From: Solobacterium sp.
GTDB lineage: Bacteria > Bacillota_I > Bacilli_A > Erysipelotrichales > Erysipelotrichaceae
Reading direction: 5' to 3'
Assembly (NCBI GenBank): GCA_017404505.1
Contig: JAFRCE010000026.1
Coordinates: 62,001 to 126,000 of the forward strand
Length of the DNA: 64,000 bases
The position numbers were made by a program, and so were the translations under genes. Numbering within the stretch: the stretch's first letter is position 1; each line of letters starts with the position of its first letter. Below, piece after piece: positions 1-64,000 of the stretch. The notes under the pieces were generated by a model. The model searched no databases. It was given only the letters and a program-made list of their open reading frames with translations, and was not told the DNA's origin.

Positions 1-484
1 CGATCGGTGTGATCGTATAGCCGTCCTGGCCGCTGCTGCCCCAGCAGAAGCCTTCATCGGAAAGGGCGGAACGGGATTCCACCGTGATCTTTTTGGCAAC
101 CATGAAGGCGCTGTAGAAGCCGACGCCGAACTGGCCGATGATGTCGACGTTCTTCGCCGCTTTTTCCATCTGGGCGACAAATTCCGCGGAACCGCTGCGG
201 GCGATGGTGCCGAGATTCTTTTCCATTTCTTCGGCGCTCATGCCGATACCGGTATCTTCAATGATAAGCTGACGGTTTTCCTTGTCACGGGTGATCGTGA
301 TCGTCAGATCCTTCTTCGCGACTTTATGATCCGGATCCGTCAGGGAAAGATAGTGACGCTTGTCCAGAGCATCACTGGCATTGGAAATCAGTTCTCTCAG
401 AAAGATTTCCTTGTTGGTATAAATCGAATTGATCATCAATTCAAGCAAACGCTTGGATTCTGCCTTAAACTGCTTTTTTGCCAT
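1..484 (-). CDS. htpG: Molecular chaperone HtpG (Hsp90), N-terminal part
   Basis: Partial gene: the first 161 codons, running off the left edge. HtpG is the bacterial Hsp90, a cytosolic ATP-dependent dimeric chaperone. The GHKL ATPase fold is readable: [12 protein letters not shown] (ATP/Mg asparagine helix, about residue 30-41), DTGIGM (ATP lid start) and [12 protein letters not shown]. The ATG at 484 is preceded by the strong Shine-Dalgarno TAAGGAGG. A CIRCE-like element overlaps that Shine-Dalgarno, so HrcA control is likely; in B. subtilis htpG is not an HrcA target. The family assignment is secure. Confidence 0.96.
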
Positions 485-497
485 ACAGCTAACCTCC

Positions 498-524
498 TTA
501 GCACTCTATACGCTTGACTGCTAA
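498..524 (-). promoter_or_regulatory. CIRCE-like HrcA operator overlapping the htpG ribosome-binding site
   Basis: TTAGCACTC-N9-GACTGCTAA on the plus strand matches the CIRCE consensus TTAGCACTC-N9-GAGTGCTAA with one mismatch. On the htpG (minus) strand its GAGTGCTAA half runs directly into the Shine-Dalgarno AAGGAGG. A possible -10 (TATGAT, minus strand, 525-530) lies next to it. The same geometry recurs at the second groES site. Confidence 0.8.
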
Positions 525-618
525 ATCATATTAGCACTAAGTAATGCGGATTGCAACAGAGCATTTTCTGCCCATCAATTTATGTTATATTAATGGCGGT
601 AAAGGGAAGGGAGCCGCT

Positions 619-1470
619 ATGGGAAAGATCCGGGAAATCGATGTATCTGAACTGATACCGCTGATCAGAAACGCCTGCCGCGAGATGGCCATGGAATACG
701 GATGTGATATTCGTGATGCGATCCGTCAGGCGCGGGAAACGGAAAACGAGCGGGCCCGTTCGATTCTGGATCTGCTGCTTCAGAACGCAGAAATCGCGAC
801 TTCTGAGCAGATCCCCATCTGTCAGGATACCGGCATGATCATCGCATTCGCATCCGTCGGCCAGGATGTCCATTTTACCGGCGGCAGTTTTCAACAAGCG
901 CTTCAGGAAGGTGTCCGGCAGGGGTATCACGACTTTGCCCTGCGGGCATCCGTCGTGGCGGATCCGCTGTATGATCGAATCAATACGAAAGACAATACAC
1001 CGGCTGTGATCCATACCGAGATCACCGAAGGCGACAAAGTGCAGATCAGTCTGATGGCCAAAGGCTTCGGATCGGAGAATAAATCAGCGGTGGCGATGCT
1101 GACACCGGCGGACGGTGAGAAGGGCGTCATCCGCTTCGTGCTCGATACCGTGAAGAAAGCCGGTCCCAATGCCTGTCCGCCGTTTATCATCGGCGTCGGC
1201 ATTGGCGGCACGTTTGAAGCCTGCGCTTTGCTGTCCAAGAAAGCGCTGCTGCGGCCGCTGCAGGAAAAAAACAGTGATGTCCGCTATGCCGCGCTGGAAG
1301 ACAGACTGCTGCAGGAAGTCAATGCTCTCGGCATCGGCCCTCAGGGTCTGCATGGTGTGACGACGGCTCTGAAAGTGCAGATCGAACAGATGCCGACCCA
1401 TATCGCCGGCATGCCGTGCGCCGTCAATATCTGCTGCCATGTCTGCCGGCACGCAAAGGTGGTGATCTGA
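619..1470 (+). CDS. fumA: Class I fumarate hydratase, alpha subunit
   Basis: 283 residues. This is the iron-sulfur subunit of the two-subunit class I fumarase (fumarate + water to L-malate). The PICQDTG motif carries the first cluster cysteine (about residue 71), NACPPFIIGVGIGG the second (about 187), and a Cys-rich C-terminus (ICCHVCRHA) the third. Together they hold the oxygen-sensitive [4Fe-4S] cluster. I chose ATG 619 rather than the upstream ATG 544 because GGGAAGGGA sits just before it and the protein then begins at the usual family N-terminus. The stop overlaps the beta-subunit start (TGATG). An L-tartrate dehydratase alpha subunit is the alternative, but a malic enzyme follows, which favours fumarase. 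Confidence 0.9.
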   Translation: MGKIREIDVSELIPLIRNACREMAMEYGCDIRDAIRQARETENERARSILDLLLQNAEIATSEQIPICQDTGMIIAFASVGQDVHFTGGSFQQALQEGVRQGYHDFALRASVVADPLYDRINTKDNTPAVIHTEITEGDKVQISLMAKGFGSENKSAVAMLTPADGEKGVIRFVLDTVKKAGPNACPPFIIGVGIGGTFEACALLSKKALLRPLQEKNSDVRYAALEDRLLQEVNALGIGPQGLHGVTTALKVQIEQMPTHIAGMPCAVNICCHVCRHAKVVI

Positions 1471-1997
1471 TGAAAAAACTGACATTGCCCCTGAGTATGG
1501 AAGAACGCCGCGGGTTAAGAGCAGGGGAAGGGGTACTGCTGAGCGGCACCGTATATACCGCAAGAGACGCCGCCCATAAACGGCTGCACGAAATGATCCT
1601 CAATGGGGAAGAACTGCCGTTCGACCTGCATGAGGCATGTATTTACTACGTCGGACCGACACCGGCCACCCAGGGCCGTCCCATCGGGTCCGCCGGTCCC
1701 ACGACCAGTTCCCGCATGGATCCTTATACGCCGGAACTGATCCATCACGGTCTGCGCTATATGATCGGCAAAGGCCGCCGCAGTGAAGAAGTGAAAGAAG
1801 CCATCCGCCAGTATGACGCCATCTATTTTGTCACCGTCGGCGGGGCCGGCGCGCTGCTTTCCCACTGCGTCAAAAAACGCCGCATGGTCGCTTTCGAGGA
1901 CCTGCTGGCGGAAGCTGTCACGGAATTGTATGTCGAAGATTTCCCGTGTTATGTCGGCATCGACAGATACGGTAACGATATTTATGACGAAGAATAG
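1470..1997 (+). CDS. fumB: Class I fumarate hydratase, beta subunit
   Basis: 175 residues. Swivel-domain subunit that completes the class I fumarase active site. GPTPATQGRPIGSAGPTTSS (about residues 60-80) and VTVGGAGALL are the characteristic substrate-binding loops. The ATG overlaps the alpha-subunit TGA, so translation is probably coupled and stoichiometric. Nineteen bases separate it from the malic enzyme. The length is normal for a stand-alone beta subunit. Confidence 0.9.
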   Translation: MKKLTLPLSMEERRGLRAGEGVLLSGTVYTARDAAHKRLHEMILNGEELPFDLHEACIYYVGPTPATQGRPIGSAGPTTSSRMDPYTPELIHHGLRYMIGKGRRSEEVKEAIRQYDAIYFVTVGGAGALLSHCVKKRRMVAFEDLLAEAVTELYVEDFPCYVGIDRYGNDIYDEE

Positions 1998-2016
1998 AAA
2001 CTGTGAGGAAAAAACA

Positions 2017-3195
2017 ATGAATCTCTATGAAGAATCACTGCTTCTGCATGAAGAACACAGAGGAAAACTGCGTGTGGAAGCCAAGGTGCCGTGTGCGGAT
2101 CGTCATGATCTGAGTATCGCTTATACACCGGGTGTCGCCCAGCCGTGTATCGAGATCCACAAGGATCCGGAAAACTCATACCGTTATACCGGCCGCGGCA
2201 ATACCGTAGCAGTCGTTACTGACGGTACTGCCGTGCTCGGTCTTGGCGATATCGGTCCGGATGCCGCATTGCCGGTCATGGAAGGCAAGGCATTGCTGAT
2301 GAAGCGTTTTGCCGGTCTTGACGCATGGCCGATCTGTCTGGATACCAAGGATCCGGATGAAATCGTCCGTATATGCAAGGCAATCGCGCCGGGCATCGGA
2401 GCAATCAACCTGGAAGACATCAGCGCGCCCCGCTGTGTCGAAATCGAGAGAAGACTGATCGAGGAATGCCCGATCCCGGTCTTCCATGATGACCAGCACG
2501 GAACGGCGATCGTCGTTCTGGCCGCTCTGATCAACTGCATGCGTCTGAAGAAGACAAAGCCGGAAGACATGAAGGTCGTCATCAGCGGCTGCGGCGCCGC
2601 CGGCTCTTCGATCATCCGCATGCTGTACAACTACGGTTTCAAACGTATCTATGCCTTTGACAGCAAGGGATGTGTTTCGGCCGACAAGGCGGACAGTTAC
2701 AATGCCCTGAAGAAGGAACTGCTGCAGTATGTCAACCTCGACAACCAGCACTACGAAAACATTGCCGAAGGCCTCAAAGGCGCCGATATCTTTGTCGGTG
2801 TCAGCGCGCCGCGGCTGCTCACGAAGGAAATGGTCCGCAGTATGAATCCCGGCTGCATCGTCTTCCCGATGGCGAATCCGGAACCGGAAATCTCCTATCA
2901 GGAAGCAGCCGAAGCGGGTGCCTACATCATCGGCACCGGCCGCAGTGACACACCGAACCAGGTCAACAACATTCTGGCTTTCCCGGGCATCTTCCGCGGT
3001 GCGCTGGATGCCAGAGCGACCCGCATCAGCGAAGGCATGAAGATTGCCGCCGCGCAGGCGCTTGCCGATCTGCTGCCGGAAGAGGAACTGACACCGGAAA
3101 ACGTCATCGTTTCCGCCTTTGATGACAGAGTCGTACCGGCTGTGGCAGGTGCTGTCGCGAAACAGGCCGAGAAAGAAGGCTGGGTCCGCAAATGA
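2017..3195 (+). CDS. NAD(P)-dependent malic enzyme
   Basis: 392 residues, the short bacterial form. It oxidatively decarboxylates malate to pyruvate and CO2. The malic N-domain shows IAYTPGVAQPC and the metal-binding VFHDDQHGTAIV (about residues 150-162). The NAD domain has the Rossmann motif SGCGAAGSS (about 185), followed by NPEPEI and GRSDTPNQVNN. ATG 2017 follows TGTGAGGAAAA; the longer upstream frame overlaps fumB and is rejected. Lying last in a fum-fum-malic operon, it would convert fumarate directly to pyruvate. The cofactor (NAD or NADP) cannot be read with confidence. Confidence 0.93.
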   Translation: MNLYEESLLLHEEHRGKLRVEAKVPCADRHDLSIAYTPGVAQPCIEIHKDPENSYRYTGRGNTVAVVTDGTAVLGLGDIGPDAALPVMEGKALLMKRFAGLDAWPICLDTKDPDEIVRICKAIAPGIGAINLEDISAPRCVEIERRLIEECPIPVFHDDQHGTAIVVLAALINCMRLKKTKPEDMKVVISGCGAAGSSIIRMLYNYGFKRIYAFDSKGCVSADKADSYNALKKELLQYVNLDNQHYENIAEGLKGADIFVGVSAPRLLTKEMVRSMNPGCIVFPMANPEPEISYQEAAEAGAYIIGTGRSDTPNQVNNILAFPGIFRGALDARATRISEGMKIAAAQALADLLPEEELTPENVIVSAFDDRVVPAVAGAVAKQAEKEGWVRK

Positions 3196-3220
3196 CAGAT
3201 GCGCTCTGAAGGCGTATAAT
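3192..3220 (+). promoter_or_regulatory. Promoter overlapping the malic enzyme stop codon
   Basis: ATGACA (3192-3197), a 17-base spacer and a perfect TATAAT (3215-3220). The -35 box contains the TGA stop of the malic enzyme gene. It would drive the DUF1622 gene independently of the fum-malic operon. Confidence 0.7.
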
Positions 3221-3244
3221 TATTCACATAAAGAGGTATTCTCT

Positions 3245-3586
3245 ATGCATATTGCCACTGAGTTTCTGCATATTATCGTTCATTGTTCCCAGATGATCCT
3301 GGAACTGATGGGTATCGTCATTCTTCTGTTCGGAGCGACAAGATGTCTTTATTCCCACTTCAGAGGGGACAAAAATGTCCGGCTGATCCTGGCGGAGCGT
3401 ATATCGCTTGCTCTGGAATTTCTGATGGCCGGTGAGATTCTTCATACGATCGTCGCCCAGGAGATCCAGGAACTGATCGCCCTGGGTGCCATCATTGTCT
3501 TCCGTGCCATCCTGACATGGGAGAACAGCCATGAGATCAAGGAACTCGAGGAACAGATCGAACACCATGGAAGCAAACAGGAATAA
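3245..3586 (+). CDS. DUF1622 family membrane protein
   Basis: 113 residues. Three hydrophobic segments (about 10-32, 50-65 and 72-90) with the family's charged stretch (HFRGDKNVRLILAERISLALEFLMAGEIL) between the first two fit the DUF1622 family. Its function is unknown. The C-terminus is charged (EIKELEEQIEHH). ATG 3245 has AAAGAGGT upstream and its own promoter inside the preceding gene's end. A strong hairpin terminator follows, making it a monocistronic unit. Confidence 0.75.
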   Translation: MHIATEFLHIIVHCSQMILELMGIVILLFGATRCLYSHFRGDKNVRLILAERISLALEFLMAGEILHTIVAQEIQELIALGAIIVFRAILTWENSHEIKELEEQIEHHGSKQE

Positions 3587-3597
3587 CCATATTGAAC

Positions 3598-3623
3598 AAA
3601 GACATCCGCAAGGATGTCTTTTT
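3598..3623 (+). terminator. Intrinsic terminator after the DUF1622 gene
   Basis: AAAGACATCC-GCAA-GGATGTCTTT followed by T residues: a 10-bp stem with a GNRA-like loop. Confidence 0.9.
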
Positions 3624-3677
3624 CATTTGTAACAATTACCCGGGCGAGAATCGTGCGATGCTTCTCTCCGGCTATTT

Positions 3678-4445
3678 TTATCCTGGTTGACAGATTCTGA
3701 TTACAAAGGAAGCTTTCACGTCCAGATGGTCCAGACCGTCCAGTTTGCGGCGGTCTTTTTCCGAGGTGTGATAGAAATAGGGCGTCATCGCGAAAAGATC
3801 CATCAGACCGTCATGATCCAGATGCATGACTTCCGAGATGCGGATCTCTTCTTTCACAGGAAAACCGATTTCATCGACCGTGTTTTCGTAAGGGTGTTCG
3901 TAGAGAACCTGTTTCAGTTCAAACAGATGATCTTCGGCCGGACTGACGGCGACGAAGAGACCGCCCGGTTTTAGAATGCGGATGATTTCCTCCTTCGCGA
4001 TCGGCGCGAAACAGGTCGTTACAAGATCGGCGCAGCTGTCCGCAAAGGGCAGGGCGAAGATCGAGGCGACCGTATAGGCGGTGGAAGGATCTGTTTTCGC
4101 GGCATGTTTCAGCGCGTCTTTGGAAAGATCGAAGCCGTATTTGTCGTCACCGGCCAGAGCGGCGGTGTAGTAGCCTTCACCGCAGGCCAGATCGACAGTG
4201 ACAGAATGATTGTACTGTTCACTCAGTTCCTTCAGGCGGTCTTTGAGAAAGCCATAACAGCCGCGGCTCAGGAAACGGGTGCGGGCCAGAACGCTTTCTT
4301 TGGAATCGCCATGACTGCCGCCGCGGGAAAGATACAGATTCAGATAGCCCTGTTTGGCATAATCAAAGGAATGACCGCCGGCACAGACGGCAGTGCGGCC
4401 ATTTCGGATCAGTTCTTTCTGGCATACCGGACAGCGTAACAGCAT
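3678..4445 (-). CDS. rlmA: 23S rRNA (guanine-N1)-methyltransferase, RlmA family
   Basis: 255 residues. SAM-dependent methyltransferase of the RlmA(I)/RlmA(II) family (23S G745 or G748). The N-terminal zinc ribbon is visible (CPVC at 5-8, then C-x3-H), followed by FDYAKQGYLNL and the SAM motif VDLACGEGYY (about residues 88-97). The protein begins exactly where characterised homologues begin, so ATG 4445 is well supported. It has no Shine-Dalgarno; instead an extended -10 (TGGTATACT) ends 6 nt before the ATG, so the mRNA is probably leaderless. It is divergent from a tetR gene. Confidence 0.85.
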   Translation of the reverse strand: MLLRCPVCQKELIRNGRTAVCAGGHSFDYAKQGYLNLYLSRGGSHGDSKESVLARTRFLSRGCYGFLKDRLKELSEQYNHSVTVDLACGEGYYTAALAGDDKYGFDLSKDALKHAAKTDPSTAYTVASIFALPFADSCADLVTTCFAPIAKEEIIRILKPGGLFVAVSPAEDHLFELKQVLYEHPYENTVDEIGFPVKEEIRISEVMHLDHDGLMDLFAMTPYFYHTSEKDRRKLDGLDHLDVKASFVIRICQPG

Positions 4446-4451
4446 ATGCCA

Positions 4452-4460
4452 AGTATACCA
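4452..4460 (-). promoter_or_regulatory. Extended -10 promoter of rlmA, leaderless geometry
   Basis: TGG-TATACT on the minus strand; 6 nt (TGGCAT) separate the hexamer from the ATG, placing the expected transcription start at or next to the initiation codon. Confidence 0.65.
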
Positions 4461-4470
4461 CACAAAACTG

Positions 4471-4499
4471 TTGACTGGTGGTCAGTCGGTAGGTATGAT
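4471..4499 (+). promoter_or_regulatory. Promoter and likely operator of the TetR gene
   Basis: TTGACT (4471-4476), 17 bases, TATGAT (4494-4499). The -35 region is part of the inverted repeat TGAC-TGGTG-GTCA (4472-4484), a plausible autoregulatory TetR operator. It lies within 30 bp of the divergent rlmA promoter and could affect both. Confidence 0.65.
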
Positions 4500-4527
4500 G
4501 AAGATATACAGAAGGAGGATTGACATC

Positions 4528-5094
4528 ATGCCTGATAGCAAAGACAGTGAAGTGCGCAGAAATGAATTTGTCGATGCTGCTGAAAAACTGTTTCAGGAAA
4601 ACGGCATTGTAGATACGACGATCAGTTCCATCGTCAAGGAAATGGATGTTGCCAAAGGACTCTTTTATTACTATTTCAAATCCAAGGATGACGTAATCGA
4701 CGCGATCAGTGAAAAATACAATGAAGTATTCCGGGAAATGCTGAATGTGGCAATGGATCAGGATACATACGAATCCAGGCTGAAACAGTATGTGCATAAT
4801 TCCGTTCTTTCGTTCAGGGAACTGAACAACAAACTGCAGGGTAAAAACGGCGAAGTGGACCTGACCGCTCTGAGCTCCCGTTCCATTGACGACGCCAAGC
4901 AGGAAGCGATCCGCGCTCTTCAGGAACTCCTGGAAGAGGGCAACACGATCGGGGAACTGACGATTACCCATGCCAGATATTACGCCAACATACTGGTCAG
5001 CGGCATCGTCGAACTGATCAGCGAAAACGAAGCGACCGACGATGAAATCGAATTCATCGTTTACGATCTGATTGAAAGGGCAGGTAAAGACTGA
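4528..5094 (+). CDS. TetR/AcrR family transcriptional regulator
   Basis: 188 residues. The N-terminal helix-turn-helix is canonical (DAAEKLFQENGIVDTTISSI, then VAKGLFYYYFKSKDDVIDAI, about residues 15-60). The C-terminal ligand domain is unassigned. The start follows GAAGGAGGAT. It probably represses itself through the palindrome over its -35 box. A small helical protein begins 1 nt after its stop, so the pair forms an operon. The ligand is unknown; no efflux pump is adjacent. Confidence 0.9.
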   Translation: MPDSKDSEVRRNEFVDAAEKLFQENGIVDTTISSIVKEMDVAKGLFYYYFKSKDDVIDAISEKYNEVFREMLNVAMDQDTYESRLKQYVHNSVLSFRELNNKLQGKNGEVDLTALSSRSIDDAKQEAIRALQELLEEGNTIGELTITHARYYANILVSGIVELISENEATDDEIEFIVYDLIERAGKD

Positions 5095-5095
5095 A

Positions 5096-5440
5096 ATGAG
5101 TGAAGATCTGAATAAGAAAATCAATGAACTGACACAGAATATAAGCAAGATCGTCGAGGACGGCAGTAAAACCGTGATGGACACGATCAGCACCACCGGC
5201 AAAAAGGTCATGGACACCTTTGATCTGGAAAAGAAAAAGGCGGAGATCCGTTCCGAGATCGGCCATAATTCCCGTGATCTCAGCAAAGCGTATGAGAAGC
5301 TGGGCCGTGATTACTACACAGCCAAGATGGCCGGCCACGATCTCAGTTCCAACAACGAGACATTCAGCCTGATCCGTTCCAAGGAAAAAGTCATTGAACT
5401 GCTCAATGAGAAACTGGATCTGCTGGAAAAAGAAAATTAA
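5096..5440 (+). CDS. Small helical protein of unknown function
   Basis: 114 residues, not recognised. Soluble, with no signal peptide or membrane segment. The composition (K/E/D/L/S-rich, heptad-like spacing at 1-45 and 85-114) suggests an amphipathic or coiled-coil protein. The repeated pattern TVMDTISTTGKKVMDTFDLEKKK (about 25-47) resembles surface- or membrane-associating helices. It starts 1 nt after tetR and is followed by a terminator, so it is probably the regulator's partner or target. Confidence 0.75.
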   Translation: MSEDLNKKINELTQNISKIVEDGSKTVMDTISTTGKKVMDTFDLEKKKAEIRSEIGHNSRDLSKAYEKLGRDYYTAKMAGHDLSSNNETFSLIRSKEKVIELLNEKLDLLEKEN

Positions 5441-5458
5441 GCAGGAATTAAGAAACTG

Positions 5459-5482
5459 AAGCAGGTATAACCTGCTTTTTTA
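5459..5482 (+). terminator. Intrinsic terminator of the tetR operon
   Basis: AAGCAGG-TATAA-CCTGCTT followed by a run of T. Confidence 0.9.
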
Positions 5483-5535
5483 TCTTCAGTCATGCTATGA
5501 TATATGATGGATCTGTTCATTACAGGGGTAGAAAT

Positions 5536-6612
5536 ATGGTGAAATGGTTATTGAGGGTACTGAGGAATCTGCTGATTTTCATTGTCGTGACGGCAGTCAT
5601 CGTCCTTGTGGGTCTGTGGCTGCTGGTTACTAAAACGGCATATTATCCTGAAGATTTCGAGGAAATAGAAACCAGCGGACGTTCGGAGACGGTTATTTCT
5701 CCGGGACAGTCGCTGACACTGCTGACCTGGAACATCGGCAACGGCGCCAACGGCAGTGATGCGGAATATATTCTTGACGGCGGTCAGTCGGTACTGGCAA
5801 CCACTGAAGAGAGAGTCAAGGAAAACACCGCGGCGATCATTGAGAAACTGAAAGAAACCGATCCGAATATCATTCTTCTGCAGCAGGTGGACTTCAATTC
5901 CACCCGCAGTTACTACTATGACGAAACAAAGGCGATCAGCGATGCCTTCGAAGAGACGGAAAGCGCGTTTGCTCTGGATCAGAAAGCCCATCTCGTGCCG
6001 TATCCATGGCCGATGATCGGCAAGATCAAGGGCGGTTCCCTGACGCTTTCCCGTATCAACAGTCTTGGAGCGGAACGCATTTCTCTGCCGGTAACGGCCA
6101 AGAAGCCGGACAATCTGTTTACCGTGAGACCGTGCATGCTGGTGACAAGATACCCGATCTACGGTGTTGAACAGCAGCTGGTCATTATCAATGTCCGTCT
6201 GATGACATATGATGATCCGACCGAAGTCCGCAAACAGATGACGGTACTCCGCGATTTCATGAAAACGGAATACGAGAAAGGCAACTTTGTCATCGCCTGT
6301 GGTGATTTCCATCAGTCGTTCGCGACCGAGGAAAACAGTTTCCCGATCGTGGAAGGCAGATGGAAGGCGGAACCGTTCTCATCCGATCTCTTTGAAGAAG
6401 GCTGGCACTGGGGAAGTGCCGGCGGTGGCATACCGACGGAAAGATCGCTGAATCTTCCCTACAAGGAAGGCACACGCGAGCAGATCCAGTTCAGTCTGAC
6501 AGACGGCTATGTCACAACACCGAACATCGGTGTCAGCAGCGCGGAAGCGATCGACATGCAGTTTGTCCCATCTGATCACAATCCCATTCTGCTGCGTATC
6601 TCACTGCAGTAA
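5536..6612 (+). CDS. Membrane-anchored endonuclease/exonuclease/phosphatase (EEP) family protein
   Basis: 358 residues. One N-terminal transmembrane helix (about 8-32) anchors an extracytoplasmic EEP domain. EEP motifs are present: LLTWNIGNG (about 66-74), ILLQQVD (Glu replaced by Gln in the usual xxLQExx position), GDFHQS and the C-terminal SDHNPILL with the catalytic Asp-His. Family members hydrolyse phosphodiesters (sphingomyelinase, inositol phosphatase, nuclease); the substrate here is unknown. ATG 5536 is preceded by AGGGGT. The Gln in place of the metal-binding Glu raises doubt about activity. Confidence 0.8.
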   Translation: MVKWLLRVLRNLLIFIVVTAVIVLVGLWLLVTKTAYYPEDFEEIETSGRSETVISPGQSLTLLTWNIGNGANGSDAEYILDGGQSVLATTEERVKENTAAIIEKLKETDPNIILLQQVDFNSTRSYYYDETKAISDAFEETESAFALDQKAHLVPYPWPMIGKIKGGSLTLSRINSLGAERISLPVTAKKPDNLFTVRPCMLVTRYPIYGVEQQLVIINVRLMTYDDPTEVRKQMTVLRDFMKTEYEKGNFVIACGDFHQSFATEENSFPIVEGRWKAEPFSSDLFEEGWHWGSAGGGIPTERSLNLPYKEGTREQIQFSLTDGYVTTPNIGVSSAEAIDMQFVPSDHNPILLRISLQ

Positions 6613-6629
6613 ACCGTTAACACAATACA

Positions 6630-6656
6630 GGGATGCCGCCGGCATCCCTGCGCTTT
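6630..6656 (+). terminator. Possible terminator between the EEP and GNAT genes
   Basis: GGGATGCC-GCC-GGCATCCC is a stable 8-bp hairpin, but only a short T run follows (GCGCTTTT), so termination may be partial. Confidence 0.5.
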
Positions 6657-6675
6657 TGAAAGGAGGAAGGCGGAA

Positions 6676-7203
6676 ATGGAAGATTTCACAAACAGGTTCC
6701 TGTTCCGGGACATCCGGGCTGATGAAGCGGACCAGGCAGCGGAAATGGAACAGATCTGCTTTCCGCCGCATGAGGCATGCCGGCCTGAGATCATGCGGCA
6801 GCGGGTTGCGAAAGCACCGGATATGTTCCTGGTGGCCGAAGATGTCTCGACCGGCCGTCTGGCCGGCCTGATCAACGGCCTGCCGACATCGGCGCCGGCT
6901 TTTTCCGACGACGCTTTCACCGGCTTTGCCATGTATGATCCGGATGGCGAAAGAATGTTCCTGGCTGGTGTGGAAGTACTGCCGGATTATCGGCACAGCG
7001 GCCTGGCTCACGCGATGATGAAGGAACTTGCCAAAAGGGAAAAGAAAAAAGGCCGCAAAGAGATCCTGCTGACCTGCCTGCCGGAAAAGCTCACTTTTTA
7101 TGAGGAAATGGGTTATGAAAACCGCGGTATTTCTGCTTCCGCGTGGGGTGGCGAAGTCTGGTATGAAATGACGATGGATCTGCAGAAAGAAGAGGATGTC
7201 TGA
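6676..7203 (+). CDS. GNAT family N-acetyltransferase
   Basis: 175 residues. Acetyl-CoA-dependent acetyltransferase fold: FLAGVEVLPDYRHSGLAHAM (about 95-115) is motif A with the acetyl-CoA pyrophosphate loop, and LTCLPEKLTFYEEMGYENRG is motif B. The start has an excellent AAAGGAGGAAGG. It overlaps the next gene (TGATG at 7201-7205). The acceptor substrate cannot be inferred; family position suggests an amine or aminoacyl acceptor. Confidence 0.9.
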   Translation: MEDFTNRFLFRDIRADEADQAAEMEQICFPPHEACRPEIMRQRVAKAPDMFLVAEDVSTGRLAGLINGLPTSAPAFSDDAFTGFAMYDPDGERMFLAGVEVLPDYRHSGLAHAMMKELAKREKKKGRKEILLTCLPEKLTFYEEMGYENRGISASAWGGEVWYEMTMDLQKEEDV

Positions 7204-7943
7204 TGTCTGTCTGGATCCTGTATGTGCTGGCCGGGGTGACATTGCTGTATGCCGTGTTTCTCAGTGATCCGGCGATGGGTTCGCCGTTTTTCGCAGTCTG
7301 GTATGTCCTGAGCGCTTTTCTCTTCGGCTGTGCCTGGCTGAGCCGCCATGATCTTTGGAGCATCATTCCCGGCTGGCTCCTGATCGGCGGTATCTGTCTG
7401 CTCGTGATCCTGATCGTTCTGCTTGGTGCGGCGGGCGTGACGATCCTGTCGGCGTTTCATCGGAAAGCACCGGCTGATCTCGACGTTCTGATCGTTCTCG
7501 GCGCGCTTGTGTATAAAAGCGGACCCAGCAAGGTGCTGCAGTACCGCCTGGATGCAGCTGCCACTTATCTGCGCGACAATCCCCGCACCCGCTGCATCGT
7601 CAGCGGCGGCCAGGGAAGCAACGAACCCTGTCCGGAAGGGGAAGTGATGAAAGCGTACCTGGTTGGCAAAGGGATTGAAGAAGAGCGGATCTTCATGGAA
7701 AACAGATCCTGCAGCACGGTGGAAAACATCCGCTTCAGCATGGAATTCTGCGACCCGGAAAAGGACAGGGTGGCCATTGTCACCAACGACTTCCATCTCT
7801 GGCGCGGCATGGCACTGGCCCGGAAAGCGGGCTTTAAGGATGTATACGGCATCAGCGGCCGCTCCCGTGTCATATATCTGCCCAACAATTTCCTGCGCGA
7901 ATGCTGCGCGCTGATCAAGGATTATCTTTTCCGGAATATATAG
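7203..7943 (+). CDS. YdcF/SanA-like DUF218 membrane protein
   Basis: 246 residues. Three or four N-terminal transmembrane helices (about 3-20, 25-45, 55-80) precede a DUF218 domain. Typical motifs are DVLIVLGALVYKSGPSKVLQYRLDAA, CIVSGGQGSNEPCPEGEVMKAYL, ENRSCSTVENI and VTNDFHLWRGMALARKAG. The family (YdcF, SanA, ElyC) is linked to envelope biogenesis; no enzymatic reaction is settled. Translation is probably coupled to the GNAT gene. Confidence 0.85.
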   Translation: MSVWILYVLAGVTLLYAVFLSDPAMGSPFFAVWYVLSAFLFGCAWLSRHDLWSIIPGWLLIGGICLLVILIVLLGAAGVTILSAFHRKAPADLDVLIVLGALVYKSGPSKVLQYRLDAAATYLRDNPRTRCIVSGGQGSNEPCPEGEVMKAYLVGKGIEEERIFMENRSCSTVENIRFSMEFCDPEKDRVAIVTNDFHLWRGMALARKAGFKDVYGISGRSRVIYLPNNFLRECCALIKDYLFRNI

Positions 7944-7951
7944 GCAAAAAG

Positions 7952-7984
7952 AAAGCTCTGTGTCATTTGCACAGAGCTTTTTCC
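7952..7984. terminator. Bidirectional terminator
   Basis: AAAGCTCTGTG-TCATTT-GCACAGAGCTTT between two convergent genes: A-rich on one side and T-rich on the other, so it serves both strands. Confidence 0.9.
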
Positions 7985-7986
7985 GT

Positions 7987-8844
7987 TTAATGGAGATCTT
8001 CCTGGCTCAGCAGCAGGGTAATATCCTTCACTCTTCCGCCATTCTCCTGGAAGGCAAGATTGTAATACTCATAACCGCTGCCCTCAGGCGCATCGTTGAC
8101 GATACGGTGTTCCTCCGTATCGGAATAGGTGTAGGTGCTGACATCATAGCCATAGTCCTCCAGGTCTTCTAGGAAGTAGTAAGAACTGTTGCCTGGTGAA
8201 TAATAGTCGCTGATCGTCAGATTATAGGAAGTCGATGAGATGCCGATGATTACGGATTCGGAAAGCGGGACGGTGCTGCCGTCGGGCGAAACGACGAGAA
8301 GCACGGTATCGGTATCGCCCCACTGATTCTGCAGAACCACCCGGACCGGTTCGGCACCGACTTCCGTGATTTCGTCACTGAAGGCGTCTTTTTTGATCGT
8401 GTATTCATCCAGTTGGAAGTCTCCGAAGGAAACCGGCAGTTTGTAATAATGATTGTTGAAGACAAAATCCGGTATCCGGAAGCCGCGGCTGAGATAGCTG
8501 TAGGCGTCATCTTCATCATCATATGTATAGTCATCGTCGTATGTATATGGCTCGACGTAGTCATCGTCATTACTGTCGGAAATGGTCATGAACGCCCCGA
8601 CCGCGCCGGCGGTCAGCAGTGTGACGCCGACCAGTGTGCCGATGATCACGCCTTTGGCTGTGCGCTTTCTTTTTTTCTCGTTGCTGTAATGATCGAGGTC
8701 CTGTTCGACCCGGTAGCTGAGGCCGTTGTCTTCCTCTTCCGGCTCTGTCTGACCTTCTTCGCCAAGCGAGTTCATGTAATCATTCCAGAGATCCTGGCGA
8801 TAGGGATCTTTCAGCTGATCCTCATCATACTGTTTCTTTTCCAT
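7987..8844 (-). CDS. Single-pass membrane protein, unknown function, last gene of the queuosine operon
   Basis: 285 residues, not recognised. A charged cytosolic N-terminus (1-70) is followed by one transmembrane helix (GVIIGTLVGVTLLTAGAVGAF, about 76-96), then an Asp/Tyr-rich acidic linker (DDDYVEPYTYDDDYTYDDED, about 105-130) and an extracytoplasmic domain of mainly beta character. ATG 8844 has AGACGGAGGCAGA upstream. It overlaps the end of queH by 20 nt and ends in a shared terminator, so it is cotranscribed with tgt-queA-queH, although nothing in it suggests RNA modification. Confidence 0.75.
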   Translation of the reverse strand: MEKKQYDEDQLKDPYRQDLWNDYMNSLGEEGQTEPEEEDNGLSYRVEQDLDHYSNEKKRKRTAKGVIIGTLVGVTLLTAGAVGAFMTISDSNDDDYVEPYTYDDDYTYDDEDDAYSYLSRGFRIPDFVFNNHYYKLPVSFGDFQLDEYTIKKDAFSDEITEVGAEPVRVVLQNQWGDTDTVLLVVSPDGSTVPLSESVIIGISSTSYNLTISDYYSPGNSSYYFLEDLEDYGYDVSTYTYSDTEEHRIVNDAPEGSGYEYYNLAFQENGGRVKDITLLLSQEDLH

Positions 8845-9532
8845 TGTCTGCCTCCGTCTGTTTCTGTTTCTGCCGGGCCGCATAGGAATAAATGCAGCCG
8901 CAGTAGTCCTGCCGGTAAAGATCATAGGCATCACAGATGGCGTTTGCTTTTTTCTGGCCGTCTGCTTTTTTGAAATCCGAGCAGAAGTATCTGGTGTGGG
9001 TGTATTTCTCCTGCAGTCTGAGACCGATCTGGTTCAGGATCTGGGAGTCTTTCTGACGCGAGAAGGTCATGACGGTCGTGAAATAGTCATAGCCGTTTTC
9101 GTCCGCGTAGCGGAAACATTCGTCCATCCGTTTTTCGTAGCAGGCGAAGCACCGTTTCCAGCCTTCCGGATCGTCTTTTCTTTCCTGCAGGGAAAGATTG
9201 TAAGTCACGTTGTCATAGGGCATGACGATCAGTCTGATCTGATCGTTCCATCTTTCCTTCAGATACCGCTTCAGTTCGGAAAGCCGCAGGTCGTATTCCC
9301 CGGAAGGATAAATGTTGGAATTGTTGTAGATCAGCGTCACGTCGAATACATCGCTGAGAAAATCCATCGGCCAGCAGGCGCAGACCACGCAGCAGGCGTG
9401 CAGGAGGATCGAAGGTTTTCTGTTCTCCTGCCGCAGGCGTGTCATTTCCTTTACAGCCTGCAGATGATAGTTGACCTTGTCGGAAGACTTGCGGCCCCGG
9501 ATGTAGGCAATGTATTCTTCTCTGTCATTCAT
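8825..9532 (-). CDS. queH: Epoxyqueuosine reductase QueH
   Basis: 235 residues. QueH (formerly DUF208) reduces epoxyqueuosine to queuosine in tRNA, the non-homologous alternative to cobalamin-dependent QueG. Diagnostic features are [13 protein letters not shown] (about 43-55), [10 protein letters not shown] and the C-terminal YCGCIYSY, giving the conserved cysteines for the Fe-S cluster and metal. It overlaps queA by 8 nt. Together with tgt and queA it supplies the last three steps of queuosine formation. Confidence 0.93.
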
Positions 9533-10564
9533 CGGTGATCAGCATGCAGTCGCCGAAGGAGAAGAAGCGGTATTTCTCTTCGACCGCATGACGGTAGGCT
9601 TCAAAAGTGAAATCATAGCCGGCAAACGAGGCAATCATCATGATCAGCGTCGACTTCGGCAGATGGAAGTTCGTCAGCATGCCGTCGATCGTATGCCACT
9701 CATAGCCGGGATAGATAAACAGTCTCGTCTCGCCGGAACAGGCGCGGAATTCACCAAACCGGTTCCATACCGATTCCAGGGTCCTGACCGAAGTCGTGCC
9801 GACCGCGAAGATCCTTCTGCCTTCCGCCTTGGCCTGATTCAGGATGTCTGCCGTTTCCTGTGACATCTCATATACTTCGGCATGCATTTCATGCTCGGCG
9901 ATATTCTCAGTGTCCATCGGCCGGAAGGTGCCAAGCCCCACGTGCAGGGTGACATCGGCAATGATGACGCCTTTTTCCTTCAGGGCGGCAAATGTTTCCG
10001 GGGTGAAATGCAGACCGGCGGTCGGCGCCGCGGCGGAACCGCGCACCTTTGCATAGACAGTCTGATAACGTTCGGGATCGTCCAGTTTTTCGCGGATGTA
10101 CGGGGGCAGGGGAACGTTGCCGAGTTCGTCGAGGATCTCGTTGAAGATGCCGTCATACAGCATCTGCATTTTCCGCAGGCCTTTCTCGCCGACTTCCGTG
10201 CACCGGGCCAGCAGCCGGCCGTCGTGGAAGGATACGACGGTGCCGGGCTTGATGACCTTGGCGTTGCCGGCCAGGCATTCCCAGATATCGTTTTCCTCCT
10301 GACGGAGCAGCAGCAGTTCGACATGGGCGCCGGTCTCTTCCTTGGTGCCGAAGAGTCTGGCCGGGATGACTCTTGTATTGTTGCGGACCAGCACGTCGCC
10401 TTCACGAAGATAGGAAACGATATCGTAGAAGTGCCGGTCTTCATAGGTTTTCGTATTGCGGTGCAGCACCAGCATGCGGGATGCCGTGCGGTCTTTCAAA
10501 GGTGTCTGGGCAATCAGCTCCTTTGGCAGTTCATAATCAAAATCGCTTGTTTTTGTATATTTCA

Positions 10565-10565
<1 letters not shown>
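9525..10565 (-). CDS. queA: S-adenosylmethionine:tRNA ribosyltransferase-isomerase QueA
   Basis: 346 residues, normal length. QueA transfers the ribosyl moiety of SAM onto preQ1 in tRNA, forming epoxyqueuosine. Signature motifs: [18 protein letters not shown] at the N-terminus, [31 protein letters not shown] and [10 protein letters not shown]. The gene overlaps the tgt stop by 1 nt and the queH start by 8 nt. Confidence 0.97.
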
Positions 10566-11768
<1,203 letters not shown>

Positions 11769-11774
11769 ACCTTT

Positions 11775-12230
11775 ATGAGATCCCAGGTCATCCGTATCCG
11801 CAATCTGCCTGCCGATATCACCGTCCGTCATTCGGTTCATGTCAAACCGACGATACTGATGGTTGTTTTTCTGCTGGTCGGTGTAGTGATGCTGTTTATG
11901 AAGCCGTATCTTCTGATGGCGGCGATGACCATGATCCTGCTGGCCCTGTTTTCTCTGTTTATCATGCCGGACAGGAAACTCTGCGATTTTACCGATGACT
12001 ATCTGGTTCTTTACAACCAGCCGGACCGCAGCCGCTGCTATATGGTCTGCTGGGAGGATATCGTATCCTGGCGTTATGAGTGGCACGCGTCCTATGACCA
12101 GCTGGTCATTCTGCTGAGTGACGGCAGCACCCAGATGCAGGAAATGTATTCGCGCCTGAGCATTCAGTATTACATGAATCAGTATGCCAAAGGCAAGGAA
12201 GTCAAAAACAACGCAATCAAGAGGATGTGA
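11775..12230 (+). CDS. Two-helix membrane protein of unknown function
   Basis: 151 residues, not recognised. A short basic N-terminus is followed by two hydrophobic helices (about 27-45 and 47-67) and a cytosolic C-terminal domain with the PH-like pattern KLCDFTDDYLVLYN...WEDIVSWRYEW...LVILLSDG, similar in layout to YcxB-like proteins. ATG 11775 lies 6 nt after a perfect extended -10, so the transcript is probably leaderless. It is followed after 1 nt by the ArsR gene. Confidence 0.75.
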   Translation: MRSQVIRIRNLPADITVRHSVHVKPTILMVVFLLVGVVMLFMKPYLLMAAMTMILLALFSLFIMPDRKLCDFTDDYLVLYNQPDRSRCYMVCWEDIVSWRYEWHASYDQLVILLSDGSTQMQEMYSRLSIQYYMNQYAKGKEVKNNAIKRM

Positions 12231-12231
12231 C

Positions 12232-12561
12232 ATGAAACTGATCGACCCGGAAGCTGTACAGCTGTGCCGCAGTGCCATGCTGTGTGAAAATGATTATGAC
12301 GATATGAGCCAGATCTTTGATATGTTCGGTGACAGTACGAGACTTAAGATCATGAGCGCGCTGTTCACGCATGAACTCTGTGTTTCGGATCTTTCCGCAC
12401 TGCTGGAAATGAGCACCAGCGCAGTCAGCCACCAGCTCGCCTCACTGAAAAAGACAAAACTTGTGCGCACCCGCAAGATCGGCAAGAATGTTTACTATTC
12501 CATGGCGGATGAACACATTGAAAACATATACCGGATGGCCTACGAGCATATCAAAGAATGA
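12232..12561 (+). CDS. ArsR/SmtB family transcriptional regulator
   Basis: 109 residues. Winged helix-turn-helix: MFGDSTRLKIMSALFTHELCVSDLSALL (about 30-57), STSAVSHQLASLKKTKLVRTRKIGKNVYY (about 60-88). The alpha-3 site reads ELCVSDL rather than the CadC-type ELCVCDL, so one metal-binding Cys is missing. Cysteines near the N-terminus (LCRSAMLCEND) could supply an alternative site. No metal transporter is adjacent. It overlaps the exonuclease start (ATGA). Confidence 0.9.
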   Translation: MKLIDPEAVQLCRSAMLCENDYDDMSQIFDMFGDSTRLKIMSALFTHELCVSDLSALLEMSTSAVSHQLASLKKTKLVRTRKIGKNVYYSMADEHIENIYRMAYEHIKE

Positions 12562-13115
12562 AGATCTGCGCGATTGATTTTGAGACCGCCAACCGTTCCA
12601 TGGCCAGTGTCTGTGCCGTCGGCATCAGTACCATGGAAGACGGTGCCGTCGCGGAAAGCTATTACTCCCTGATCCGTCCGGAAAAGGACATCGGTTATTT
12701 CTCGCCGATGAACATCGCCGTACACGGCATCCGCCCGGAAGACGTCAGAGACGCTCCCGATTTCAGAACCGTGTACAGCGAAATGCGGTCGTATCTGGAA
12801 GATGCCGTCGTCGTGGCCCATAATGCCCGCTTCGACATGAGCTGCCTGCGGGCCGCCTGTCTGCATAACGGCCTGCCGGTGCCGCATCTGGAATACTTTG
12901 ACAGCGTGACGCTTTCCCGCCGTGTTTTCCCGCAACTGGAGCATCACCGGCTCAATGACATGTGCGACTATCTGCATGTGGAACTGGAGCATCACAACGC
13001 TTTAAGCGACTCCTACGGCTGTCTGATGATCGTTGTCCACGTCATGAATCTGACCGGCATCTATGATGTTCATGAACTGCTGTCGGCCTGTCGCACTAAA
13101 ACATTTACATTGTAA
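12558..13115 (+). CDS. DEDDh-family 3'-5' exonuclease (DnaQ/epsilon-like)
   Basis: 185 residues. DnaQ-fold 3'-5' exonuclease of the two-metal DEDDh class. Exo I is CAIDFETANRS (Asp7, Glu9), Exo II VVAHNARFDMSCL (about 92-104), Exo III HHNALSDSYGC (His and Asp, about 146-156). It is a free-standing domain as in many Bacillota. ATGA overlap with arsR implies coupling. The target (DNA or RNA) is not determined by sequence. Confidence 0.92.
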   Translation: MKICAIDFETANRSMASVCAVGISTMEDGAVAESYYSLIRPEKDIGYFSPMNIAVHGIRPEDVRDAPDFRTVYSEMRSYLEDAVVVAHNARFDMSCLRAACLHNGLPVPHLEYFDSVTLSRRVFPQLEHHRLNDMCDYLHVELEHHNALSDSYGCLMIVVHVMNLTGIYDVHELLSACRTKTFTL

Positions 13116-13136
13116 TGAAAAAAATTTCATTCTTTT
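13112..13136 (+). terminator. Weak AT-rich hairpin after the exonuclease gene
   Basis: AATGAAA-AAAA-TTTCATT followed by CTTTTT. The stem is entirely AT-rich apart from two pairs, so efficiency is uncertain. Confidence 0.4.
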
Positions 13137-13145
13137 TGAAATTAG

Positions 13146-13174
13146 TTTACATTAATCCTGTTACAGGATATAAT
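13146..13174 (+). promoter_or_regulatory. Strong sigma-A promoter
   Basis: TTTACA (13146-13151), 17-base spacer, TATAAT (13169-13174). It drives the pyrophosphatase-like gene at 13205. Confidence 0.8.
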
Positions 13175-13204
13175 TGCTGTTAGTTATTAAAGGGGTTTTG
13201 ATTT

Positions 13205-13597
13205 ATGGCTGAGTATGAAAACAATGCATATTTCTGGCAGAAGGTCGATACGCTTTTTCTGTCAAGCGGGGTTACGCTGTTTCGCAAAAAAGGAGATGTG
13301 CATCCTGTTTTTGCAAATCTGATCTATCCGACGGATTACGGATATGTCAACGACACGAACAGTGTCAGCGGTGACGGAGTTTCCGTTTATGCCGGAACCG
13401 GCAACCGCAGCATTATCACGGCACTGGTTGTCGCCGCCGATATCCTGGCCAAAGAACTGGATGTCAAGGTTCTTGTCGGCTGCAACGAACAGGAAACAGA
13501 CGACGTTCTGCGTTTTCTGAATCAGACGGATTATCAGAAAACCGTCCTGATCCGCCGCGGCAGTCAGATCCCGGCCTGGGGTATTACTGATAACTGA
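13205..13597 (+). CDS. Short inorganic pyrophosphatase-like protein, probably not a classical pyrophosphatase
   Basis: 130 residues. Resembles the short Bacillota proteins annotated as inorganic pyrophosphatase: FWQKVDTLFLSSGVTLFRKKGDVHPVFANLIYPTDYGYV (written here in parts; about 10-50) matches the family I N-terminal barrel pattern. The catalytic DxDPxD core is absent (the corresponding region reads DGVSVYAG), and the protein is much shorter than a true family I enzyme. A binding or regulatory role is as likely as catalysis. RBS AAAGGGG and a strong promoter precede it. Confidence 0.7.
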   Translation: MAEYENNAYFWQKVDTLFLSSGVTLFRKKGDVHPVFANLIYPTDYGYVNDTNSVSGDGVSVYAGTGNRSIITALVVAADILAKELDVKVLVGCNEQETDDVLRFLNQTDYQKTVLIRRGSQIPAWGITDN

Positions 13598-13603
13598 TCA
13601 CAC

Positions 13604-13628
13604 GAACAGCGTTTATGCTGTTCTTTTG
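13604..13628 (+). terminator. Intrinsic terminator / attenuator between 13597 and 13648
   Basis: GAACAGC-GTTTAT-GCTGTTC followed by TTTTG. It ends the preceding gene and lies just ahead of the next start. Confidence 0.75.
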
Positions 13629-13647
13629 TTTCCGAGGAGAAATCACG

Positions 13648-14115
13648 ATGCAGAATGAAACGAACATCAGGTACTTTATCGAACATCAGCTTACAAGAGA
13701 CTGGTTTTTTCAGGACGGCGAACAGTTTGTGGCCGTTCTGATCGAAAGAGGGGAACTCTATCCGCAGATGGTCCGCCGTGTCTATGAGGACAATCATCAG
13801 GAATATCCCTTCACCGACGACCAGTTCGCCGTGCACGGCCTGCATGTCAAAGGTGACGTTTACTGTGTTTTTATAAAAATGCCGGAACCGGAAGCGGAAG
13901 CTGAATGTCGGTACATCCTGATGTTCTTTGACAGAGAATTTGAAAAAACCGCGTATTATACTGTTGAAAACAGCGTTTCACTGTTCTTCGGCCAGACGCT
14001 GACCTACCTGTGTGAATGGACGAAGGAAGGCGAGCACCGCAACTACATGCAGTGCAGCGACGATCCGGCCGCCTGTCTGGAACAGTGCCGGAAGCTGTAT
14101 TTTGAGGAAGCATAA
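13648..14115 (+). CDS. Hypothetical cytosolic protein
   Basis: 155 residues, not recognised. No signal peptide or transmembrane helix. Acidic, alternating strand and helix pattern (FAVHGLHVKGDVYCVFIKMPEP, YILMFFDREFEKTAYYTVE), ending with several cysteines (CEW, MQCSDDPAACLEQC). ATG 13648 has TCCGAGGAGAAA. The codon use matches neighbours. Because a terminator precedes it, it depends on readthrough or on a promoter I could not identify. Confidence 0.75.
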   Translation: MQNETNIRYFIEHQLTRDWFFQDGEQFVAVLIERGELYPQMVRRVYEDNHQEYPFTDDQFAVHGLHVKGDVYCVFIKMPEPEAEAECRYILMFFDREFEKTAYYTVENSVSLFFGQTLTYLCEWTKEGEHRNYMQCSDDPAACLEQCRKLYFEEA

Positions 14116-14119
14116 GAAA

Positions 14120-14150
14120 ACCGTCATTTCATTGCATGACGGTCTTTTTT
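14120..14150. terminator. Bidirectional terminator
   Basis: ACCGTCAT-TTCATTGC-ATGACGGT with flanking A and T tracts between convergent genes. Confidence 0.85.
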
Positions 14151-14154
14151 ATGA

Positions 14155-15627
14155 TCAGTTGGCGATGCGCTGATGCGGGGCGTAGCTGCCGGGCGAAAGG
14201 GCGGAGAAGTGATAGCCGTTCGCCAGACCCCATTTGATAATGTCCTCGACAGCGTTGACGGAATACGCCTTGACGTCGTGCTGCAGGACAACGGAGGGAA
14301 CGCCGGCATTGCTGCAGGCTTCGATGCCGCTGATGACATTCAGATAAACATCATTGGTATCCGTCGTGCCGCCGGCGTCACCGCTGGAAACGTTCCAGTC
14401 AAAGTAAATATAACCGCGGGCATTTGCCTCGGCAACGAGCCGCGACATGATGCCGGTGTTGTAGTTGGCGGAAACGGTATTGGAACTGCCGCCCGGGAAG
14501 CGGAACATGTTCGTGTAGGATCCGGTCTGCGCCGCGATCACCGCGTTCTGGTTGTTGAAGTCTTCCCAGTAGTTGCTTTCCGAGGCGTAAATATACGCGT
14601 AGTTGTGGGTTGTCGTATGGACAGCAACGGTATGTCCCTGCTGGGCTGCCAGAGCCATGCAGTAGGCATACTGCGGATAGGCGGACGTCGTGAAGAAGGT
14701 GGCCTTGACGTCATATCTTGCCAGGATGTCGAGCAGTTCTTCCGTATAGGCATAGGGGCCGTCGTCAAACGTCAGATAGATCGTCTTGCTGTCTTCACCG
14801 GCGGCGCCGTTGTTGCTGGGCCGCGGCACGACATGCACGATGCGGGTGATTTCCGAACGGTTGCCATGGGCATCCGTTACGGTATAGACAAGTTCATAGT
14901 CGCCTTCGGTATCGGTATCAACCGACCCGTCGACCTGAACGTTTGCCGTAACGTCTCCGTCGACGTCGTCCTCCGCGTAGTAGTCGTTGATCCACTGGCT
15001 GCCGATATAGGCGGTTTCTTCCTGGGCACCCTGCGGGAAACTGATATCCGGACCGTGGCGGTCGTCATAGACGATCGTTCTGGTCGCGCGGGCGGTATTG
15101 CCGGAAGAATCCTTCACGACATACACCACGCTGTCCTTGTACTGGGTGCGGACGACTTTCTCCGTCAGATCACCGTCATAGTTGTCGGTAGCAGTGAAGC
15201 CTTCTTCCTCGTACTTATGGCCGATCGTCGTATATCCGTCCGGATCCGCTGTCAGTTTGATTTCCGGTGCGACGGTATCGCGGACGATGACTTTCCGTTC
15301 GAGAGTTTCACTCAGATCATGAAACTCAGCACTGTAAGTCACCGGATATTCACCGAGTTTTTTCGCGTCGACCGTGCCGGATGTCTTCACTTCCAGTTCT
15401 TTTTTCAGGAACGGAATCAGCGTCTCGTGATAATAGGCGACGGCGCCTTCTTCCTGATAGGTATCGCCGTATTCCACATAAGCGGGATTTTCGCCGTTTG
15501 GCTCGATCACGATCTCATGCCGGTTGAAGAGAAGAAACCCCCCTGTGAGACTTGCCACGATTGCTGCACAGATCAGCAGCAGCGGCAGCAGCCTGATTTT
15601 TCTTCTTCTTTTCTTTGTGTTTGTCAT
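14155..15627 (-). CDS. Membrane-anchored polysaccharide deacetylase with Ig-like domains
   Basis: 490 residues. A basic N-terminus and one transmembrane helix (about 12-32) are followed by two to three DUF5011-type Ig-like domains (about 40-285; repeated DxxxPxI and TYTVTDAxGN-type strands) and a NodB deacetylase domain (about 295-490). NodB motifs are complete: TFDDGP, the metal-binding HTTTH, RFPGGS, DWNVSSGD and VVLQHD. It probably de-N-acetylates peptidoglycan or another wall glycan on the cell surface. ATG 15627 replaces a longer frame. An extended -10 (TGGTACAAT) ends 10 nt upstream, leaving a very short leader. Confidence 0.92.
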   Translation of the reverse strand: MTNTKKRRRKIRLLPLLLICAAIVASLTGGFLLFNRHEIVIEPNGENPAYVEYGDTYQEEGAVAYYHETLIPFLKKELEVKTSGTVDAKKLGEYPVTYSAEFHDLSETLERKVIVRDTVAPEIKLTADPDGYTTIGHKYEEEGFTATDNYDGDLTEKVVRTQYKDSVVYVVKDSSGNTARATRTIVYDDRHGPDISFPQGAQEETAYIGSQWINDYYAEDDVDGDVTANVQVDGSVDTDTEGDYELVYTVTDAHGNRSEITRIVHVVPRPSNNGAAGEDSKTIYLTFDDGPYAYTEELLDILARYDVKATFFTTSAYPQYAYCMALAAQQGHTVAVHTTTHNYAYIYASESNYWEDFNNQNAVIAAQTGSYTNMFRFPGGSSNTVSANYNTGIMSRLVAEANARGYIYFDWNVSSGDAGGTTDTNDVYLNVISGIEACSNAGVPSVVLQHDVKAYSVNAVEDIIKWGLANGYHFSALSPGSYAPHQRIAN

Positions 15628-15672
15628 TTCGAGCAATATTGTACCACGTTTTATATAAAACGACGCAGGAAT

Positions 15673-15700
15673 AAAAAAGCATGTCCACTGGGGACATGCC
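15673..15700 (-). terminator. Terminator of the phospholipase-like gene
   Basis: On the minus strand GCATGTCCC-CAGT-GGACATGC followed by TTTTTT, directly after the stop at 15706. Confidence 0.85.
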
Positions 15701-15705
15701 GGCAA

Positions 15706-16566
15706 TCAGTATGGTTCGCCGCAGAAGTTGAGCGTGAAATCCTGATCGGAATGATGCTCGATCAGCTGGACGGCTCTGACCAGTGCCTTCTGATAGAGTT
15801 CCGGGAAGGAATCGCTGATCGTCCGGGAAGGGTCAAAGGTTAGCGGATATGCAGTGTGGGACAGATTGATCACGGTCCGGTCTGTGCGGCCGTTCAGCAT
15901 CATGCCGGTAAAAGAGTGGGGGATATGCAGCAGGTTTTCCGTCCGGTAGAACAGTTTCTGCTTTCGGACACCGGGTTTGAGAACCGATGTCCAGAAAGAG
16001 AACTGATCGATTGCTTCCTTCAGCAGGCGGGTGCTGACATCCTTATGGTAGACGGAGCGGAACATGCCGTGATACAGGTTGGCCAGTTTGCGGGCCGCTT
16101 CCTTATCCGTCTTGAGATCTTTATAAACGTTGTAGGAATTGATGTCGCGGTTTTTCTGATTGAGCATCCAGGCATCGATGTCACCTTCCATGGTGACATG
16201 GGCCTCACCCTCATGTATGCCGGTTTCCTCATGTTTCTTTCTGGCTATGGCGCAGATCAGCGGATGCGTGATGCTGTCGAGAGCGTAATGGCAGAGATAG
16301 CCCATGAAGTAGCTGCGCAGGTCGTCATCCTTCAGACTGTGGCGGTCAAAGTAGGCGACGGTCTCAGCGACACCGGTGTCATGCATCAGGTTGCCGTACT
16401 CTTTCAGGGAACCGGGCAGCAGTGAGGCTCTGGAGAAGAACAGCAGATCGGGACCCTGGGAGCCGATCAGATACATACTGCGGCTGGTGATCAGATCCTG
16501 AAGTTCCGGCTTCAGGAGGCGGTATACGTCTTTTGCGAATTCAGCGTGGGTTGTCGCGGCAGGCAT
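15706..16566 (-). CDS. Zinc-dependent phospholipase C-like protein (PF00882 type)
   Basis: 286 residues. The N-terminus MPAATTHAEFAKDVYR and GSQGPDLLFFS match the zinc-dependent phospholipase C fold used by many Bacillota proteins of unknown substrate. Candidate metal ligands are His7, Asp in GSQGPD, MGYLCHYALDSITHP (about 88-103) and EGDIDAWML. No signal peptide is present, unlike secreted alpha-toxin-type enzymes, so a cytosolic role is likely. Three nucleotides separate it from the aminotransferase upstream, so they are cotranscribed. Confidence 0.75.
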   Translation of the reverse strand: MPAATTHAEFAKDVYRLLKPELQDLITSRSMYLIGSQGPDLLFFSRASLLPGSLKEYGNLMHDTGVAETVAYFDRHSLKDDDLRSYFMGYLCHYALDSITHPLICAIARKKHEETGIHEGEAHVTMEGDIDAWMLNQKNRDINSYNVYKDLKTDKEAARKLANLYHGMFRSVYHKDVSTRLLKEAIDQFSFWTSVLKPGVRKQKLFYRTENLLHIPHSFTGMMLNGRTDRTVINLSHTAYPLTFDPSRTISDSFPELYQKALVRAVQLIEHHSDQDFTLNFCGEPY

Positions 16567-16569
16567 GCT

Positions 16570-17811
16570 TTACTCCTTAGTGACCTCTTTCTCGATCTGT
16601 TTCATGATCGCCGCAAGTCCGGCTGCCTTCTTGAGAGGCAGTGAGCAGACGGCGACCCGGATACCGTGATTGACTTTGACGGTATAGATATGGCTGTCCA
16701 TGAATGCCTGATGCATTCTGTCACGGACTCTGTTGTCAGGGATGCGCAGGGTAACGAAGAAGCCTTCCTTGTACGGATAGACATCAAGACCGCATTCCTT
16801 CGCTTCTTTCAGGAAAAGGTCGGAACGGGCTTTCATCAGATCGATATACTTCTGTTTTTCCTGCAGGAACGCCGGGCGGTTTTCCGTGACGGTCCAGACA
16901 AAGTTTTCCATGGCCGCGTTGGGAACGTTCGACCAGGTTGCCCGGGCTTTCTTTTCCATGATGATTTCCACTTCTCTGACGCTTTCCTGCTTTTTAGCCA
17001 GAATAATGGCGGCACCGCAGCGCAGACCGTAGGAAGTCAGTGTCTTGGAACAACTGAAGCATACGGTGATCAGCATATTGTCACTGATGCCGTTGAAGAC
17101 ATCCATGTAGTCATGAACATGAGCGAGATCGTTGGAGTAATCCATGTAGGCAATGTCATTGATGATCACGCAGGGATGGGTAAGCGAACACTTCTTGAGG
17201 AAGCTGATCAGTTCCTGCCATTCCTCTTTCGTCATCGAATAGCCGGTCGGGTTGTGGCACGGGTCATTGAGAATCAGCACGACTTTGTCCTGCTTCGCCA
17301 TGACAGCCTCAACCGTTTCCTTGATGGAGGTCAGGTTGAATTTATCGCCGTCAAACATATGATAGCTGACATGATCGATACCGTTCTCATGCGCCATCAG
17401 CGTATAGCTTCCCCAGGCGATGTCGGGAAGGATCAGCGTTTCACCCGCGTCGAGGAACGTCGTGATGGCGGTGGAAATGGCACCGCTGCCGCCCGGGGTG
17501 GCGATCACGCTGGAACAAAGATCGACATGGCTCGGACCGATGACCCAGTCATAGACGGCTTTCCGGTAGGACGGATTGCCGATGATGCCGGACGCATAGC
17601 GGGCTTTGACACGGTGATCGATCGCATCGTAGTGATCGAAGACGGTATCCAGTGCGACAAGCTGTCCTTCTTCCCCGTAGAGGGAACCGATCGTCGCATC
17701 GACCACGTTTTCTTCGCCGTTGGCGGCCTTGTCTTCCTTGGCCAGCTGGGCAATGGCGAAGACACCGTCAACCATTGGTGTCAGATCTGCGCTTTTCCTG
17801 GTAAATGCCAT
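16570..17811 (-). CDS. Pyridoxal-phosphate aminotransferase, class I/II
   Basis: 413 residues. Fold-type I aminotransferase. Visible: ATPGGSGAIST (phosphate loop), NDPCHNPTGY (about 212-221), INDIAYMDYS and the PLP lysine in CFSCSKTLTSYGLRCGAA (about 265-282). ATG 17811 follows AAAGGAGACAAAC; the longer frame upstream overlaps YggS and is rejected. Most like Bacillota aspartate/aromatic aminotransferases; the amino donor cannot be decided. It starts 14 nt after the YggS stop codon, a PLP-homeostasis protein, which fits functionally. Confidence 0.9.
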   Translation of the reverse strand: MAFTRKSADLTPMVDGVFAIAQLAKEDKAANGEENVVDATIGSLYGEEGQLVALDTVFDHYDAIDHRVKARYASGIIGNPSYRKAVYDWVIGPSHVDLCSSVIATPGGSGAISTAITTFLDAGETLILPDIAWGSYTLMAHENGIDHVSYHMFDGDKFNLTSIKETVEAVMAKQDKVVLILNDPCHNPTGYSMTKEEWQELISFLKKCSLTHPCVIINDIAYMDYSNDLAHVHDYMDVFNGISDNMLITVCFSCSKTLTSYGLRCGAAIILAKKQESVREVEIIMEKKARATWSNVPNAAMENFVWTVTENRPAFLQEKQKYIDLMKARSDLFLKEAKECGLDVYPYKEGFFVTLRIPDNRVRDRMHQAFMDSHIYTVKVNHGIRVAVCSLPLKKAAGLAAIMKQIEKEVTKE

Positions 17812-17825
17812 AATGTTTGTCTCCT

Positions 17826-18464
17826 TTATTTTTCGAATAGATATGTACCGATGCGGACCATGTTCGATCCGCATGCGAGAGCTTCTGTATAATCGTCGCT
17901 CATACCCATGGAAAGGATATGAATGTCATAGGTTTTCTTCAGGGTGTCGAACAGTTCTCTGCCCTGTGTGAATACTTCCCGGATCCGGTCCCGGTTATCG
18001 GTATGCGGTCCCATGGCCATGATGCCGTCGATGCGCACGTGTTTCAGTTTCGCGCAGTGGGCGAAGAGGGCATCCGCATCCTTCACGTCAAGACCGCTTT
18101 TGCCGGTGTCTTCCGTGGCCAGATGGAATTCCGCCAGAACCGGTATGATCCGGCCGGCCCGGGCCGCTTCCTTTTCGATGACATCGGCAAGAGCGATGCC
18201 ATCGAGTGACTGGATCATTGAAACAAAGGGCAGGATCCTGCGGACCTTGTTGCGCTGCAGATGGCCGATGAAATGCCACTGGATGTCAGACGGCAGAACT
18301 TCCGCTTTGCGGATCAGCTCCTCGGCACGGTTTTCGCCGAAGATCCGCTCTCCCTGTTCGTAATAGGAGAGGATCTCTTCCGGCGTGCGGTGCTTGCTGA
18401 CGATGCAGAGGGAAGTATCCTTGCCGATATTCTGTTTTACGGTATCGTAATGTTCCCGAATCAT
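17826..18464 (-). CDS. YggS/PLPBP family pyridoxal-phosphate homeostasis protein
   Basis: 212 residues. Alanine-racemase-like barrel that binds PLP without known catalysis. The PLP lysine is in CIVSKHRTPEEI (about residue 24), followed by FGENRAEEL, WHFIGHLQRNK and SMGMSDDYTEALACGSNMVRIGTYLF. ATG 18464 gives a compact N-terminus. It has no Shine-Dalgarno; an extended -10 (TGCTATAAT) ends 7 nt upstream, so it is a leaderless candidate. Confidence 0.9.
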   Translation of the reverse strand: MIREHYDTVKQNIGKDTSLCIVSKHRTPEEILSYYEQGERIFGENRAEELIRKAEVLPSDIQWHFIGHLQRNKVRRILPFVSMIQSLDGIALADVIEKEAARAGRIIPVLAEFHLATEDTGKSGLDVKDADALFAHCAKLKHVRIDGIMAMGPHTDNRDRIREVFTQGRELFDTLKKTYDIHILSMGMSDDYTEALACGSNMVRIGTYLFEK

Positions 18465-18471
18465 ATGCGTT

Positions 18472-18480
18472 ATTATAGCA
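18472..18480 (-). promoter_or_regulatory. Extended -10 promoter of the yggS-aminotransferase operon, leaderless geometry
   Basis: TGC-TATAAT on the minus strand; 7 nt (AACGCAT) to the ATG. Confidence 0.65.
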
Positions 18481-18529
18481 CCAATCGATGCCGCGGACAG
18501 GTTTGATGAAAAAAAGTGAACGCAAAGGT

Positions 18530-19108
18530 TCACTTGAAAGGAATCGGAACGGAGTTTTCCTCCCGGATCAGATTGCGGCGCTTCAGGATGGGAATCATGA
18601 CCGAGAAGACCGCAACCAGGATAAGGATCTCAATGGGCAGCAGGACGGAATTCTTGATCAGGCTGTTGGTGGCATAGAAGATATAGCCTTTGGAATACAG
18701 CATGGAAGACCAGAGTGAACCCATCAGAACATTGACAAAATAGTTGATGACGAACTTGGCGCCGGCCAGCTTCAGAACGGTGATCTTCTGATCGTAGAGG
18801 AAAAGACCCCAGATCATGGCCGCCAGCATGGCGGTAATCGTATAGCCGATGAAGAACGGTCCGGTCGGAAACAGCATGACGCCGATCAGATCGCTGATCA
18901 TGCCGGAGACAAGCCCGGCGGCGGGACCGATGATGGATCCCTCAATGGCGGATACGATGAAGCTGACGCTGATGCGCAGGTTCTCGGCGACCGGAATGAA
19001 CATCGAATTGACGACCACGCGCAGGGCGATGAAGATGGCCATGATGGCCAGATACTTTGTGCTTTTGAGGTTGGATGCTGATTTCAGCCACATTTCTTTT
19101 CTGAACAT
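18530..19108 (-). CDS. folT: ECF transporter S component, folate-specific (FolT-like)
   Basis: 192 residues, about six transmembrane helices. The substrate-binding membrane subunit of a group II ECF transporter, which works with shared EcfAA'T encoded elsewhere. The region VMLFPTGPFFIGYTITAML (about 78-96) and the following IWGLFLYDQK match the folate-type S components. RBS AAAGGAGAAGG. The upstream leader contains a THF-riboswitch-like structure, independently supporting folate as ligand. Confidence 0.85.
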   Translation of the reverse strand: MFRKEMWLKSASNLKSTKYLAIMAIFIALRVVVNSMFIPVAENLRISVSFIVSAIEGSIIGPAAGLVSGMISDLIGVMLFPTGPFFIGYTITAMLAAMIWGLFLYDQKITVLKLAGAKFVINYFVNVLMGSLWSSMLYSKGYIFYATNSLIKNSVLLPIEILILVAVFSVMIPILKRRNLIREENSVPIPFK

Positions 19109-19160
19109 AAAAACCTTCTCCTTTCTCCATCATATGAAGTCCGGGAAGGCACTGATCACA

Positions 19161-19248
19161 TAATGGGATAAGTAATAACAACCGCAAGCTGTTTGCTTTT
19201 CGTCCGCGAAATTCCCATGTCCGCGGCACTTGACGCAGTATTACGAGA
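19161..19248 (-). ncRNA. Candidate tetrahydrofolate (THF) riboswitch upstream of folT
   Basis: On the minus strand the leader aligns by eye with the THF-I aptamer: core GCGTCAAGTG (consensus GCGUUAAGUG), the ATGGGA loop, the GACGAAAAGC segment, TGCGGT, and a P2 helix GTAATA/TATTAC (19239-19244 with 19172-19177). The pseudoknot is perfect: ATGGGA (19213-19218) with TCCCAT (19163-19168). I could not find a convincing P1, because the inferred start site lies very near P2. An Rfam covariance search (RF01831) would settle it. Confidence 0.6.
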
Positions 19249-19251
19249 CAT

Positions 19252-19279
19252 AGATTACCATAAACATAAACGCTGTCAA
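19252..19279 (-). promoter_or_regulatory. Promoter of the folT leader
   Basis: TTGACA (minus strand, 19274-19279), 16-base spacer, extended TGG-TAATCT (19252-19257). Confidence 0.6.
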
Positions 19280-19303
19280 CTGTTTGGCGCCGTGTCCGGT
19301 CCG

Positions 19304-19312
19304 TGATAGAAT
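19304..19312 (+). promoter_or_regulatory. Extended -10 promoter of the RNA-modification operon, leaderless geometry
   Basis: TGA-TAGAAT followed by 7 nt (GAAAGAC) and the ATG at 19320. Confidence 0.5.
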
Positions 19313-19319
19313 GAAAGAC

Positions 19320-20192
19320 ATGGTAAAAACTGCTGTAACATGTGAAGATTCCCGCCTGATCGGGGCATTGCGGAAAGCCGGTGCCGACGAGGTGATCCTG
19401 GCTCTTGAAAACGGCTGCTTCAGCGCCCTGAAGCCTTTCGCGGCCGATGAAATCATCGCTCTTTCCACCCGGGTCCACGCGGAAGGCATGACGCTTTCCG
19501 TCCTGATGAACCGGCTCTTTCCCCAGGATGAGGCCGCTTCCTTTCAGAATCAGATGATCTGGCTTCTCAATGAAGGGATCGATCATATCATCGCTGCGGA
19601 TCCCGGTCTGCTTTATCATGCCCTGACTAAAGGAGTGGCTGACCGTCTGATCTTTGATCCGGAAACCCTGATGACCAATTCCCGCGACGCTCTGTTTTAC
19701 CGTCAGCTCGGACTTTCGTCCGTGATGATTTCCCAGCTGCTGTGTGAGGAGGAGATCCTCAGCATCGCTCAAAACGTGCCGGGCTGCTCGCTCTGTGTCT
19801 TCGGCCATCAGCTGATGAGCGTCTCCGGCCGGCCGCTGCTGGACGCCTATGCACTGCGCAAAGGCACAGACAGCCTGCGGGGAAAGAAAGATCTTCTACT
19901 GAAGGAAGAGAAAAGGGAAGAAAAGATGCCCGCTTACGAGAATGACTATGCGGCGATGATCTACAGTGACTATATTCAGGATTCCTTCGATCAGCTTGTT
20001 TCCTTTGCCGCAAACGGCATCAGCCGCATGGTCTATCAGGGTGTTTTCCTGCCGGACGAGATGCTGCTGGATGCGATCAGGACCGGAAAGAAAGTCCTGG
20101 CCGGCGATCAGACGGGCAAAGAAGCGTTCAGAAAAAAATACAGCGGTCTGCCGCTGTCGGACGGATACTATGGGATTAAGACGATTAAGTGA
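19320..20192 (+). CDS. U32 family protein, YrrN/TrhP1-like
   Basis: 290 residues. A divergent, short TIM-barrel U32 family protein located directly before a full-length U32 protein, as yrrN precedes yrrO in B. subtilis. That pair is known for prephenate-dependent tRNA uridine-34 hydroxylation (ho5U). It lacks the cysteine motif of the longer paralogue. ATG 19320 is 7 nt after TAGAAT with only a weak purine stretch; ATG 19311 is an alternative but overlaps the -10. First gene of a five-gene RNA-modification operon. Confidence 0.75.
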   Translation: MVKTAVTCEDSRLIGALRKAGADEVILALENGCFSALKPFAADEIIALSTRVHAEGMTLSVLMNRLFPQDEAASFQNQMIWLLNEGIDHIIAADPGLLYHALTKGVADRLIFDPETLMTNSRDALFYRQLGLSSVMISQLLCEEEILSIAQNVPGCSLCVFGHQLMSVSGRPLLDAYALRKGTDSLRGKKDLLLKEEKREEKMPAYENDYAAMIYSDYIQDSFDQLVSFAANGISRMVYQGVFLPDEMLLDAIRTGKKVLAGDQTGKEAFRKKYSGLPLSDGYYGIKTIK

Positions 20193-20196
20193 GAAC

Positions 20197-21408
20197 ATGA
20201 AAAAACCGGAACTGCTGGCGCCGGCCGGTGATCTGAAGCGCTGCAGGACCGCTATCCGCTATGGTGCCGACGCCGTGTATATCGGCGGCCGTTCTTTTTC
20301 CCTGCGCTCGCGGGCTTCCAATTTCACGATGGACGATATCCGCGAAGCCTGCGCGTTCGCCCGTGAGCACGGCTCCGTGATCCACGTGACCGTCAATATC
20401 ATTCCGCATGAAGAGGACTTCGACGGTCTTCGCGAATACCTGCGCGATCTGCAGGATGCCGGCGTGCACGCCGTGATCGTGGCGTCGCCGGCCATTATGA
20501 AACTCGCCCGTGAAGCAGCGCCGAAGCTGGAGATCCACTGTTCGACGCAGCTGTCCGTAACCAATGCCGATGCCGCCCGTTTTTTCCGCGATCAGCTTCA
20601 TGCCGACCGCGTCGTTCTGGCCCGCGAATGCACGATGAGTGACGTAAGGAAAATCACGGCTGTCTGTGAAGCGCAGACGGAGGCTTTTATCCACGGCGGC
20701 ATGTGCGTCAATTACTCGGGCCGCTGCACACTGTCCAACCGCATGACCCTGCGGGATGCCAACCGCGGCGGCTGTGCCCAGAGCTGCCGCTGGCTCTACC
20801 ACCTTTACGAAAAGGACAGGGAGCTCAGTGACGAAGATCTTCTGACCATCGGATCCCGCGATCTGATGTGCGCCGAATGGATCTGGCCGCTGATGGAGGC
20901 GGGGGTGTCCTCGTTCAAGATCGAAGGCCGCATGAAGACGGAATACTATGTCGCTTCGATCGTCAGTGCCTACCGGCATCTGATCGACGAGATCTATGAA
21001 AACCGCGGGCCGCTTTCCGACGAGCGTATGGCGTATCACCGCCGGCAGATCATGTTCGCGGAAAACCGCCAGACATGTGACGGCTTCTACGCCGGCCGGG
21101 CGGATGAAAAATCACTGATCTTTCATATGACCAGCAATGCCGACGTCAATCATGACTTCCTCGGCACGGTCCGGAAATACAGCCGGGAAAAAGGCACTGC
21201 CTTGATCGAGACCAGAAATCTGTTCTCGCTCAATGAAACCGTGCAGATTCTTTCGCCGTACGGGATCCATGAAGATTTCCGCATCACGTCCATCAAGGAT
21301 GCGGAGGGCGGTGAACTGGATGTCAGCCGCCGGCCGATGGTCACGGTTGAGATCCCGGTTCCCTTTGAAGTGCATGAAGAAGACATCCTGAGGAGGGTCC
21401 GGCCATGA
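20197..21408 (+). CDS. U32 family peptidase-like tRNA hydroxylation protein, YrrO/TrhP2-like
   Basis: 403 residues. Full-length U32 family. N-terminal KPELLAPAGDLKRCRTAIRYGADAVYIGG is typical, and the family signature follows at EAFIHGGMCVNYSGRC, NRGGCAQSCRW (about 165-200), providing conserved cysteines for an Fe-S cluster. Known homologues (TrhP/YegQ) hydroxylate U34 of tRNA using prephenate; peptidase activity in the name is historical. It starts 4 nt after its short paralogue and overlaps the next gene (ATGA). Confidence 0.88.
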   Translation: MKKPELLAPAGDLKRCRTAIRYGADAVYIGGRSFSLRSRASNFTMDDIREACAFAREHGSVIHVTVNIIPHEEDFDGLREYLRDLQDAGVHAVIVASPAIMKLAREAAPKLEIHCSTQLSVTNADAARFFRDQLHADRVVLARECTMSDVRKITAVCEAQTEAFIHGGMCVNYSGRCTLSNRMTLRDANRGGCAQSCRWLYHLYEKDRELSDEDLLTIGSRDLMCAEWIWPLMEAGVSSFKIEGRMKTEYYVASIVSAYRHLIDEIYENRGPLSDERMAYHRRQIMFAENRQTCDGFYAGRADEKSLIFHMTSNADVNHDFLGTVRKYSREKGTALIETRNLFSLNETVQILSPYGIHEDFRITSIKDAEGGELDVSRRPMVTVEIPVPFEVHEEDILRRVRP

Positions 21409-22121
21409 TCATTGAAGGAAATGTCAGTGTCAAGGCGGCACTGCTCGGGCATCAGCGCGAGGTGCTGAAACTGTATGCCGACAAAGACAAGCATGACCGT
21501 GACCTCGCCTTCATCATTCATATGGCCATGGACAGAAACGTGCCGGTGGAATATCTGGCCAGAGAAGAAATTGATGCCATGGCATCCGGCCGCACCCATG
21601 GCGGGCTTCTGGCCGAGGTCACACCGGCAAAATGGCAGTGTCTGGAAGACTTCCGTGAGGAGCTGCCGTTCTATGCCCTGGTGGAAGGGGTGGAGGATCC
21701 TTTCAACCTCGGTTATGTCATGCGCACCCTTTACAGTGCCGGATGTACGGCATTGCTGTTAAGGAAGCGGGACTGGCAGAAAGCGGAAAGCACGATCATC
21801 AAGGCCAGTGCCGGTGCCAGTGAATATCTCAACGTCGTCCTCTGTGAAGACCTGATCGAAGCGGTAAAGACGCTGAAAAAGGAAGGTGTGGTCTGCTATG
21901 CGGCCATGCGCCGTGACGCCGTCGTATATCATGAGGCGGATATGACGAAGCCGCTTCTGATCGCCATTGGCGGTGAAATGCGCGGCCTTTCCGCGAAACT
22001 GCTGAAAGAGATCGATCAGAACATTTATATTCCCTATGCCAATGACTTCCGCAACGCTCTCAACGCGGCCGCTGCCACGGCTGTTCTGGCCTTTGAAGTG
22101 CAGCGGCAGAGGAGTCTTTGA
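21405..22121 (+). CDS. SpoU/TrmH family RNA 2'-O-methyltransferase
   Basis: 238 residues. SPOUT-fold SAM-dependent 2'-O-ribose methyltransferase. Motif 1 is ALVEGVEDPFNLGYVMRTL (about 86-104; usual xxNPxNxGxxxR), motif 2 LIAIGGEMRGLS (about 184-195), motif 3 NALNAAAATAVLAFE (about 213-227). The N-terminal substrate-binding part is present. The target RNA is unknown. Its start overlaps the U32 stop. Confidence 0.88.
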   Translation: MIIEGNVSVKAALLGHQREVLKLYADKDKHDRDLAFIIHMAMDRNVPVEYLAREEIDAMASGRTHGGLLAEVTPAKWQCLEDFREELPFYALVEGVEDPFNLGYVMRTLYSAGCTALLLRKRDWQKAESTIIKASAGASEYLNVVLCEDLIEAVKTLKKEGVVCYAAMRRDAVVYHEADMTKPLLIAIGGEMRGLSAKLLKEIDQNIYIPYANDFRNALNAAAATAVLAFEVQRQRSL

Positions 22122-22132
22122 AAGGAAAACGT

Positions 22133-22660
22133 ATGAACCTGGAATTTCGCACGATCCATGAAAACGATGAACTTCTGCCGGCTTCGGTATGCGCTTTTCT
22201 GATGCCTTATGCGGACAGATTTGATATTCAGACAGCCGAAATCGATCCGGCGTTCGCCGACGGTGCAAACATGCATGAACAGTACGGTGTCGCTTACGAA
22301 GAGGAACTGAACTGTCTCGTCGTGGAAGGCAGCCGCAATGAGACAAAGAAATACGCCGCTCTTGTCGTGCCATACGGCAAAAGGGCGAATATGAACGCGA
22401 AGGTCAGAAATCCGCTCGATGCCAAAAAGGTATCTTTCGCGGATCTGCATTATGTAACGGAACGAACCGGTATGGAATACGGCAGTATCACGCCGGTCGG
22501 CCTGCCGGAAGACTGGCTGGTGCTGATCGACGCGGAAGTGATGAAACAGGAAAACGTCATCATCGGCGGCGGGCTGGCGAAGTCCAAACTGCGTCTGCCG
22601 TCTGCTCTGTTTCAGGAAATGGCAAATGCCAGGATCATTGAAGGCCTGGCGAAGGAATAA
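22133..22660 (+). CDS. YbaK/ProX-type aminoacyl-tRNA editing protein
   Basis: 175 residues. YbaK-fold trans-editing hydrolase that clears mischarged tRNA. KYAALVVPYGKRANM, VSFADLHYVTERTGMEYGSITPVGL (about 105-125) and the C-terminal VIIGGGLAKSKLRLPSALF match the family. The substrate (Ala-, Cys- or other mischarged tRNA) cannot be told by eye. ATG 22133 follows AAAGGAAAAC. Its presence among RNA methyltransferases gives the operon a translation-fidelity theme. Confidence 0.8.
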   Translation: MNLEFRTIHENDELLPASVCAFLMPYADRFDIQTAEIDPAFADGANMHEQYGVAYEEELNCLVVEGSRNETKKYAALVVPYGKRANMNAKVRNPLDAKKVSFADLHYVTERTGMEYGSITPVGLPEDWLVLIDAEVMKQENVIIGGGLAKSKLRLPSALFQEMANARIIEGLAKE

Positions 22661-22668
22661 ATGGAACC

Positions 22669-23391
22669 ATGGAAAAAATCACGTCTGTTCACAATGAGAA
22701 GATCAAAAAATGGACGCTTCTCCACAAAAAGAAATACCGTGACGAAAGCGGCCTTTTTCTGGTGGAAGGGGAACACCTGATCGAAGAAGCGCTGAAAGCC
22801 GGCTGCGTGCGGGCGATCCTGTTCGATCAGACCTGTCCGTTTGCCTTTGAGCATCTGATCCAGGTGACACCGGAAATCATGCGGAAGCTTTCCGCCAACG
22901 TTTCCGACGTGCATCTGATCGCTGTCTGCGCGCAGACGCAGAAAGAACCGCTGTACCGGCGCCGGGCGGTGCTTCTCGACGGTGTGCAGGATCCCGGCAA
23001 TCTCGGCACGATCATCCGTACCGCGGTCTCCTTCGGCTACGATGCTGTCATCTGTTCGAAGACATGCGCCGATCTCTACAATGAGAAGACGATCCGCTCC
23101 ACCCAGGGTGCTTTCTTCCATATCCCGCTGATTCGCACTGAACTCGTGGACGCTCTGAAGGAACTGCAAAAGGACGGCTTTGTCATCTCCGCGACAGCAC
23201 TGGACAGTTCCGTGCCGTTGCAGAGCATTGACGCTTCTGAGAAGATGGCCTTTGTCTTCGGCAATGAAGGACAGGGGGTCAGTGAAGAGATCCAGCGGCT
23301 GAGCGATCAGCGCGTCCGTATTGAAATGGACGGCTTCGAGTCACTCAACGTGGCGGTGGCGGCCGGCATCATCATGTATCGTTTCCAGTAA
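22669..23391 (+). CDS. TrmH family rRNA/tRNA methyltransferase (YsgA-like)
   Basis: 240 residues. SPOUT methyltransferase with an N-terminal substrate domain (KKYRDESGLFLVEGEHLIEEAL). Motif 1 LLDGVQDPGNLGTIIRTA (about 103-120), motif 2 AFVFGNEGQGVS, motif 3 SLNVAVAAGIIMY. In B. subtilis the homologue ysgA lies immediately before pheST; here pheST is 6 kb downstream. The stop codon abuts the IS: the A-tract after TAA is the IS target, so the gene is intact but separated from its terminator. Confidence 0.88.
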   Translation: MEKITSVHNEKIKKWTLLHKKKYRDESGLFLVEGEHLIEEALKAGCVRAILFDQTCPFAFEHLIQVTPEIMRKLSANVSDVHLIAVCAQTQKEPLYRRRAVLLDGVQDPGNLGTIIRTAVSFGYDAVICSKTCADLYNEKTIRSTQGAFFHIPLIRTELVDALKELQKDGFVISATALDSSVPLQSIDASEKMAFVFGNEGQGVSEEIQRLSDQRVRIEMDGFESLNVAVAAGIIMYRFQ

Positions 23392-23398
23392 AAAAAAA
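23391..23398 (+). repeat. Left target-site duplication (8 A)
   Basis: Matches 25085-25092. The run is nine A long on this side, so the boundary may shift by one. Confidence 0.6.
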
Positions 23399-23412
23399 GG
23401 GTTCGTAAAAAA

Positions 23413-23501
23413 TCGTGTGGATGAGCTGTAAACACTGTGTTGATCGACCTGTACACAATATGTTGATGTGCTGTAAACATAGTGTTGACAGACTCTAAAC
23501 G
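23413..23501 (+). repeat. Subterminal iterated repeats at the IS left end
   Basis: Four related units begin at 23426, 23449, 23471 and 23493 (CTGTAAACA-like, most followed by GTGTTGA), spaced 23, 22 and 22 bp, about two helical turns. The first belongs to a 21-bp block starting at 23413 whose inverted counterparts occur twice at the right end. They are likely transposase-binding sites. Confidence 0.7.
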
Positions 23502-23524
23502 AAATGTTTATTTAGGAACCAAAT

Positions 23525-23586
23525 GGACCAGTGGTTGAAACAGAAAAAGCGCTAAACGCGCCTTCTGTACCCAGCCACTGGTCTTT
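23525..23586. terminator. Nested hairpin terminating the transposase transcript
   Basis: An outer stem GACCAGTGG/CCACTGGTC encloses a smaller GCGC hairpin which, on the transposase (minus) strand, is followed by TTTTTCTG. T residues also follow the outer stem on the plus strand. It may shield the IS from external transcription. Confidence 0.7.
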
Positions 23587-23594
23587 TGTATTAT

Positions 23595-24893
23595 TCAGAT
23601 TTTGTAGGTGTCTTTCTTGTTGAGGCAGTACAGAATCCTGGTGCGGGTCCTGTGGAAATTTGTAAATCCATTGGCGTTAACGAAAAGGCTCTCTATCTGC
23701 CTGTTTCTGGATTCGATGTAACTGTTGTTTATGCGACGGGAGTAAACAACTGTGAATGAGTTGATGATCTCCTGGGACCAGTTGATAAGCAGGTTATAGA
23801 ACTCAATGTATTCATCGATGCCGGAGTCCGCAAAGGCACCGATCTGATCAGCCAGTCTTTCTGGTGCGTCTTTCAGAGTACAGGTCTCATTGAAGAGGAG
23901 ATATGATTCTTTCAGATAATATGCTTTCTTTAAATCGGGAAAGCGCTCAAACAGGATATTCATCATGTCTCTGTAATTCATGTATCTGTTGAAACGTTTG
24001 TTGTATTTTGGCTCATTATCAAGAAAGTGATCATGATCAAATATGTATTTGAATTTGGTCAGGAGGTATTGTAAGTCTTCGTCCTGTGTGCTTCTGCGGC
24101 AACGCAGACGGACGGCACGAAAACCTTTAGTAAGATGTTCTATGACATGGAAGCTGTCTGCACAGATAATGGCTTTTCTGAAATATGTCCGGGCAATGTC
24201 TTTGTACGTGTCATATAGATCGATAGAGACATATTTGACGTTAGACAATTCACTTCTACCATTCTTCTTGTTCAAGGTTTCGTTTCTGATATTCCCGAAG
24301 TAGGAGATCAGATAATCTTTCTTCCTGTCAGGAAGGATATCAATGATCGTGCCATCTTTGAAATCCATGAGGACACATATATAAAGAGAATCGAAATCGG
24401 ATGCCGGGAAGTAGTGCTCATCGATTGCCAGAACTTCCGGCAAAGGTTTCCTGGAGATGGAGACATGCTTGTCAAAGATCTGCAGCACTTTAGTGGTAGA
24501 GAGGTTGTTTCTGCGTGCTGTTGATGTATAAGTCATTGACGGCTCTTTAAGATCTTTTAAAACATTGATCTTTGTCTCATAAGTCACATTTTCTCCTTTG
24601 CCGGCAAAACGGTTCGGCTCAGAAAAAGTGCATTCACAATGACGACAGATGTATCTCCTCCTGGCGAAGAAGACAGTACAAGGCCTGTTGATGAGAATAG
24701 AATGAATGAGCTTCTTGTTGTAAAAACCATTACAGACCAATTGAGTGCCGCAGTAAGGGCATTTGGGATCAGGATCAGGTTTTAGCTTGATACGGACAGC
24801 TACTGACTCATCAGTAGAACGGATAGATTCAATAGAATCGATCGTATTAGGATCGATATTGAGTGTATCCGTGATAAACTTTTCTATAGACAA
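23595..24893 (-). CDS. ISL3-family transposase
   Basis: 432 residues. N-terminal zinc ribbon (CPYCGTQLVCNGF and CRHCECTF, about 44-90), a helix-turn-helix middle region (STARRNNLSTTKVLQIFDKH) and an ISL3-type DDE domain: VLAIDEHYFP (first Asp, about 157), IICADSFHVIEHL (second Asp) and a C-terminal Glu in SYIESRNRQIESL. Translation probably starts at TTG 24893 (GAAAGGAGCGACT upstream). Full length, no frameshift, so potentially active. AT-richer and with different codon use from neighbours. Confidence 0.92.
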   Translation of the reverse strand: MSIEKFITDTLNIDPNTIDSIESIRSTDESVAVRIKLKPDPDPKCPYCGTQLVCNGFYNKKLIHSILINRPCTVFFARRRYICRHCECTFSEPNRFAGKGENVTYETKINVLKDLKEPSMTYTSTARRNNLSTTKVLQIFDKHVSISRKPLPEVLAIDEHYFPASDFDSLYICVLMDFKDGTIIDILPDRKKDYLISYFGNIRNETLNKKNGRSELSNVKYVSIDLYDTYKDIARTYFRKAIICADSFHVIEHLTKGFRAVRLRCRRSTQDEDLQYLLTKFKYIFDHDHFLDNEPKYNKRFNRYMNYRDMMNILFERFPDLKKAYYLKESYLLFNETCTLKDAPERLADQIGAFADSGIDEYIEFYNLLINWSQEIINSFTVVYSRRINNSYIESRNRQIESLFVNANGFTNFHRTRTRILYCLNKKDTYKI

Positions 24894-24972
24894 TTAAGTC
24901 GCTCCTTTCTTCAGTGGCTTGTGGTAGAACCATTGTAAGACAGGAGTTTTTTTCTGGGCTGAAACACACAAC

Positions 24973-25065
24973 GTTTATAGGTCATCCACACAATAATAAA
25001 AGACTGTCAACACAAGTTTGACAGCCACCCTATAAACACAAACTGTTTATAGGTCATCCATACAA
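24973..25065 (-). repeat. Duplicated 21-bp subterminal repeats at the IS right end
   Basis: GTTTATAGGTCATCCAYACAA occurs at 24973-24993 and 25045-25065, 72 bp apart, differing at one base. The inverse is at the left end (23413-23433). Between them are the inverted repeats CTGTCAA-N7-TTGACAG and CTATAAACA-N5-TGTTTATAG. Confidence 0.75.
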
Positions 25066-25084
25066 CAAAGTTATTTATGGTCCT

Positions 25085-25092
25085 AAAAAAAA
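25085..25092 (+). repeat. Right target-site duplication (8 A)
   Basis: Copy of 23391-23398 at the other end of the IS. Confidence 0.6.
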
Positions 25093-25128
25093 CATTGCCC
25101 GCAGATTTGCGGACAATGCTTTTTTTTT
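25093..25128. terminator. Terminator shared originally by the TrmH gene and adhE
   Basis: Hairpin CATTGCCCGCA-GATT-TGCGGACAATG with A residues left and eight or more T residues right. It now serves adhE on the minus strand; on the plus strand the IS separates it from the TrmH gene it would have terminated. Confidence 0.85.
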
Positions 25129-25135
25129 ATCAGAT

Positions 25136-27814
25136 TCAGCGCTGCTTGTAGCGGATGACTTCACCGCTCCAGGCTTTTGTCAGGATCTCCTGCATATCGC
25201 GGACCATCGGCACGCGTGGGTTGGCTGGCGAGCACTGGTCTTCATAGGCGAGATAGGCGAGTTTCTCAGTCGCTTTCATCCAGTCTTCCTCGTTCAGGTA
25301 CGGCAGACTGGAGAACTTCATTTCAATGCCGCTGTCACGGCCGAGCGTTTCGACTGCTTTTGCGAACGCTTCGACACCCTGCTGCAGGCTTTCGACCTTC
25401 AGACCGATGGCCTGGGCCAGTTCGCAATAGCGCAAATCAGCGATGTAGTGCTTGTACTTCGGCCAGATACCTGGCTTTTCCGGCTTGGTGCCGTTATAGC
25501 GGATCGTGTACGGCAGCAGGATGGCGTTGGCCAGTCCGTGCGGAACATGGAATTCGGCACCGACTTTGTGAGCCATCGAATGGTTCATGCCCAGGAAGGC
25601 GTTGGCGAAGGCCATGCCGGCCATGGCCGAAGCGTTGTGCATCTTTTCACGGGCTTCCGGATCATTGGCTCCGTTATGAACGGCTCTTGGCAGATATTCG
25701 AAGACCATCTGCACGGCTTTGAGAGCCAGGGCGTCGGTGAAGTCGGTCGCCAGTACGGAGACATAGGCTTCGACGGCGTGCGTCAGCACGTCCATGCCGG
25801 TGTTGGCGGTGATCGCCGGCGGCAGGGTCATCGTCAGAGCCGGGTCGATGATGGCGACGGTTGGGGTCAGTGAATAGTCGGTCAGCGGATACTTGATATG
25901 CGTTTCCTTATCGGTAATGACCGCGAACGGAGTGACTTCCGAACCGGTTCCGGATGTGGTCGGAATGCATACCAGATTGGCTTTCTTGCCGAGTTCCGGA
26001 TACTGGAAGGCGCGCTTGCGGATATCCATGAACTTCTGCTTCAGATCGTCAAAGTTGACTTCCGGATGCTCGTAGTACAGCCACATGCCTTTGGCTGCGT
26101 CCATCGCGGAGCCGCCGCCGAGGGCGATGATCGTATCCGGCTCAAAGGAGTTCATCAGTTCGAGACCCTTGCGGACGGTCTGGATGGACGGATCCGGTTC
26201 GACGTCGCAGAAGAGTTCATAAGTGACTTTGTTGATGCGCTGGGCAAGCTGATCGGTGACTTTGTCGACATAGCCGAGCTTGACCATCGACTGGTCGGTA
26301 ACGATGAAGACTTTATTCATTTCCCGCATGTCATGCAGGTATTCGATGGAATTCTTTTCAATGTAGATTTTGGATGGAATCTTGAACCACTGCATATTGT
26401 TTCTCCTCTCACCGACCTTTTTGATGTTCAGCAGATTCACAGTGCTGATATTGTCTGAAACACTGTTGTGACCATAGGAGCCGCAGCCCAGCGTCATGGA
26501 CGGAATAAAGGAATTATAGATATTGCCGATGCCGCCGAAGGTGGAAGGGGAATTCCAGATGATACGGCAGGCCTTCATGCGGCGGCCGTATTCACGGACC
26601 AGATTCTCGTTGGCGGTATGAATGGCAGCCGAATGTCCGGTGCCGTTGAACATGACCATCGCTTCCGCCTTGTCGAGACCGTCCTCGACGCTCTTGGCTT
26701 TCAGCATGGCCAGAACCGGCGAAAGTTTTTCTCTCGTCAGCGGTTCGTTCGGTCCGACTTCCTTGCATTCGGCGATGATGATGGAAGTGTCCGGATCCAC
26801 TTCGAAACCGGCCTGCTGGGCGATCCAGAAGGCGCTCTTGCCGGCGACGCTGCCGTTCAGGCGGGCTTCCTGGCATCCTTCGCCATAAGCCTCGGCATTG
26901 AACATGAAGCGTTCCAGCTTCTTCTTTTCTTCTTTCGTCACATAGTGGACGTTGTAATGACGGAATTCGTTTTTGACGTCCTCATAGATCTCCTGATCGA
27001 CGATAACGGCCTGCTCGGAAGCACATACCATACCGTGGTCGAACGCTTTGGAGAGGGCGACGTCAGATACCGCCTGGGCAATGTCAGCGGTTGTCTCGAT
27101 ATAGGCCGGGACATTGCCGGCACCGACGCCGAGGGCCGGTTTGCCGCAGCTGTAGGCGGCTTTGACCATGGCGTTGCCGCCGGTCGCGAGGATCGTGGAG
27201 ACACCCGGATGATTCATCAGGGCGCTGGTCGCGTCCATGCTCGGAACTTCGATCCACTGAATGCAGTTTTCCGGAGCGCCGGCCGCCACTGCCGCGTCAT
27301 ACATGACTTTGGCAGCCGCCGCCGAACACTTCTGGGCATTCGGATGGAAGGCGAAGATGATCGGATTTCTGGTCTTGAGGCAGATCAGCGACTTGAAGAT
27401 GGCAGTCGATGTCGGGTTGGTGACCGGTGTGATGCCGGCGACGACACCGACCGGTTCCGCCACGTACTTCAGGCCTTTGACCGGATCTTCGTCAATGATG
27501 CCGACCGTTTTCTGATTGCGCATGTGATTGACGACGTATTCACAGGCAAACAGATTCTTTGTAGCTTTGTCTTCAAAGACACCGCGGCCGGTTTCCTCGA
27601 TGGCCAGTTTGGCCAGTTCGCCGTGTCTGTCAAGGGCTGCGACAGAGCATTTGGCGACGATATAGTCGATTTTTTCCTGATCGAAATGCGCGTATTCGTC
27701 CAGTGCTTTCAGGGCTTTCGCGACTTTTTCATTCACTTCCGCGACCGGTGTCGGGGCGGGAACTTCAACTGCGGGTTTTGCTGGGGCTTTTGCTGTTTTT
27801 CTACGTTCAGCCAT
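25136..27814 (-). CDS. adhE: Bifunctional acetaldehyde-CoA/alcohol dehydrogenase AdhE
   Basis: 892 residues. Reduces acetyl-CoA to acetaldehyde then ethanol with two NADH, forming spirosomes in other species. The N-terminal aldehyde dehydrogenase half shows GITPVTNPTST and the catalytic Cys in FDHGMVCASEQAV (about 270). The C-terminal iron alcohol dehydrogenase half shows GGGSAMDAAK, TTSGTGSEVTPFAVI, DVLTHAVEAYVS and MNHSMAHKVGAEFHVPHG with iron-binding His. It carries an extra Ala/Pro/Lys-rich N-terminal extension of about 28 residues before the usual start. RBS CAGGAGG. Confidence 0.97.
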   Translation of the reverse strand: MAERRKTAKAPAKPAVEVPAPTPVAEVNEKVAKALKALDEYAHFDQEKIDYIVAKCSVAALDRHGELAKLAIEETGRGVFEDKATKNLFACEYVVNHMRNQKTVGIIDEDPVKGLKYVAEPVGVVAGITPVTNPTSTAIFKSLICLKTRNPIIFAFHPNAQKCSAAAAKVMYDAAVAAGAPENCIQWIEVPSMDATSALMNHPGVSTILATGGNAMVKAAYSCGKPALGVGAGNVPAYIETTADIAQAVSDVALSKAFDHGMVCASEQAVIVDQEIYEDVKNEFRHYNVHYVTKEEKKKLERFMFNAEAYGEGCQEARLNGSVAGKSAFWIAQQAGFEVDPDTSIIIAECKEVGPNEPLTREKLSPVLAMLKAKSVEDGLDKAEAMVMFNGTGHSAAIHTANENLVREYGRRMKACRIIWNSPSTFGGIGNIYNSFIPSMTLGCGSYGHNSVSDNISTVNLLNIKKVGERRNNMQWFKIPSKIYIEKNSIEYLHDMREMNKVFIVTDQSMVKLGYVDKVTDQLAQRINKVTYELFCDVEPDPSIQTVRKGLELMNSFEPDTIIALGGGSAMDAAKGMWLYYEHPEVNFDDLKQKFMDIRKRAFQYPELGKKANLVCIPTTSGTGSEVTPFAVITDKETHIKYPLTDYSLTPTVAIIDPALTMTLPPAITANTGMDVLTHAVEAYVSVLATDFTDALALKAVQMVFEYLPRAVHNGANDPEAREKMHNASAMAGMAFANAFLGMNHSMAHKVGAEFHVPHGLANAILLPYTIRYNGTKPEKPGIWPKYKHYIADLRYCELAQAIGLKVESLQQGVEAFAKAVETLGRDSGIEMKFSSLPYLNEEDWMKATEKLAYLAYEDQCSPANPRVPMVRDMQEILTKAWSGEVIRYKQR

Positions 27815-27938
27815 TCCATTTTCCTCCTGGTGAATTTTTTCACGAACTTACGGTATCATGATATCCGGCAAGATGCAACAAATATGATAAAAAAATCACA
27901 AATTACCGGACAAGTATTCGGATGATAAAAAAGGGAGT

Positions 27939-28217
27939 TCAGAACCAGCCGTAGGAAAAACGTTTTTCGTCTGGTTTGACTTCCGTCTGCTTGACAGTGA
28001 TGTCGTCCACGCGGATGAATCTGCCGTCACCTTTGGCAACCGCCGCAAGAAAACTGTCGATGTCTTCTTCTTCACCCTGAACGAAGATCTCGACCATTCC
28101 GTTGCTCATATTTTTCACTGAGCCGGTCAGTTTGCGTTTCTGCGCCTGCAGCGTGACAAAACCGCGGAAACCGACACCCTGAACCTGTCCTTCAACGATC
28201 ACATGATAGCGTTTCAT
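27939..28217 (-). CDS. acyP: Acylphosphatase
   Basis: 92 residues. Small ferredoxin-like-fold enzyme hydrolysing acyl phosphates such as acetyl phosphate and carbamoyl phosphate. The phosphate loop GQVQGVGFRGF (about 10-20) has the catalytic Arg, and the catalytic Asn is in NMSNGMVEIF (about 41-50). Monocistronic, divergent from the S51 gene. Acetyl phosphate links it loosely to pduL and adhE in this window. Confidence 0.93.
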   Translation of the reverse strand: MKRYHVIVEGQVQGVGFRGFVTLQAQKRKLTGSVKNMSNGMVEIFVQGEEEDIDSFLAAVAKGDGRFIRVDDITVKQTEVKPDEKRFSYGWF

Positions 28218-28302
28218 AAATTCTCCTGATAGTTACAGTATAGCAATTCCTGCTTTCTTTTTAAAAGAAGAAGAATATAATAAATGCATTGCGGAGAACG
28301 AT

Positions 28303-29010
28303 ATGGCAAACATACTTCTGAATATTTCAAACTTTGACGCCCCGTGGGCATATGCCAGTCTGTCACAGTATCTGACGGCGGATAAAAAAGTACTGATCCT
28401 GCCGCTGAGTTACCACGAGGACTGGATCACGGACGATCTTGAATGGCACCATGAATACGGGAAGGGGACAGACGGCTATGAAATGCTGATCCGGCCGTTT
28501 CTTTCCTATGGTATCAGGGAAAAGAACATCCGCTGGGTCAACTACTATGAAGATGACGAAGTGAGTGCCCGAAAGAAACTGGCCTGGGCTGACGTACTCT
28601 TTTTCACCGGCGGCTACCCGGACTGGATGCTGCAGAGACTGTATGATTTCGGCATCGAGCAGGCAGTGCACGATTTTGACGGTGTCATCATGGGAACCTC
28701 GGCCGGTGCCCTGATCCAGCTTGAGGAATATCATCTGACCCCGGAAGACGGTTACGAATTCCAGTATCAGTACGGGCTGGGCATGCTGTCGGGCTTCGAT
28801 CTGGAAGTTCATTATGAAGAGGACGAAAGACATCTGGAGGCGATCATCCGCACCATCGAGGAAAAGGGCATTCCGGTCATCGCCATGCCGAACGAAGGCG
28901 GCCTGCTGATCGACGGCGATCATTTTGAACTGTTGGGCGGCTCATTCATCCTCGACAGCCGGCATCTTGACGAGCTGTACGAAACCTGCGAATATCTGCG
29001 TTATCTGTGA
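28303..29010 (+). CDS. Peptidase S51 / class I glutamine amidotransferase-like protein
   Basis: 235 residues. Related to dipeptidase E and cyanophycinase. The nucleophile elbow is VIMGTSAGALIQL with Ser at about 133; FFTGGYPDWML (about 105-115) forms the oxyanion-hole loop. Serine rather than cysteine fits S51 peptidases. No signal peptide. -10 TATAAT and GCGGAG precede it. Its natural substrate is unknown. Confidence 0.85.
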   Translation: MANILLNISNFDAPWAYASLSQYLTADKKVLILPLSYHEDWITDDLEWHHEYGKGTDGYEMLIRPFLSYGIREKNIRWVNYYEDDEVSARKKLAWADVLFFTGGYPDWMLQRLYDFGIEQAVHDFDGVIMGTSAGALIQLEEYHLTPEDGYEFQYQYGLGMLSGFDLEVHYEEDERHLEAIIRTIEEKGIPVIAMPNEGGLLIDGDHFELLGGSFILDSRHLDELYETCEYLRYL

Positions 29011-29033
29011 GCGGCTGAAAATGCCGGAAGAAC

Positions 29034-29061
29034 TTGAAAAAATCATTAATTCTTCTATAAT
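29034..29061 (+). promoter_or_regulatory. Promoter of the pheST T-box leader
   Basis: TTGAAA (29034-29039), 16-base spacer, TATAAT (29056-29061), starting just past the S51 stop codon. Confidence 0.75.
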
Positions 29062-29068
29062 CATAGAT

Positions 29069-29300
29069 ATTGAAAACGCTATAAAGAAAAGACCAGTACC
29101 CGCAGTGCGAAGTCACAGAGAGGGATCCGGATGCTGAAAGGATCCTGTCCGAGCGGCGGCGAATTCACTTTTCCAGTGAGGCCAATCCCCTCCGGATGCT
29201 CCCGTTACGAGTCAACTGAGGTGCATGTCCCATATATGGACATGAATCAGGATGGTACCGCGTGTCATGCGTTCCTGTGTTTTACAGGAACGTTTTTTGT
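29069..29300 (+). ncRNA. T-box riboswitch (tRNA-Phe sensing) upstream of pheST
   Basis: Leader with the T-box sequence AATCAGGATGGTACCGCG (29245-29262), which base-pairs with the tRNA acceptor end, followed by an intrinsic terminator (29270-29299, CGTTCCTG...CAGGAACG, then T6). Stem I features include the AGTA S-turn near 29095 and the AGAGAGGGA region. TTC at 29164-29166 (in GAATTCAC) is the probable specifier codon for phenylalanine, agreeing with the downstream genes. Uncharged tRNA-Phe would favour antitermination. Confidence 0.92.
29270..29300 (+). terminator. T-box regulated terminator
   Basis: CGTTCCTG-TGTTTTA-CAGGAACG followed by TTTTTT, immediately before the pheS ribosome-binding site. 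Confidence 0.9.
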
Positions 29301-29316
29301 TGGAGGAAAGAAAGAA

Positions 29317-30351
29317 ATGGACAAGATCACAGAAGTACAGAATCAGGCCCTCGAAGCAATTGCGGCGGCCGCTGATCTGGATGCCCTGCAGCAGGCCAGG
29401 ATCCGCTATCTTGGCAAGAAAGGCGACATTCAGGCGCTGATGAGCGAAATGAAATCGCTGCCGAAGGAAGAAAAACCGGCTTTCGGCCAGAAGGTCAATG
29501 TGTGCAAACAGGTCGTCAGCGAAGCGCTCGAGAAGCGGCAGGCAGAACTGCAGGAAGAAGCGCTGGCGGCACGGCTCGTGGAAGAGAAGATCGATATCAC
29601 GCTGCCCGGCACAAAGCACACGCTCGGCACGATGCATCCGCTGTTTATGATTCAGCAGGAAATCGAAGACCTCTTTATCGGCATGGGCTATAAAGTGGCG
29701 GAAGGTCCGGAAGTCGAACTGGATCATTACAACTTCGAGCTTGCCAATATTCCGAAGGACCATCCGGCCCGTGACATGCAGGATACCTTCTATGTCGACC
29801 CGAATACGCTGCTGCGCACCCATACGACGGCGATGCAGATGCGCGAGCTGGAAAAGGCGGAAGGAAAGACGCCGATCAAACTGATCTGCCCCGGCAAGGT
29901 GTACCGCAGAGACGATGACGACGCGACGCATTCCCATCAGTTCATGCAGTGCGAAGGCCTGGTCGTCGGTGAGCATATCACCCTGGCTGATTTGAAGGGA
30001 ACACTGGAACACATGGCGAATACGATGTTCGGAAACGGCCGTCAGATCCGCTTCCGTCCGTCCTACTTCCCGTTCACGGAACCGTCCGTCGAAGTTGATG
30101 TCTCCTGTCCGTTCTGCAACGGCAAGGGCTGCTCGGTCTGCAAGGGCTCGGGCTGGATCGAGATCCTCGGTGCCGGCATGGTTCATCCCCACGTCCTGGA
30201 AATGAACGGCTTCGATTCCGAAAAGTGCACCGGCTTTGCCTTCGGTATCGGCCTTGAACGTATTGCCATGCTGAAATACGGTATCGACGATATCCGTAAT
30301 TTCTATATCAACGACGTCAGATTCCTGAAGAATTTTGACCGCTTTGACTGA
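29317..30351 (+). CDS. pheS: Phenylalanyl-tRNA synthetase alpha subunit
   Basis: 344 residues. Catalytic subunit of the alpha2-beta2 enzyme. N-terminal coiled coil (1-85), then class II core: LGTMHPLF, motif 2 [22 protein letters not shown], the zinc-like [17 protein letters not shown] and motif 3 [20 protein letters not shown] 29317 is preceded by TTGGAGGAAAG; the longer frame extends into the T-box and is rejected. PheT follows after 14 nt. Confidence 0.97.
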
Positions 30352-30365
30352 GGAGGGAAACGGAA

Positions 30366-32762
30366 ATGAGATTAAGTTACAAATGGCTGAGCGAGTATGT
30401 CGATCTTTCCGGCATCACTCCGGAAGAACTGGCTGAAAAGATGACGACAGCCGGCCTTGAAGTCGAAGGCATCGAACCGATGGCTAAGGGTTCCAACCTG
30501 GTGATCGGTGAAGTCATGGAATGCGAAGACATTCCGGAAACCCATCTGCACGCGACCGTGACAAGAATCGGACCGAATCCGGAAGATGTCACGAAGATCG
30601 TCTGCGGCGCCCCGAACTGCCGCAAGGGCCTCAAGGTCATTGCTGCTCTGCCGGGTGCGGAACTGCCGGGCGGCACGATTACCGCCAAGCCGCTGCGCGG
30701 ATATGAATCCAACGGCATGCTGTGCGCCTTGTACGAACTGGGCGTGGATAAGAAAAACCTGACGGAATACCAGCTGTCCGGCATCGAGGAGCTTCCTGCC
30801 GATGCTCCGGTCGGCGAAAGAAATGTCTTTGAGTATCTCGGTCTGGACGATACGATCCTCGACGTTTCCCTGACCCCCAACCGGGCGGACTGCTCTGCCA
30901 TGTGGAACATGGCAAAGGAAGTCGGCGCCATCCTGCACCGTGAAGTCAGATGGCCGGATTATGAAGGCAAGGCAGACGTCGGCACACCGACCTCCTTCAA
31001 GGTGGCAAGCAAGACCGAAAAATGTCCGGCTTTCACCGGCAAGGTCGTCAACCATGTCAAGGTCGGACCTTCCCCGAAGTGGATGGTCAATTACCTGCAT
31101 GCGGCAGGCATGAATTCCATCAACAACGTCGTCGACATCTCCAACTTCGTCATGCTGGAAACCGGACAGCCGCTGCATTACTACAACCTGGCCAAACTGC
31201 CGGCCGGCGACATCACGGTCGTCGACGACAGGGAACTGACCATGACAGCGCTGGATGGCGAACAGTTTGATATTAAAAAGGGTGACCTGCTGATCACGAC
31301 CGGCGGCGAAGCGACCGGTATTGCCGGTATCATGGGCGGCGAGGAATCGATGATCGATGAAACGACAGAAGGAATCTTCATCGAAGCGGCCAACTTCAAC
31401 GCTGTCAGCATCCGCCGCACGTCCATCCGTCTCAATCTGATCACCGAGGCGGCCCAGCGCTTCACCAAGGGCATCGAACCCCTCAGCATGAAGAAGGCGG
31501 TCGACCGCTCCGTGCAGCTGCTGGAGAAATATGCCGACGCGTCCGGTTTCGAAGAGACGATCCTCTGCGGCGACCACAGCTATCAGCCGGTCGTCGTCAA
31601 AGAGACGCTGTCCCACTGCAATGACCTGCTTGGCACGGATTTCTCCATGGATCAGGTCACCGAAGCACTGAAATGGCTGGATTTCAAACCGGAAGTCAGC
31701 GGTGACGAGATCATCTGCCATATCCCGAGCTACCGCACGGATATCGAAAGACCGGCGGATATCGACGAGGAAGTCATCCGTCTGATCGGTTTTGATTCCC
31801 TGAAGAGCACGCTGCCGTACATGGCCGCCACCGTCGGCCGTCTGACACCGGTGCAGAACACCCGCCGCCGCATCCGCGAGATCATGCGTGCCTACGGCCT
31901 CAATGAAATCGTCACCTATACCCTGGTGTCACAGGACTACATCGATAACGCGTTCCATCCGGCCGGCGAGGCGATCGCCCTGGCCATGCCGATGAGCGAT
32001 GCCCGCAAATATATCCGCAGTTCCCTGATCAATTCCGTTCTCGAATGCGTTCAGTACAACGAAGCGCATCAGAACAGCGACAACACCTTCTTCGAGATTT
32101 CCAAGGTTTACGGAAAAGATAAAGAAGAGGAACGTCTGGCGGTTGCCTTTGACGGCGTCCTGCAGCAGGATCCTCTGCACAAGACAGTCGAAAAGGGCGA
32201 CTTCTATGCCATGAAGGGTCTGATCATGAATCTTCTCAGCCGCCTCGGTTTCAATGAAAACCGTATCCAGTTTGCTGAGAATACCATCGATACCGACAAG
32301 TTCCATCCTTACCGCAGCGCCGCTGTCAGTCTCGACAAGAACCTGATCGGTGTCTTCGGCGAGATTCATCCTGCCTATGCGAAGAAGTTCGATCTGAAGA
32401 GAGTCGTCTACGGCGAATTCTTCCTCGACCCAATCTTCGCCGCCAAGGCTGCCAGACTGCGCTTCACTGCCATCGACAGATATCCGGCTGTCGAGCGTGA
32501 TATCGCCCTCGTCGTCGACCGTGATGTCACGGCCCAGGCGCTGCTGTCCACGATCCGCAGAGTCAGCTCGAAACTTGTCCGCAAGACCGACGTCTTCGAC
32601 GTATACGAAGGCGAGCATATCGAAGCAGGCAAGAAGAGCGTCGCGCTGCGCATTACTTACCAGGCACCGGATCATACGCTCAAGGAAGAGGAAATCACCT
32701 CCGTTCACGAGCGGATCCTGGCATTGCTGAAAGAAAAACTGCACGCCGAGCTGAGAGGCTGA
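30366..32762 (+). CDS. pheT: Phenylalanyl-tRNA synthetase beta subunit
   Basis: 798 residues, normal length. N-terminal MRLSYKWLSEYVDL, an embedded tRNA-binding OB domain (about 40-150), B3/B4 editing domain (IMGGEESMIDETT region), B5 DNA-binding-like domain and the C-terminal ferredoxin-like anticodon-binding domain (RYPAVERDIALVVD...). The beta subunit hydrolyses mischarged Tyr-tRNA(Phe). RBS GAGGAGGG. A terminator follows. Confidence 0.97.
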   Translation: MRLSYKWLSEYVDLSGITPEELAEKMTTAGLEVEGIEPMAKGSNLVIGEVMECEDIPETHLHATVTRIGPNPEDVTKIVCGAPNCRKGLKVIAALPGAELPGGTITAKPLRGYESNGMLCALYELGVDKKNLTEYQLSGIEELPADAPVGERNVFEYLGLDDTILDVSLTPNRADCSAMWNMAKEVGAILHREVRWPDYEGKADVGTPTSFKVASKTEKCPAFTGKVVNHVKVGPSPKWMVNYLHAAGMNSINNVVDISNFVMLETGQPLHYYNLAKLPAGDITVVDDRELTMTALDGEQFDIKKGDLLITTGGEATGIAGIMGGEESMIDETTEGIFIEAANFNAVSIRRTSIRLNLITEAAQRFTKGIEPLSMKKAVDRSVQLLEKYADASGFEETILCGDHSYQPVVVKETLSHCNDLLGTDFSMDQVTEALKWLDFKPEVSGDEIICHIPSYRTDIERPADIDEEVIRLIGFDSLKSTLPYMAATVGRLTPVQNTRRRIREIMRAYGLNEIVTYTLVSQDYIDNAFHPAGEAIALAMPMSDARKYIRSSLINSVLECVQYNEAHQNSDNTFFEISKVYGKDKEEERLAVAFDGVLQQDPLHKTVEKGDFYAMKGLIMNLLSRLGFNENRIQFAENTIDTDKFHPYRSAAVSLDKNLIGVFGEIHPAYAKKFDLKRVVYGEFFLDPIFAAKAARLRFTAIDRYPAVERDIALVVDRDVTAQALLSTIRRVSSKLVRKTDVFDVYEGEHIEAGKKSVALRITYQAPDHTLKEEEITSVHERILALLKEKLHAELRG

Positions 32763-32789
32763 TAACAGATTTCTCTGTATCATTCAGGG

Positions 32790-32826
32790 GCAGGCTCTGT
32801 ACATCATTACAGGGTCTGCCTTTTTC
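32790..32826 (+). terminator. Terminator of pheST
   Basis: GGCAGGCTCTGTA-CATCAT-TACAGGGTCTGCC followed by TTTTTC. Confidence 0.9.
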
Positions 32827-32910
32827 ATTCTTTTCCGGGAATATGGAACTGTTCGGTATCCCGATACAGCGGACAGCCGGAAATGATATTATTTAAAAGA
32901 GGTATTTTAT

Positions 32911-33663
32911 ATGTTGATTCCGGATTGGGTATTCCTGGCTTTCAATTTCGTCCTGATTATCACTCTGCTGTTCTGCATGGCCTTCGGCTGGCAGCAGGGC
33001 GGAAAGCACATGCTGGCGGATATTTTCAGAACGGTTCTGCAGATCGTCACAACAATTTTTGTCACGTATTTTCTGACGACCCGCTACAGTCTGTTCAACG
33101 AACAGAAATTCTATGAATATATGGAAGGGCTGAGAAGCCAGTCAAGCATATCAGAGTCTATATCACTTCTGGAAGTGAACAAGTTTCGCTTTTACCGGTC
33201 GGGAATCATCTGGTTTTTTGTTGCATTGGTCGGTGTCGGACTGATCTTCGGGATTATCATGCATTTTTACCGTAAATTTCGCAAAAGCAGCGAAAAGAAA
33301 CCCCTCAGCAAAGCGGATCGTGTGCTTGGTGAGATCCTCGGTGGCGTTCTCTTTCTGTTCTGGATCACCCTGTTCACCCCGGTAATGATTTCGACGGAGA
33401 AAACGGATGTCTTCAGCAACGGATCCGATCTCGTCAACCGGACCGTACTGAAATATCCGGTCAACTATGTGGCCAAGCCGCTGACAAAACTGATTCTGGG
33501 TGACAATCCGGCTGCCAGGGTGTTTGACGACGGCCTGGAAGCGATCAGCCAGGGTGTTGAAGGCTTTGCGGGCTGGATCGAAGAACACTGCGATGACGTG
33601 ACGGAAGTTGCTGATCTGACATGGTTATTCACCGCCGAAGCACAGTCGAAGAACCGTCAGTGA
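32911..33663 (+). CDS. Integral membrane protein, CvpA-like layout
   Basis: 250 residues. Four predicted transmembrane helices (about 5-28, 45-62, 95-118, 145-165) with a basic loop (FYRKFRKSSEKKPLSKADRVLGEILGG) before the last, and a soluble C-terminal tail. The arrangement, including KADRVLGEILGGVLFLFW, resembles CvpA-type proteins, but I do not claim the family firmly. RBS AAAGAGGT. Monocistronic between pheST and groESL. Confidence 0.75.
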   Translation: MLIPDWVFLAFNFVLIITLLFCMAFGWQQGGKHMLADIFRTVLQIVTTIFVTYFLTTRYSLFNEQKFYEYMEGLRSQSSISESISLLEVNKFRFYRSGIIWFFVALVGVGLIFGIIMHFYRKFRKSSEKKPLSKADRVLGEILGGVLFLFWITLFTPVMISTEKTDVFSNGSDLVNRTVLKYPVNYVAKPLTKLILGDNPAARVFDDGLEAISQGVEGFAGWIEEHCDDVTEVADLTWLFTAEAQSKNRQ

Positions 33664-33771
33664 ACCGTTTCTTACAGGGAAAACAAAAATATGCGGTGAA
33701 AGAGAAATGGATTCTGTCACCGCTTTTCTTATGTTTTTCCGAATCTTTAAAATATAAAGATATAAAAAGAT

Positions 33772-33798
33772 TTAGCACACCACTTGACTGAGTGCTAA
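33772..33798 (+). promoter_or_regulatory. CIRCE operator 1 of groESL
   Basis: TTAGCACAC-N9-GAGTGCTAA, one half perfect, the other with one mismatch. It covers the -35 box of the groES promoter. Confidence 0.9.
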
Positions 33799-33812
33799 AG
33801 GCGGCATACAAT
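33784..33812 (+). promoter_or_regulatory. groESL promoter
   Basis: TTGACT (33784-33789), 17 bases, TACAAT (33807-33812). Confidence 0.85.
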
Positions 33813-33821
33813 AGTCCATGG

Positions 33822-33848
33822 TTAGCAAAAACATGTAAAGAGTGCTAA
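33822..33848 (+). promoter_or_regulatory. CIRCE operator 2 of groESL, in the 5' UTR
   Basis: TTAGCAAAA-N9-GAGTGCTAA. The right half is perfect and runs directly into the AAAAAGGAGG Shine-Dalgarno, as at htpG. HrcA may block elongation or initiation here. Confidence 0.8.
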
Positions 33849-33862
33849 AAAGGAGGCTTAAT

Positions 33863-34144
33863 ATGTTAAGACCGTTACATGATTATGTAGTGCTTGAGAA
33901 AATCAAGGAAGAAGAAAAAACACAGAGCGGTATCATTCTGACCGAGAAGCCGAAGGATCAGCCGAGCAAAGGTCTGGTCATCGCTGTGGGTCCGGGAAAG
34001 ACAGAAGACGGAACACTGGTTCCGACAGGTCTTGAAGCAGGACAGAAGGTCATTTATAAAAAGTATTCCGGCACAGAAGTCACAGAAGACAAAAAGGATT
34101 ATCTGCTGATCAAGGCAGAGGATATCCTCGCGGTCATTGAATAA
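33863..34144 (+). CDS. groES: Co-chaperonin GroES
   Basis: 93 residues. Heptameric lid of the GroEL chamber. [20 protein letters not shown], the mobile loop [18 protein letters not shown] (about 18-35) and the C-terminal [14 protein letters not shown] are typical. Start at ATG 33863 after AAGGAGG. Controlled by two CIRCE elements. Confidence 0.98.
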
Positions 34145-35770
<1,626 letters not shown>

Positions 35771-35789
35771 TCCGATCATAAATCATTTG

Positions 35790-35819
35790 GAACCGCAGAA
35801 AACCTGCGGTTCTTTTTTT
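35790..35819 (+). terminator. Terminator of groESL
   Basis: GAACCGCAG-AAAAC-CTGCGGTTC followed by seven T. Confidence 0.92.
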
Positions 35820-35847
35820 GCGTGTTATGATAGGAGCAGAGGTATTT

Positions 35848-36327
35848 ATGAAACGGAAAAAACTGACAGCAGCATTGACCGCGTTTCTCCTTTGCGCCTG
35901 CACCGATACGCTCAGACCGGGTGATGTCATGGATGGTGACGGCATGATCCGCGACTTCTTTTCCTATGATCTGAAAGGGACCTGGCATGAGATCTGGCCG
36001 GGCCGCGGCGAAACTCTGATTTTCCGCAAAGACACGGTGCGTCAGATCACTGTGGACGGCAGGGAAGCGGATATCGCATATCAGATCGAAGACGGCAGCG
36101 AACTGCGCAGCAGCGATCACGTCATCACGCTGGATCACGCGCAGGAAGAATACAGTGAACTGATCTATCAGGATCATCAGACGGAACAGGGCCTGAAAGG
36201 TTATCTCTTCGCCGTATGGCCGATCACCGGTGATGAGGATCCCTACCAGACAGTGAAGATCTTCCAGCATGAAGAAGACCGGAACGATTATACGGACAGG
36301 GATCTTCCGCAGCTGACAAAGAAATAA
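35848..36327 (+). CDS. Putative lipoprotein
   Basis: 159 residues, not recognised. Signal peptide MKRKKLTAALTAFLLCACTD with a lipobox-like LCAC (lipidated Cys about 18), so it is likely exported and membrane-anchored. The mature part contains GTWHEIWPGRGETLIF and beta-rich strands, similar in style to small lipocalin-like Bacillota lipoproteins such as the one at 55208. ATG 35848 follows AGGAGCAGAGG. Eighteen bases before the ChbG-like gene, so they may be cotranscribed. Confidence 0.75.
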   Translation: MKRKKLTAALTAFLLCACTDTLRPGDVMDGDGMIRDFFSYDLKGTWHEIWPGRGETLIFRKDTVRQITVDGREADIAYQIEDGSELRSSDHVITLDHAQEEYSELIYQDHQTEQGLKGYLFAVWPITGDEDPYQTVKIFQHEEDRNDYTDRDLPQLTKK

Positions 36328-36344
36328 GAACAGAGGGGGACAAT

Positions 36345-37043
36345 ATGAAACTGATCGTTAACGGTGATGACCTCGGCTATACCAGAGGCAATACATACGG
36401 CATCTTTCAGGCATACCGGGAAGGTATTCTGCGCTCCACGACCGCCCTGGCCAATTCGCCGTATTTTGAAGACGCCATCCGGACGGCTCAGAACGAGTAT
36501 CCCGGGCTCGGCATCGGCGTGCATCTGACCCTGACGCTGGGAAAGCCGCTGAGGGACAGCAGAACCCTGAGGGATCCGGAAACCGGAAACTTCTTCAAAC
36601 AGAAAAAACTCTGGGAACAGAACATTGACTATGATGAAGTCTATGCGGAATGGAAGGCGCAGATCGACCGCTTCATCGATGTGGCAGGCCGGAAGCCGAC
36701 CCACATGGATTCCCATCATCACGTATATGAAAAAACGCCGCAGGCCCTGGCTGCTGCAATGCGTCTTGCCGACGAATATGGTCTGGCGATGCGCGGACAT
36801 GGAAGCTTCGCGTTTGTCCGCAGTTTCAGCGGCCCTTCAGCGACAAAGGACGGCCTGCTCGGGATCCTGGCAGAAAACAGGGAGAGGGACATTGAACTGA
36901 TGTGTCATCCGGGATGGTGCGATCTGGAGCTTTACCGGCAGAGCAGCTACGCGCTGGAGAGGGTGAAGGAACTGGCCGTGCTCTGTGATCCGGAAGTCAT
37001 GGAATATATTGAAGAACATCATATCGAACTCTGCCATTACTGA
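36345..37043 (+). CDS. chbG: ChbG/HpnK (YdjC) family carbohydrate deacetylase
   Basis: 232 residues. Metal-dependent deacetylase family that includes chitooligosaccharide mono-deacetylase ChbG. Metal ligands are recognisable: LIVNGDDLGYTRG (Asp pair), GIGVHLTLT (His, about 65) and HMDSHHHVYEKTP (about 120-132); ELMCHPG near the C-terminus completes the site. ATG 36345 after AGAGGGGACA. Beside an RpiR regulator and a ChbC-like PTS EIIC, it fits N-acetylated oligosaccharide use. The precise substrate is inference. Confidence 0.85.
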   Translation: MKLIVNGDDLGYTRGNTYGIFQAYREGILRSTTALANSPYFEDAIRTAQNEYPGLGIGVHLTLTLGKPLRDSRTLRDPETGNFFKQKKLWEQNIDYDEVYAEWKAQIDRFIDVAGRKPTHMDSHHHVYEKTPQALAAAMRLADEYGLAMRGHGSFAFVRSFSGPSATKDGLLGILAENRERDIELMCHPGWCDLELYRQSSYALERVKELAVLCDPEVMEYIEEHHIELCHY

Positions 37044-37052
37044 GCGGCATGA

Positions 37053-37107
37053 AAAAGGGCAGACCGGCAGAAACTCATTCGGTTTCTGTCTGTCTGTCCT
37101 TTTTTTA
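37053..37107. terminator. Terminator between chbG and rpiR
   Basis: Two stacked stems, GGGCAGAC/GTCTGTCC and CAGAAAC/GTTTCTG, with T7 on the plus strand and A residues for the opposite strand. Confidence 0.8.
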
Positions 37108-37896
37108 TTGATCCCTGTTCTGTTTCTGCAGCCGGGCTGCCGCGGCATCCATCAGCAGTTCGATGAAGACCATGTAGATCGCCTGATCGTCGAGGAAAGA
37201 GATGTTGCTGTCACGGGAGATACGGGGCAGTACGATATACTCCCGGGCGAATTTCTGATAGGGGAGGTTCGGTGTCATGGTCAGGACGATGACCGGAACA
37301 TTCCGGTCGGCAAAACGGGTGACGTAATCGTTATAGGCACCGTTATTGGAAATGGTAAACACGATGACGAGATCCTTTTCGTTCAGAATGTCCGGCAGAT
37401 CGCTCATGATCGCTATGTCGCTGACGGCTTCGGCATCGATACCGATCTTGGCAAGCCGCTGCCGCAGCTGCATGGCGCTGTTGAAGGTCCGGTCGTAGCC
37501 AAAGATCTTGATCCGGTTTGCCTGAATGATCATGCTGGCGAGACGTGAGAGGTCCTGCCCGTTACAGGCTTCCTGGATCTGCAGGATATAACGGCTGTAG
37601 GTTTCGGTAATGTTTCTGATTGCGTCACCGGTTTCCACACCGTCATTGGCTGAGGCGTTGCGGGAAACGAGAAAACGGGAAAGGTCGAACTTGAATTCCG
37701 CGTAGCCGCTGTAGCCGATGCGATTGGCGAAGCGCACCAGTGCCGACTTGGAAGAACCGGTCTGCCTGGCGACTTCCGTGATACTTAACCGGGCTGCTTC
37801 CCGGGGGCTGTTCAGGATATATACAGCGATTTCCCGGTCTGTCGGGGTCATATCTTCGTAACAGGACTGGATCCTGTCAAATGGATTGATACTCAT
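37105..37896 (-). CDS. RpiR/MurR family transcriptional regulator
   Basis: 263 residues. N-terminal helix-turn-helix of RpiR type (ITEVARQTGSSKSALVRFANRIGYSGYAEFK in total, about 39-69), then a SIS sugar-phosphate-binding domain (about 110-245; IKIFGYDRTFNSAMQ, VFTISNNGAYNDYV). It likely senses a phosphosugar and controls the divergent PTS gene. Three operator-like palindromes lie in the shared intergenic region. RBS AAAGGAG. Confidence 0.93.
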   Translation of the reverse strand: MSINPFDRIQSCYEDMTPTDREIAVYILNSPREAARLSITEVARQTGSSKSALVRFANRIGYSGYAEFKFDLSRFLVSRNASANDGVETGDAIRNITETYSRYILQIQEACNGQDLSRLASMIIQANRIKIFGYDRTFNSAMQLRQRLAKIGIDAEAVSDIAIMSDLPDILNEKDLVIVFTISNNGAYNDYVTRFADRNVPVIVLTMTPNLPYQKFAREYIVLPRISRDSNISFLDDQAIYMVFIELLMDAAAARLQKQNRDQ

Positions 37897-37950
37897 AAAG
37901 GAAACTCCTTTTCTTATAGATTCTATCTATAATATGGCACAAACGCCACA

Positions 37951-38054
37951 TTAAAACAAGTTTTAAAACAAAATAGAAAAAAGTTTTAAAAAGTACTTGA
38001 AACAAGTTTTAACAGATGCTATATTGTGGTTGCAACAGTTAAAACTGGTTTCAG
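37951..38054. promoter_or_regulatory. Operator array between rpiR and the PTS EIIC gene
   Basis: The palindrome TTRAAAC-NN-GTTTYAR appears at 37951-37966 (perfect), 37997-38012 and 38039-38054. A degenerate copy has its GTTTTAA at 37983. GTTTTAA arms start at 37960, 37983 and 38006, exactly 23 bp apart. The second site overlaps the PTS -35 box, the third lies in the leader. Likely RpiR sites. Confidence 0.8.
37997..38025 (+). promoter_or_regulatory. Promoter of the PTS EIIC gene
   Basis: TTGAAA (37997-38002), 17 bases, TATATT (38020-38025). Confidence 0.75.
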
Positions 38055-38069
38055 AAAGGGGATTAAAAC

Positions 38070-39389
38070 ATGAACGGTTTTATTGAAAAACTGCAGACGA
38101 TCCTGGTTCCGTTTTCTCAGAAAGTCAACAACAACAAAATTCTGAAGGGAATCAGCGGCGGCTTCTCGGCAATGCTGCCGGTCGTCATGGTCGGTGCCAT
38201 CTTCACACTTCTTGCAAACCTTAACATCGGACCATATCAGGACATCATCACAGCCTGCGGCCTGAAGAAGTTCTTCTCAATTCCTGCTGATTATACGACA
38301 AATATGATTTCTCTCTATGCTGTCTATCTGATCGCCAAAGCGGAAGCTTCCGTCCTCGGTATGGACGAAAGAGAATCCCAGGCTTCCGGTGTGATCGCTC
38401 TGATGGCATTCCTGATCATGATCCCGCTGGGCGTAACCGGCACGGATGCGGACAGCGGTGTTACCGTCGCGGTTCCGGGTGCAGTCAACACGACATTCCT
38501 CGGTTCGGCCGGTCTGTTTACCGCCATGCTTGTCGGCATTATCTTCCCGTGGATCCATAATATCTTCGTTACAAAGAACATCGGCATCAAGATGCCGGAT
38601 ACAGTTCCGCCGGCGATTGCCAAGTCTTTCTCCGCTCTGATTCCGGCGATTGCTCTGGCTGCTCTGGCCATCGTTCTCAGACTCCTGGCCGGCATGACCA
38701 GCTACGGTTCCGTCACAATGCTGATCTACGGTATCCTCAAGGCTCCGCTGACAGCGCTTGCCGCCAGCCCGTTCACGTTCATGATCCTGCTGCTTGTCTG
38801 CAACGTTCTGTGGTTCTTCGGTATCCACGGCGGCATGGTCGCGACATCCATTATGGCTGTTCTCTACACTGAACTGACCCTGGAAAACCTGGCTGCTTTC
38901 GGCGCCGGCCAGGCGCTTCCGAACATTCTGATCCAGCCGGCCTGGTTCGCCATGGGCAACATCGGCGGTTCCGGCTGCGCGATCGGTCTCTGCCTCTGCC
39001 TGGCTCTGTTCTCGAAGTCGGAAAGATACAAGGCACTGAACAAGATCTCTCTGCCGTCCGGTCTCTGCGGCATTTCCGAACCGATGGTCTTCGGTGTACC
39101 GCTCGTCCTGAATCCGATCATGCTGATCCCGATGCTGGTAGCACCGCTCGTTACCTTCCTGCTTGGCTATGCTGCCATGGCAATCGGTCTGGTACCGTAT
39201 ATGATCGGTGTCAACGTCTCCACCGGCACACCGGTTCTGCTCTCCGCTTTCACAGCCTGGGCTGACTGGCGCGGTGTCCTTCTGCAGGCGGTTCTGATCG
39301 CTGTCGCAGTCGCTATCTACTATCCGTTCTTCCGGGCTGCTGACAACCAGGCTCTCGAAGAAGAAAAAGCCGGCACAGCCGCTGAATAA
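38070..39389 (+). CDS. PTS EIIC component, lactose/cellobiose (ChbC/CelB) family
   Basis: 439 residues, about ten transmembrane helices. Sugar-translocating subunit: GGFSAMLPVVMVGAIFTLL near the N-terminus, FGIHGGMVATSIM (about 250-262) and SLPSGLCGISEPMVFGVPL (about 328-346) with the conserved phosphosugar-site Glu. No EIIA or EIIB is encoded in the window, so these act in trans. RBS GAAAGGGG. The substrate is probably a disaccharide; chbG and the sulfatase suggest an N-acetylated or sulfated sugar. Confidence 0.93.
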   Translation: MNGFIEKLQTILVPFSQKVNNNKILKGISGGFSAMLPVVMVGAIFTLLANLNIGPYQDIITACGLKKFFSIPADYTTNMISLYAVYLIAKAEASVLGMDERESQASGVIALMAFLIMIPLGVTGTDADSGVTVAVPGAVNTTFLGSAGLFTAMLVGIIFPWIHNIFVTKNIGIKMPDTVPPAIAKSFSALIPAIALAALAIVLRLLAGMTSYGSVTMLIYGILKAPLTALAASPFTFMILLLVCNVLWFFGIHGGMVATSIMAVLYTELTLENLAAFGAGQALPNILIQPAWFAMGNIGGSGCAIGLCLCLALFSKSERYKALNKISLPSGLCGISEPMVFGVPLVLNPIMLIPMLVAPLVTFLLGYAAMAIGLVPYMIGVNVSTGTPVLLSAFTAWADWRGVLLQAVLIAVAVAIYYPFFRAADNQALEEEKAGTAAE

Positions 39390-39438
39390 ACAGGAAAACC
39401 TTTGTTCCTTGAAACTCCCTTTACAAGGTCAAAGAAAA

Positions 39439-39497
39439 AAGAAGAGCTTTCTCTGAAACAGAAATGTCCTGCTTCAGGACAGCTCTTCTTCTGTTTT
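39439..39497 (+). terminator. Terminator after the EIIC gene
   Basis: Outer stem AAGAAGAGCT/AGCTCTTCTT enclosing GTCCTG-CTT-CAGGAC; a T-rich tail (CTGTTTTA) follows. Confidence 0.75.
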
Positions 39498-39609
39498 ACA
39501 GGATAACTGTCCCCCAATTCTGCCATTTCATACGGCAGAATAAAGAAAATAACAGGATGGAAAAACTGTTAAAATAGCATTGTATATCAATAAGCCGAAA
39601 GGATCCTTT

Positions 39610-41091
39610 ATGAGCAAAAGACCTAATATTATCATCATCAATCCCGATGAAATGCGCTGGGATACCATGGGCCACATGGGAAATCCGGCCGCTTCCACTC
39701 CGCGTCTTGACGCCTTCGCAATGGAAGACGCCGTATCGTTTGAAAACGCCTTCTGTCAGAATCCGGTCTGTGTGCCGAGCCGCTGCAGTTTCCTGACCGG
39801 CCTTTATCCGCATGTGCACGGATTCCGCACCATGCATTATCTGAAACATGACGGCAGCGACACACTGTTTTCCGAGCTGCGCGAAAGCGGTTATAAAGTC
39901 TGGATGAATTCCCGCAATGACTTCATCGCCGCCAATGTGCCGGGTCTGATGGCCACCCAGTTCGACGAACTGCAGACATACAAGCGGGGTGAGGGCATCA
40001 ATTCCGCCAAAGGCCATGCCGTTTCAGAAGAATTCCCGTATTCGCACTATATCGGTGTGGTTGACAAAGTGCCGACCGATATGGCCGATACAGAAGCCGC
40101 CTGCCAGCGTATCCGGGCCGTGAAGGAAGGCGACGATCCGCTCTGCCTGTTTATCGGCTGGATGAACCCGCACGTGCCGTATGTGACAGATAGGGAACAC
40201 TATGACCGGATCGATCCCACGAAGATTCCCGAGCGCGTGCATATGAAAGACTGCTCCGGCAAGTCGCAGATGATCCACCGGCTGCGGGATTTCGCGGCCC
40301 TTGGTGAAATGCCGGAAGAAACATGGAAGGAAATCCAGCGGGTGTATCTTGCCCAGTGTTCTTATATCGACGATCTGTTCGGCATGATCATCGACGCACT
40401 GAAAGACGCCGGTATTTACGACGATTCCCTGATCGTCTTCCTGTCCGACCACGGTGATTTCGCGGCTGACTTCGGTTTGCCGGAAAAGGCGCAGAATTCC
40501 TTTGAGGATGTCCTGACCAGAGTACCGCTGCTGATCAAGCCGCCGAAGGGCTGCCCGGTCGATGCCGGTAAGACTTCTTCCCTGGCGGAACTGGTTGATT
40601 TCTATGCTACGGTCATGGATTACGCCGGTGTCGCACCGACCCATGATCAGTTCGGCGTCAGCCTGCGTCCTGTTATTGAAAACAGAAAGACGGCCGGCCG
40701 TAAGTATGTCTTCAGTGAAGGCGGCCGTCTCGCCCATGAAAAACAGGCGGACGAATACCACAAATACGGGGAGGACGGACCGCCTAAAACAAGTGACTAC
40801 TGGGCGAAGATGAACGCCGAAGCGGATGACGCGGCACATGCCAAGGGCACGATGATCCGTGATGACCGTTATAAATATGTCCTGCGCCTGAACGGTGACG
40901 ATGAATTCTACGATCTTGAAAAGGATCCGCAGGAAAAGATCAACCGCATTGACGAAACAGAATACGCGTCTGTTATCCTCAGCATGAAACTGGAAATGCT
41001 GAAATGGTATCAGGCGACCTGCGACGTCGTGCCGCGGCAATTCGATTCCCGTTTCCTGAGTCCGGAATCGATCACACCGCGGAAAGAATGA
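39610..41091 (+). CDS. Cytosolic Cys-type sulfatase
   Basis: 493 residues. Alkaline-phosphatase-superfamily sulfatase. The modification motif NPVCVPSRCSFLTGLYPH (about 58-75) has the Cys that becomes formylglycine, and metal ligands lie in NPDEMRWDT and FLSDHGDF (about 280-287). No signal peptide: the protein begins MSKRPNIIII. It would therefore act on substrate already imported, for instance by the adjacent PTS permease. A formylglycine-generating enzyme must be encoded elsewhere. ATG 39610 follows AAAGGA. Phosphonate or phosphodiesterase activity is possible in this superfamily. Confidence 0.88.
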   Translation: MSKRPNIIIINPDEMRWDTMGHMGNPAASTPRLDAFAMEDAVSFENAFCQNPVCVPSRCSFLTGLYPHVHGFRTMHYLKHDGSDTLFSELRESGYKVWMNSRNDFIAANVPGLMATQFDELQTYKRGEGINSAKGHAVSEEFPYSHYIGVVDKVPTDMADTEAACQRIRAVKEGDDPLCLFIGWMNPHVPYVTDREHYDRIDPTKIPERVHMKDCSGKSQMIHRLRDFAALGEMPEETWKEIQRVYLAQCSYIDDLFGMIIDALKDAGIYDDSLIVFLSDHGDFAADFGLPEKAQNSFEDVLTRVPLLIKPPKGCPVDAGKTSSLAELVDFYATVMDYAGVAPTHDQFGVSLRPVIENRKTAGRKYVFSEGGRLAHEKQADEYHKYGEDGPPKTSDYWAKMNAEADDAAHAKGTMIRDDRYKYVLRLNGDDEFYDLEKDPQEKINRIDETEYASVILSMKLEMLKWYQATCDVVPRQFDSRFLSPESITPRKE

Positions 41092-41092
41092 C

Positions 41093-41121
41093 GATAAGAA
41101 GATCTTCGGGTCTTCTTTTTC
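41093..41121 (+). terminator. Terminator after the sulfatase gene
   Basis: AAGAAGATC-TTCG-GGTCTTCTT followed by TTTC; UUCG tetraloop. Confidence 0.85.
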
Positions 41122-41165
41122 TGTGAGCGGAAAATATGCTACAGTTAGGAACAGAGGAACGCCGT

Positions 41166-41789
41166 ATGGAAAACAATGACAGAAAAGAAAAGCGAACGAA
41201 CCGGATCCTGTTTCTGGCAACGGTGATTCCCGCCATTCTGGCCGTCCTTGCTTTTTTCGGCCTGGGAACGTTCAAAGACGTACGCAACGCACTCTTCGGC
41301 GTGAAAGAAGAAGACATCGCTGAAGAAATGCCCGGGACGGATACGGGCGTGGGCCATACCTATGAAGTGATCGATCACAATGACGAGACTCTGCTCGTTA
41401 ACCGGACGATTGCCGAATCCGCCGGCGCGGAGGTTGTCTATGACGTCGAAGACGCGCTGGGACGGGAATGCGGCGCGGCGCTGAAACTGTCTGAGTGGGG
41501 CGGTATCAGTTACGCGACCTATTATATCGGCGGTCAGTACAGCCGCTTTACCGGTATCCTTACCGCACCGGAAGATACCGATTCCGATGTCAGTTATCTT
41601 TTCTATGCGGCGGTGAACAACGATCCGGATCAGAAAGTCTGGACGATTGACATGTCAAGATCGCTGAAGCCGACGGAAATCGATATTGACCTGACCGGCT
41701 GCGACTATGTTACCTTTGTCGCGAGAATGCCCGAGAGCGGCATTATCTATACGACCGGAGCCTTGATCACGGAGGGGAAATTCGAATGA
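41166..41789 (+). CDS. Single-pass membrane protein with NPCBM-like extracytoplasmic domain
   Basis: 207 residues. Basic N-terminus (1-14), one transmembrane helix (about 14-34), then a beta-rich domain (about 70-205). The pattern RFTGILTAPEDTDSDVSYLF, VWTIDMS and DIDLTGCDYVTFVARM resembles the NPCBM-type carbohydrate-binding fold, read by eye only. RBS GAGGAAC. The stop overlaps the HAD gene start (ATGA). It may be a surface glycan-binding or wall-associated protein. Confidence 0.65.
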   Translation: MENNDRKEKRTNRILFLATVIPAILAVLAFFGLGTFKDVRNALFGVKEEDIAEEMPGTDTGVGHTYEVIDHNDETLLVNRTIAESAGAEVVYDVEDALGRECGAALKLSEWGGISYATYYIGGQYSRFTGILTAPEDTDSDVSYLFYAAVNNDPDQKVWTIDMSRSLKPTEIDIDLTGCDYVTFVARMPESGIIYTTGALITEGKFE

Positions 41790-42349
41790 ATGTATATGAC
41801 TGGGACGATACGATCTACCGGGGTGATTCGACCTTCGGATTCGTGAAATACCTGTATGTGAAATATCCGAAGACACTGCTCAGCATTCCCCGCACGGCGC
41901 TGTGCGGACTGCTGTATGTCCTGAAGGTCATGCCGAAGCTGACCTTCAAACAGAATCTGTATCACATGTTTGTGTTCGTCGACGATATGGAAAAGGCGGT
42001 GGAGGATTATACGTCTTCCCATCTTGACCACGTCAAGCAGTGGTATCGGGAAAACCAGAAGGAAGACGATGTGGTCATTTCCGCCTCGCCGGAATTCCTC
42101 ATCTCGTCTTTCTGCGAAAAAGTGAACATCCGAACCTGCATGGCCAGCAAAGTCAACATGCGTACCGGGATCTATGACGGTCTGAACTGCCATGGCGAAG
42201 AGAAGGTCAGACGGTTTTATGAAATCTTTCCGGAAGGGAAGATCGAAGAATTCTATTCGGATTCCTATTCCGACACGCCGCTTGCCAGACTGGCAAAGAA
42301 GGCATTTGTCGTCAAGGGAGACCGACTTCTTCCCTGGCAGAAATTCTGA
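41786..42349 (+). CDS. HAD superfamily phosphatase, subfamily IB
   Basis: 187 residues. HAD motif I is YDWDDTIYRGDS (Asp5 nucleophile, Asp7), motif II ISASPEF (about 104-110), a conserved Lys in GEEKVRRF and motif IV YSDSYSDTPLA (about 154-164). A helical cap (about 15-75) lies between motifs I and II, as in SerB or PgpC-type enzymes. Substrate unknown; phosphatidylglycerophosphate-like or sugar-phosphate substrates are possible. Translation is coupled to the membrane protein upstream. Confidence 0.85.
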   Translation: MNVYDWDDTIYRGDSTFGFVKYLYVKYPKTLLSIPRTALCGLLYVLKVMPKLTFKQNLYHMFVFVDDMEKAVEDYTSSHLDHVKQWYRENQKEDDVVISASPEFLISSFCEKVNIRTCMASKVNMRTGIYDGLNCHGEEKVRRFYEIFPEGKIEEFYSDSYSDTPLARLAKKAFVVKGDRLLPWQKF

Positions 42350-42357
42350 AAAAGGGC

Positions 42358-42384
42358 AGCTGCTTCCAAAGCGGCTGTTTTTTG
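42358..42384 (+). terminator. Terminator after the HAD gene
   Basis: CAGCTGCTT-CC-AAAGCGGCTG followed by T6. The next promoter's -10 (TACAAT, 42388-42393) follows at once. Confidence 0.85.
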
Positions 42385-42402
42385 TAATACAATGGACAGG
42401 CA

Positions 42403-44883
42403 ATGAAACGGACAGTACTGGGCATCCTGGCACACGTGGATGCCGGCAAGACAACCTGTATCGAAAGCATGCTGTATCTTTCCGGAGCGATCCGGAAAAT
42501 GGGCCGTGTCGATCATAAAGACGCCTTTCTTGACTATGACGAGCAGGAGAGGGATCACGGCATCACCATTTATGCCAAGGAGGCGCATTTTGTCTATGGC
42601 GATACAGAAGTTTTTGTCATCGACACACCCGGTCACGTCGATTTTTCCGCTGAAATGGAACGCACTCTGCAGGCGCTTGATCTGGCGGTCATTCTGATCA
42701 ACGGCCAGGACGGCGTGCAGGCGCATACCGAAACGATCTGGAACTGTCTGGCAACCTATCATGTGCCGTGTCTGATCTTCGTCAACAAAATGGACATTTC
42801 CTTCCGCAGCGAAGCAGAACTGCTGGGTGATCTGCAGAAACACTGTTCCTCTTTCTGTGTGCGCTGGGATGAAAGCAGAGACGAAGAACTGGCCATGGTC
42901 AGTGAAGAGATGATGAATCAGTATCTCGAGGAAGGACAGATTCCCGATGAAATGATCCGCCAGGCCGTTATAGAAAGAAAATGCTTCCCGGTCCTTTTCG
43001 GCTCCGCCCTGAAGCAGACCGGCATCCGGGAACTGCTGGACGCGGTGAGTGCGTACTGTCCGGAAAAAACCTATCCGGACGAATTCGGCGCCCGCATCTA
43101 CAAGATCTCCCGGGACAGCCAGGGCAGCCGTCTGACGCATGTGCGCATCACCGGCGGCGTGCTGAAAACAAAGCAGAAACTGAACGAAGAAGAGAAGGTC
43201 GATCAGATCCGCATCTACAACGGCCAGGACTACCAGGCGGTCAATGAGGCGGAGGCCGGCATGATCTGTGTCCTCAAAGGACCGGTTTCGCTGGAAGCGG
43301 GGCAGGGTCTCGGTTTTGAGGAAGATGCGGAAAAGCCGCTTCTGAACGCCTATATGGATTACCAGCTGAGCCTGCCGAAAGGCACCGACGTACTGGCTCT
43401 TTCCGAAACCATGCAGCAGCTGGCATCGGAAGATCCCCAGCTGATGATCACCAGCGATCCGGAAGCCCATGTCATCCGGCTTTCCATCATGGGCGAAATG
43501 CAGAAGGACGTCGTGCAGAAAAAGATCTATGAGCGGACCGGTATCCGGGTCGGCTTTTCCGAAGGCCGGGTCGTGTTCGCGGAAACCGTGGCCGAAAGCG
43601 TGGACGGCGCCGGTCACTTCGAACCGCTCCGCCACTATGCCGAGGTTCACGTCCGTCTCGATCCGCTGCCAAGAGGCGAAGGCATCGTCGTCGCTGACGA
43701 ATGTCCGCGGGACATGCTGTCGGCAAACTGGCGCCGTTCGATTCTTTCCGTGCTCAGAGAAACAAGGCACCGCGGGGTTCTGACCGGTTCGCTGCTGACC
43801 GATGTGAAGATCAGCCTGACAGCCGGCCGCGGTCATCTTAAACATACCGAAGGCGGTGACTTCCGCGAGGCGGCCCGCCGGGCAGTCCGACAGGCTTTGA
43901 AAAAAGCGGAATGCATCGTTCTTGAACCATATTATGAATTCACCCTGAAGCTGTCCTCGGAAGTTCTCAGCCGGGCATTATATGATTTGGAAACCAGATC
44001 CGCCACCGTGGAAGTGGAGGACCTCGGGGAAGGGATCATGCTGATCCACGGCCGCGGACCGGTCCGCAAACTGATGAACTATCAGGCGGAAGTATCGGCC
44101 TACACCCGCGGCAAGGGCATATTCACCTGCCGCACCTGCGGTTATGAAGCGTGCACCGATCAGGAAGAAGTCATCGCGGAAAGAGGCTATGACAGTGAAA
44201 CGGACCGCCGCCATCCGACCGGTTCCGTCTTCTGCGCGCATGGCTCCGGCTTTTACGTGCCGTGGGATGAAGCGGACCGGTATATGCACATCATCATGGA
44301 CCGGGAAGAAAGCACGTCTTCTTATGAGCACCGTCGCTATCATGTCGGGGAAGACGAGATGCAGCAGCTGGTTCATGCCGCTTCCTCCAACAACCGCAAT
44401 CTGCATAAAAACAGAAAACCGCGGAAGAAGGAAGACGAGGAACTGAAGAAAGTCAAAGCCAGACCGAATCTGCCGCCGTATATGATCGTCGACGGCTACA
44501 ACATGATCTATGAATATGAAGACCTCAAGGAACTGGCAAAGGAAGATCTGTACAACGCCAGAGAGAAACTGATCACCCGGCTGATGAATTATCAGGCCTA
44601 TGCCGATATCCCGATGGCCATCGTCTTCGACGGCTACAAAGTCAAAGACAATTTCGGCACGGTTCAGAAAATGGGCAGGGTGGAGGTCATTTATACGAGA
44701 ACCGATGAAACGGCCGATCAGCGGATCGAGAAAATGGCATATGACCTGCATGAAAAATACACGCTGACCGTCGTTTCTTCCGACGGTCTGATCCAGAACG
44801 CGGTATTCTCACAGGGCGCGCTGCGCATGTCGGCCCGTGAACTGCGTTCCCGCATGGACGCGCTGGACACGCTGCTGAAATGA
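42403..44883 (+). CDS. TetM/EF-G-like ribosomal GTPase fused to a Rae1/YacP-type NYN ribonuclease domain
   Basis: 826 residues. Residues 1-655 are a ribosome-protection-type translational GTPase: G1 AHVDAGKTT, G2 RDHGITI, G3 DTPGHVDF, G4 NKMD, G5 GSAL, then EF-G domains II-V. The region around 576-583 has an extra Cys cluster (CRTCGYEAC). A basic linker (about 655-690) leads to a C-terminal NYN domain (about 692-826) with putative catalytic acids in YMIVDGYNMIY, IVFDGYKV, DETADQRIE and VSSDG, the pattern of YacP/Rae1, which cuts mRNA in the ribosomal A site. Plain Tet proteins lack this domain. ATG 42403 has only a 9-nt gap from TACAAT and a weak Shine-Dalgarno. Confidence 0.88.
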   Translation: MKRTVLGILAHVDAGKTTCIESMLYLSGAIRKMGRVDHKDAFLDYDEQERDHGITIYAKEAHFVYGDTEVFVIDTPGHVDFSAEMERTLQALDLAVILINGQDGVQAHTETIWNCLATYHVPCLIFVNKMDISFRSEAELLGDLQKHCSSFCVRWDESRDEELAMVSEEMMNQYLEEGQIPDEMIRQAVIERKCFPVLFGSALKQTGIRELLDAVSAYCPEKTYPDEFGARIYKISRDSQGSRLTHVRITGGVLKTKQKLNEEEKVDQIRIYNGQDYQAVNEAEAGMICVLKGPVSLEAGQGLGFEEDAEKPLLNAYMDYQLSLPKGTDVLALSETMQQLASEDPQLMITSDPEAHVIRLSIMGEMQKDVVQKKIYERTGIRVGFSEGRVVFAETVAESVDGAGHFEPLRHYAEVHVRLDPLPRGEGIVVADECPRDMLSANWRRSILSVLRETRHRGVLTGSLLTDVKISLTAGRGHLKHTEGGDFREAARRAVRQALKKAECIVLEPYYEFTLKLSSEVLSRALYDLETRSATVEVEDLGEGIMLIHGRGPVRKLMNYQAEVSAYTRGKGIFTCRTCGYEACTDQEEVIAERGYDSETDRRHPTGSVFCAHGSGFYVPWDEADRYMHIIMDREESTSSYEHRRYHVGEDEMQQLVHAASSNNRNLHKNRKPRKKEDEELKKVKARPNLPPYMIVDGYNMIYEYEDLKELAKEDLYNAREKLITRLMNYQAYADIPMAIVFDGYKVKDNFGTVQKMGRVEVIYTRTDETADQRIEKMAYDLHEKYTLTVVSSDGLIQNAVFSQGALRMSARELRSRMDALDTLLK

Positions 44884-44932
44884 TGCGGCAATGTTTGCCG
44901 AAGAGTTGAGCGAAACCTGTCTGGAAATGGTA

Positions 44933-44938
44933 TATAAT
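44933..44938 (+). promoter_or_regulatory. -10 box upstream of pduL
   Basis: Perfect TATAAT, 34 bases before the pduL start. No convincing -35 box. Confidence 0.5.
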
Positions 44939-44972
44939 ATTTATGTACATTACATATTGGAGGACAAACATA

Positions 44973-45548
44973 ATGGACAAGTTTTTAGTTGAAGTATCTG
45001 CCCGTCATATTCACCTCAACCGTGAAGACATGGATATTCTGTTCGGCGCGGGATCTGAACTGCATCCGATGAAGGAACTCTCCCAGCCGGGTCAGTACGC
45101 TTCGGAAGAAAAAGTCACACTGGTCGGTCCGAAGGGCAAATCCAGCGTGCGCGTTCTCGGACCGCTGCGTCCGGAAACCCAGGTCGAACTTTCCCTGACG
45201 GACGCAAGAAGCCTCGGCGTCAAGGCCATGATCCGCGAATCCGGCGATCTGGAAGGCACGACAGGCGATCTGACACTGGTCGGTCCGGCCGGTGAAAAAG
45301 CAATTACCTGCGGCGTCATCGCAGCCAAGCGCCATGTTCATATGACACCGGCAGACGCGGAGAGATTCGGCGTTGAAAACGGCGAGATCGTCAACGTCAA
45401 GATCGACACAGACGGCCGTTCCGTTGTCTTCGGCGACACCGTTATCCGGGTCAGCGAGAAGTATGCTCTGGCCATGCACATCGACACCGACGAGGCAAAC
45501 GCGGCTGCCATTTCCGGCACGGCCGAAGGAACCATTATCAAATTATAA
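44973..45548 (+). CDS. pduL: Phosphate propanoyltransferase / phosphotransacetylase PduL
   Basis: 191 residues. Interconverts acyl-CoA and acyl phosphate; structurally unrelated to Pta. Two PduL repeats: VEVSARHIHLNREDMDILFG (about 4-23) and AAKRHVHMTPADAERFGVENG (about 117-137), with the zinc-binding His residues. No microcompartment genes or encapsulation peptide are evident, so a housekeeping role in acetate formation is likely. RBS TTGGAGGAC. Confidence 0.93.
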   Translation: MDKFLVEVSARHIHLNREDMDILFGAGSELHPMKELSQPGQYASEEKVTLVGPKGKSSVRVLGPLRPETQVELSLTDARSLGVKAMIRESGDLEGTTGDLTLVGPAGEKAITCGVIAAKRHVHMTPADAERFGVENGEIVNVKIDTDGRSVVFGDTVIRVSEKYALAMHIDTDEANAAAISGTAEGTIIKL

Positions 45549-45559
45549 GAAACAGAAGA

Positions 45560-45586
45560 AAAGCCATCACTGATGGCTTTTCATTT
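45560..45586. terminator. Bidirectional terminator
   Basis: AAAAGCCATC-ACT-GATGGCTTTT between pduL and the convergent HD gene. Confidence 0.88.
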
Positions 45587-46045
45587 CAGACCAAATTCTT
45601 CACACAGTGCCTGATGGCGCTGTTTTTCTTTGTCTTTGACAGGCTTGGAAGGATCGTGGAAACAGTGATGAATGACATCGGCGTCTTTCAGCACTTCGTC
45701 CAGCGGACCGTCCGTGACGTGCTTGTCATCGTGGTGATAGATCATCGAACAGATCCGTTCGTTTTCCTCTTCACTCGTCTGGTTCAGTTCGGCCAGATAG
45801 GTTTTCGCCAGCTCGGCACCGCGGTGGGCATGATCTTCATAACTGCCGGACAGATAGGCCGCCATATCGTGCATCATCGCCGCCATGGCCGGCAGTTCCG
45901 GATCCATGCCGCGTTTTTCAGCGATCAGGACGGCGGCCAGCGAGACGCCGTTGAGATGAATGATGGCGGAGGTTTTCTTTTCTTCGTCGTTGATCTTCTG
46001 CAGTTCGCGGAAAATGATCGCCCGCAGGTCTTTCAGTCTGCTCAT
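45581..46045 (-). CDS. HD domain-containing protein
   Basis: 154 residues. Metal-dependent phosphohydrolase fold: His in IIHLNGVSLAAVL (about 30), HD dyad in AAMMHDMAAYL (about 58-59), HAHRGAELAK region, YHHDDKH and a distal Asp in LKDADVIHH. Small HD proteins hydrolyse nucleotides or nucleotide signals; the substrate is unknown. It overlaps the cysE stop by 4 nt, so it is the third gene of the cysteine operon. Confidence 0.88.
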   Translation of the reverse strand: MSRLKDLRAIIFRELQKINDEEKKTSAIIHLNGVSLAAVLIAEKRGMDPELPAMAAMMHDMAAYLSGSYEDHAHRGAELAKTYLAELNQTSEEENERICSMIYHHDDKHVTDGPLDEVLKDADVIHHCFHDPSKPVKDKEKQRHQALCEEFGLK

Positions 46046-46878
46046 GCGTTCTCCTTCTGGTCGTAATTCTGATATACGACAGTGGTATGGGGCGGCACCG
46101 AGTTCAGGATCCAGACGTTACCGCCGATGATGGAATGATCGCCGATGACCGTCGTACCGCCGAGAATCGTGGCATTTGCGTAAACGATGACATGGTTGCC
46201 GAGATCCGGATGGCGCTTGCCGCCTTTGACAGGCAGGCCGTTTTCGTCCAGATCGAAGCTCTTGGCACCAATCGTGACACCCTGATAAAGCTTGACGTGA
46301 TGACCGAGCACGGCCGTTTCACCGATGACGATGCCGGTGCCGTGGTCGATGCAGAAGTATTCACCGATCGTGGCGCCGGGGTTGATGTCGATGCCGGTCT
46401 TCTCGTGGGCGTATTCCGTCATGATACGGGGGATATAGGGAACCTTGAGGTCATATAATTCGTGAGCAAGACGGTAGATGCAGATGGCATAAAAGCCGGG
46501 ATAGCAGAGGATGACTTCCGCTTTTGACTTGGCGGCCGGGTCGCCGTCATAGATGGCCTGGATATCCGTGCAGATCAGATGCATGACTTTCGGCATGCGG
46601 CTCAGGAATTCTTCCGTCAGTTCTTCCGAAACGGAAGGGTCGAGATCGTCGAGATCACGGGCGATGGCGATCTCATAGGTCAGATCGCCGATCAGGGTCG
46701 CCAGGGATGTTTCCTGGGTATAATCCTGGAAGCGGTAGAAATCCGGCAGTAACAGCAGCTGCAGGCGTTTGATGATACTGAGAATGCGCTTGCGGTCCGG
46801 TTTCGGTTTATGCTTCGCGATGCCCGTATCACGCTCCGCTTCGATTTCTTTCAGAAGTTCGTTGTTATATACTCTCAT
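46042..46878 (-). CDS. cysE: Serine O-acetyltransferase
   Basis: 278 residues. Makes O-acetylserine from serine and acetyl-CoA. N-terminal helical domain (1-150), then left-handed beta-helix with hexapeptide repeats: GIDINPGATIGEYFCIDHGTG (catalytic His, about 170-190), GETAVLGHHVKLYQGVTIGA, KRHPDLGNHVIVYANATILGG. I prefer ATG 46878 to GTG 46884 because of the GGAG spacing and ATG. It starts just after the cysK stop. Longer than B. subtilis CysE at the N-terminus; resembles the EpsC-type found in anaerobes. Confidence 0.95.
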   Translation of the reverse strand: MRVYNNELLKEIEAERDTGIAKHKPKPDRKRILSIIKRLQLLLLPDFYRFQDYTQETSLATLIGDLTYEIAIARDLDDLDPSVSEELTEEFLSRMPKVMHLICTDIQAIYDGDPAAKSKAEVILCYPGFYAICIYRLAHELYDLKVPYIPRIMTEYAHEKTGIDINPGATIGEYFCIDHGTGIVIGETAVLGHHVKLYQGVTIGAKSFDLDENGLPVKGGKRHPDLGNHVIVYANATILGGTTVIGDHSIIGGNVWILNSVPPHTTVVYQNYDQKENA

Positions 46879-46880
46879 TT

Positions 46881-47816
46881 TCACTCCTCGGCAAACATCT
46901 TTGTGGAAAGGTAGCGGTCGCCGGAATCCGGCAGGATCACGACGATTTTCCGGTTTTCGTTTTCCGGCTTTTTGGCCAGTTCGATAGCCGCGTGCAGAGC
47001 GGCACCGCCGGAGATGCCGATCAGGATGCCCTGCGTTCTGGCGAACATCGCGCCGTCGCGGATCGCGTCGTCGTTTTTCACCCGGATCACTTCGTCATAG
47101 ACGGAAGTGTCAAGCACGGAAGGGATGAAGCCGGCACCGATGCCCTGGATGGCATGCGGGCCGGGTCTGTCACCGGATAAAACCGCGGAACTGTCCGGCT
47201 CCACGGCGATGATGCGGACGGCCGGATTCTTTTCTTTCAGGTACTTTCCGGTGCCGGTGATGGTGCCGCCGGTGCCGACGCCGGCCACCAGCATGTCGAC
47301 TTCTCCGCCGGTATCCTGCCAGATTTCCGGACCGGTCGTATTATAGTGGGCTTTCCAGTTGGAAGGGTTGTCGAACTGGGCGGGGATGAAGGAGTTGGGA
47401 ATTCCGGCGGCGAGTTCTTCGGCTTTGGCGATCGCGCCTTTCATGCCGAGTGTTCCGTCGGTCAGGACGATCTCGGCGCCATAGGCCCGGATCATGCGGA
47501 TGCGTTCCGCCGACATCGTGTCCGGCATGACGATGATCACCCGGTAGCCATGCGATACGCCGACCGCCGCAAGTCCGATGCCGGTATTGCCGGAAGTCGG
47601 TTCAATGATCACCGAACCTGCCTGCAGGCGGCTGTCTTCCTCGGCATCCAGGATCATCTGCAGGGCGACGCGGTCTTTGATCGAACCGGTCGCGTTGACG
47701 AATTCCATCTTGCCGTAAAGGGTCGCCTTAAGACTGTACTTCTCTTCGATGGCCCGCAGCTCAAGAAGCGGCGTGGCGCCGATCAGCTGTTCCACGGAAG
47801 TATAAATTCTGCTCAT
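46881..47816 (-). CDS. cysK: O-acetylserine (thiol)-lyase / cysteine synthase A
   Basis: 311 residues. PLP enzyme converting O-acetylserine and sulfide to cysteine. The PLP lysine is in NATGSIKDRVAL (about 43; the usual NPGGSVKDR is altered), substrate loop TSGNTGIGLA (about 70), PLP phosphate loop GVGTGGTITGTG (about 175-186). RBS AAGGAGGATAAG. It lies behind a leader-peptide attenuator with three Cys codons. Confidence 0.96.
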   Translation of the reverse strand: MSRIYTSVEQLIGATPLLELRAIEEKYSLKATLYGKMEFVNATGSIKDRVALQMILDAEEDSRLQAGSVIIEPTSGNTGIGLAAVGVSHGYRVIIVMPDTMSAERIRMIRAYGAEIVLTDGTLGMKGAIAKAEELAAGIPNSFIPAQFDNPSNWKAHYNTTGPEIWQDTGGEVDMLVAGVGTGGTITGTGKYLKEKNPAVRIIAVEPDSSAVLSGDRPGPHAIQGIGAGFIPSVLDTSVYDEVIRVKNDDAIRDGAMFARTQGILIGISGGAALHAAIELAKKPENENRKIVVILPDSGDRYLSTKMFAEE

Positions 47817-47833
47817 CTTATCCTCCTTGATTG

Positions 47834-47855
47834 AAAAAACCGGGCATCTCCCGGT
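47834..47855 (-). terminator. Attenuator terminator ahead of cysK
   Basis: On the minus strand ACCGGG-AGATG-CCCGGT followed by six T, ending 18 bases before the cysK start. Its 5' arm can alternatively pair with CCCGG (47913-47909) inside the leader ORF. Confidence 0.85.
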
Positions 47856-47880
47856 CAGTTGTCAGTGATACAGATCGTCA

Positions 47881-47964
47881 TTACAAAACATCCTGTTCCT
47901 GAACAGTGCCGGGTAAGCTCGGTATAGGGCAACAACATGCATTGTCATACAGATCTGAAACCAT
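47881..47964 (-). CDS. Cysteine-rich leader peptide of the cysK operon (attenuator)
   Basis: 27 residues, too short for ordinary gene finding. ATG 47964 is preceded by AAGGAAA with a 6-nt spacing. Residues 9-13 read ACCCP, with codons TGT TGT TGC (47937-47929), and the ORF stops at 47881, 25 nt before an intrinsic terminator that precedes cysK-cysE. This is the layout of a ribosome-mediated amino acid attenuator: low Cys-tRNA stalls the ribosome at codons 10-12, freeing CCCGG (codons 18-19) to pair with the terminator's 5' arm. The start-to-terminator organisation is seen; the mechanism is inferred. Confidence 0.8.
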   Translation of the reverse strand: MVSDLYDNACCCPIPSLPGTVQEQDVL

Positions 47965-47984
47965 TTTTCGTTTCCTTTTTTATA

Positions 47985-48012
47985 ACTGTATCACTTTGCC
48001 ATAGAGCGTCAA
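47985..48012 (-). promoter_or_regulatory. Promoter of the cysK leader
   Basis: TTGACG (minus strand, 48007-48012), 16 bases, TACAGT (47985-47990). The start site would leave a 5' UTR of about 14 nt before the leader peptide ATG. Confidence 0.6.
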
Positions 48013-48067
48013 GCGATATGTTCACAGCCGCCGTTACGGACATTTTGCGTTCCTATCTAAAAGAAAA

Positions 48068-48073
48068 TATAAT
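48068..48073 (+). promoter_or_regulatory. -10 box of the Hsp70-like operon
   Basis: TATAAT, 25 bases before the ATG at 48098. The -35 is not obvious. Confidence 0.5.
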
Positions 48074-48097
48074 ATAAAAAAGACGAGGTTGTTTTTT

Positions 48098-48973
48098 ATG
48101 GAAACGATGCAGTCCATACTGGAAAAAGATAAAGAGAAATTTCTGCAGCTGCTGAACAGCGAAGACGACGCGGAGCGGGCAGCCGCACAGGTCAACCGTG
48201 AGCTGAGCCGCATCCTTTATGTCTTCAACGAGCAGGACGAAAGCGACGCTGTCAAAAAAGCCGCCATGCAGATGATCACCGCCGTGCAGGCTTCCGCCTC
48301 GCTGCTGGACAGTGCCGGAGCCACCGACGTATATCACCGCACGCAGCAGGAGACCAACAGCAACGGCCATCTGCCGGTCCGTTTCTGGATCTACGTGATG
48401 CTGACCGTGGCCTGTGGCGGCGGCGCCGTGGCCATGTATATTCTCAAAGGCAATCCGGTCTCATCGGTCATTGAACTGCCGCTGATTCTGGCTCTGCTGG
48501 TTCTGATGATCTTCTTTACCTTCCTGAGCGGCCGCAGTGCCCATAAAGTCACTGCCAGGCCGAAAGAAGAATACCTGACAAAGACAACTTTCGACGCCAT
48601 GAAGATCTACCGTTCACTGTTCACGACGGTCGTCGCCATTGACCGGCAGCTGCAGGACGTCCGCATGGATACCGCCATGGCTGAAAAGAAACAGCGTATT
48701 GAAACCCGCGGCAATCTGTCGGATGCCGAGCTTGACCTGCTTTCCTCACTGCTGGAAACAGCTTTGGCGGAAGAAGGGGACGGCGCGAAGCAGACGGTCT
48801 CGGAGATCAGTTACTATCTGCACCGGAAGGGTGCCGAAGTCGTGCATTATTCCGCCGATCATAAACCATGGTTTGACATGATGCCGTCCGGCGGCGGTTC
48901 CGGAACGATCCGGCCGGCCATTGTCATGGACGGCAATGTCCTGCGGAAAGGACTCGCGGCAGGAGGACAGTAA
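48098..48973 (+). CDS. Two-helix membrane protein, partner of the Hsp70-like protein
   Basis: 291 residues, not recognised. A helical, acidic N-terminal domain (1-90), a hairpin of two transmembrane helices (about 97-117 and 124-145), then a helical cytosolic domain (about 150-250) and a Gly-rich tail (PSGGGSGTIRPAIVMDGN). ATG 48098 after GACGAGG; an in-frame TTG three codons upstream is less likely. Only 3 nt separate it from the Hsp70-like gene, implying a common complex. Confidence 0.75.
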   Translation: METMQSILEKDKEKFLQLLNSEDDAERAAAQVNRELSRILYVFNEQDESDAVKKAAMQMITAVQASASLLDSAGATDVYHRTQQETNSNGHLPVRFWIYVMLTVACGGGAVAMYILKGNPVSSVIELPLILALLVLMIFFTFLSGRSAHKVTARPKEEYLTKTTFDAMKIYRSLFTTVVAIDRQLQDVRMDTAMAEKKQRIETRGNLSDAELDLLSSLLETALAEEGDGAKQTVSEISYYLHRKGAEVVHYSADHKPWFDMMPSGGGSGTIRPAIVMDGNVLRKGLAAGGQ

Positions 48974-48976
48974 AAG

Positions 48977-50887
48977 ATGGACAGATACTACGGATTTGAT
49001 CTGGGCGACGCCGAAAGTGCGGTTGCCCGTCTGGAAAAGGAAGACAGCGAACCGGAAGTTCTCACCGTTCAGGATGAGAAGAGTTTTATCACGGCATTCG
49101 CCCAGCTGAAAGACGGCCAGCTTCTGGTCGGTGAAAAAGCCTGCTACGCACCGGACGCGGTGCTCCGCAAGATCCGCTTCAAAAGCCGCTATCTGACCGA
49201 TCCTTCCGTCAAAAAGGACATCACCGGTTTCGCGGCCGGTGTGCTTGGCGAGCTGTATACCAACGCTTCACTGCTGAAGGGCGGCGACGACTGTTTCTAC
49301 ATCGGCTGTCCGGCCGGATGGGACAAGGCTGCCCGGGAAGAATACCGTGAAATCTTCGAGAAGATCGGCTATCCGCCGGCGAAGATCATATCCGAGTCTA
49401 GAGCGGCGCTGGTCAGTGCCTGTCAGTCCCGTCATCTGCAGGTCGGCTATGACATTCTCAAAAAGCCGGTCCTGGTCATTGACGTCGGCTCCTCGACGAC
49501 GGATTTCGCCTATATCATGGGCGGCAAGGAAGTCCAGCTGCAGACCGGCGGCGAAGTGTTCTTCGGCGGTGGTATCATGGACGAAGTGCTGCTGGAAATC
49601 TGTGTGGCGGACTCGCCGCACGCCAAGAAGATCCGCCGTATCTTTGAAGAAAGTGAACCGTGGAAGAACTACTGTGAATTCGCGGCCCGCCGTCTGAAGG
49701 AGAAATACTTCAGCGACGAGGAATACTGGCAGAACAATGAATGCACGCAGATCGTGACGATCCGTCATACCGCATTGCCGGTGCGTCTGACGCTGCATAT
49801 GAACAGGTCGATCGCGGACAAGCTTCTGAACCAGAAGGTAGAGAAGCTGCAGAACCGTTCTTTCAAGGAAATGTTTATCGATTCCCTCAGGGACGCGAAA
49901 GCGTCACTGACGGAAAAGCAGCCGGAAATGATCTTCCTGACCGGCGGCGTTTCCAAACTGCCGGCCATGAAGGGCTGGTGCCGGGAAGTATTCCCGGATG
50001 CCGTGCTGATCAGCGGCGCCGATCCGGAATTCTCGGTCGCCAAAGGTCTTGCCTACTGCGGCCGCATCGATGACGAGCTGCGTGCCTTCAAGGAGGAGGT
50101 GGATCTGCTGATCTCCTCGACCGTGGTGGAACGCATCGTTTCCGAACATATGCCGGAACTGTACAAAGCGGCTGTCAAAACGCTGATCGAACCGATCATC
50201 GAAGAAGCTGCCTGGCCGGTCGTCGACAGATGGCGCAGCGGCCACGTGCAGAAGCTTTCCGATATCAACGGCGAACTGCAGAAGGAAATCGACTTTTTCC
50301 TGCATTCCGAAAAAGCCAGAACGCTTCTGACCAAACCGATTACTTCCTGGCTGAAAACCGTCGCCTATGATCTGGAAGAATACACGATTCCGATCTGTAC
50401 CAGACACAACGTGCCGTATTCGGCTCTGAATCTGAATTCCTACCTGGCCGTTCAGGACATCGAGATCCAGATGGCGGCGGAGGATGTCTTCGCCATCAAG
50501 GAAATCACCTGGACGATCGATACGCTCGTGTCACTGATCATCGGCTTCCTTTGCGGCGGCAACGGCATCGCTGTCATTGCCAGCGGTCTGCCGGGCATCG
50601 TCGCCGGAGCTGTCATTTCGCTTCTTGTTCTCGCTCTCGGCAAGGAAAAGATGGAAGAGGCGATCCTCAACGCCGATATTCCGCATTTCCTCAGACGTCT
50701 GATCCCGAAGATGTATCTGAAGGCGCGTCTGGATGTCGTCAGTGAGGAAGTGAAGAAAAACCTGTACCAGAGTCTGGAACAGGAAAAGAACGACGAGATC
50801 TCGGAACGGGTGGCCAAGGAAATTTCCGAACAGATCGAGACGTGTCTTGTGCACATGGCGGAAGTCGTCGAGATTCCGCTCGGCTGA
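48977..50887 (+). CDS. Hsp70/actin-like ATPase with C-terminal membrane hairpin
   Basis: 636 residues. Residues 1-380 carry an Hsp70-type ATPase: phosphate-1 motif YYGFDLGDAES (4-14), phosphate-2 VLVIDVGSSTTDFAYIMGG (about 172-190) and adenosine motif IFLTGGVSKLPAM (about 318-330). The usual beta-sandwich substrate domain is missing; instead there is a helical region and two hydrophobic helices (about 517-556, GFLCGGNGIAVIASGLPGIVAG in between), then an amphipathic C-terminus. Known Hsp70s are not membrane-integral in this way. Function unknown; probably works with the preceding membrane protein. Confidence 0.8.
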   Translation: MDRYYGFDLGDAESAVARLEKEDSEPEVLTVQDEKSFITAFAQLKDGQLLVGEKACYAPDAVLRKIRFKSRYLTDPSVKKDITGFAAGVLGELYTNASLLKGGDDCFYIGCPAGWDKAAREEYREIFEKIGYPPAKIISESRAALVSACQSRHLQVGYDILKKPVLVIDVGSSTTDFAYIMGGKEVQLQTGGEVFFGGGIMDEVLLEICVADSPHAKKIRRIFEESEPWKNYCEFAARRLKEKYFSDEEYWQNNECTQIVTIRHTALPVRLTLHMNRSIADKLLNQKVEKLQNRSFKEMFIDSLRDAKASLTEKQPEMIFLTGGVSKLPAMKGWCREVFPDAVLISGADPEFSVAKGLAYCGRIDDELRAFKEEVDLLISSTVVERIVSEHMPELYKAAVKTLIEPIIEEAAWPVVDRWRSGHVQKLSDINGELQKEIDFFLHSEKARTLLTKPITSWLKTVAYDLEEYTIPICTRHNVPYSALNLNSYLAVQDIEIQMAAEDVFAIKEITWTIDTLVSLIIGFLCGGNGIAVIASGLPGIVAGAVISLLVLALGKEKMEEAILNADIPHFLRRLIPKMYLKARLDVVSEEVKKNLYQSLEQEKNDEISERVAKEISEQIETCLVHMAEVVEIPLG

Positions 50888-50905
50888 TTGATATACTGCC
50901 TGATA

Positions 50906-50932
50906 AGCCGGCTGGCAACAGCCGGTTTTTTC
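50906..50932 (+). terminator. Terminator of the Hsp70-like operon
   Basis: CCGGCTG-GCAA-CAGCCGG followed by T6. Confidence 0.9.
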
Positions 50933-50947
50933 TGTGTTTCCGGTCGG

Positions 50948-51008
50948 ATTGACCGGCGGGTCAATCAATGCTATTCTGAGTGCGGATATCATTGACTCAC
51001 CAGTCAAT
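50948..51008. promoter_or_regulatory. Promoter with two perfect TetR-type operators
   Basis: Palindromes ATTGACCGGCGGGTCAAT (50948-50965) and ATTGACTCACCAGTCAAT (50991-51008), both perfect in the outer 7 bp and 43 bp apart. Promoter TTGACC (50949-50954), 17 bases, TATTCT (50972-50977). One operator covers the -35 and the other lies downstream of the -10, ending 14 bases before the ATG. Confidence 0.85.
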
Positions 51009-51022
51009 ATAAAGGAGCGATC

Positions 51023-51667
51023 ATGGCAATTGACGCATTTGAGAAACTGCCGGAAGAAAAAAGGGAACGGATCATCGCCGCCGGCATAAGCGAATTCGCG
51101 TGTCAGTCTTATCAGGATGTGAAGACGGATGTCATCACGTCCCGGTGCGGTATTTCCAAAGGCATTCTGTTTCACTATTTCGGTTCCAAGAAAGGTTTTT
51201 ACCTCTATTGTCTGAAGACGGCGCTGAGCCGCCTTATGACGGCAACACCGGCACCGCAGGGGAATGATTTCTACACGGTTCTGTTTGATAAAATGGAAGA
51301 GAAGATGAATCTCTGCCGGAAGTACCGGAAAGAAATGCACATGGTCAACATGGCTTCCCGCGACCTGTCTTCCGAGATCGCCGCCGAAAAGGCGGAACTC
51401 ATGGAGCAGTACATGACGGCTGTGCATGCCGGATCTGCGAAGACCCTGAAGAAGGCCATGTCCTTTCTTGTCCTGAAGGAAAACGATCACATGAAAGTCA
51501 CTGCCGAAGGCCTGCAGCTCTATATCAGCGCGATCCTGAATGCTTATCTGCGGCAGTATCAGCAGGATCCCGCTGCGTTTTTCGCGGATGAAAAACGCAT
51601 CCGCCGCAAGAGGAAGGAATACATTGACCTGATGCTGTACGGCATCTGTGAAAAGGAGACGATATGA
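51023..51667 (+). CDS. TetR/AcrR family transcriptional regulator
   Basis: 214 residues. N-terminal HTH: EKRERIIAAGISEFACQSYQ, then VITSRCGISKGILFHYFGSK (about 38-57). The C-terminal domain is unassigned. RBS AAAGGAGCGAT. It presumably represses its own operon through the two palindromes. Overlaps the CoA-ligase-like gene by 4 nt, suggesting an acyl-CoA or aryl acid effector. Confidence 0.92.
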   Translation: MAIDAFEKLPEEKRERIIAAGISEFACQSYQDVKTDVITSRCGISKGILFHYFGSKKGFYLYCLKTALSRLMTATPAPQGNDFYTVLFDKMEEKMNLCRKYRKEMHMVNMASRDLSSEIAAEKAELMEQYMTAVHAGSAKTLKKAMSFLVLKENDHMKVTAEGLQLYISAILNAYLRQYQQDPAAFFADEKRIRRKRKEYIDLMLYGICEKETI

Positions 51668-53049
51668 AGAAAACCGGCATTCTGAAAGCGATGAAACTCT
51701 GCTTGGATTATCAGAAGATGACCGATGGCGAAAGAGAGCAGCTCCGCACGGCAAGACTGAGGGAGCTTGTCGCTTATGCAAGGGAAAACAGTCCGTATTA
51801 TCAGAAACTGTACCAGGACATTCCGGACGATTTTCAGCTGAGCGATCTGCCGCCCGTCAATAAACGGGAACTGATGGACCACTGGGACGAATGGGTCACG
51901 GACGGAGACCTGAAACTGTCCGACGCGGAAGAATTCATGACGGACAGAAACAATATCGGATCACGGCTGAAAGGGAAGTATATGGTATTTACCACCTCCG
52001 GATCGACCGGCAATCCGCTGGTGGCTGTCTATGATAAAACAGCGGAAAACATCATGGGTGCGATCAGTGCCTGCCGCAGCTATGCGCGAAAAGAAGACCT
52101 GAAGGCATTTATCCTGAAAGGCGGCAAAAGCATCGGTGTTTTCGCGGATGAAGGGTTTTACCTCGGCAACAGCAGCATCCGTTCCCGTTTAAAAACCATG
52201 CCCTGGAAGAAAAAACAGCTGGCCGTATCCAGCGCTCTGTGGCCGGTCGATAAGATCGTCGCTCAGCTGAATGAATTTCAGCCGGCGATGCTGGGCGGTT
52301 ATCCCTCGCATCTGGAACTGCTGAGCGAAGAAGCGGCGGCCGGCCGTCTGCGCATTCATCCGGTGATCATCATGACCGGCGGCGAGTATCTTTCCGATGC
52401 CCTGCGGCAAAAGCTGGCGGATACGTTTCACTGCTATGTGCAGACTTCCTATTCCTGCACGGAAGGCGGAACGGTCGCCTGTGAGTGCACCCACCGTCAC
52501 TTCCACGTCAACGACGACTGGCTGATCGTCGAGGCGGTGGACGGCAATGGCGATCCGGTAGCGGACGGCGTACAGGCAGAGAAGATCCTGCTGACGAACC
52601 TGTACAATTACACGCAGCCTTATATCCGCTATGAAGTAACCGACCGGGTGATCATGCATCATGAACCATGCCCCTGCGGCAATTCTTCGCCGTGGCTTGA
52701 ACTGGAAGGCCGCACCGACGACGTGACGGAATTCCGGGAGGGGGAAGAAACCGTGCGCATCGCGCCGCTGTCCTTTTACGCGCTGCTGAAGGAGATCCAC
52801 GGGATCCGCCGCTTCCAACTGGTGGTTTATCCGGAAAACCGGATCGAAGTGCGGCTTGAGGAAAAGGAAGGCACCGGCAGACAGGCGGCTTTTGAAGCGG
52901 CGAAGACAGCCCTGACGGATTATCTGGCCAGCCAGAACGTTCATCATGTGCAGATCACTCTGACGGAAGAGACGCCCCGTCAGGACAAAGGCAGCGGCAA
53001 ATTCAAGCATATTATCAGCTGCCGGCAGGAAACACCGAAGGCCGTTTGA
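51664..53049 (+). CDS. Phenylacetate-CoA ligase-like adenylate-forming protein
   Basis: 461 residues. PaaK/CapK-type member of the ANL superfamily. LRELVAYARENSPYYQKLY at the N-terminus, the ATP loop YMVFTTSGSTGNPLVAV (about 100-116), LGGYPSHLELL, QTSYSCTEGG (about 258-267) and EGRTDDVTEF are family features. CHC-type motif CPCGNSSPWL (about 337-346) is also common. Expected reaction: carboxylic acid + ATP + CoA to acyl-CoA, or acyl-adenylate transfer. The acid is unknown. Cotranscribed with its TetR. Confidence 0.85.
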   Translation: MKKTGILKAMKLCLDYQKMTDGEREQLRTARLRELVAYARENSPYYQKLYQDIPDDFQLSDLPPVNKRELMDHWDEWVTDGDLKLSDAEEFMTDRNNIGSRLKGKYMVFTTSGSTGNPLVAVYDKTAENIMGAISACRSYARKEDLKAFILKGGKSIGVFADEGFYLGNSSIRSRLKTMPWKKKQLAVSSALWPVDKIVAQLNEFQPAMLGGYPSHLELLSEEAAAGRLRIHPVIIMTGGEYLSDALRQKLADTFHCYVQTSYSCTEGGTVACECTHRHFHVNDDWLIVEAVDGNGDPVADGVQAEKILLTNLYNYTQPYIRYEVTDRVIMHHEPCPCGNSSPWLELEGRTDDVTEFREGEETVRIAPLSFYALLKEIHGIRRFQLVVYPENRIEVRLEEKEGTGRQAAFEAAKTALTDYLASQNVHHVQITLTEETPRQDKGSGKFKHIISCRQETPKAV

Positions 53050-53061
53050 CAACCACAGCGG

Positions 53062-53109
53062 GCAGGATGCGGAAATCATGGATTTCCGTCGTGAATGCCT
53101 GCTTTTTTT
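53062..53109 (+). terminator. Terminator after the CoA-ligase-like gene
   Basis: GCAGG...CCTGC outer stem enclosing GGAAATC-ATG-GATTTCC, followed by T7. Confidence 0.8.
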
Positions 53110-53120
53110 GTGTCTCTGCA

Positions 53121-53129
53121 TGGTATAAT
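53121..53129 (+). promoter_or_regulatory. Extended -10 of the mutarotase-nagB unit
   Basis: TGG-TATAAT (53124-53129); about 90 nt of leader before the ATG at 53220. Confidence 0.6.
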
Positions 53130-53219
53130 AACAGCAGAAAATCAGTACGAGAAATCATTCCCATCTGTATGAAAAACACTTTAATCATGATGTTTAAGGC
53201 AATGTAAAGGAGGAAAGAC

Positions 53220-54047
53220 ATGGCTTCATTCACAATGCAGAATGACAAAGTGACCGTCGTCATTGACGAACAGGCTTCCGAGATCCACAGTTTCAAGAAT
53301 AACAAGACCGGTATCGAATACATGTGGCAGGGCGATCCGGCGTTCTGGAAAGGCAGAAATCCGACGCTGTTCCCGATGGTCGGTTCGACCTGGGACAAGA
53401 TCCTGCACATCAACGGCAAAGAGTACAGGACAGGCAACCACGGCTTCACCCGCAACAGTCTGTTTACCTGCAGCGAGCATGATGACAGTCATGTCGTCAT
53501 GGTTCTGAAGGATTCCGAAGCGACCCTTAAGGAATATCCGTTCCGCTTTACCCTGCAGATCACCTATACACTGAATGGTGACAGACTCGACATCCGCTAT
53601 GACATCACAAACGAAAACGATGTCACGATGCCGTTCAACTTCGGGCTGCATCCGGCTTTCAACTGCCCGATCGAGCCGGAAAAGGATTTCTTTGACTATC
53701 ATATCGAATTCAACACACCGGAAACATTCCGCTGGAAAGTTACCGAACTGAATAACGAAACGGTACTGCCGCTGAACAAGGACGCGCTGGCCGAGACCGT
53801 GATCATCACCGATCCGAAGAGCACCGTATCCACGCTGACCGACGGCGTCCACGGTGTCAGCGTCGGCTATGAGAACTACGAATGGCTGGCCTTCTGGTCA
53901 CCGCAGGCACCGTTTGTCTGCATCGAGCCATGGCATTCCCATGCCGACTTTGAAGAGGTCAGGGTTCCTTTCGAAGAAAGAGAAGGAACGCTTTTCCTGG
54001 AAGCGGGAAAGACCTGGACCACGTCATATTCGATCCGCATCTGGTAA
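53220..54047 (+). CDS. Aldose 1-epimerase family protein (LacX-like)
   Basis: 275 residues. Galactose-mutarotase fold: ASEIHSFKNNKTGIEYMWQ, GNHGFTRNS (about 77-85), FNFGLHPAFNCPI with the catalytic His (about 142-154), and a C-terminal Glu in CIEPWHSHAD. LacX-type members occur in lactose/tagatose and amino sugar operons; the natural sugar is uncertain. RBS AAAGGAGGAAAG. Followed after 24 nt by nagB. Confidence 0.9.
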   Translation: MASFTMQNDKVTVVIDEQASEIHSFKNNKTGIEYMWQGDPAFWKGRNPTLFPMVGSTWDKILHINGKEYRTGNHGFTRNSLFTCSEHDDSHVVMVLKDSEATLKEYPFRFTLQITYTLNGDRLDIRYDITNENDVTMPFNFGLHPAFNCPIEPEKDFFDYHIEFNTPETFRWKVTELNNETVLPLNKDALAETVIITDPKSTVSTLTDGVHGVSVGYENYEWLAFWSPQAPFVCIEPWHSHADFEEVRVPFEEREGTLFLEAGKTWTTSYSIRIW

Positions 54048-54071
54048 TTGACGCGAGAAGGGGAGAAGAAT

Positions 54072-54797
54072 ATGTTCAACATCATCATCACCGAAAACTA
54101 TGATCTGGTTGCCAGCGAAGCCTTCCGGATCATGAAGTCCGTTGTCACGAAAGGCGAGCCGGTTCTCGGACTTGCGACCGGTTCCAGTCCGATCGGCCTG
54201 TACAAGAAAATGATCGCCGACCGCAACACCAACGGAACCAGTTATAAAAAAGTCGTGACATACAACCTGGATGAATACATCGGCATTCCCCGTGATCACG
54301 ATCAGAGTTACTGGACATTCATGCACGAGAATCTGTTTGACGGTCTGAACATACCGGAAGCCAATATCCACATCCCGCGCGGCGACGCGGAGGATATGGA
54401 GGAAGAATGCCGCAGTTATGAAGAAAAACTGCAGGAAAGAGTCATCGACCTGCAGGTTCTCGGCATCGGCTCGGACGGACACATCGGCTTCAACGAGCCG
54501 GGCACGCCGTTTGACAGCGTCACCCATGTCACCGAACTGACGCAGCAGACACGCAGTGACAATGCCCGCTTCTTTGACGGCGATATCGAGAAGGTTCCCG
54601 AAAAGGCGATCACCATGGGCCTTGCCAGTATCATGCGGGCCAGACAGATCATTGTTCTGGCTACCGGTGCCAGCAAAGCCGACGCCGTCTACGGCATGAT
54701 CAAAGGCCCGCAGAGCGAAGAATGTCCGGCCAGCATCCTGCAGGATCACAGCCATGTCACGGTGATCCTGGACAAAGCCGCCGCTTCCCGGCTGTAA
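54072..54797 (+). CDS. nagB: Glucosamine-6-phosphate deaminase
   Basis: 241 residues, the short monomer type of Bacillota. Converts glucosamine-6-phosphate to fructose-6-phosphate and ammonia. LGLATGSSPIGLYKKM (about 37-52), YNLDEYIG (catalytic Asp/Glu, about 66-73), GIGSDGHIGFNEPG (about 131-144) with catalytic His. ATG 54072 follows GGGGAGAAG. Would connect amino sugars from chbG/PTS-type uptake to glycolysis. Confidence 0.96.
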   Translation: MFNIIITENYDLVASEAFRIMKSVVTKGEPVLGLATGSSPIGLYKKMIADRNTNGTSYKKVVTYNLDEYIGIPRDHDQSYWTFMHENLFDGLNIPEANIHIPRGDAEDMEEECRSYEEKLQERVIDLQVLGIGSDGHIGFNEPGTPFDSVTHVTELTQQTRSDNARFFDGDIEKVPEKAITMGLASIMRARQIIVLATGASKADAVYGMIKGPQSEECPASILQDHSHVTVILDKAAASRL

Positions 54798-54856
54798 ATC
54801 ATCCCGCTTGAGGATAATCTGAATTGTGTCATAATGATTCCGGAGGTAAATAACAG

Positions 54857-55168
54857 ATGAAAATTGTCGAAACAGAAAAAGAATTTAATGAAACACTGAA
54901 TACAAATCCGCTGGTATTTGTTGATTTTTACGCTGACTGGTGCGGACCGTGCAAGATGCTCGGACCGGTCGTTGAAGAACTGGCCGGTGAAACACCGGAT
55001 GTCACGTTCGTCAAGGTCAATGTTGACGATCTGCCGGAAATCGCTCAGAAATACGGCATCATGTCCATTCCGGCCCTGTTCGTCTTCAAGAACGGCGAGG
55101 TTGCCGGTCAGTCACTGGGCTTCCAGCCGAAGGGTGCACTGAAAGCAGTCGTCGACGCTGCCAGATAA
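54857..55168 (+). CDS. trxA: Thioredoxin
   Basis: 103 residues. Small disulfide reductase with the WCGPCK active site (about 28-33), preceded by VFVDFYADWCGP, and the cis-proline loop GIMSIPALFVF (about 70-80). RBS CGGAGGTAAA. Terminator follows. Typical cytosolic thioredoxin. Confidence 0.96.
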   Translation: MKIVETEKEFNETLNTNPLVFVDFYADWCGPCKMLGPVVEELAGETPDVTFVKVNVDDLPEIAQKYGIMSIPALFVFKNGEVAGQSLGFQPKGALKAVVDAAR

Positions 55169-55177
55169 CAGTGAAAA

Positions 55178-55203
55178 AGGCCGTCCGCGGACGGCTTTTC
55201 ATT
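55178..55203 (+). terminator. Terminator after trxA
   Basis: GCCGTCC-GC-GGACGGC flanked by A and T tracts. Confidence 0.88.
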
Positions 55204-55207
55204 CTTT

Positions 55208-55552
55208 ATGGTGAAAAAGATCACAGCCACGCTGTCTCTGGCAGTCTTTCTGATCCTGGCCGGATGCGCGAAAGATTCACCGGCCGGCTCCTGGCGGCTG
55301 ATCGAGTTGAGCGACGAGAGCAGCGGTATGTTTATCAGCCAGGAAAATCTGGCTGCCATGGGCGATTATACAATGCAGCTGTACGAAGACGGCAGCGGGT
55401 TCATGTATATGGCCGGCAAGTCGGTCAGCCTGAAATGGGATGCGGAAACGATCACCCTGACCGACAGTGAACCGCAGCCTTATACCATGGATGGCGGCAA
55501 ACTGCGTCTGCAGGATCTGGACGCCGTGCTCGTCTTTGTAAAAGACGAATAA
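55208..55552 (+). CDS. Small putative lipoprotein
   Basis: 114 residues, not recognised. Signal peptide with a good lipobox (LILAGC, Cys about 20), so lipidated and surface-exposed. The mature part, SPAGSWRLIELSDESSG...YTMQLYEDGSGFMYM, is a lipocalin-like small beta domain. ATG 55208 sits 5 nt after the trxA terminator and has no Shine-Dalgarno, so its expression signal is unclear. Confidence 0.7.
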   Translation: MVKKITATLSLAVFLILAGCAKDSPAGSWRLIELSDESSGMFISQENLAAMGDYTMQLYEDGSGFMYMAGKSVSLKWDAETITLTDSEPQPYTMDGGKLRLQDLDAVLVFVKDE

Positions 55553-55566
55553 AGCACCTGGAAACA

Positions 55567-55590
55567 GCGGGATCGAAAGATCCCGTTTTT
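55567..55590 (+). terminator. Terminator after the lipoprotein gene
   Basis: CGGGATC-GAAA-GATCCCG followed by T6; GNRA tetraloop. Confidence 0.92.
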
Positions 55591-55603
55591 TCATGAAAAT
55601 GTA

Positions 55604-55631
55604 TTGCAAATAAACACAGTTTCTATATAAT
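55604..55631 (+). promoter_or_regulatory. Promoter of the XRE-potABCD operon
   Basis: TTGCAA (55604-55609), 16 bases, TATAAT (55626-55631). Confidence 0.75.
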
Positions 55632-55640
55632 TATCTCGGG

Positions 55641-55678
55641 TTTGATAATTTCAAATCAAATGTTTAGTAAAACTAAAC
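55641..55678. promoter_or_regulatory. Two operator-like palindromes in the pot operon leader
   Basis: TTTGAT-N8-ATCAAA (55641-55660) and GTTTAGTAAAACTAAAC (55662-55678, perfect). Both lie just downstream of the -10 box, consistent with autorepression by the XRE-cupin protein. Confidence 0.7.
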
Positions 55679-55692
55679 AGGGAGGGCTGCAA

Positions 55693-56235
55693 ATGTATGA
55701 TATCGGACATCGCATCCGGCAGCTGCGGATACAGAACGGTCTGACGCTGGAAGAACTGGCATCACGCACCGAACTGACAAAGGGGTTTCTGTCACAGCTG
55801 GAACGCAATCTGACCTCTCCGTCCATTTCCACCCTCGAGGATATCGCCGAGGCACTGGGCATGACCATGTCGCGCTTTTTTGCCGAGGAGAAGGACGAGC
55901 AGATCGTCTTTACCGCCGAAGATGCCTTTGTTGACGAACAGGAAGGCAGAACACTGCACTGGATCGTTCCCAACGCCCAGAAAAATCTCATGGAGCCGGT
56001 CATTATCGAACTGAAGCCGAACAGTGAAAGCAAGCTGATCGAGCCGCATGAGGGCGAGGAACTCGGTTACGTGCTGAGCGGCCGTATCTTTCTGCACCGG
56101 GATCGGGAAAGCAAGGATATCGCGGTCCGCAAGGGGGAAACATTCTACATCCGGGGTGATGTCGCGCATCGCCTCATCAACAAAGGCAGCAGCAATGCCC
56201 GCGTGCTGTGGATCAGCACGCCGCCAGTATTCTGA
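55693..56235 (+). CDS. XRE family regulator with cupin sensor domain
   Basis: 180 residues. N-terminal helix-turn-helix (IGHRIRQLRIQNGLTLEELA, then LTKGFLSQLERNLTSPSIST, about 3-50), C-terminal cupin-2 (about 105-178; PHEGEELGYVLSGRIFLH and GDVAHRLINKGS). This architecture (PuuR-like) often controls polyamine genes, and potABCD follows 21 nt downstream. Likely a polyamine-responsive autoregulated repressor; the ligand is inference. RBS GGGAGGG. Confidence 0.92.
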   Translation: MYDIGHRIRQLRIQNGLTLEELASRTELTKGFLSQLERNLTSPSISTLEDIAEALGMTMSRFFAEEKDEQIVFTAEDAFVDEQEGRTLHWIVPNAQKNLMEPVIIELKPNSESKLIEPHEGEELGYVLSGRIFLHRDRESKDIAVRKGETFYIRGDVAHRLINKGSSNARVLWISTPPVF

Positions 56236-56256
56236 TCTGAAGGGGAGGATATCGGA

Positions 56257-57822
56257 ATGAAAAAACTGATAGAAGTCAAAAATGTAGTCAAGACATTTGA
56301 CAGCCAGGTCGTCCTGAAAGGTATCTCGCTGGATATCTACGAGAACGAATTCGTCACACTGCTTGGTCCGTCCGGCTGCGGCAAAACGACGCTTCTGCGT
56401 ATTATTGCCGGCTTCCTGGATCCGACGGAAGGCCATGTCATCATGGACGGCGAGGATATCGCCCGCATTCCGGCATACAAGCGTGACGTCAACACCGTTT
56501 TCCAGCACTATGCCTTATTCCCGCACCTGGACGTATATGACAACATTGCATTCGGTCTGAAGATTAAAAAGCAGCCGAAGGATATCATCGACCAGAAGGT
56601 CATGCGTATGATCTCGCTGGTCGGTCTGGAAGGATTTGAACACCGTGACGTCACCAGCATGTCCGGCGGTCAGCAGCAGCGTGTCGCCATCGCCAGAGCG
56701 CTGGTCAATGAGCCGCGTGTCCTGCTGCTGGACGAATCGCTTTCCGCGCTGGACAAGAACCTGCGCAAGGAAATGCAGCTGGAACTGAAAGAGATCCAGC
56801 GCGAGGTCGGCATCACCTTTATTTTCGTTACCCACGATCAGGAAGAAGCTCTGACCATGAGCGACAAGATCGTTATCATGAAAGACGGTGAAATCGAGCA
56901 GATCGGCACGCCGGCCCAGGTTTACAACGAACCGGCCAACGAATACTGCGCCCGTTTCATCGGCGATTCCAATATCATCGATGGCATCATGAAGAAAGAC
57001 CGTCTGGTCAGCTTCGACGACGCGGATTACGAATGCGTGGACTACGGCTTTGAAGAGAATGAGGAAGTCGATATCATGATCCGTCCCGAGGACGTCGATA
57101 TCGTGCCCCGCAACCGCGGTCTGCTCAACGGCGAAGTCAAGTCGGTTCTCTTCAAGGGTGTCCACTATGAAGTGATGGTGGAAACCAGCTCCGGCACGTC
57201 CAAGACAGTTACCATGCATGTCACCAAGAGCCGTGACGTCGAAAACGCCGAAGCCCATGAGAAGATCAGCGCTTCCTCGTTCTATATGGATCTCGAAGAC
57301 GTCGAGAGTCTGACGGACTCCGAGGTCATCGCCCGTGCCAACGCCCAGGCCTGGGACGACAAAGACGAATTCGTCTCCCTGACCAAAGTGGCATATTCCC
57401 TGAAGCCGGAAGTCGGAACGTATCCGTGTACGTTCGGAACCGACGCCGGCACCGAGATCACCGTCAATATCAACGTCGTCAAACCGCAGGTCATCAAGGA
57501 CGAATCCAACGAAGAAGTCATTCAGGCGTTTGACTTCTACAAGACAGCGGAAGAAATCAAGGAATCCGTCGCTCTCGACACCGATCTGATCCGCTGGGCG
57601 GATGCCTATGCCTGGAGCACGGAAGACGAATCCCGCGTCGAGATCTGGGATGTCAAATACGACTTCGACGACGAGAATATCAGCGAAGGTGACTATCCGG
57701 TTACCTTCTCCACCCAGGGCCGTGAAATCAAGGTCGAAACCACGGACGCCATCGAAGAGGGTCAGCGCATCGGTCTGAAGTGGAATCCGGAAGACATTCA
57801 TGTCATGAGAAAGTCCAGGTAA
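56257..57822 (+). CDS. potA: Spermidine/putrescine ABC transporter ATPase PotA with Ig-like insertion
   Basis: 521 residues; ordinary PotA is about 350-370. Residues 1-240 are the ABC domain: Walker A GPSGCGKTT (about 37-45), signature SGGQQQR (about 136), Walker B LLLDESLSALD, H-loop VTHDQ. TOBE-type segments follow (RPEDVDIV...). Between about 330 and 495 are two tandem repeats of some 80 residues (ISASSFYMDLEDVESLTDSE; GTYPCTFGTDAG and DYPVTFSTQGREIKV) that look like the Ig-like repeats of Bacillota surface proteins. The TOBE end resumes at RIGLKWNPEDIHVM. An Ig-like insertion in a cytosolic ATPase is unusual. Energises polyamine import. Confidence 0.93.
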   Translation: MKKLIEVKNVVKTFDSQVVLKGISLDIYENEFVTLLGPSGCGKTTLLRIIAGFLDPTEGHVIMDGEDIARIPAYKRDVNTVFQHYALFPHLDVYDNIAFGLKIKKQPKDIIDQKVMRMISLVGLEGFEHRDVTSMSGGQQQRVAIARALVNEPRVLLLDESLSALDKNLRKEMQLELKEIQREVGITFIFVTHDQEEALTMSDKIVIMKDGEIEQIGTPAQVYNEPANEYCARFIGDSNIIDGIMKKDRLVSFDDADYECVDYGFEENEEVDIMIRPEDVDIVPRNRGLLNGEVKSVLFKGVHYEVMVETSSGTSKTVTMHVTKSRDVENAEAHEKISASSFYMDLEDVESLTDSEVIARANAQAWDDKDEFVSLTKVAYSLKPEVGTYPCTFGTDAGTEITVNINVVKPQVIKDESNEEVIQAFDFYKTAEEIKESVALDTDLIRWADAYAWSTEDESRVEIWDVKYDFDDENISEGDYPVTFSTQGREIKVETTDAIEEGQRIGLKWNPEDIHVMRKSR

Positions 57823-57828
57823 AGACGG

Positions 57829-58617
57829 ATGAAATCATTCAGCAAGATGGTTTATCCGTACGTCGTATGGGCGGCTGTCATGATCGTCGTTCCGATGCTC
57901 ATGATCGTCCTGTACGCCTGCACGGTGAAGGGCAATTCAGTCCTGACGTTTCAGTTCACATTCGATAACTTTATCCGCTTCTTCTCCGATCCGGTGTTCC
58001 CGGGCGTCCTGTGGCGCAGCCTGAAGCTGGCTGTCATCACGACGCTGATCTGCATCGCGGTCGGCTATCCGACAGCCTATGTCATGGCCAAACTGAAGCC
58101 CAACAGCCAGGCGGTCGCGGTACTGCTGATCACACTTCCGATGTGGATCAACATGCTGGTCAGAACTTATGCCTGGCGCGGCATCCTGTCCTATATCGGA
58201 ATGAGCGGTGAAGCCAAGGTTTATGTCGGCATGATCTACAACTTCCTGCCGTTCATGATCCTGCAGATCTATACATCACTTTCGAAGATCGATCCCAATC
58301 TGATCACCGCCGCCCACGACCTGGGCGCCAACAACACCGAGACGTTCAAGCGGGTCATCCTGCCGCTGTCGCTCTCCGGCGTGGTCAGCGGCATTACCCT
58401 GGTGTTCCTGCCGGCGGTATCGAGCTTCTTTATTCCCAAGCTGCTCGGCGGCGGCCAGTACGTTCTGATCGGCAACCTGATCGAAGACTACTTCATCTCG
58501 ACCGGTGACTGGAACTTCGGTTCGGCGATCAGCCTGATCATGGCTCTGATTATCCTGGTCTCCATGTACGTGACCAGAAAGATCGACCGGTATACAGCAC
58601 AGGAGGAGGATGACTGA
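57829..58617 (+). CDS. potB: Spermidine/putrescine ABC transporter permease PotB
   Basis: 262 residues, six transmembrane helices. The EAA loop is AAHDLGANNTETFKRVILPLS (about 162-182; reads AAHDLGA for EAA). Pore-forming subunit with PotC. Six nucleotides after potA, overlapping potC (TGATG). Confidence 0.96.
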   Translation: MKSFSKMVYPYVVWAAVMIVVPMLMIVLYACTVKGNSVLTFQFTFDNFIRFFSDPVFPGVLWRSLKLAVITTLICIAVGYPTAYVMAKLKPNSQAVAVLLITLPMWINMLVRTYAWRGILSYIGMSGEAKVYVGMIYNFLPFMILQIYTSLSKIDPNLITAAHDLGANNTETFKRVILPLSLSGVVSGITLVFLPAVSSFFIPKLLGGGQYVLIGNLIEDYFISTGDWNFGSAISLIMALIILVSMYVTRKIDRYTAQEEDD

Positions 58618-59414
58618 TGGAACAGAAAACGAAACTTCATGAAAAAATCTTCCTCGGCCTGATCATGCTGTTCTTCTATCTGCCGATCATCTACGTCGTC
58701 ATCTTCAGCTTCAACAGTTCAAAATCACTCTCGACCTTCACAGGCTTCTCCCTGCAGTGGTACGAGAAAATGTTCGCCAACCGGACGATCATGGAATCGA
58801 TCTGGTATACCGTCTCCTGCGCGGTGATCGCGACCGTCGTCTCGACGATCGTCGGCACCGTCACGGCCATCGGCCTCTCCAAGAGCAGCAAGGCGCTGCG
58901 GGAAGCCATCAACCAGGTCAACAACCTGCCGATGCTGAACCCGGACATCGTCACCGCCATCGGCTTCATGCTGTTCTTCACCAGCCTGCGCATCAAGACA
59001 AGCTTCACGACCATGGTGCTGGCGCATATCGCGTTCTGCATTCCGTACGTGATTCTCTCGGTCATGCCGAAACTGCGCACCCTCGATCCGAACCTCGCCG
59101 AAGCGGCGCTGGATCTGGGCTGCACACCGCTGCAGGCCCTCTGGAAGGTCATCATTCCGCAGATCATGCCAGGCATTATCTCCGGCGCGCTGGTTGCCTT
59201 CTCAATGTCGTTCGATGACTTCGTCATCTCACTGTTCACGACCGGCCCGGGCGTCAACAACATCTCGATTTACGTCTATGCCAATGTCAAGCGCGTGAAT
59301 CCGACCATCAATGCCTTATCGGCAATTATCGTTTATGTAGTCACCATCGTTTTGATTCTGGTGAATGTGATACCAATGATCAGGGAAAGGAAACTGAAGA
59401 AAAATGAAAACTGA
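58617..59414 (+). CDS. potC: Spermidine/putrescine ABC transporter permease PotC
   Basis: 265 residues, six transmembrane helices. EAA loop LAEAALDLGCTPLQALWKVI (about 161-180). The start overlaps potB's stop, the end overlaps potD by 11 nt, so the four genes are tightly coupled. Confidence 0.96.
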   Translation: MEQKTKLHEKIFLGLIMLFFYLPIIYVVIFSFNSSKSLSTFTGFSLQWYEKMFANRTIMESIWYTVSCAVIATVVSTIVGTVTAIGLSKSSKALREAINQVNNLPMLNPDIVTAIGFMLFFTSLRIKTSFTTMVLAHIAFCIPYVILSVMPKLRTLDPNLAEAALDLGCTPLQALWKVIIPQIMPGIISGALVAFSMSFDDFVISLFTTGPGVNNISIYVYANVKRVNPTINALSAIIVYVVTIVLILVNVIPMIRERKLKKNEN

Positions 59415-60516
59415 AAGAATTCTGAAAGCTGCTGTGGCAGCCGCTGCAGCGATTTCACTGGCAGGCTGCGGCCAGACTTCCGCCGGCGGCACAACGGAAG
59501 GTGTCGATGCCAAGGAAGTCTACGGATGCAATGTCCTCAACATCTACAACTGGGGCGAATACGTCGGCGAGGATGTCATCAGCAATTTCGAAGCGGCATA
59601 CAACGCCAAAGTCAACTATGACATGTTCGATTCCAACGAAACCATGTACACCAAACTGATGGGCGGCAGCTCCTATGACATTCTCGTTCCTTCCGATTAC
59701 ATGATCGAGCGTCTGATCAAGGAAAACATGCTGCAGCCGCTGGACAAGGAAGCGCTGACCAATCTCGGCGAACTGGATCCGGAAGTTGTCGAAATGCAGA
59801 AAGTCTATGATCCGGAACTGATGTATTCCGTTCCTTATTTCCGCGGTTCTGTCGGTATCGTATACAACCGGAAAACCGTCGACGAGAAAGAACTGGAAGA
59901 AAAGGGCTGGGATATCCTCTGGGATACGAAGTACGACAACAAAGTGTTCATGTATGACAGCCAGAGAGACTCCTTCATGGTCGCGTTCAAGGCTCTCGGT
60001 TACTCCATGAACACCGAAAACGATGACGAGATCCAGGCAGCTTACGAATGGCTGAAGAAGGTTCACAACAACGTTCATCCGGCCTATGTCACCGATGAAG
60101 TCATCGATGCCATGGCTTATCCGGATGCCAACAATCCGAAGGACCTGGCTGTCGTTTACTCCGGCGATGCCGCTTACATTGAAAGCATCAATCCGGATAT
60201 GGGTTATTTTGAACCGAAGCAGGGTACGAACATCTGGAGCGACGGCATGGTCATTCCGAACAATGCCGGCTGCCCGGCTCTGGCCAACGAATTCATCAAC
60301 TTCGTTCTGACCTATGACTCTTCCTACGACAACTCCATTACAGTCGGCTATACTTCCAGCAACCTCAAGGTCAAGGAAGATATCGCAAACGGCGACTACG
60401 ATGGCATCAATGCCTATCTGCCGCGCTCCAATTATGAAAAGGATGAAGTCTTCCGCTACAACGAAGTCCTCGTGCAGAAGCTGAGCGATCTCTGGAACAA
60501 AGTCAAGATCGACTGA
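59404..60516 (+). CDS. potD: Spermidine/putrescine-binding lipoprotein PotD
   Basis: 370 residues. Extracellular polyamine-binding protein anchored by lipidation: signal peptide with lipobox SLAGC (Cys about 22). NIYNWGEYVGEDVISNFE (about 46-63) is the family N-terminal motif with polyamine-contacting residues; DILVPSDYMIERLIKENML and VYSGDAAYI follow. Complete PotABCD with regulator. Confidence 0.96.
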   Translation: MKTERILKAAVAAAAAISLAGCGQTSAGGTTEGVDAKEVYGCNVLNIYNWGEYVGEDVISNFEAAYNAKVNYDMFDSNETMYTKLMGGSSYDILVPSDYMIERLIKENMLQPLDKEALTNLGELDPEVVEMQKVYDPELMYSVPYFRGSVGIVYNRKTVDEKELEEKGWDILWDTKYDNKVFMYDSQRDSFMVAFKALGYSMNTENDDEIQAAYEWLKKVHNNVHPAYVTDEVIDAMAYPDANNPKDLAVVYSGDAAYIESINPDMGYFEPKQGTNIWSDGMVIPNNAGCPALANEFINFVLTYDSSYDNSITVGYTSSNLKVKEDIANGDYDGINAYLPRSNYEKDEVFRYNEVLVQKLSDLWNKVKID

Positions 60517-60528
60517 TCATAACCTGAA

Positions 60529-60556
60529 AGACCTGCGAATTCCCGCAGGTCTTTTT
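60529..60556 (+). terminator. Terminator of the potABCD operon
   Basis: AGACCTGCG-AATTCC-CGCAGGTCT followed by T4. Confidence 0.92.
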
Positions 60557-60576
60557 CTGTTTCCCGGATAAAAAGA

Positions 60577-60599
60577 AAAAAGCCCGCCGGGCTCTTTCG
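60577..60599 (-). terminator. Terminator of the tRNA transcript
   Basis: On the minus strand GAGCCC-GGC-GGGCTTTTTT, 39 nt past the tRNA-Leu 3' end. Confidence 0.8.
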
Positions 60600-60637
60600 G
60601 GATGACAGTCACATTTCCGTGCTGTATGAGAGAAACG

Positions 60638-60721
60638 TGGGGATGACGGGACTTGAACCCGTACGGTGTTTCCACCAACGGATTTTAAGTCCGTTGCGTC
60701 TGCCGATTCCGCCACATCCCC
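60638..60721 (-). tRNA. tRNA-Leu (anticodon TAA)
   Basis: 84 nt class II tRNA with long variable arm. Acceptor GGGGATG pairs with CATCCCC; T-arm loop GTTCAAGTC; anticodon loop CTTAAAA gives TAA. Discriminator A73; CCA is not encoded (CGT follows), so it must be added. Confidence 0.96.
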
Positions 60722-60729
60722 AAAAAAAA

Positions 60730-60803
60730 TGGAGGTTCCTGCCGGAATCGAACCGGCGATCACAGAGTTGCAGTCTGATGCCTTACCGCTTGGCTAAGGA
60801 ACC
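60730..60803 (-). tRNA. tRNA-Cys (anticodon GCA)
   Basis: 74 nt. Acceptor GGTTCCT pairs with AGGAACC; anticodon loop CTGCAAC gives GCA; discriminator T73, the identity element for cysteine; CCA encoded. Transcribed ahead of tRNA-Leu on the same strand, 8 nt apart. This is the tRNA species that the cysK attenuator would sense. Confidence 0.96.
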
Positions 60804-60825
60804 GTATTTTTTTCAGTGCTCATTT

Positions 60826-60854
60826 ATTATAAGGTTTTGTTTTCACTTTTGCAA
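60826..60854 (-). promoter_or_regulatory. Promoter of the tRNA-Cys-tRNA-Leu unit
   Basis: On the minus strand TTGCAA (60849-60854), 17 bases, TATAAT (60826-60831). Confidence 0.85.
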
Positions 60855-60883
60855 TATCAATTTCCCCTTGCGCCATCCGGCAT

Positions 60884-60912
60884 TTGACCGTGGAAAAAGA
60901 CAACGTTATGAT
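60884..60912 (+). promoter_or_regulatory. Promoter of the gene at 60968
   Basis: TTGACC (60884-60889), 17 bases, TATGAT (60907-60912). Confidence 0.75.
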
Positions 60913-60967
60913 GGATGTGTTCAGACAGGTCCGAAAGGGCAGTACAAATGTAAGGAGATGAGTTCAG

Positions 60968-61615
60968 ATGCTGAAAGAATACCTGCTGGGTGAACTGCAG
61001 AAAGACTATACACTGCAGAAAAGAGATCTAGGCGATTATGCGAAGATCAACAAGTTTATTCTTGGTTTTGAAAACGAAGCGTGGCATGTGGAAGGGGTCG
61101 GCAACCTGTTTTCCCTGAAGATGAAAACGCTGTTCGGACTGATGGAGATGGAGACGCTGGTTCTCAGTCCCGAGGAAAAGGATCTTTCCTTCCTCAGCTG
61201 TGATGCCATTCACGCGGGCGGCACTGATACCGTGATCATGGAAATGGACCGTTCAGCCCTGCATGAGGAAGACCTCTCGGCGTTTGAGCCGCTGAAGGAA
61301 AAATACGCCTATCTGGAAGATTATCAGGCGGAACCGCGCTGGTATGACAGCTTCCATCTTTCTTCCACGATATGCAAGAAGGGGAAGAAGCAGACGGAAG
61401 ACCTGACGAAGTTCGGCCGTGAATACATCGACACCTACCTCAGGGTCCTGAAGGAAGCGGCGCCATGTGATCCCAAGGCCAAGCGGGAAGCCACGGCGGC
61501 CTATGCCCAGCGCCTGATCAAAGAAGGCGGGGTGGCCGTGGACGGCATGACAAAGATGATCGGCGCCAACCGGACCGAGAAGCTGGTTGCTGAATACATG
61601 TTCCATATCCGCTGA
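60968..61615 (+). CDS. Hypothetical cytosolic protein
   Basis: 215 residues, not recognised. No signal or membrane segment. An N-terminal half of mixed alpha/beta (FILGFENEAWHVEGVGNLFSLKM, METLVLSPEEKDL) is followed by a helical half with YLRVLKEAAP and a conserved-looking basic/acidic end (DGMTKMIGANRTEKLVAEYMF). RBS AAGGAG with 9-nt spacing. Own promoter and terminator, so monocistronic. Confidence 0.75.
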   Translation: MLKEYLLGELQKDYTLQKRDLGDYAKINKFILGFENEAWHVEGVGNLFSLKMKTLFGLMEMETLVLSPEEKDLSFLSCDAIHAGGTDTVIMEMDRSALHEEDLSAFEPLKEKYAYLEDYQAEPRWYDSFHLSSTICKKGKKQTEDLTKFGREYIDTYLRVLKEAAPCDPKAKREATAAYAQRLIKEGGVAVDGMTKMIGANRTEKLVAEYMFHIR

Positions 61616-61616
61616 G

Positions 61617-61645
61617 CAGAACACCGCAGATGCGGTGTTTTTCTT
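61617..61645 (+). terminator. Terminator before surE
   Basis: ACACCGC-AGAT-GCGGTGT followed by TTTTC. The surE -10 box lies only a few bases further on. Confidence 0.88.
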
Positions 61646-61649
61646 TGCG

Positions 61650-61658
61650 TGTTATAAT
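61650..61658 (+). promoter_or_regulatory. Extended -10 promoter of surE, leaderless geometry
   Basis: TGT-TATAAT; 6 nt (CATCGC) to the ATG at 61665. The SurE N-terminus is invariant in the family, so the start is certain. Confidence 0.7.
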
Positions 61659-61664
61659 CATCGC

Positions 61665-62438
61665 ATGAAACTTCTGCTCAGCAACGATGACGGCATCGAC
61701 GCCGAAGGACTGCAGGTTCTCGCCGATGCGCTGAAAAAAGAACATGACGTGTATATCGCCGCGCCAAGCGGCCAGCGCAGCGCCTACAGCCACTCCGTGA
61801 CCTATTTTTATTCTGTCAATCACGCCTGCCGGAAAACCATTCCCGGCATCCGGGAAGCGTACGCGATCGACGGAACACCGGCGGACTGTGTTTATTACGG
61901 CCTGTGCGGCCTGTTCGACGTCACCTTTGACGCGGTGATCTCCGGCATTAACAACGGCCGCAATCTGAGCAGCGACTGCGTTTATTCCGGGACAGTCGGG
62001 GCGGCGGCGGAAGGAACGCTGTCCTTTGTGCCGTCCATTGCCGTTTCCCTCTGCGGCCGCGATCTGGTCCATTATGAAACCGCCGCGAAGGTGCTGAAGA
62101 CCATTCTTCCTGCTTTTCTGGAAGATCCCCGCCGGCTTGACTATATGCTGAATGTCAACGTGCCTGATCTGCCGTATGAGGAACTGAAGGGATTCAAAGC
62201 AGCGATTTTTGACACACCGGTGGATTACCGGCGGCCGATTACGAAGGAGATGGTTGACGCCGACACCCTGAGACTGTCGATGGAAACACCGGCGCCGAAA
62301 AAATATGAATCCATCAGACTTCCGTCCGGTGACAGCGGTGCGGTCAGTGAAGGCTACGTTGCCCTGACACCGCTGTGGTTTGACATGGTCAGAAATGACT
62401 GTCTTGACAATGTCAGGAAGATGGAGATGCTTTTCTGA
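61665..62438 (+). CDS. surE: 5'/3'-nucleotidase SurE
   Basis: 257 residues. Metal-dependent nucleoside monophosphatase. MKLLLSNDDGIDAEGLQVL at the very start carries the metal-binding Asp pair; SGINNGRNLSSDCVYSGTVGAA (about 95-116) is the second metal/phosphate site; FDTPVDYRRPITKEM near the end. No Shine-Dalgarno: the ATG is 6 nt after an extended -10. The preceding terminator isolates it from the upstream gene. Confidence 0.95.
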   Translation: MKLLLSNDDGIDAEGLQVLADALKKEHDVYIAAPSGQRSAYSHSVTYFYSVNHACRKTIPGIREAYAIDGTPADCVYYGLCGLFDVTFDAVISGINNGRNLSSDCVYSGTVGAAAEGTLSFVPSIAVSLCGRDLVHYETAAKVLKTILPAFLEDPRRLDYMLNVNVPDLPYEELKGFKAAIFDTPVDYRRPITKEMVDADTLRLSMETPAPKKYESIRLPSGDSGAVSEGYVALTPLWFDMVRNDCLDNVRKMEMLF

Positions 62439-62456
62439 ACAGCATCTTTTTTCTTT
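62424..62456 (+). terminator. Terminator overlapping the end of surE
   Basis: GATGCT-TTTCTGAAC-AGCATC followed by T6; the left arm is within the last codons. Confidence 0.8.
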
Positions 62457-62473
62457 TTGAAACAGGTTCGTCA

Positions 62474-62482
62474 TGTTATGAT
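62474..62482 (+). promoter_or_regulatory. Extended -10 promoter of the Na/Pi cotransporter leader
   Basis: TGT-TATGAT, 8 bases ahead of the riboswitch P1 stem. Confidence 0.6.
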
Positions 62483-62489
62483 AAGCATA

Positions 62490-62580
62490 ATGAGGGAGTA
62501 ACAGCCTGCCGGAAGAACAGGCAGGGGCAGATCGTCATCACGATAGAGATATCCGGTCTGTCTTAATTTGTAAGACTCAT
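62490..62580 (+). ncRNA. yybP-ykoY (Mn2+-sensing) riboswitch
   Basis: P1 is ATGAG (62490-62494) with CTCAT (62576-62580). The conserved GGGAGTA follows, then a CCTG/CAGG helix. The second metal-site arm CAGATCGTCA-TCAC-GATA-GAGA-TATC-CGGTCTG aligns element by element with characterised yybP-ykoY aptamers (GUCGUCA and CGG). A final helix GTCTTA/TAAGAC precedes the P1 3' strand. A terminator-like hairpin follows before the gene, so control is probably by Mn2+-dependent readthrough. Alignment was by eye. Confidence 0.82.
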
Positions 62581-62624
62581 GTGCATCTGTTTTTGGCTGT
62601 GCATGGGGTGATACAGAAAACATG

Positions 62625-62647
62625 CGCAGTCTGAGAACTGCGTTTTT
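62625..62647 (+). terminator. Riboswitch expression-platform terminator
   Basis: CGCAGT-CTGAGA-ACTGCG followed by T5, 23 bases before the ATG of the transporter. Confidence 0.78.
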
Positions 62648-62670
62648 AACGCTCTTGGGGAGGAAAACAA

Positions 62671-64000
62671 ATGTCAATTGCTTCATTGAACTGGGGGATG
62701 ATCCTGGGCGGCTTCGGACTGTTCATGTTCGGTATCAAGTTCATGGGAAACGGTCTGAAGGCGGTAGCGGGCGACAAGCTGCGTGACTACATCAACCGCT
62801 ACACGTCAAATCCGATCTCCGCATTAATGATCGGTATCGTCATCACAATCATCATGCAGTCTTCATCGGCAACTTCAGCCATCACCATCGGTCTGGTCAG
62901 AGCCGGACTGATGACACTGGATCAGGCCGCCGGTATTATTCTCGGTGCGACGATCGGCACAACCGTCACGTCGTTCCTGATTTCCATCAACATTGAAAAA
63001 TATGCGATGTTCATCATTTTCTTCGGAACATTGCTGATCTGCTTCTTCAAAAAGCAGAAAACGATCTACATGGGCGAAGTCATTCTCGGCTTCGGTCTGA
63101 TCTTCTTCGGTATGTCCAGCATGGGTGACGCGCTCGCCGCCCTGAAGGAACTGCCGCAGTTTGAGGCGTTTGCCCTCAGCATGAGCAGCAATCCGGTCCT
63201 GGCGATGCTGGCCGGTGTTGGTCTGACGGCGCTGGTACAGTCCTCCGCCGCGACGATCGGTGTTGCCCAGAAACTGTATCAGGCCGGCGCGATCACGTTC
63301 TCCGCTTCGCTGCCGTTTATGTTCGGTGCCAATATCGGTACGACGATGACCGGTGTTCTGGCTGCCATCGGCGGCTCGACAGCCGGTAAGAGAACAGCCT
63401 GCCTGCATACGACCCTGAACGTGATCTCCACGTTCTTCGGTATGCTGCTGCTCGTTCCGTTTGCGAACTTCATTCAGAGTGTCTTCGGCGGCCTGAATCC
63501 GATGATGCAGATCGCCATGGCCAATATCGTTTTCAAGACAGTGACGACGCTGTGCTTCCTGCCGTTCACGAAACAGCTGGTGGCCCTGGCCAGAAAGATC
63601 ATTCCCGGCGAGGAACCGGCGGAAGTCGAAGTCGACATCGACGAGATGGACGGCGAGATCGCCAATGTCCTGCCTTCCGCTGCTGTTGAAGCATCCCGTC
63701 AGGCCATTCTCAAACTGGTTGACGTCGTCCGTCTGAATCTGACCCAGACACTGGAATTCTTCCGGGCGAAGGGCGATGCCGAGGCCAAGGAAGAACTGGA
63801 TAAGACGGAAGCGATTGCCAACCGCTTCGACCAGAAGATCACCGACTATCTGATCCGGCTTTCCAAGAAGCCGAATCTGACCCGCAAGGATACCGACGAT
63901 GTCCGTTTCCAGCTTGACGCCGTCAAGAACTTCGAACGTGTCGGCGACCTTGATATCAACCTGGCGGAATTCTTCCTGATGGTCACGGAGAAGAAGGAAA
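62671..64000 (+). CDS. Na+/phosphate cotransporter with C-terminal PhoU-like domain (partial)
   Basis: First 443 codons, running off the right edge. NaPi-II (NptA/YjbB) family: about nine hydrophobic segments with two inverted QSSSATSA/QSSAATIG repeats (TIIMQSSSATSAITIG, about 67-82; LVQSSAATIGVAQ, about 190-202) that form the Na/Pi site. After about residue 310 a cytosolic PhoU-like helical domain begins (PSAAVEASRQAILKLVDVVR). ATG 62671 has TGGGGAGGAAAAC. Controlled by an upstream Mn2+-type riboswitch. Confidence 0.95.
   Translation, partial: MSIASLNWGMILGGFGLFMFGIKFMGNGLKAVAGDKLRDYINRYTSNPISALMIGIVITIIMQSSSATSAITIGLVRAGLMTLDQAAGIILGATIGTTVTSFLISINIEKYAMFIIFFGTLLICFFKKQKTIYMGEVILGFGLIFFGMSSMGDALAALKELPQFEAFALSMSSNPVLAMLAGVGLTALVQSSAATIGVAQKLYQAGAITFSASLPFMFGANIGTTMTGVLAAIGGSTAGKRTACLHTTLNVISTFFGMLLLVPFANFIQSVFGGLNPMMQIAMANIVFKTVTTLCFLPFTKQLVALARKIIPGEEPAEVEVDIDEMDGEIANVLPSAAVEASRQAILKLVDVVRLNLTQTLEFFRAKGDAEAKEELDKTEAIANRFDQKITDYLIRLSKKPNLTRKDTDDVRFQLDAVKNFERVGDLDINLAEFFLMVTEKKE

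Follow-up and report, generated by a model that had tools for sequence, protein, structure and literature searches.

The window (the whole 64,000-nucleotide stretch of Solobacterium DNA that was analysed) contains a gene in which a translational GTPase is joined, in a single polypeptide, to a nuclease domain that is a true relative of Rae1 by both sequence and fold. This fusion is carried widely on the chromosomes of Erysipelotrichales and Clostridia, as one copy per genome, and stands in for standalone Rae1 there; in the genomes sampled, the two were mutually exclusive. Judged from sequence, the chances are slightly better than even that the encoded protein works as a Rae1 assisted by a GTPase, cutting mRNA when the ribosomal A site is vacant, and not as a tetracycline-resistance protein.

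The gene is a single frame from ATG to stop, with no internal stop codons, and its features are:

42403..44883, + strand: coding sequence of a translational GTPase with a Rae1/YacP-type NYN nuclease, 826 aa (110 full-length homologues aligned)
42403..43086, + strand: G domain, aa 1-228 (Pfam GTP_EFTU; motif conservation)
43087..43566, + strand: domains II and III, about aa 229-388 (Pfam EF-G_D2, EFG_III)
43567..43911, + strand: domain IV, aa 389-503 (Pfam EFG_IV; conservation per module)
43825..43866, + strand: loop III of domain IV, aa 475-488, GRGHLKHTEGGDFR (alignment; K480 at the position of TetM Pro509)
43912..44118, + strand: domain V, aa 504-572 (Pfam EFG_C)
44119..44298, + strand: Tet-type C-terminal extension with an insertion, carrying C584, C611 and H613 (alignments)
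44299..44475, + strand: low-confidence (flexible) linker of about 60 aa (AlphaFold2 model, family alignment)
44476..44880, + strand: NYN (Rae1/YacP) nuclease domain, aa 692-826 (Pfam, sequence match, structure match)
44491..44493, + strand: acidic residue D697 (Rae1 D7), in 120/120 fusions and 23/23 standalone Rae1
44629..44631, + strand: acidic residue D743 (Rae1 D53), in 120/120 fusions and 23/23 standalone Rae1
44716..44718, + strand: acidic residue D772 (Rae1 D81), in 120/120 fusions and 23/23 standalone Rae1
44782..44784, + strand: acidic residue D794 (Rae1 D104), in 120/120 fusions and 23/23 standalone Rae1

A Pfam search of the window protein identified GTP_EFTU (residues 5-220, E 2.5e-48), EF-G_D2 (229-301), EFG_III (328-384), EFG_IV (390-503, E 1.6e-14), EFG_C (506-587, E 3.1e-14), and NYN_YacP (694-821, E 3.4e-40). 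Its G motifs read AHVDAGKT, HGIT, DTPGH, NKMD, and GSA, with RGIT replacing HGIT in most relatives. The homologue collection proposed in a first-pass annotation of this DNA yielded an alignment of 110 full-length fusions from many species, comprising those of the window's class and 72 named ones from other genomes. Essentially every aligned sequence retained AHVD-A/S-GKT, GIT, DTPGH, NKxD, and GSA. With these motifs kept across the homologues and all Pfam domains within 826 codons, the uninterrupted GTPase-NYN frame described in that annotation was borne out, and an assembly artefact was ruled out by the presence of an intact fusion in 110 aligned genomes. Domain IV, which in TetM and EF-G extends into the A site, was the most conserved module of the family, with a mean pairwise identity of 0.65, followed by the NYN domain (0.55), the G domain (0.52), domain II (0.47), the extension (0.44), domains III and V (both 0.42), and the linker (0.20). 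In an AlphaFold2 model based on 27 sequences, the GTPase and NYN parts were both confident and were separated by a low-confidence stretch (residues 635-686). Across the family, the linker measures 44-99 aa (median 62); in the model of the window protein it holds one helix (aa 650-662), a counterpart of which is retained in nuclease-only relatives.

The C-terminal part of the fusion matched the sequence of the Bacillus subtilis Rae1/YacP crystal structures 5mq8 and 5mq9 (E 1.2e-23). When the NYN domain was modeled separately (mean pLDDT 92), Rae1 crystal structures were its sole strong Foldseek matches (5mq9: E 9e-11, TM 0.80). The first-pass annotation had called for a structure prediction of this region and, as an NYN fold was found in it, the concern that no such fold might exist was set aside. 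Its assignment of a Rae1/YacP-type NYN domain with acidic residues likewise held, given the Pfam and structure matches and the invariance of the four Asp residues, which were also present in 110/110 aligned full-length fusions. The positions that were invariant in 23 standalone Rae1 sequences (DGYN, R, FD, T, TAD, E, SD, and Q) were, with few exceptions, retained in fusions and reduced forms. In a tree of NYN domains, from which two very divergent matches (L220 and L221) were excluded, 129 fusion-type domains, including that of the window, formed one clade (support 0.98). One standalone NYN domain on a long branch (L219) was placed inside this clade, a probable case of long-branch attraction.

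Named fusions were found in Holdemania, Catenisphaera, Solobacterium, many Lachnospiraceae, Oscillospiraceae, one Peptostreptococcaceae bin, and Desulfosporosinus. Twenty named genomes each contained one above-cut-off NYN_YacP match, always within a long frame, and in the samples of the window's class and phylum all such matches lay in the fusion or in a derived form. The Solobacterium genome itself encodes one NYN_YacP domain (in the fusion), one EF-G besides the fusion, and SmpB. Among 291 Clostridia genomes, NYN_YacP occurred in 188, fused in 105 and standalone in 83, and no genome had both; for some 30 weaker matches in this count, fusion status was deduced from a search for the GTPase. 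The exclusion gave 1.5e-20 in a naive Fisher test, a value that ignores relatedness and is inflated by shared ancestry, genome counts being phylogenetically non-independent. Second NYN matches in three genomes (G668, G733, and G774) were sub-threshold. In a genome of the same genus as that of the window (L025/L065), the fusion was present as overlapping frames for a 712-aa GTPase and a 160-aa NYN protein (L065, 4942-7515), which may reflect natural fission, a frameshift, or a sequencing error.

In TetM, loop III of domain IV (YYSPVSTPADF) places Pro509 in the tetracycline site, where it contacts C1054 of 16S rRNA (PMC8161019). The corresponding loop of the fusion family reads H-x-KHTEGGDFR, with KHT where TetM has SPV, and K480, H481, and T482 were conserved in 108, 109, and 108 of the 110 aligned fusions, respectively. 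By alignment, the KHT tip is thus a different and strongly constrained tip relative to that of TetM. A profile covering domain IV to the extension separated the family (at least 258 bits) cleanly from other factors (at most 123 bits). Three members (L239, L240, and L241) had domain IV profile scores of 258-300 bits, far below those of other fusions, and represent a divergent branch. One of them, an 841-aa fusion from a Clostridia genome (L240, 1009-3532; genome G764), has kept its NYN domain and, as RHTEGGDF, a KHT-type loop; its G1 motif is altered to ASADTGKT and its use of GTP is possibly altered as well.

The Cys residues near position 580 (C576, C579, and C584) had initially been read as an additional cluster unlike TetM. 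This reading held less well than proposed, and the cluster as first described is not a feature of the family: C579 is not conserved and C576 is Cys in 61/110 aligned fusions, while C584 and C611 are common (93/110 and 102/110, respectively). Poor conservation of C576 and C579 ruled these residues out as a zinc-binding cluster defining the family. Motifs in this region run parallel in TetM (GY...VC...DKVRYMF) and in the fusion (GY...VFC...WDEVxxYMH). Compared in this way, the Cys-bearing stretch is a Tet-type C-terminal extension with an insertion, altered from TetM, and not an unrelated cluster.

In a GTPase-assisted Rae1, the EF-G/Tet-type half would bind the ribosome at the factor site, and domain IV with its KHT tip would act on a vacant or obstructed decoding A site, either probing or clearing it. 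The NYN nuclease, on its flexible tether of roughly 60 residues, would then follow into this site, probably while the GTPase half is reorienting or departing after GTP hydrolysis. Its cut in the exposed mRNA would create a non-stop complex on which tmRNA-SmpB could act. We infer ribosome binding, the A-site mRNA target and its cleavage, the dependence on GTP, and the order of these steps. The ribosomal A site is where Rae1 attacks mRNA, and the targets known for Rae1 are translated mRNAs; a cut in A-site mRNA is required before tmRNA acts (PMC12320835). A Rae1-like job on the ribosome is favored because the fusion replaces Rae1, never co-occurs with it, and has a strongly constrained domain IV. 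The same replacement and constraint favor, at the level of sequence, the earlier suggestion of an A-site nuclease docked by a GTPase. Some considerations count against this proposal. Domain IV would be in competition with a docked Rae1 for the A site, so the halves would have to act in turn; a long linker and an ordered hand-over are invoked because both cannot occupy the site at once. Moreover, standalone Rae1 of Bacillus works without a fused GTPase. In a more specific version of the proposal, domain IV would inspect vacant or blocked A sites in a GTP-timed manner and thereby license the cut by the tethered Rae1. The protein would then be a sensor and cutter in one and, for many gut Clostridia and Erysipelotrichales, a main nuclease of mRNA surveillance. 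We regard this version as plausible, with a probability somewhat below even.

The profile search also detected the same GTPase without a nuclease in 17 clostridial genomes, mostly as proteins of 653-729 aa. The sequences retrieved (L224-L237, L242, and L243) stop directly behind the YMH(C) motif and retain the KHT loop. The unfused KHT-loop GTPases group in a single clade (support 1.0) that lies among the fusions, so loss of the nuclease is likelier than an ancestral unfused state, and these proteins probably lost it; the root of the tree that disfavors the ancestral state is weak because the TetM branch is long (2.3). Standalone Rae1 was present in 10 of the 17 genomes, so that GTPase and nuclease occur in cis or in trans. 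The other 7 lacked any Rae1, which suggests that the GTPase has some value alone and counts against a GTPase-assisted Rae1. Among genomes without the fusion, the association between NYN-less GTPase and standalone Rae1 was not significant (odds 1.9, p 0.31).

In genus g4, which belongs to the window's family, domains IV and V are missing from the protein of two species, in which domains G-II-III and the nuclease have been kept (L064, 615 aa; L093, 603 aa), while six have the linker helix and nuclease only (L092 and L094-L098; 201-226 aa). The NYN domain and linker helix were intact in every one of these reduced forms. Genes flanking L094-L098 (clusters 6, 7, 5, 10, and 18) are common to the full-length fusions L099 and L103, which indicates that the GTPase was lost in place. 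According to the NYN tree, the GTPase was lost at least twice (L092; L094-L098) and domains IV-V once (L064 and L093). Other GTPase matches in these g4 genomes reached no more than 184 bits to the window protein (25-30% identity, in EF-G-like frames), a weak score, so the genomes hold no second close member of the family. The GTPase and nuclease modules are separable in nature, a further point against a GTPase-assisted Rae1, and a self-contained factor, as worded in the first-pass annotation, was not supported.

Survival of both nuclease-only and GTPase-only forms is the strongest point in favor of uncoupled functions, with a specialized translation factor and an ordinary Rae1 merely residing in one polypeptide, and the long, poorly conserved linker (0.20 identity, 44-99 aa) is consistent with such an arrangement. 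However, the fusion has been kept across two large groups with its NYN domains in one clade, each half has relatives that act at one and the same site on the ribosome, and no standalone Rae1 was found wherever the fusion occurs. We consider uncoupled functions unlikely, although they fare best among the alternatives to a GTPase-assisted Rae1.

A resistance role was previously suggested for Tet-NYN fusions (Atkinson 2015, PMC4342817). In such ribosomal protection, which we rate as rather unlikely, tetracycline, or a different A-site drug, would be dislodged by the Tet half, with the NYN domain contributing an RNase-based resistance step. The domain order and extension are indeed TetM-like, the best PDB sequence match of residues 2-600 of the window protein was TetM (E 2.5e-66), the best NCBIfam model was tet_protect (NF012153), and RefSeq applies a TetM/TetW/TetO/TetS label to a copy from Agathobacter. 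However, the tet_protect score (385.9 bits) was half of the curated cut-off of 775, and loop III carries a conserved Lys at the position of TetM Pro509. The altered loop alone does not exclude drug displacement, because the TetM triple mutant S508A/P509A/V510A remains active (PMC4750697). Among the strongest points against resistance are the single-copy, chromosomal, and core-like occurrence of the gene in two large groups, and the two species that retain the nuclease without domain IV. In plasmid records, the fusion was found in only 2 of 72,556, both large and non-mobilizable, whereas TetM, TetO, and TetS occur on many mobile plasmids. The first-pass description of a TetM-like GTPase thus stands as far as descent is concerned, but not with respect to the KHT loop, the low tet_protect score, and the near-absence from plasmids. 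With the EF-G model TIGR00484, the window protein scored 262.3 bits (cut-off 659.4), and in a Foldseek search with the whole-protein model the best matches were EF-G.

The Agathobacter fusion (L198, 5622-8423), named a TetM/TetW/TetO/TetS family tetracycline resistance protein by RefSeq, was not flagged by the resistance predictors of the same record, and its label is likely an over-annotation. A complete 890-aa fusion was also present in an unverified faecal contig filed as 'Bacteriophage sp.' (MT835514; L201, 2864-5534), which is probably a misfiled bacterial contig. In view of this probable bacterial source and of the size and non-mobilizable nature of the only two plasmid records, a phage or plasmid origin of the fusion was rejected.

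Cleavage of rRNA or tRNA, in maturation or in ribosome inactivation or decay, appears improbable. A translational GTPase would position the nuclease near the decoding centre and the A-site tRNA, and for a YacP-like NYN domain, Anantharaman and Aravind (as cited in PMC4342817) proposed a function in the maturation of rRNA and tRNA. Against such a role, residues conserved in Rae1 are retained in the NYN half, and translated mRNAs are the targets known for Rae1 (PMC12320835).

Between an upstream HAD-type gene and the fusion, a terminator-like hairpin with a U6 run (42351..42383, + strand; -18.1 kcal/mol, z -2.1, a modest value) hints at separate transcription. No operon partner or constant neighbor gene was found, and neighbors differ even within the genus. 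PADLOC gave no match for the fusion protein or its neighbors. Elsewhere in the window (48089-50887), two adjacent genes without a PADLOC match encode a 294-aa protein with hydrophobic stretches and a 636-aa protein that, read from its sequence, resembles an Hsp70/actin-like ATPase and has a hydrophobic segment. RelE-type toxins arrest translation by cleaving mRNA in the A site. Although A-site cleavage by the fusion would arrest translation in a RelE-like manner (PMC12320835), the defence or stress effector envisaged in the first-pass annotation, here taken as one that shuts down translation on infection, is highly improbable in view of the PADLOC result, the lack of a constant partner gene, and the core-like distribution.

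Should the cut prove to be under GTPase control, dominant gut bacteria would possess a stall sensor and mRNA cutter in one protein, with implications for how A-site nucleases such as Rae1 reach stalled ribosomes selectively. The natural series of full fusions, forms without domains IV-V, nuclease-only forms, and GTPase-only forms provides ready variants to dissect this coupling. Copies of a core-like gene that are publicly labeled as tetracycline resistance may also inflate resistance-gene counts in gut metagenomes. No later functional work on a Tet-NYN fusion was found in the literature searched, with several key Rae1 papers, one of them on Rae1 distribution, outside its reach. As far as could be checked, this analysis is the first to describe the exclusivity with Rae1, the reduction series, and the KHT tip.

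Among known systems, EF-G shares the five-domain fold, but the fusion falls below the EF-G cut-off and the same genome encodes a separate 694-aa EF-G. TetM, TetO, and TetS (PDB 3j9y, 4v6v) have all domains G-II-III-IV-V and the C-terminal extension in common with the fusion at about 28-30% identity. The fusion differs from them in loop III (LKHTEGGDF for SPVSTPADF), in the insertion in its extension, in its added linker and nuclease, and in not being mobile. Rae1/YacP of B. subtilis (5mq8, 5mq9) shares the NYN fold, the four acidic residues, and most invariant positions, but is a standalone protein of 170 aa whose gene lies between rlmB and sigH. In the fusion, the NYN domain is instead the C-terminal domain of an 826-aa GTPase, encoded at unrelated loci and with a shortened C-terminal tail, so the window gene does not qualify as Rae1 itself, which is short, standalone, and encoded at rlmB-sigH. 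The unfused KHT-loop GTPases of Clostridia have the same GTPase, extension, and KHT loop, and differ in lacking the nuclease. The Tet-YacP/NYN architecture itself was reported from ten clostridial species, without functional work (Atkinson 2015, BMC Genomics 16:78, PMC4342817). Those Tet-NYN fusions of Clostridiales likewise combine a Tet-family translational GTPase and a YacP-like NYN domain in one polypeptide and share the NYN clade; beyond that report, the present analysis adds the occurrence in Erysipelotrichales, the replacement of Rae1, the reduction series, and the distinct tip of domain IV.
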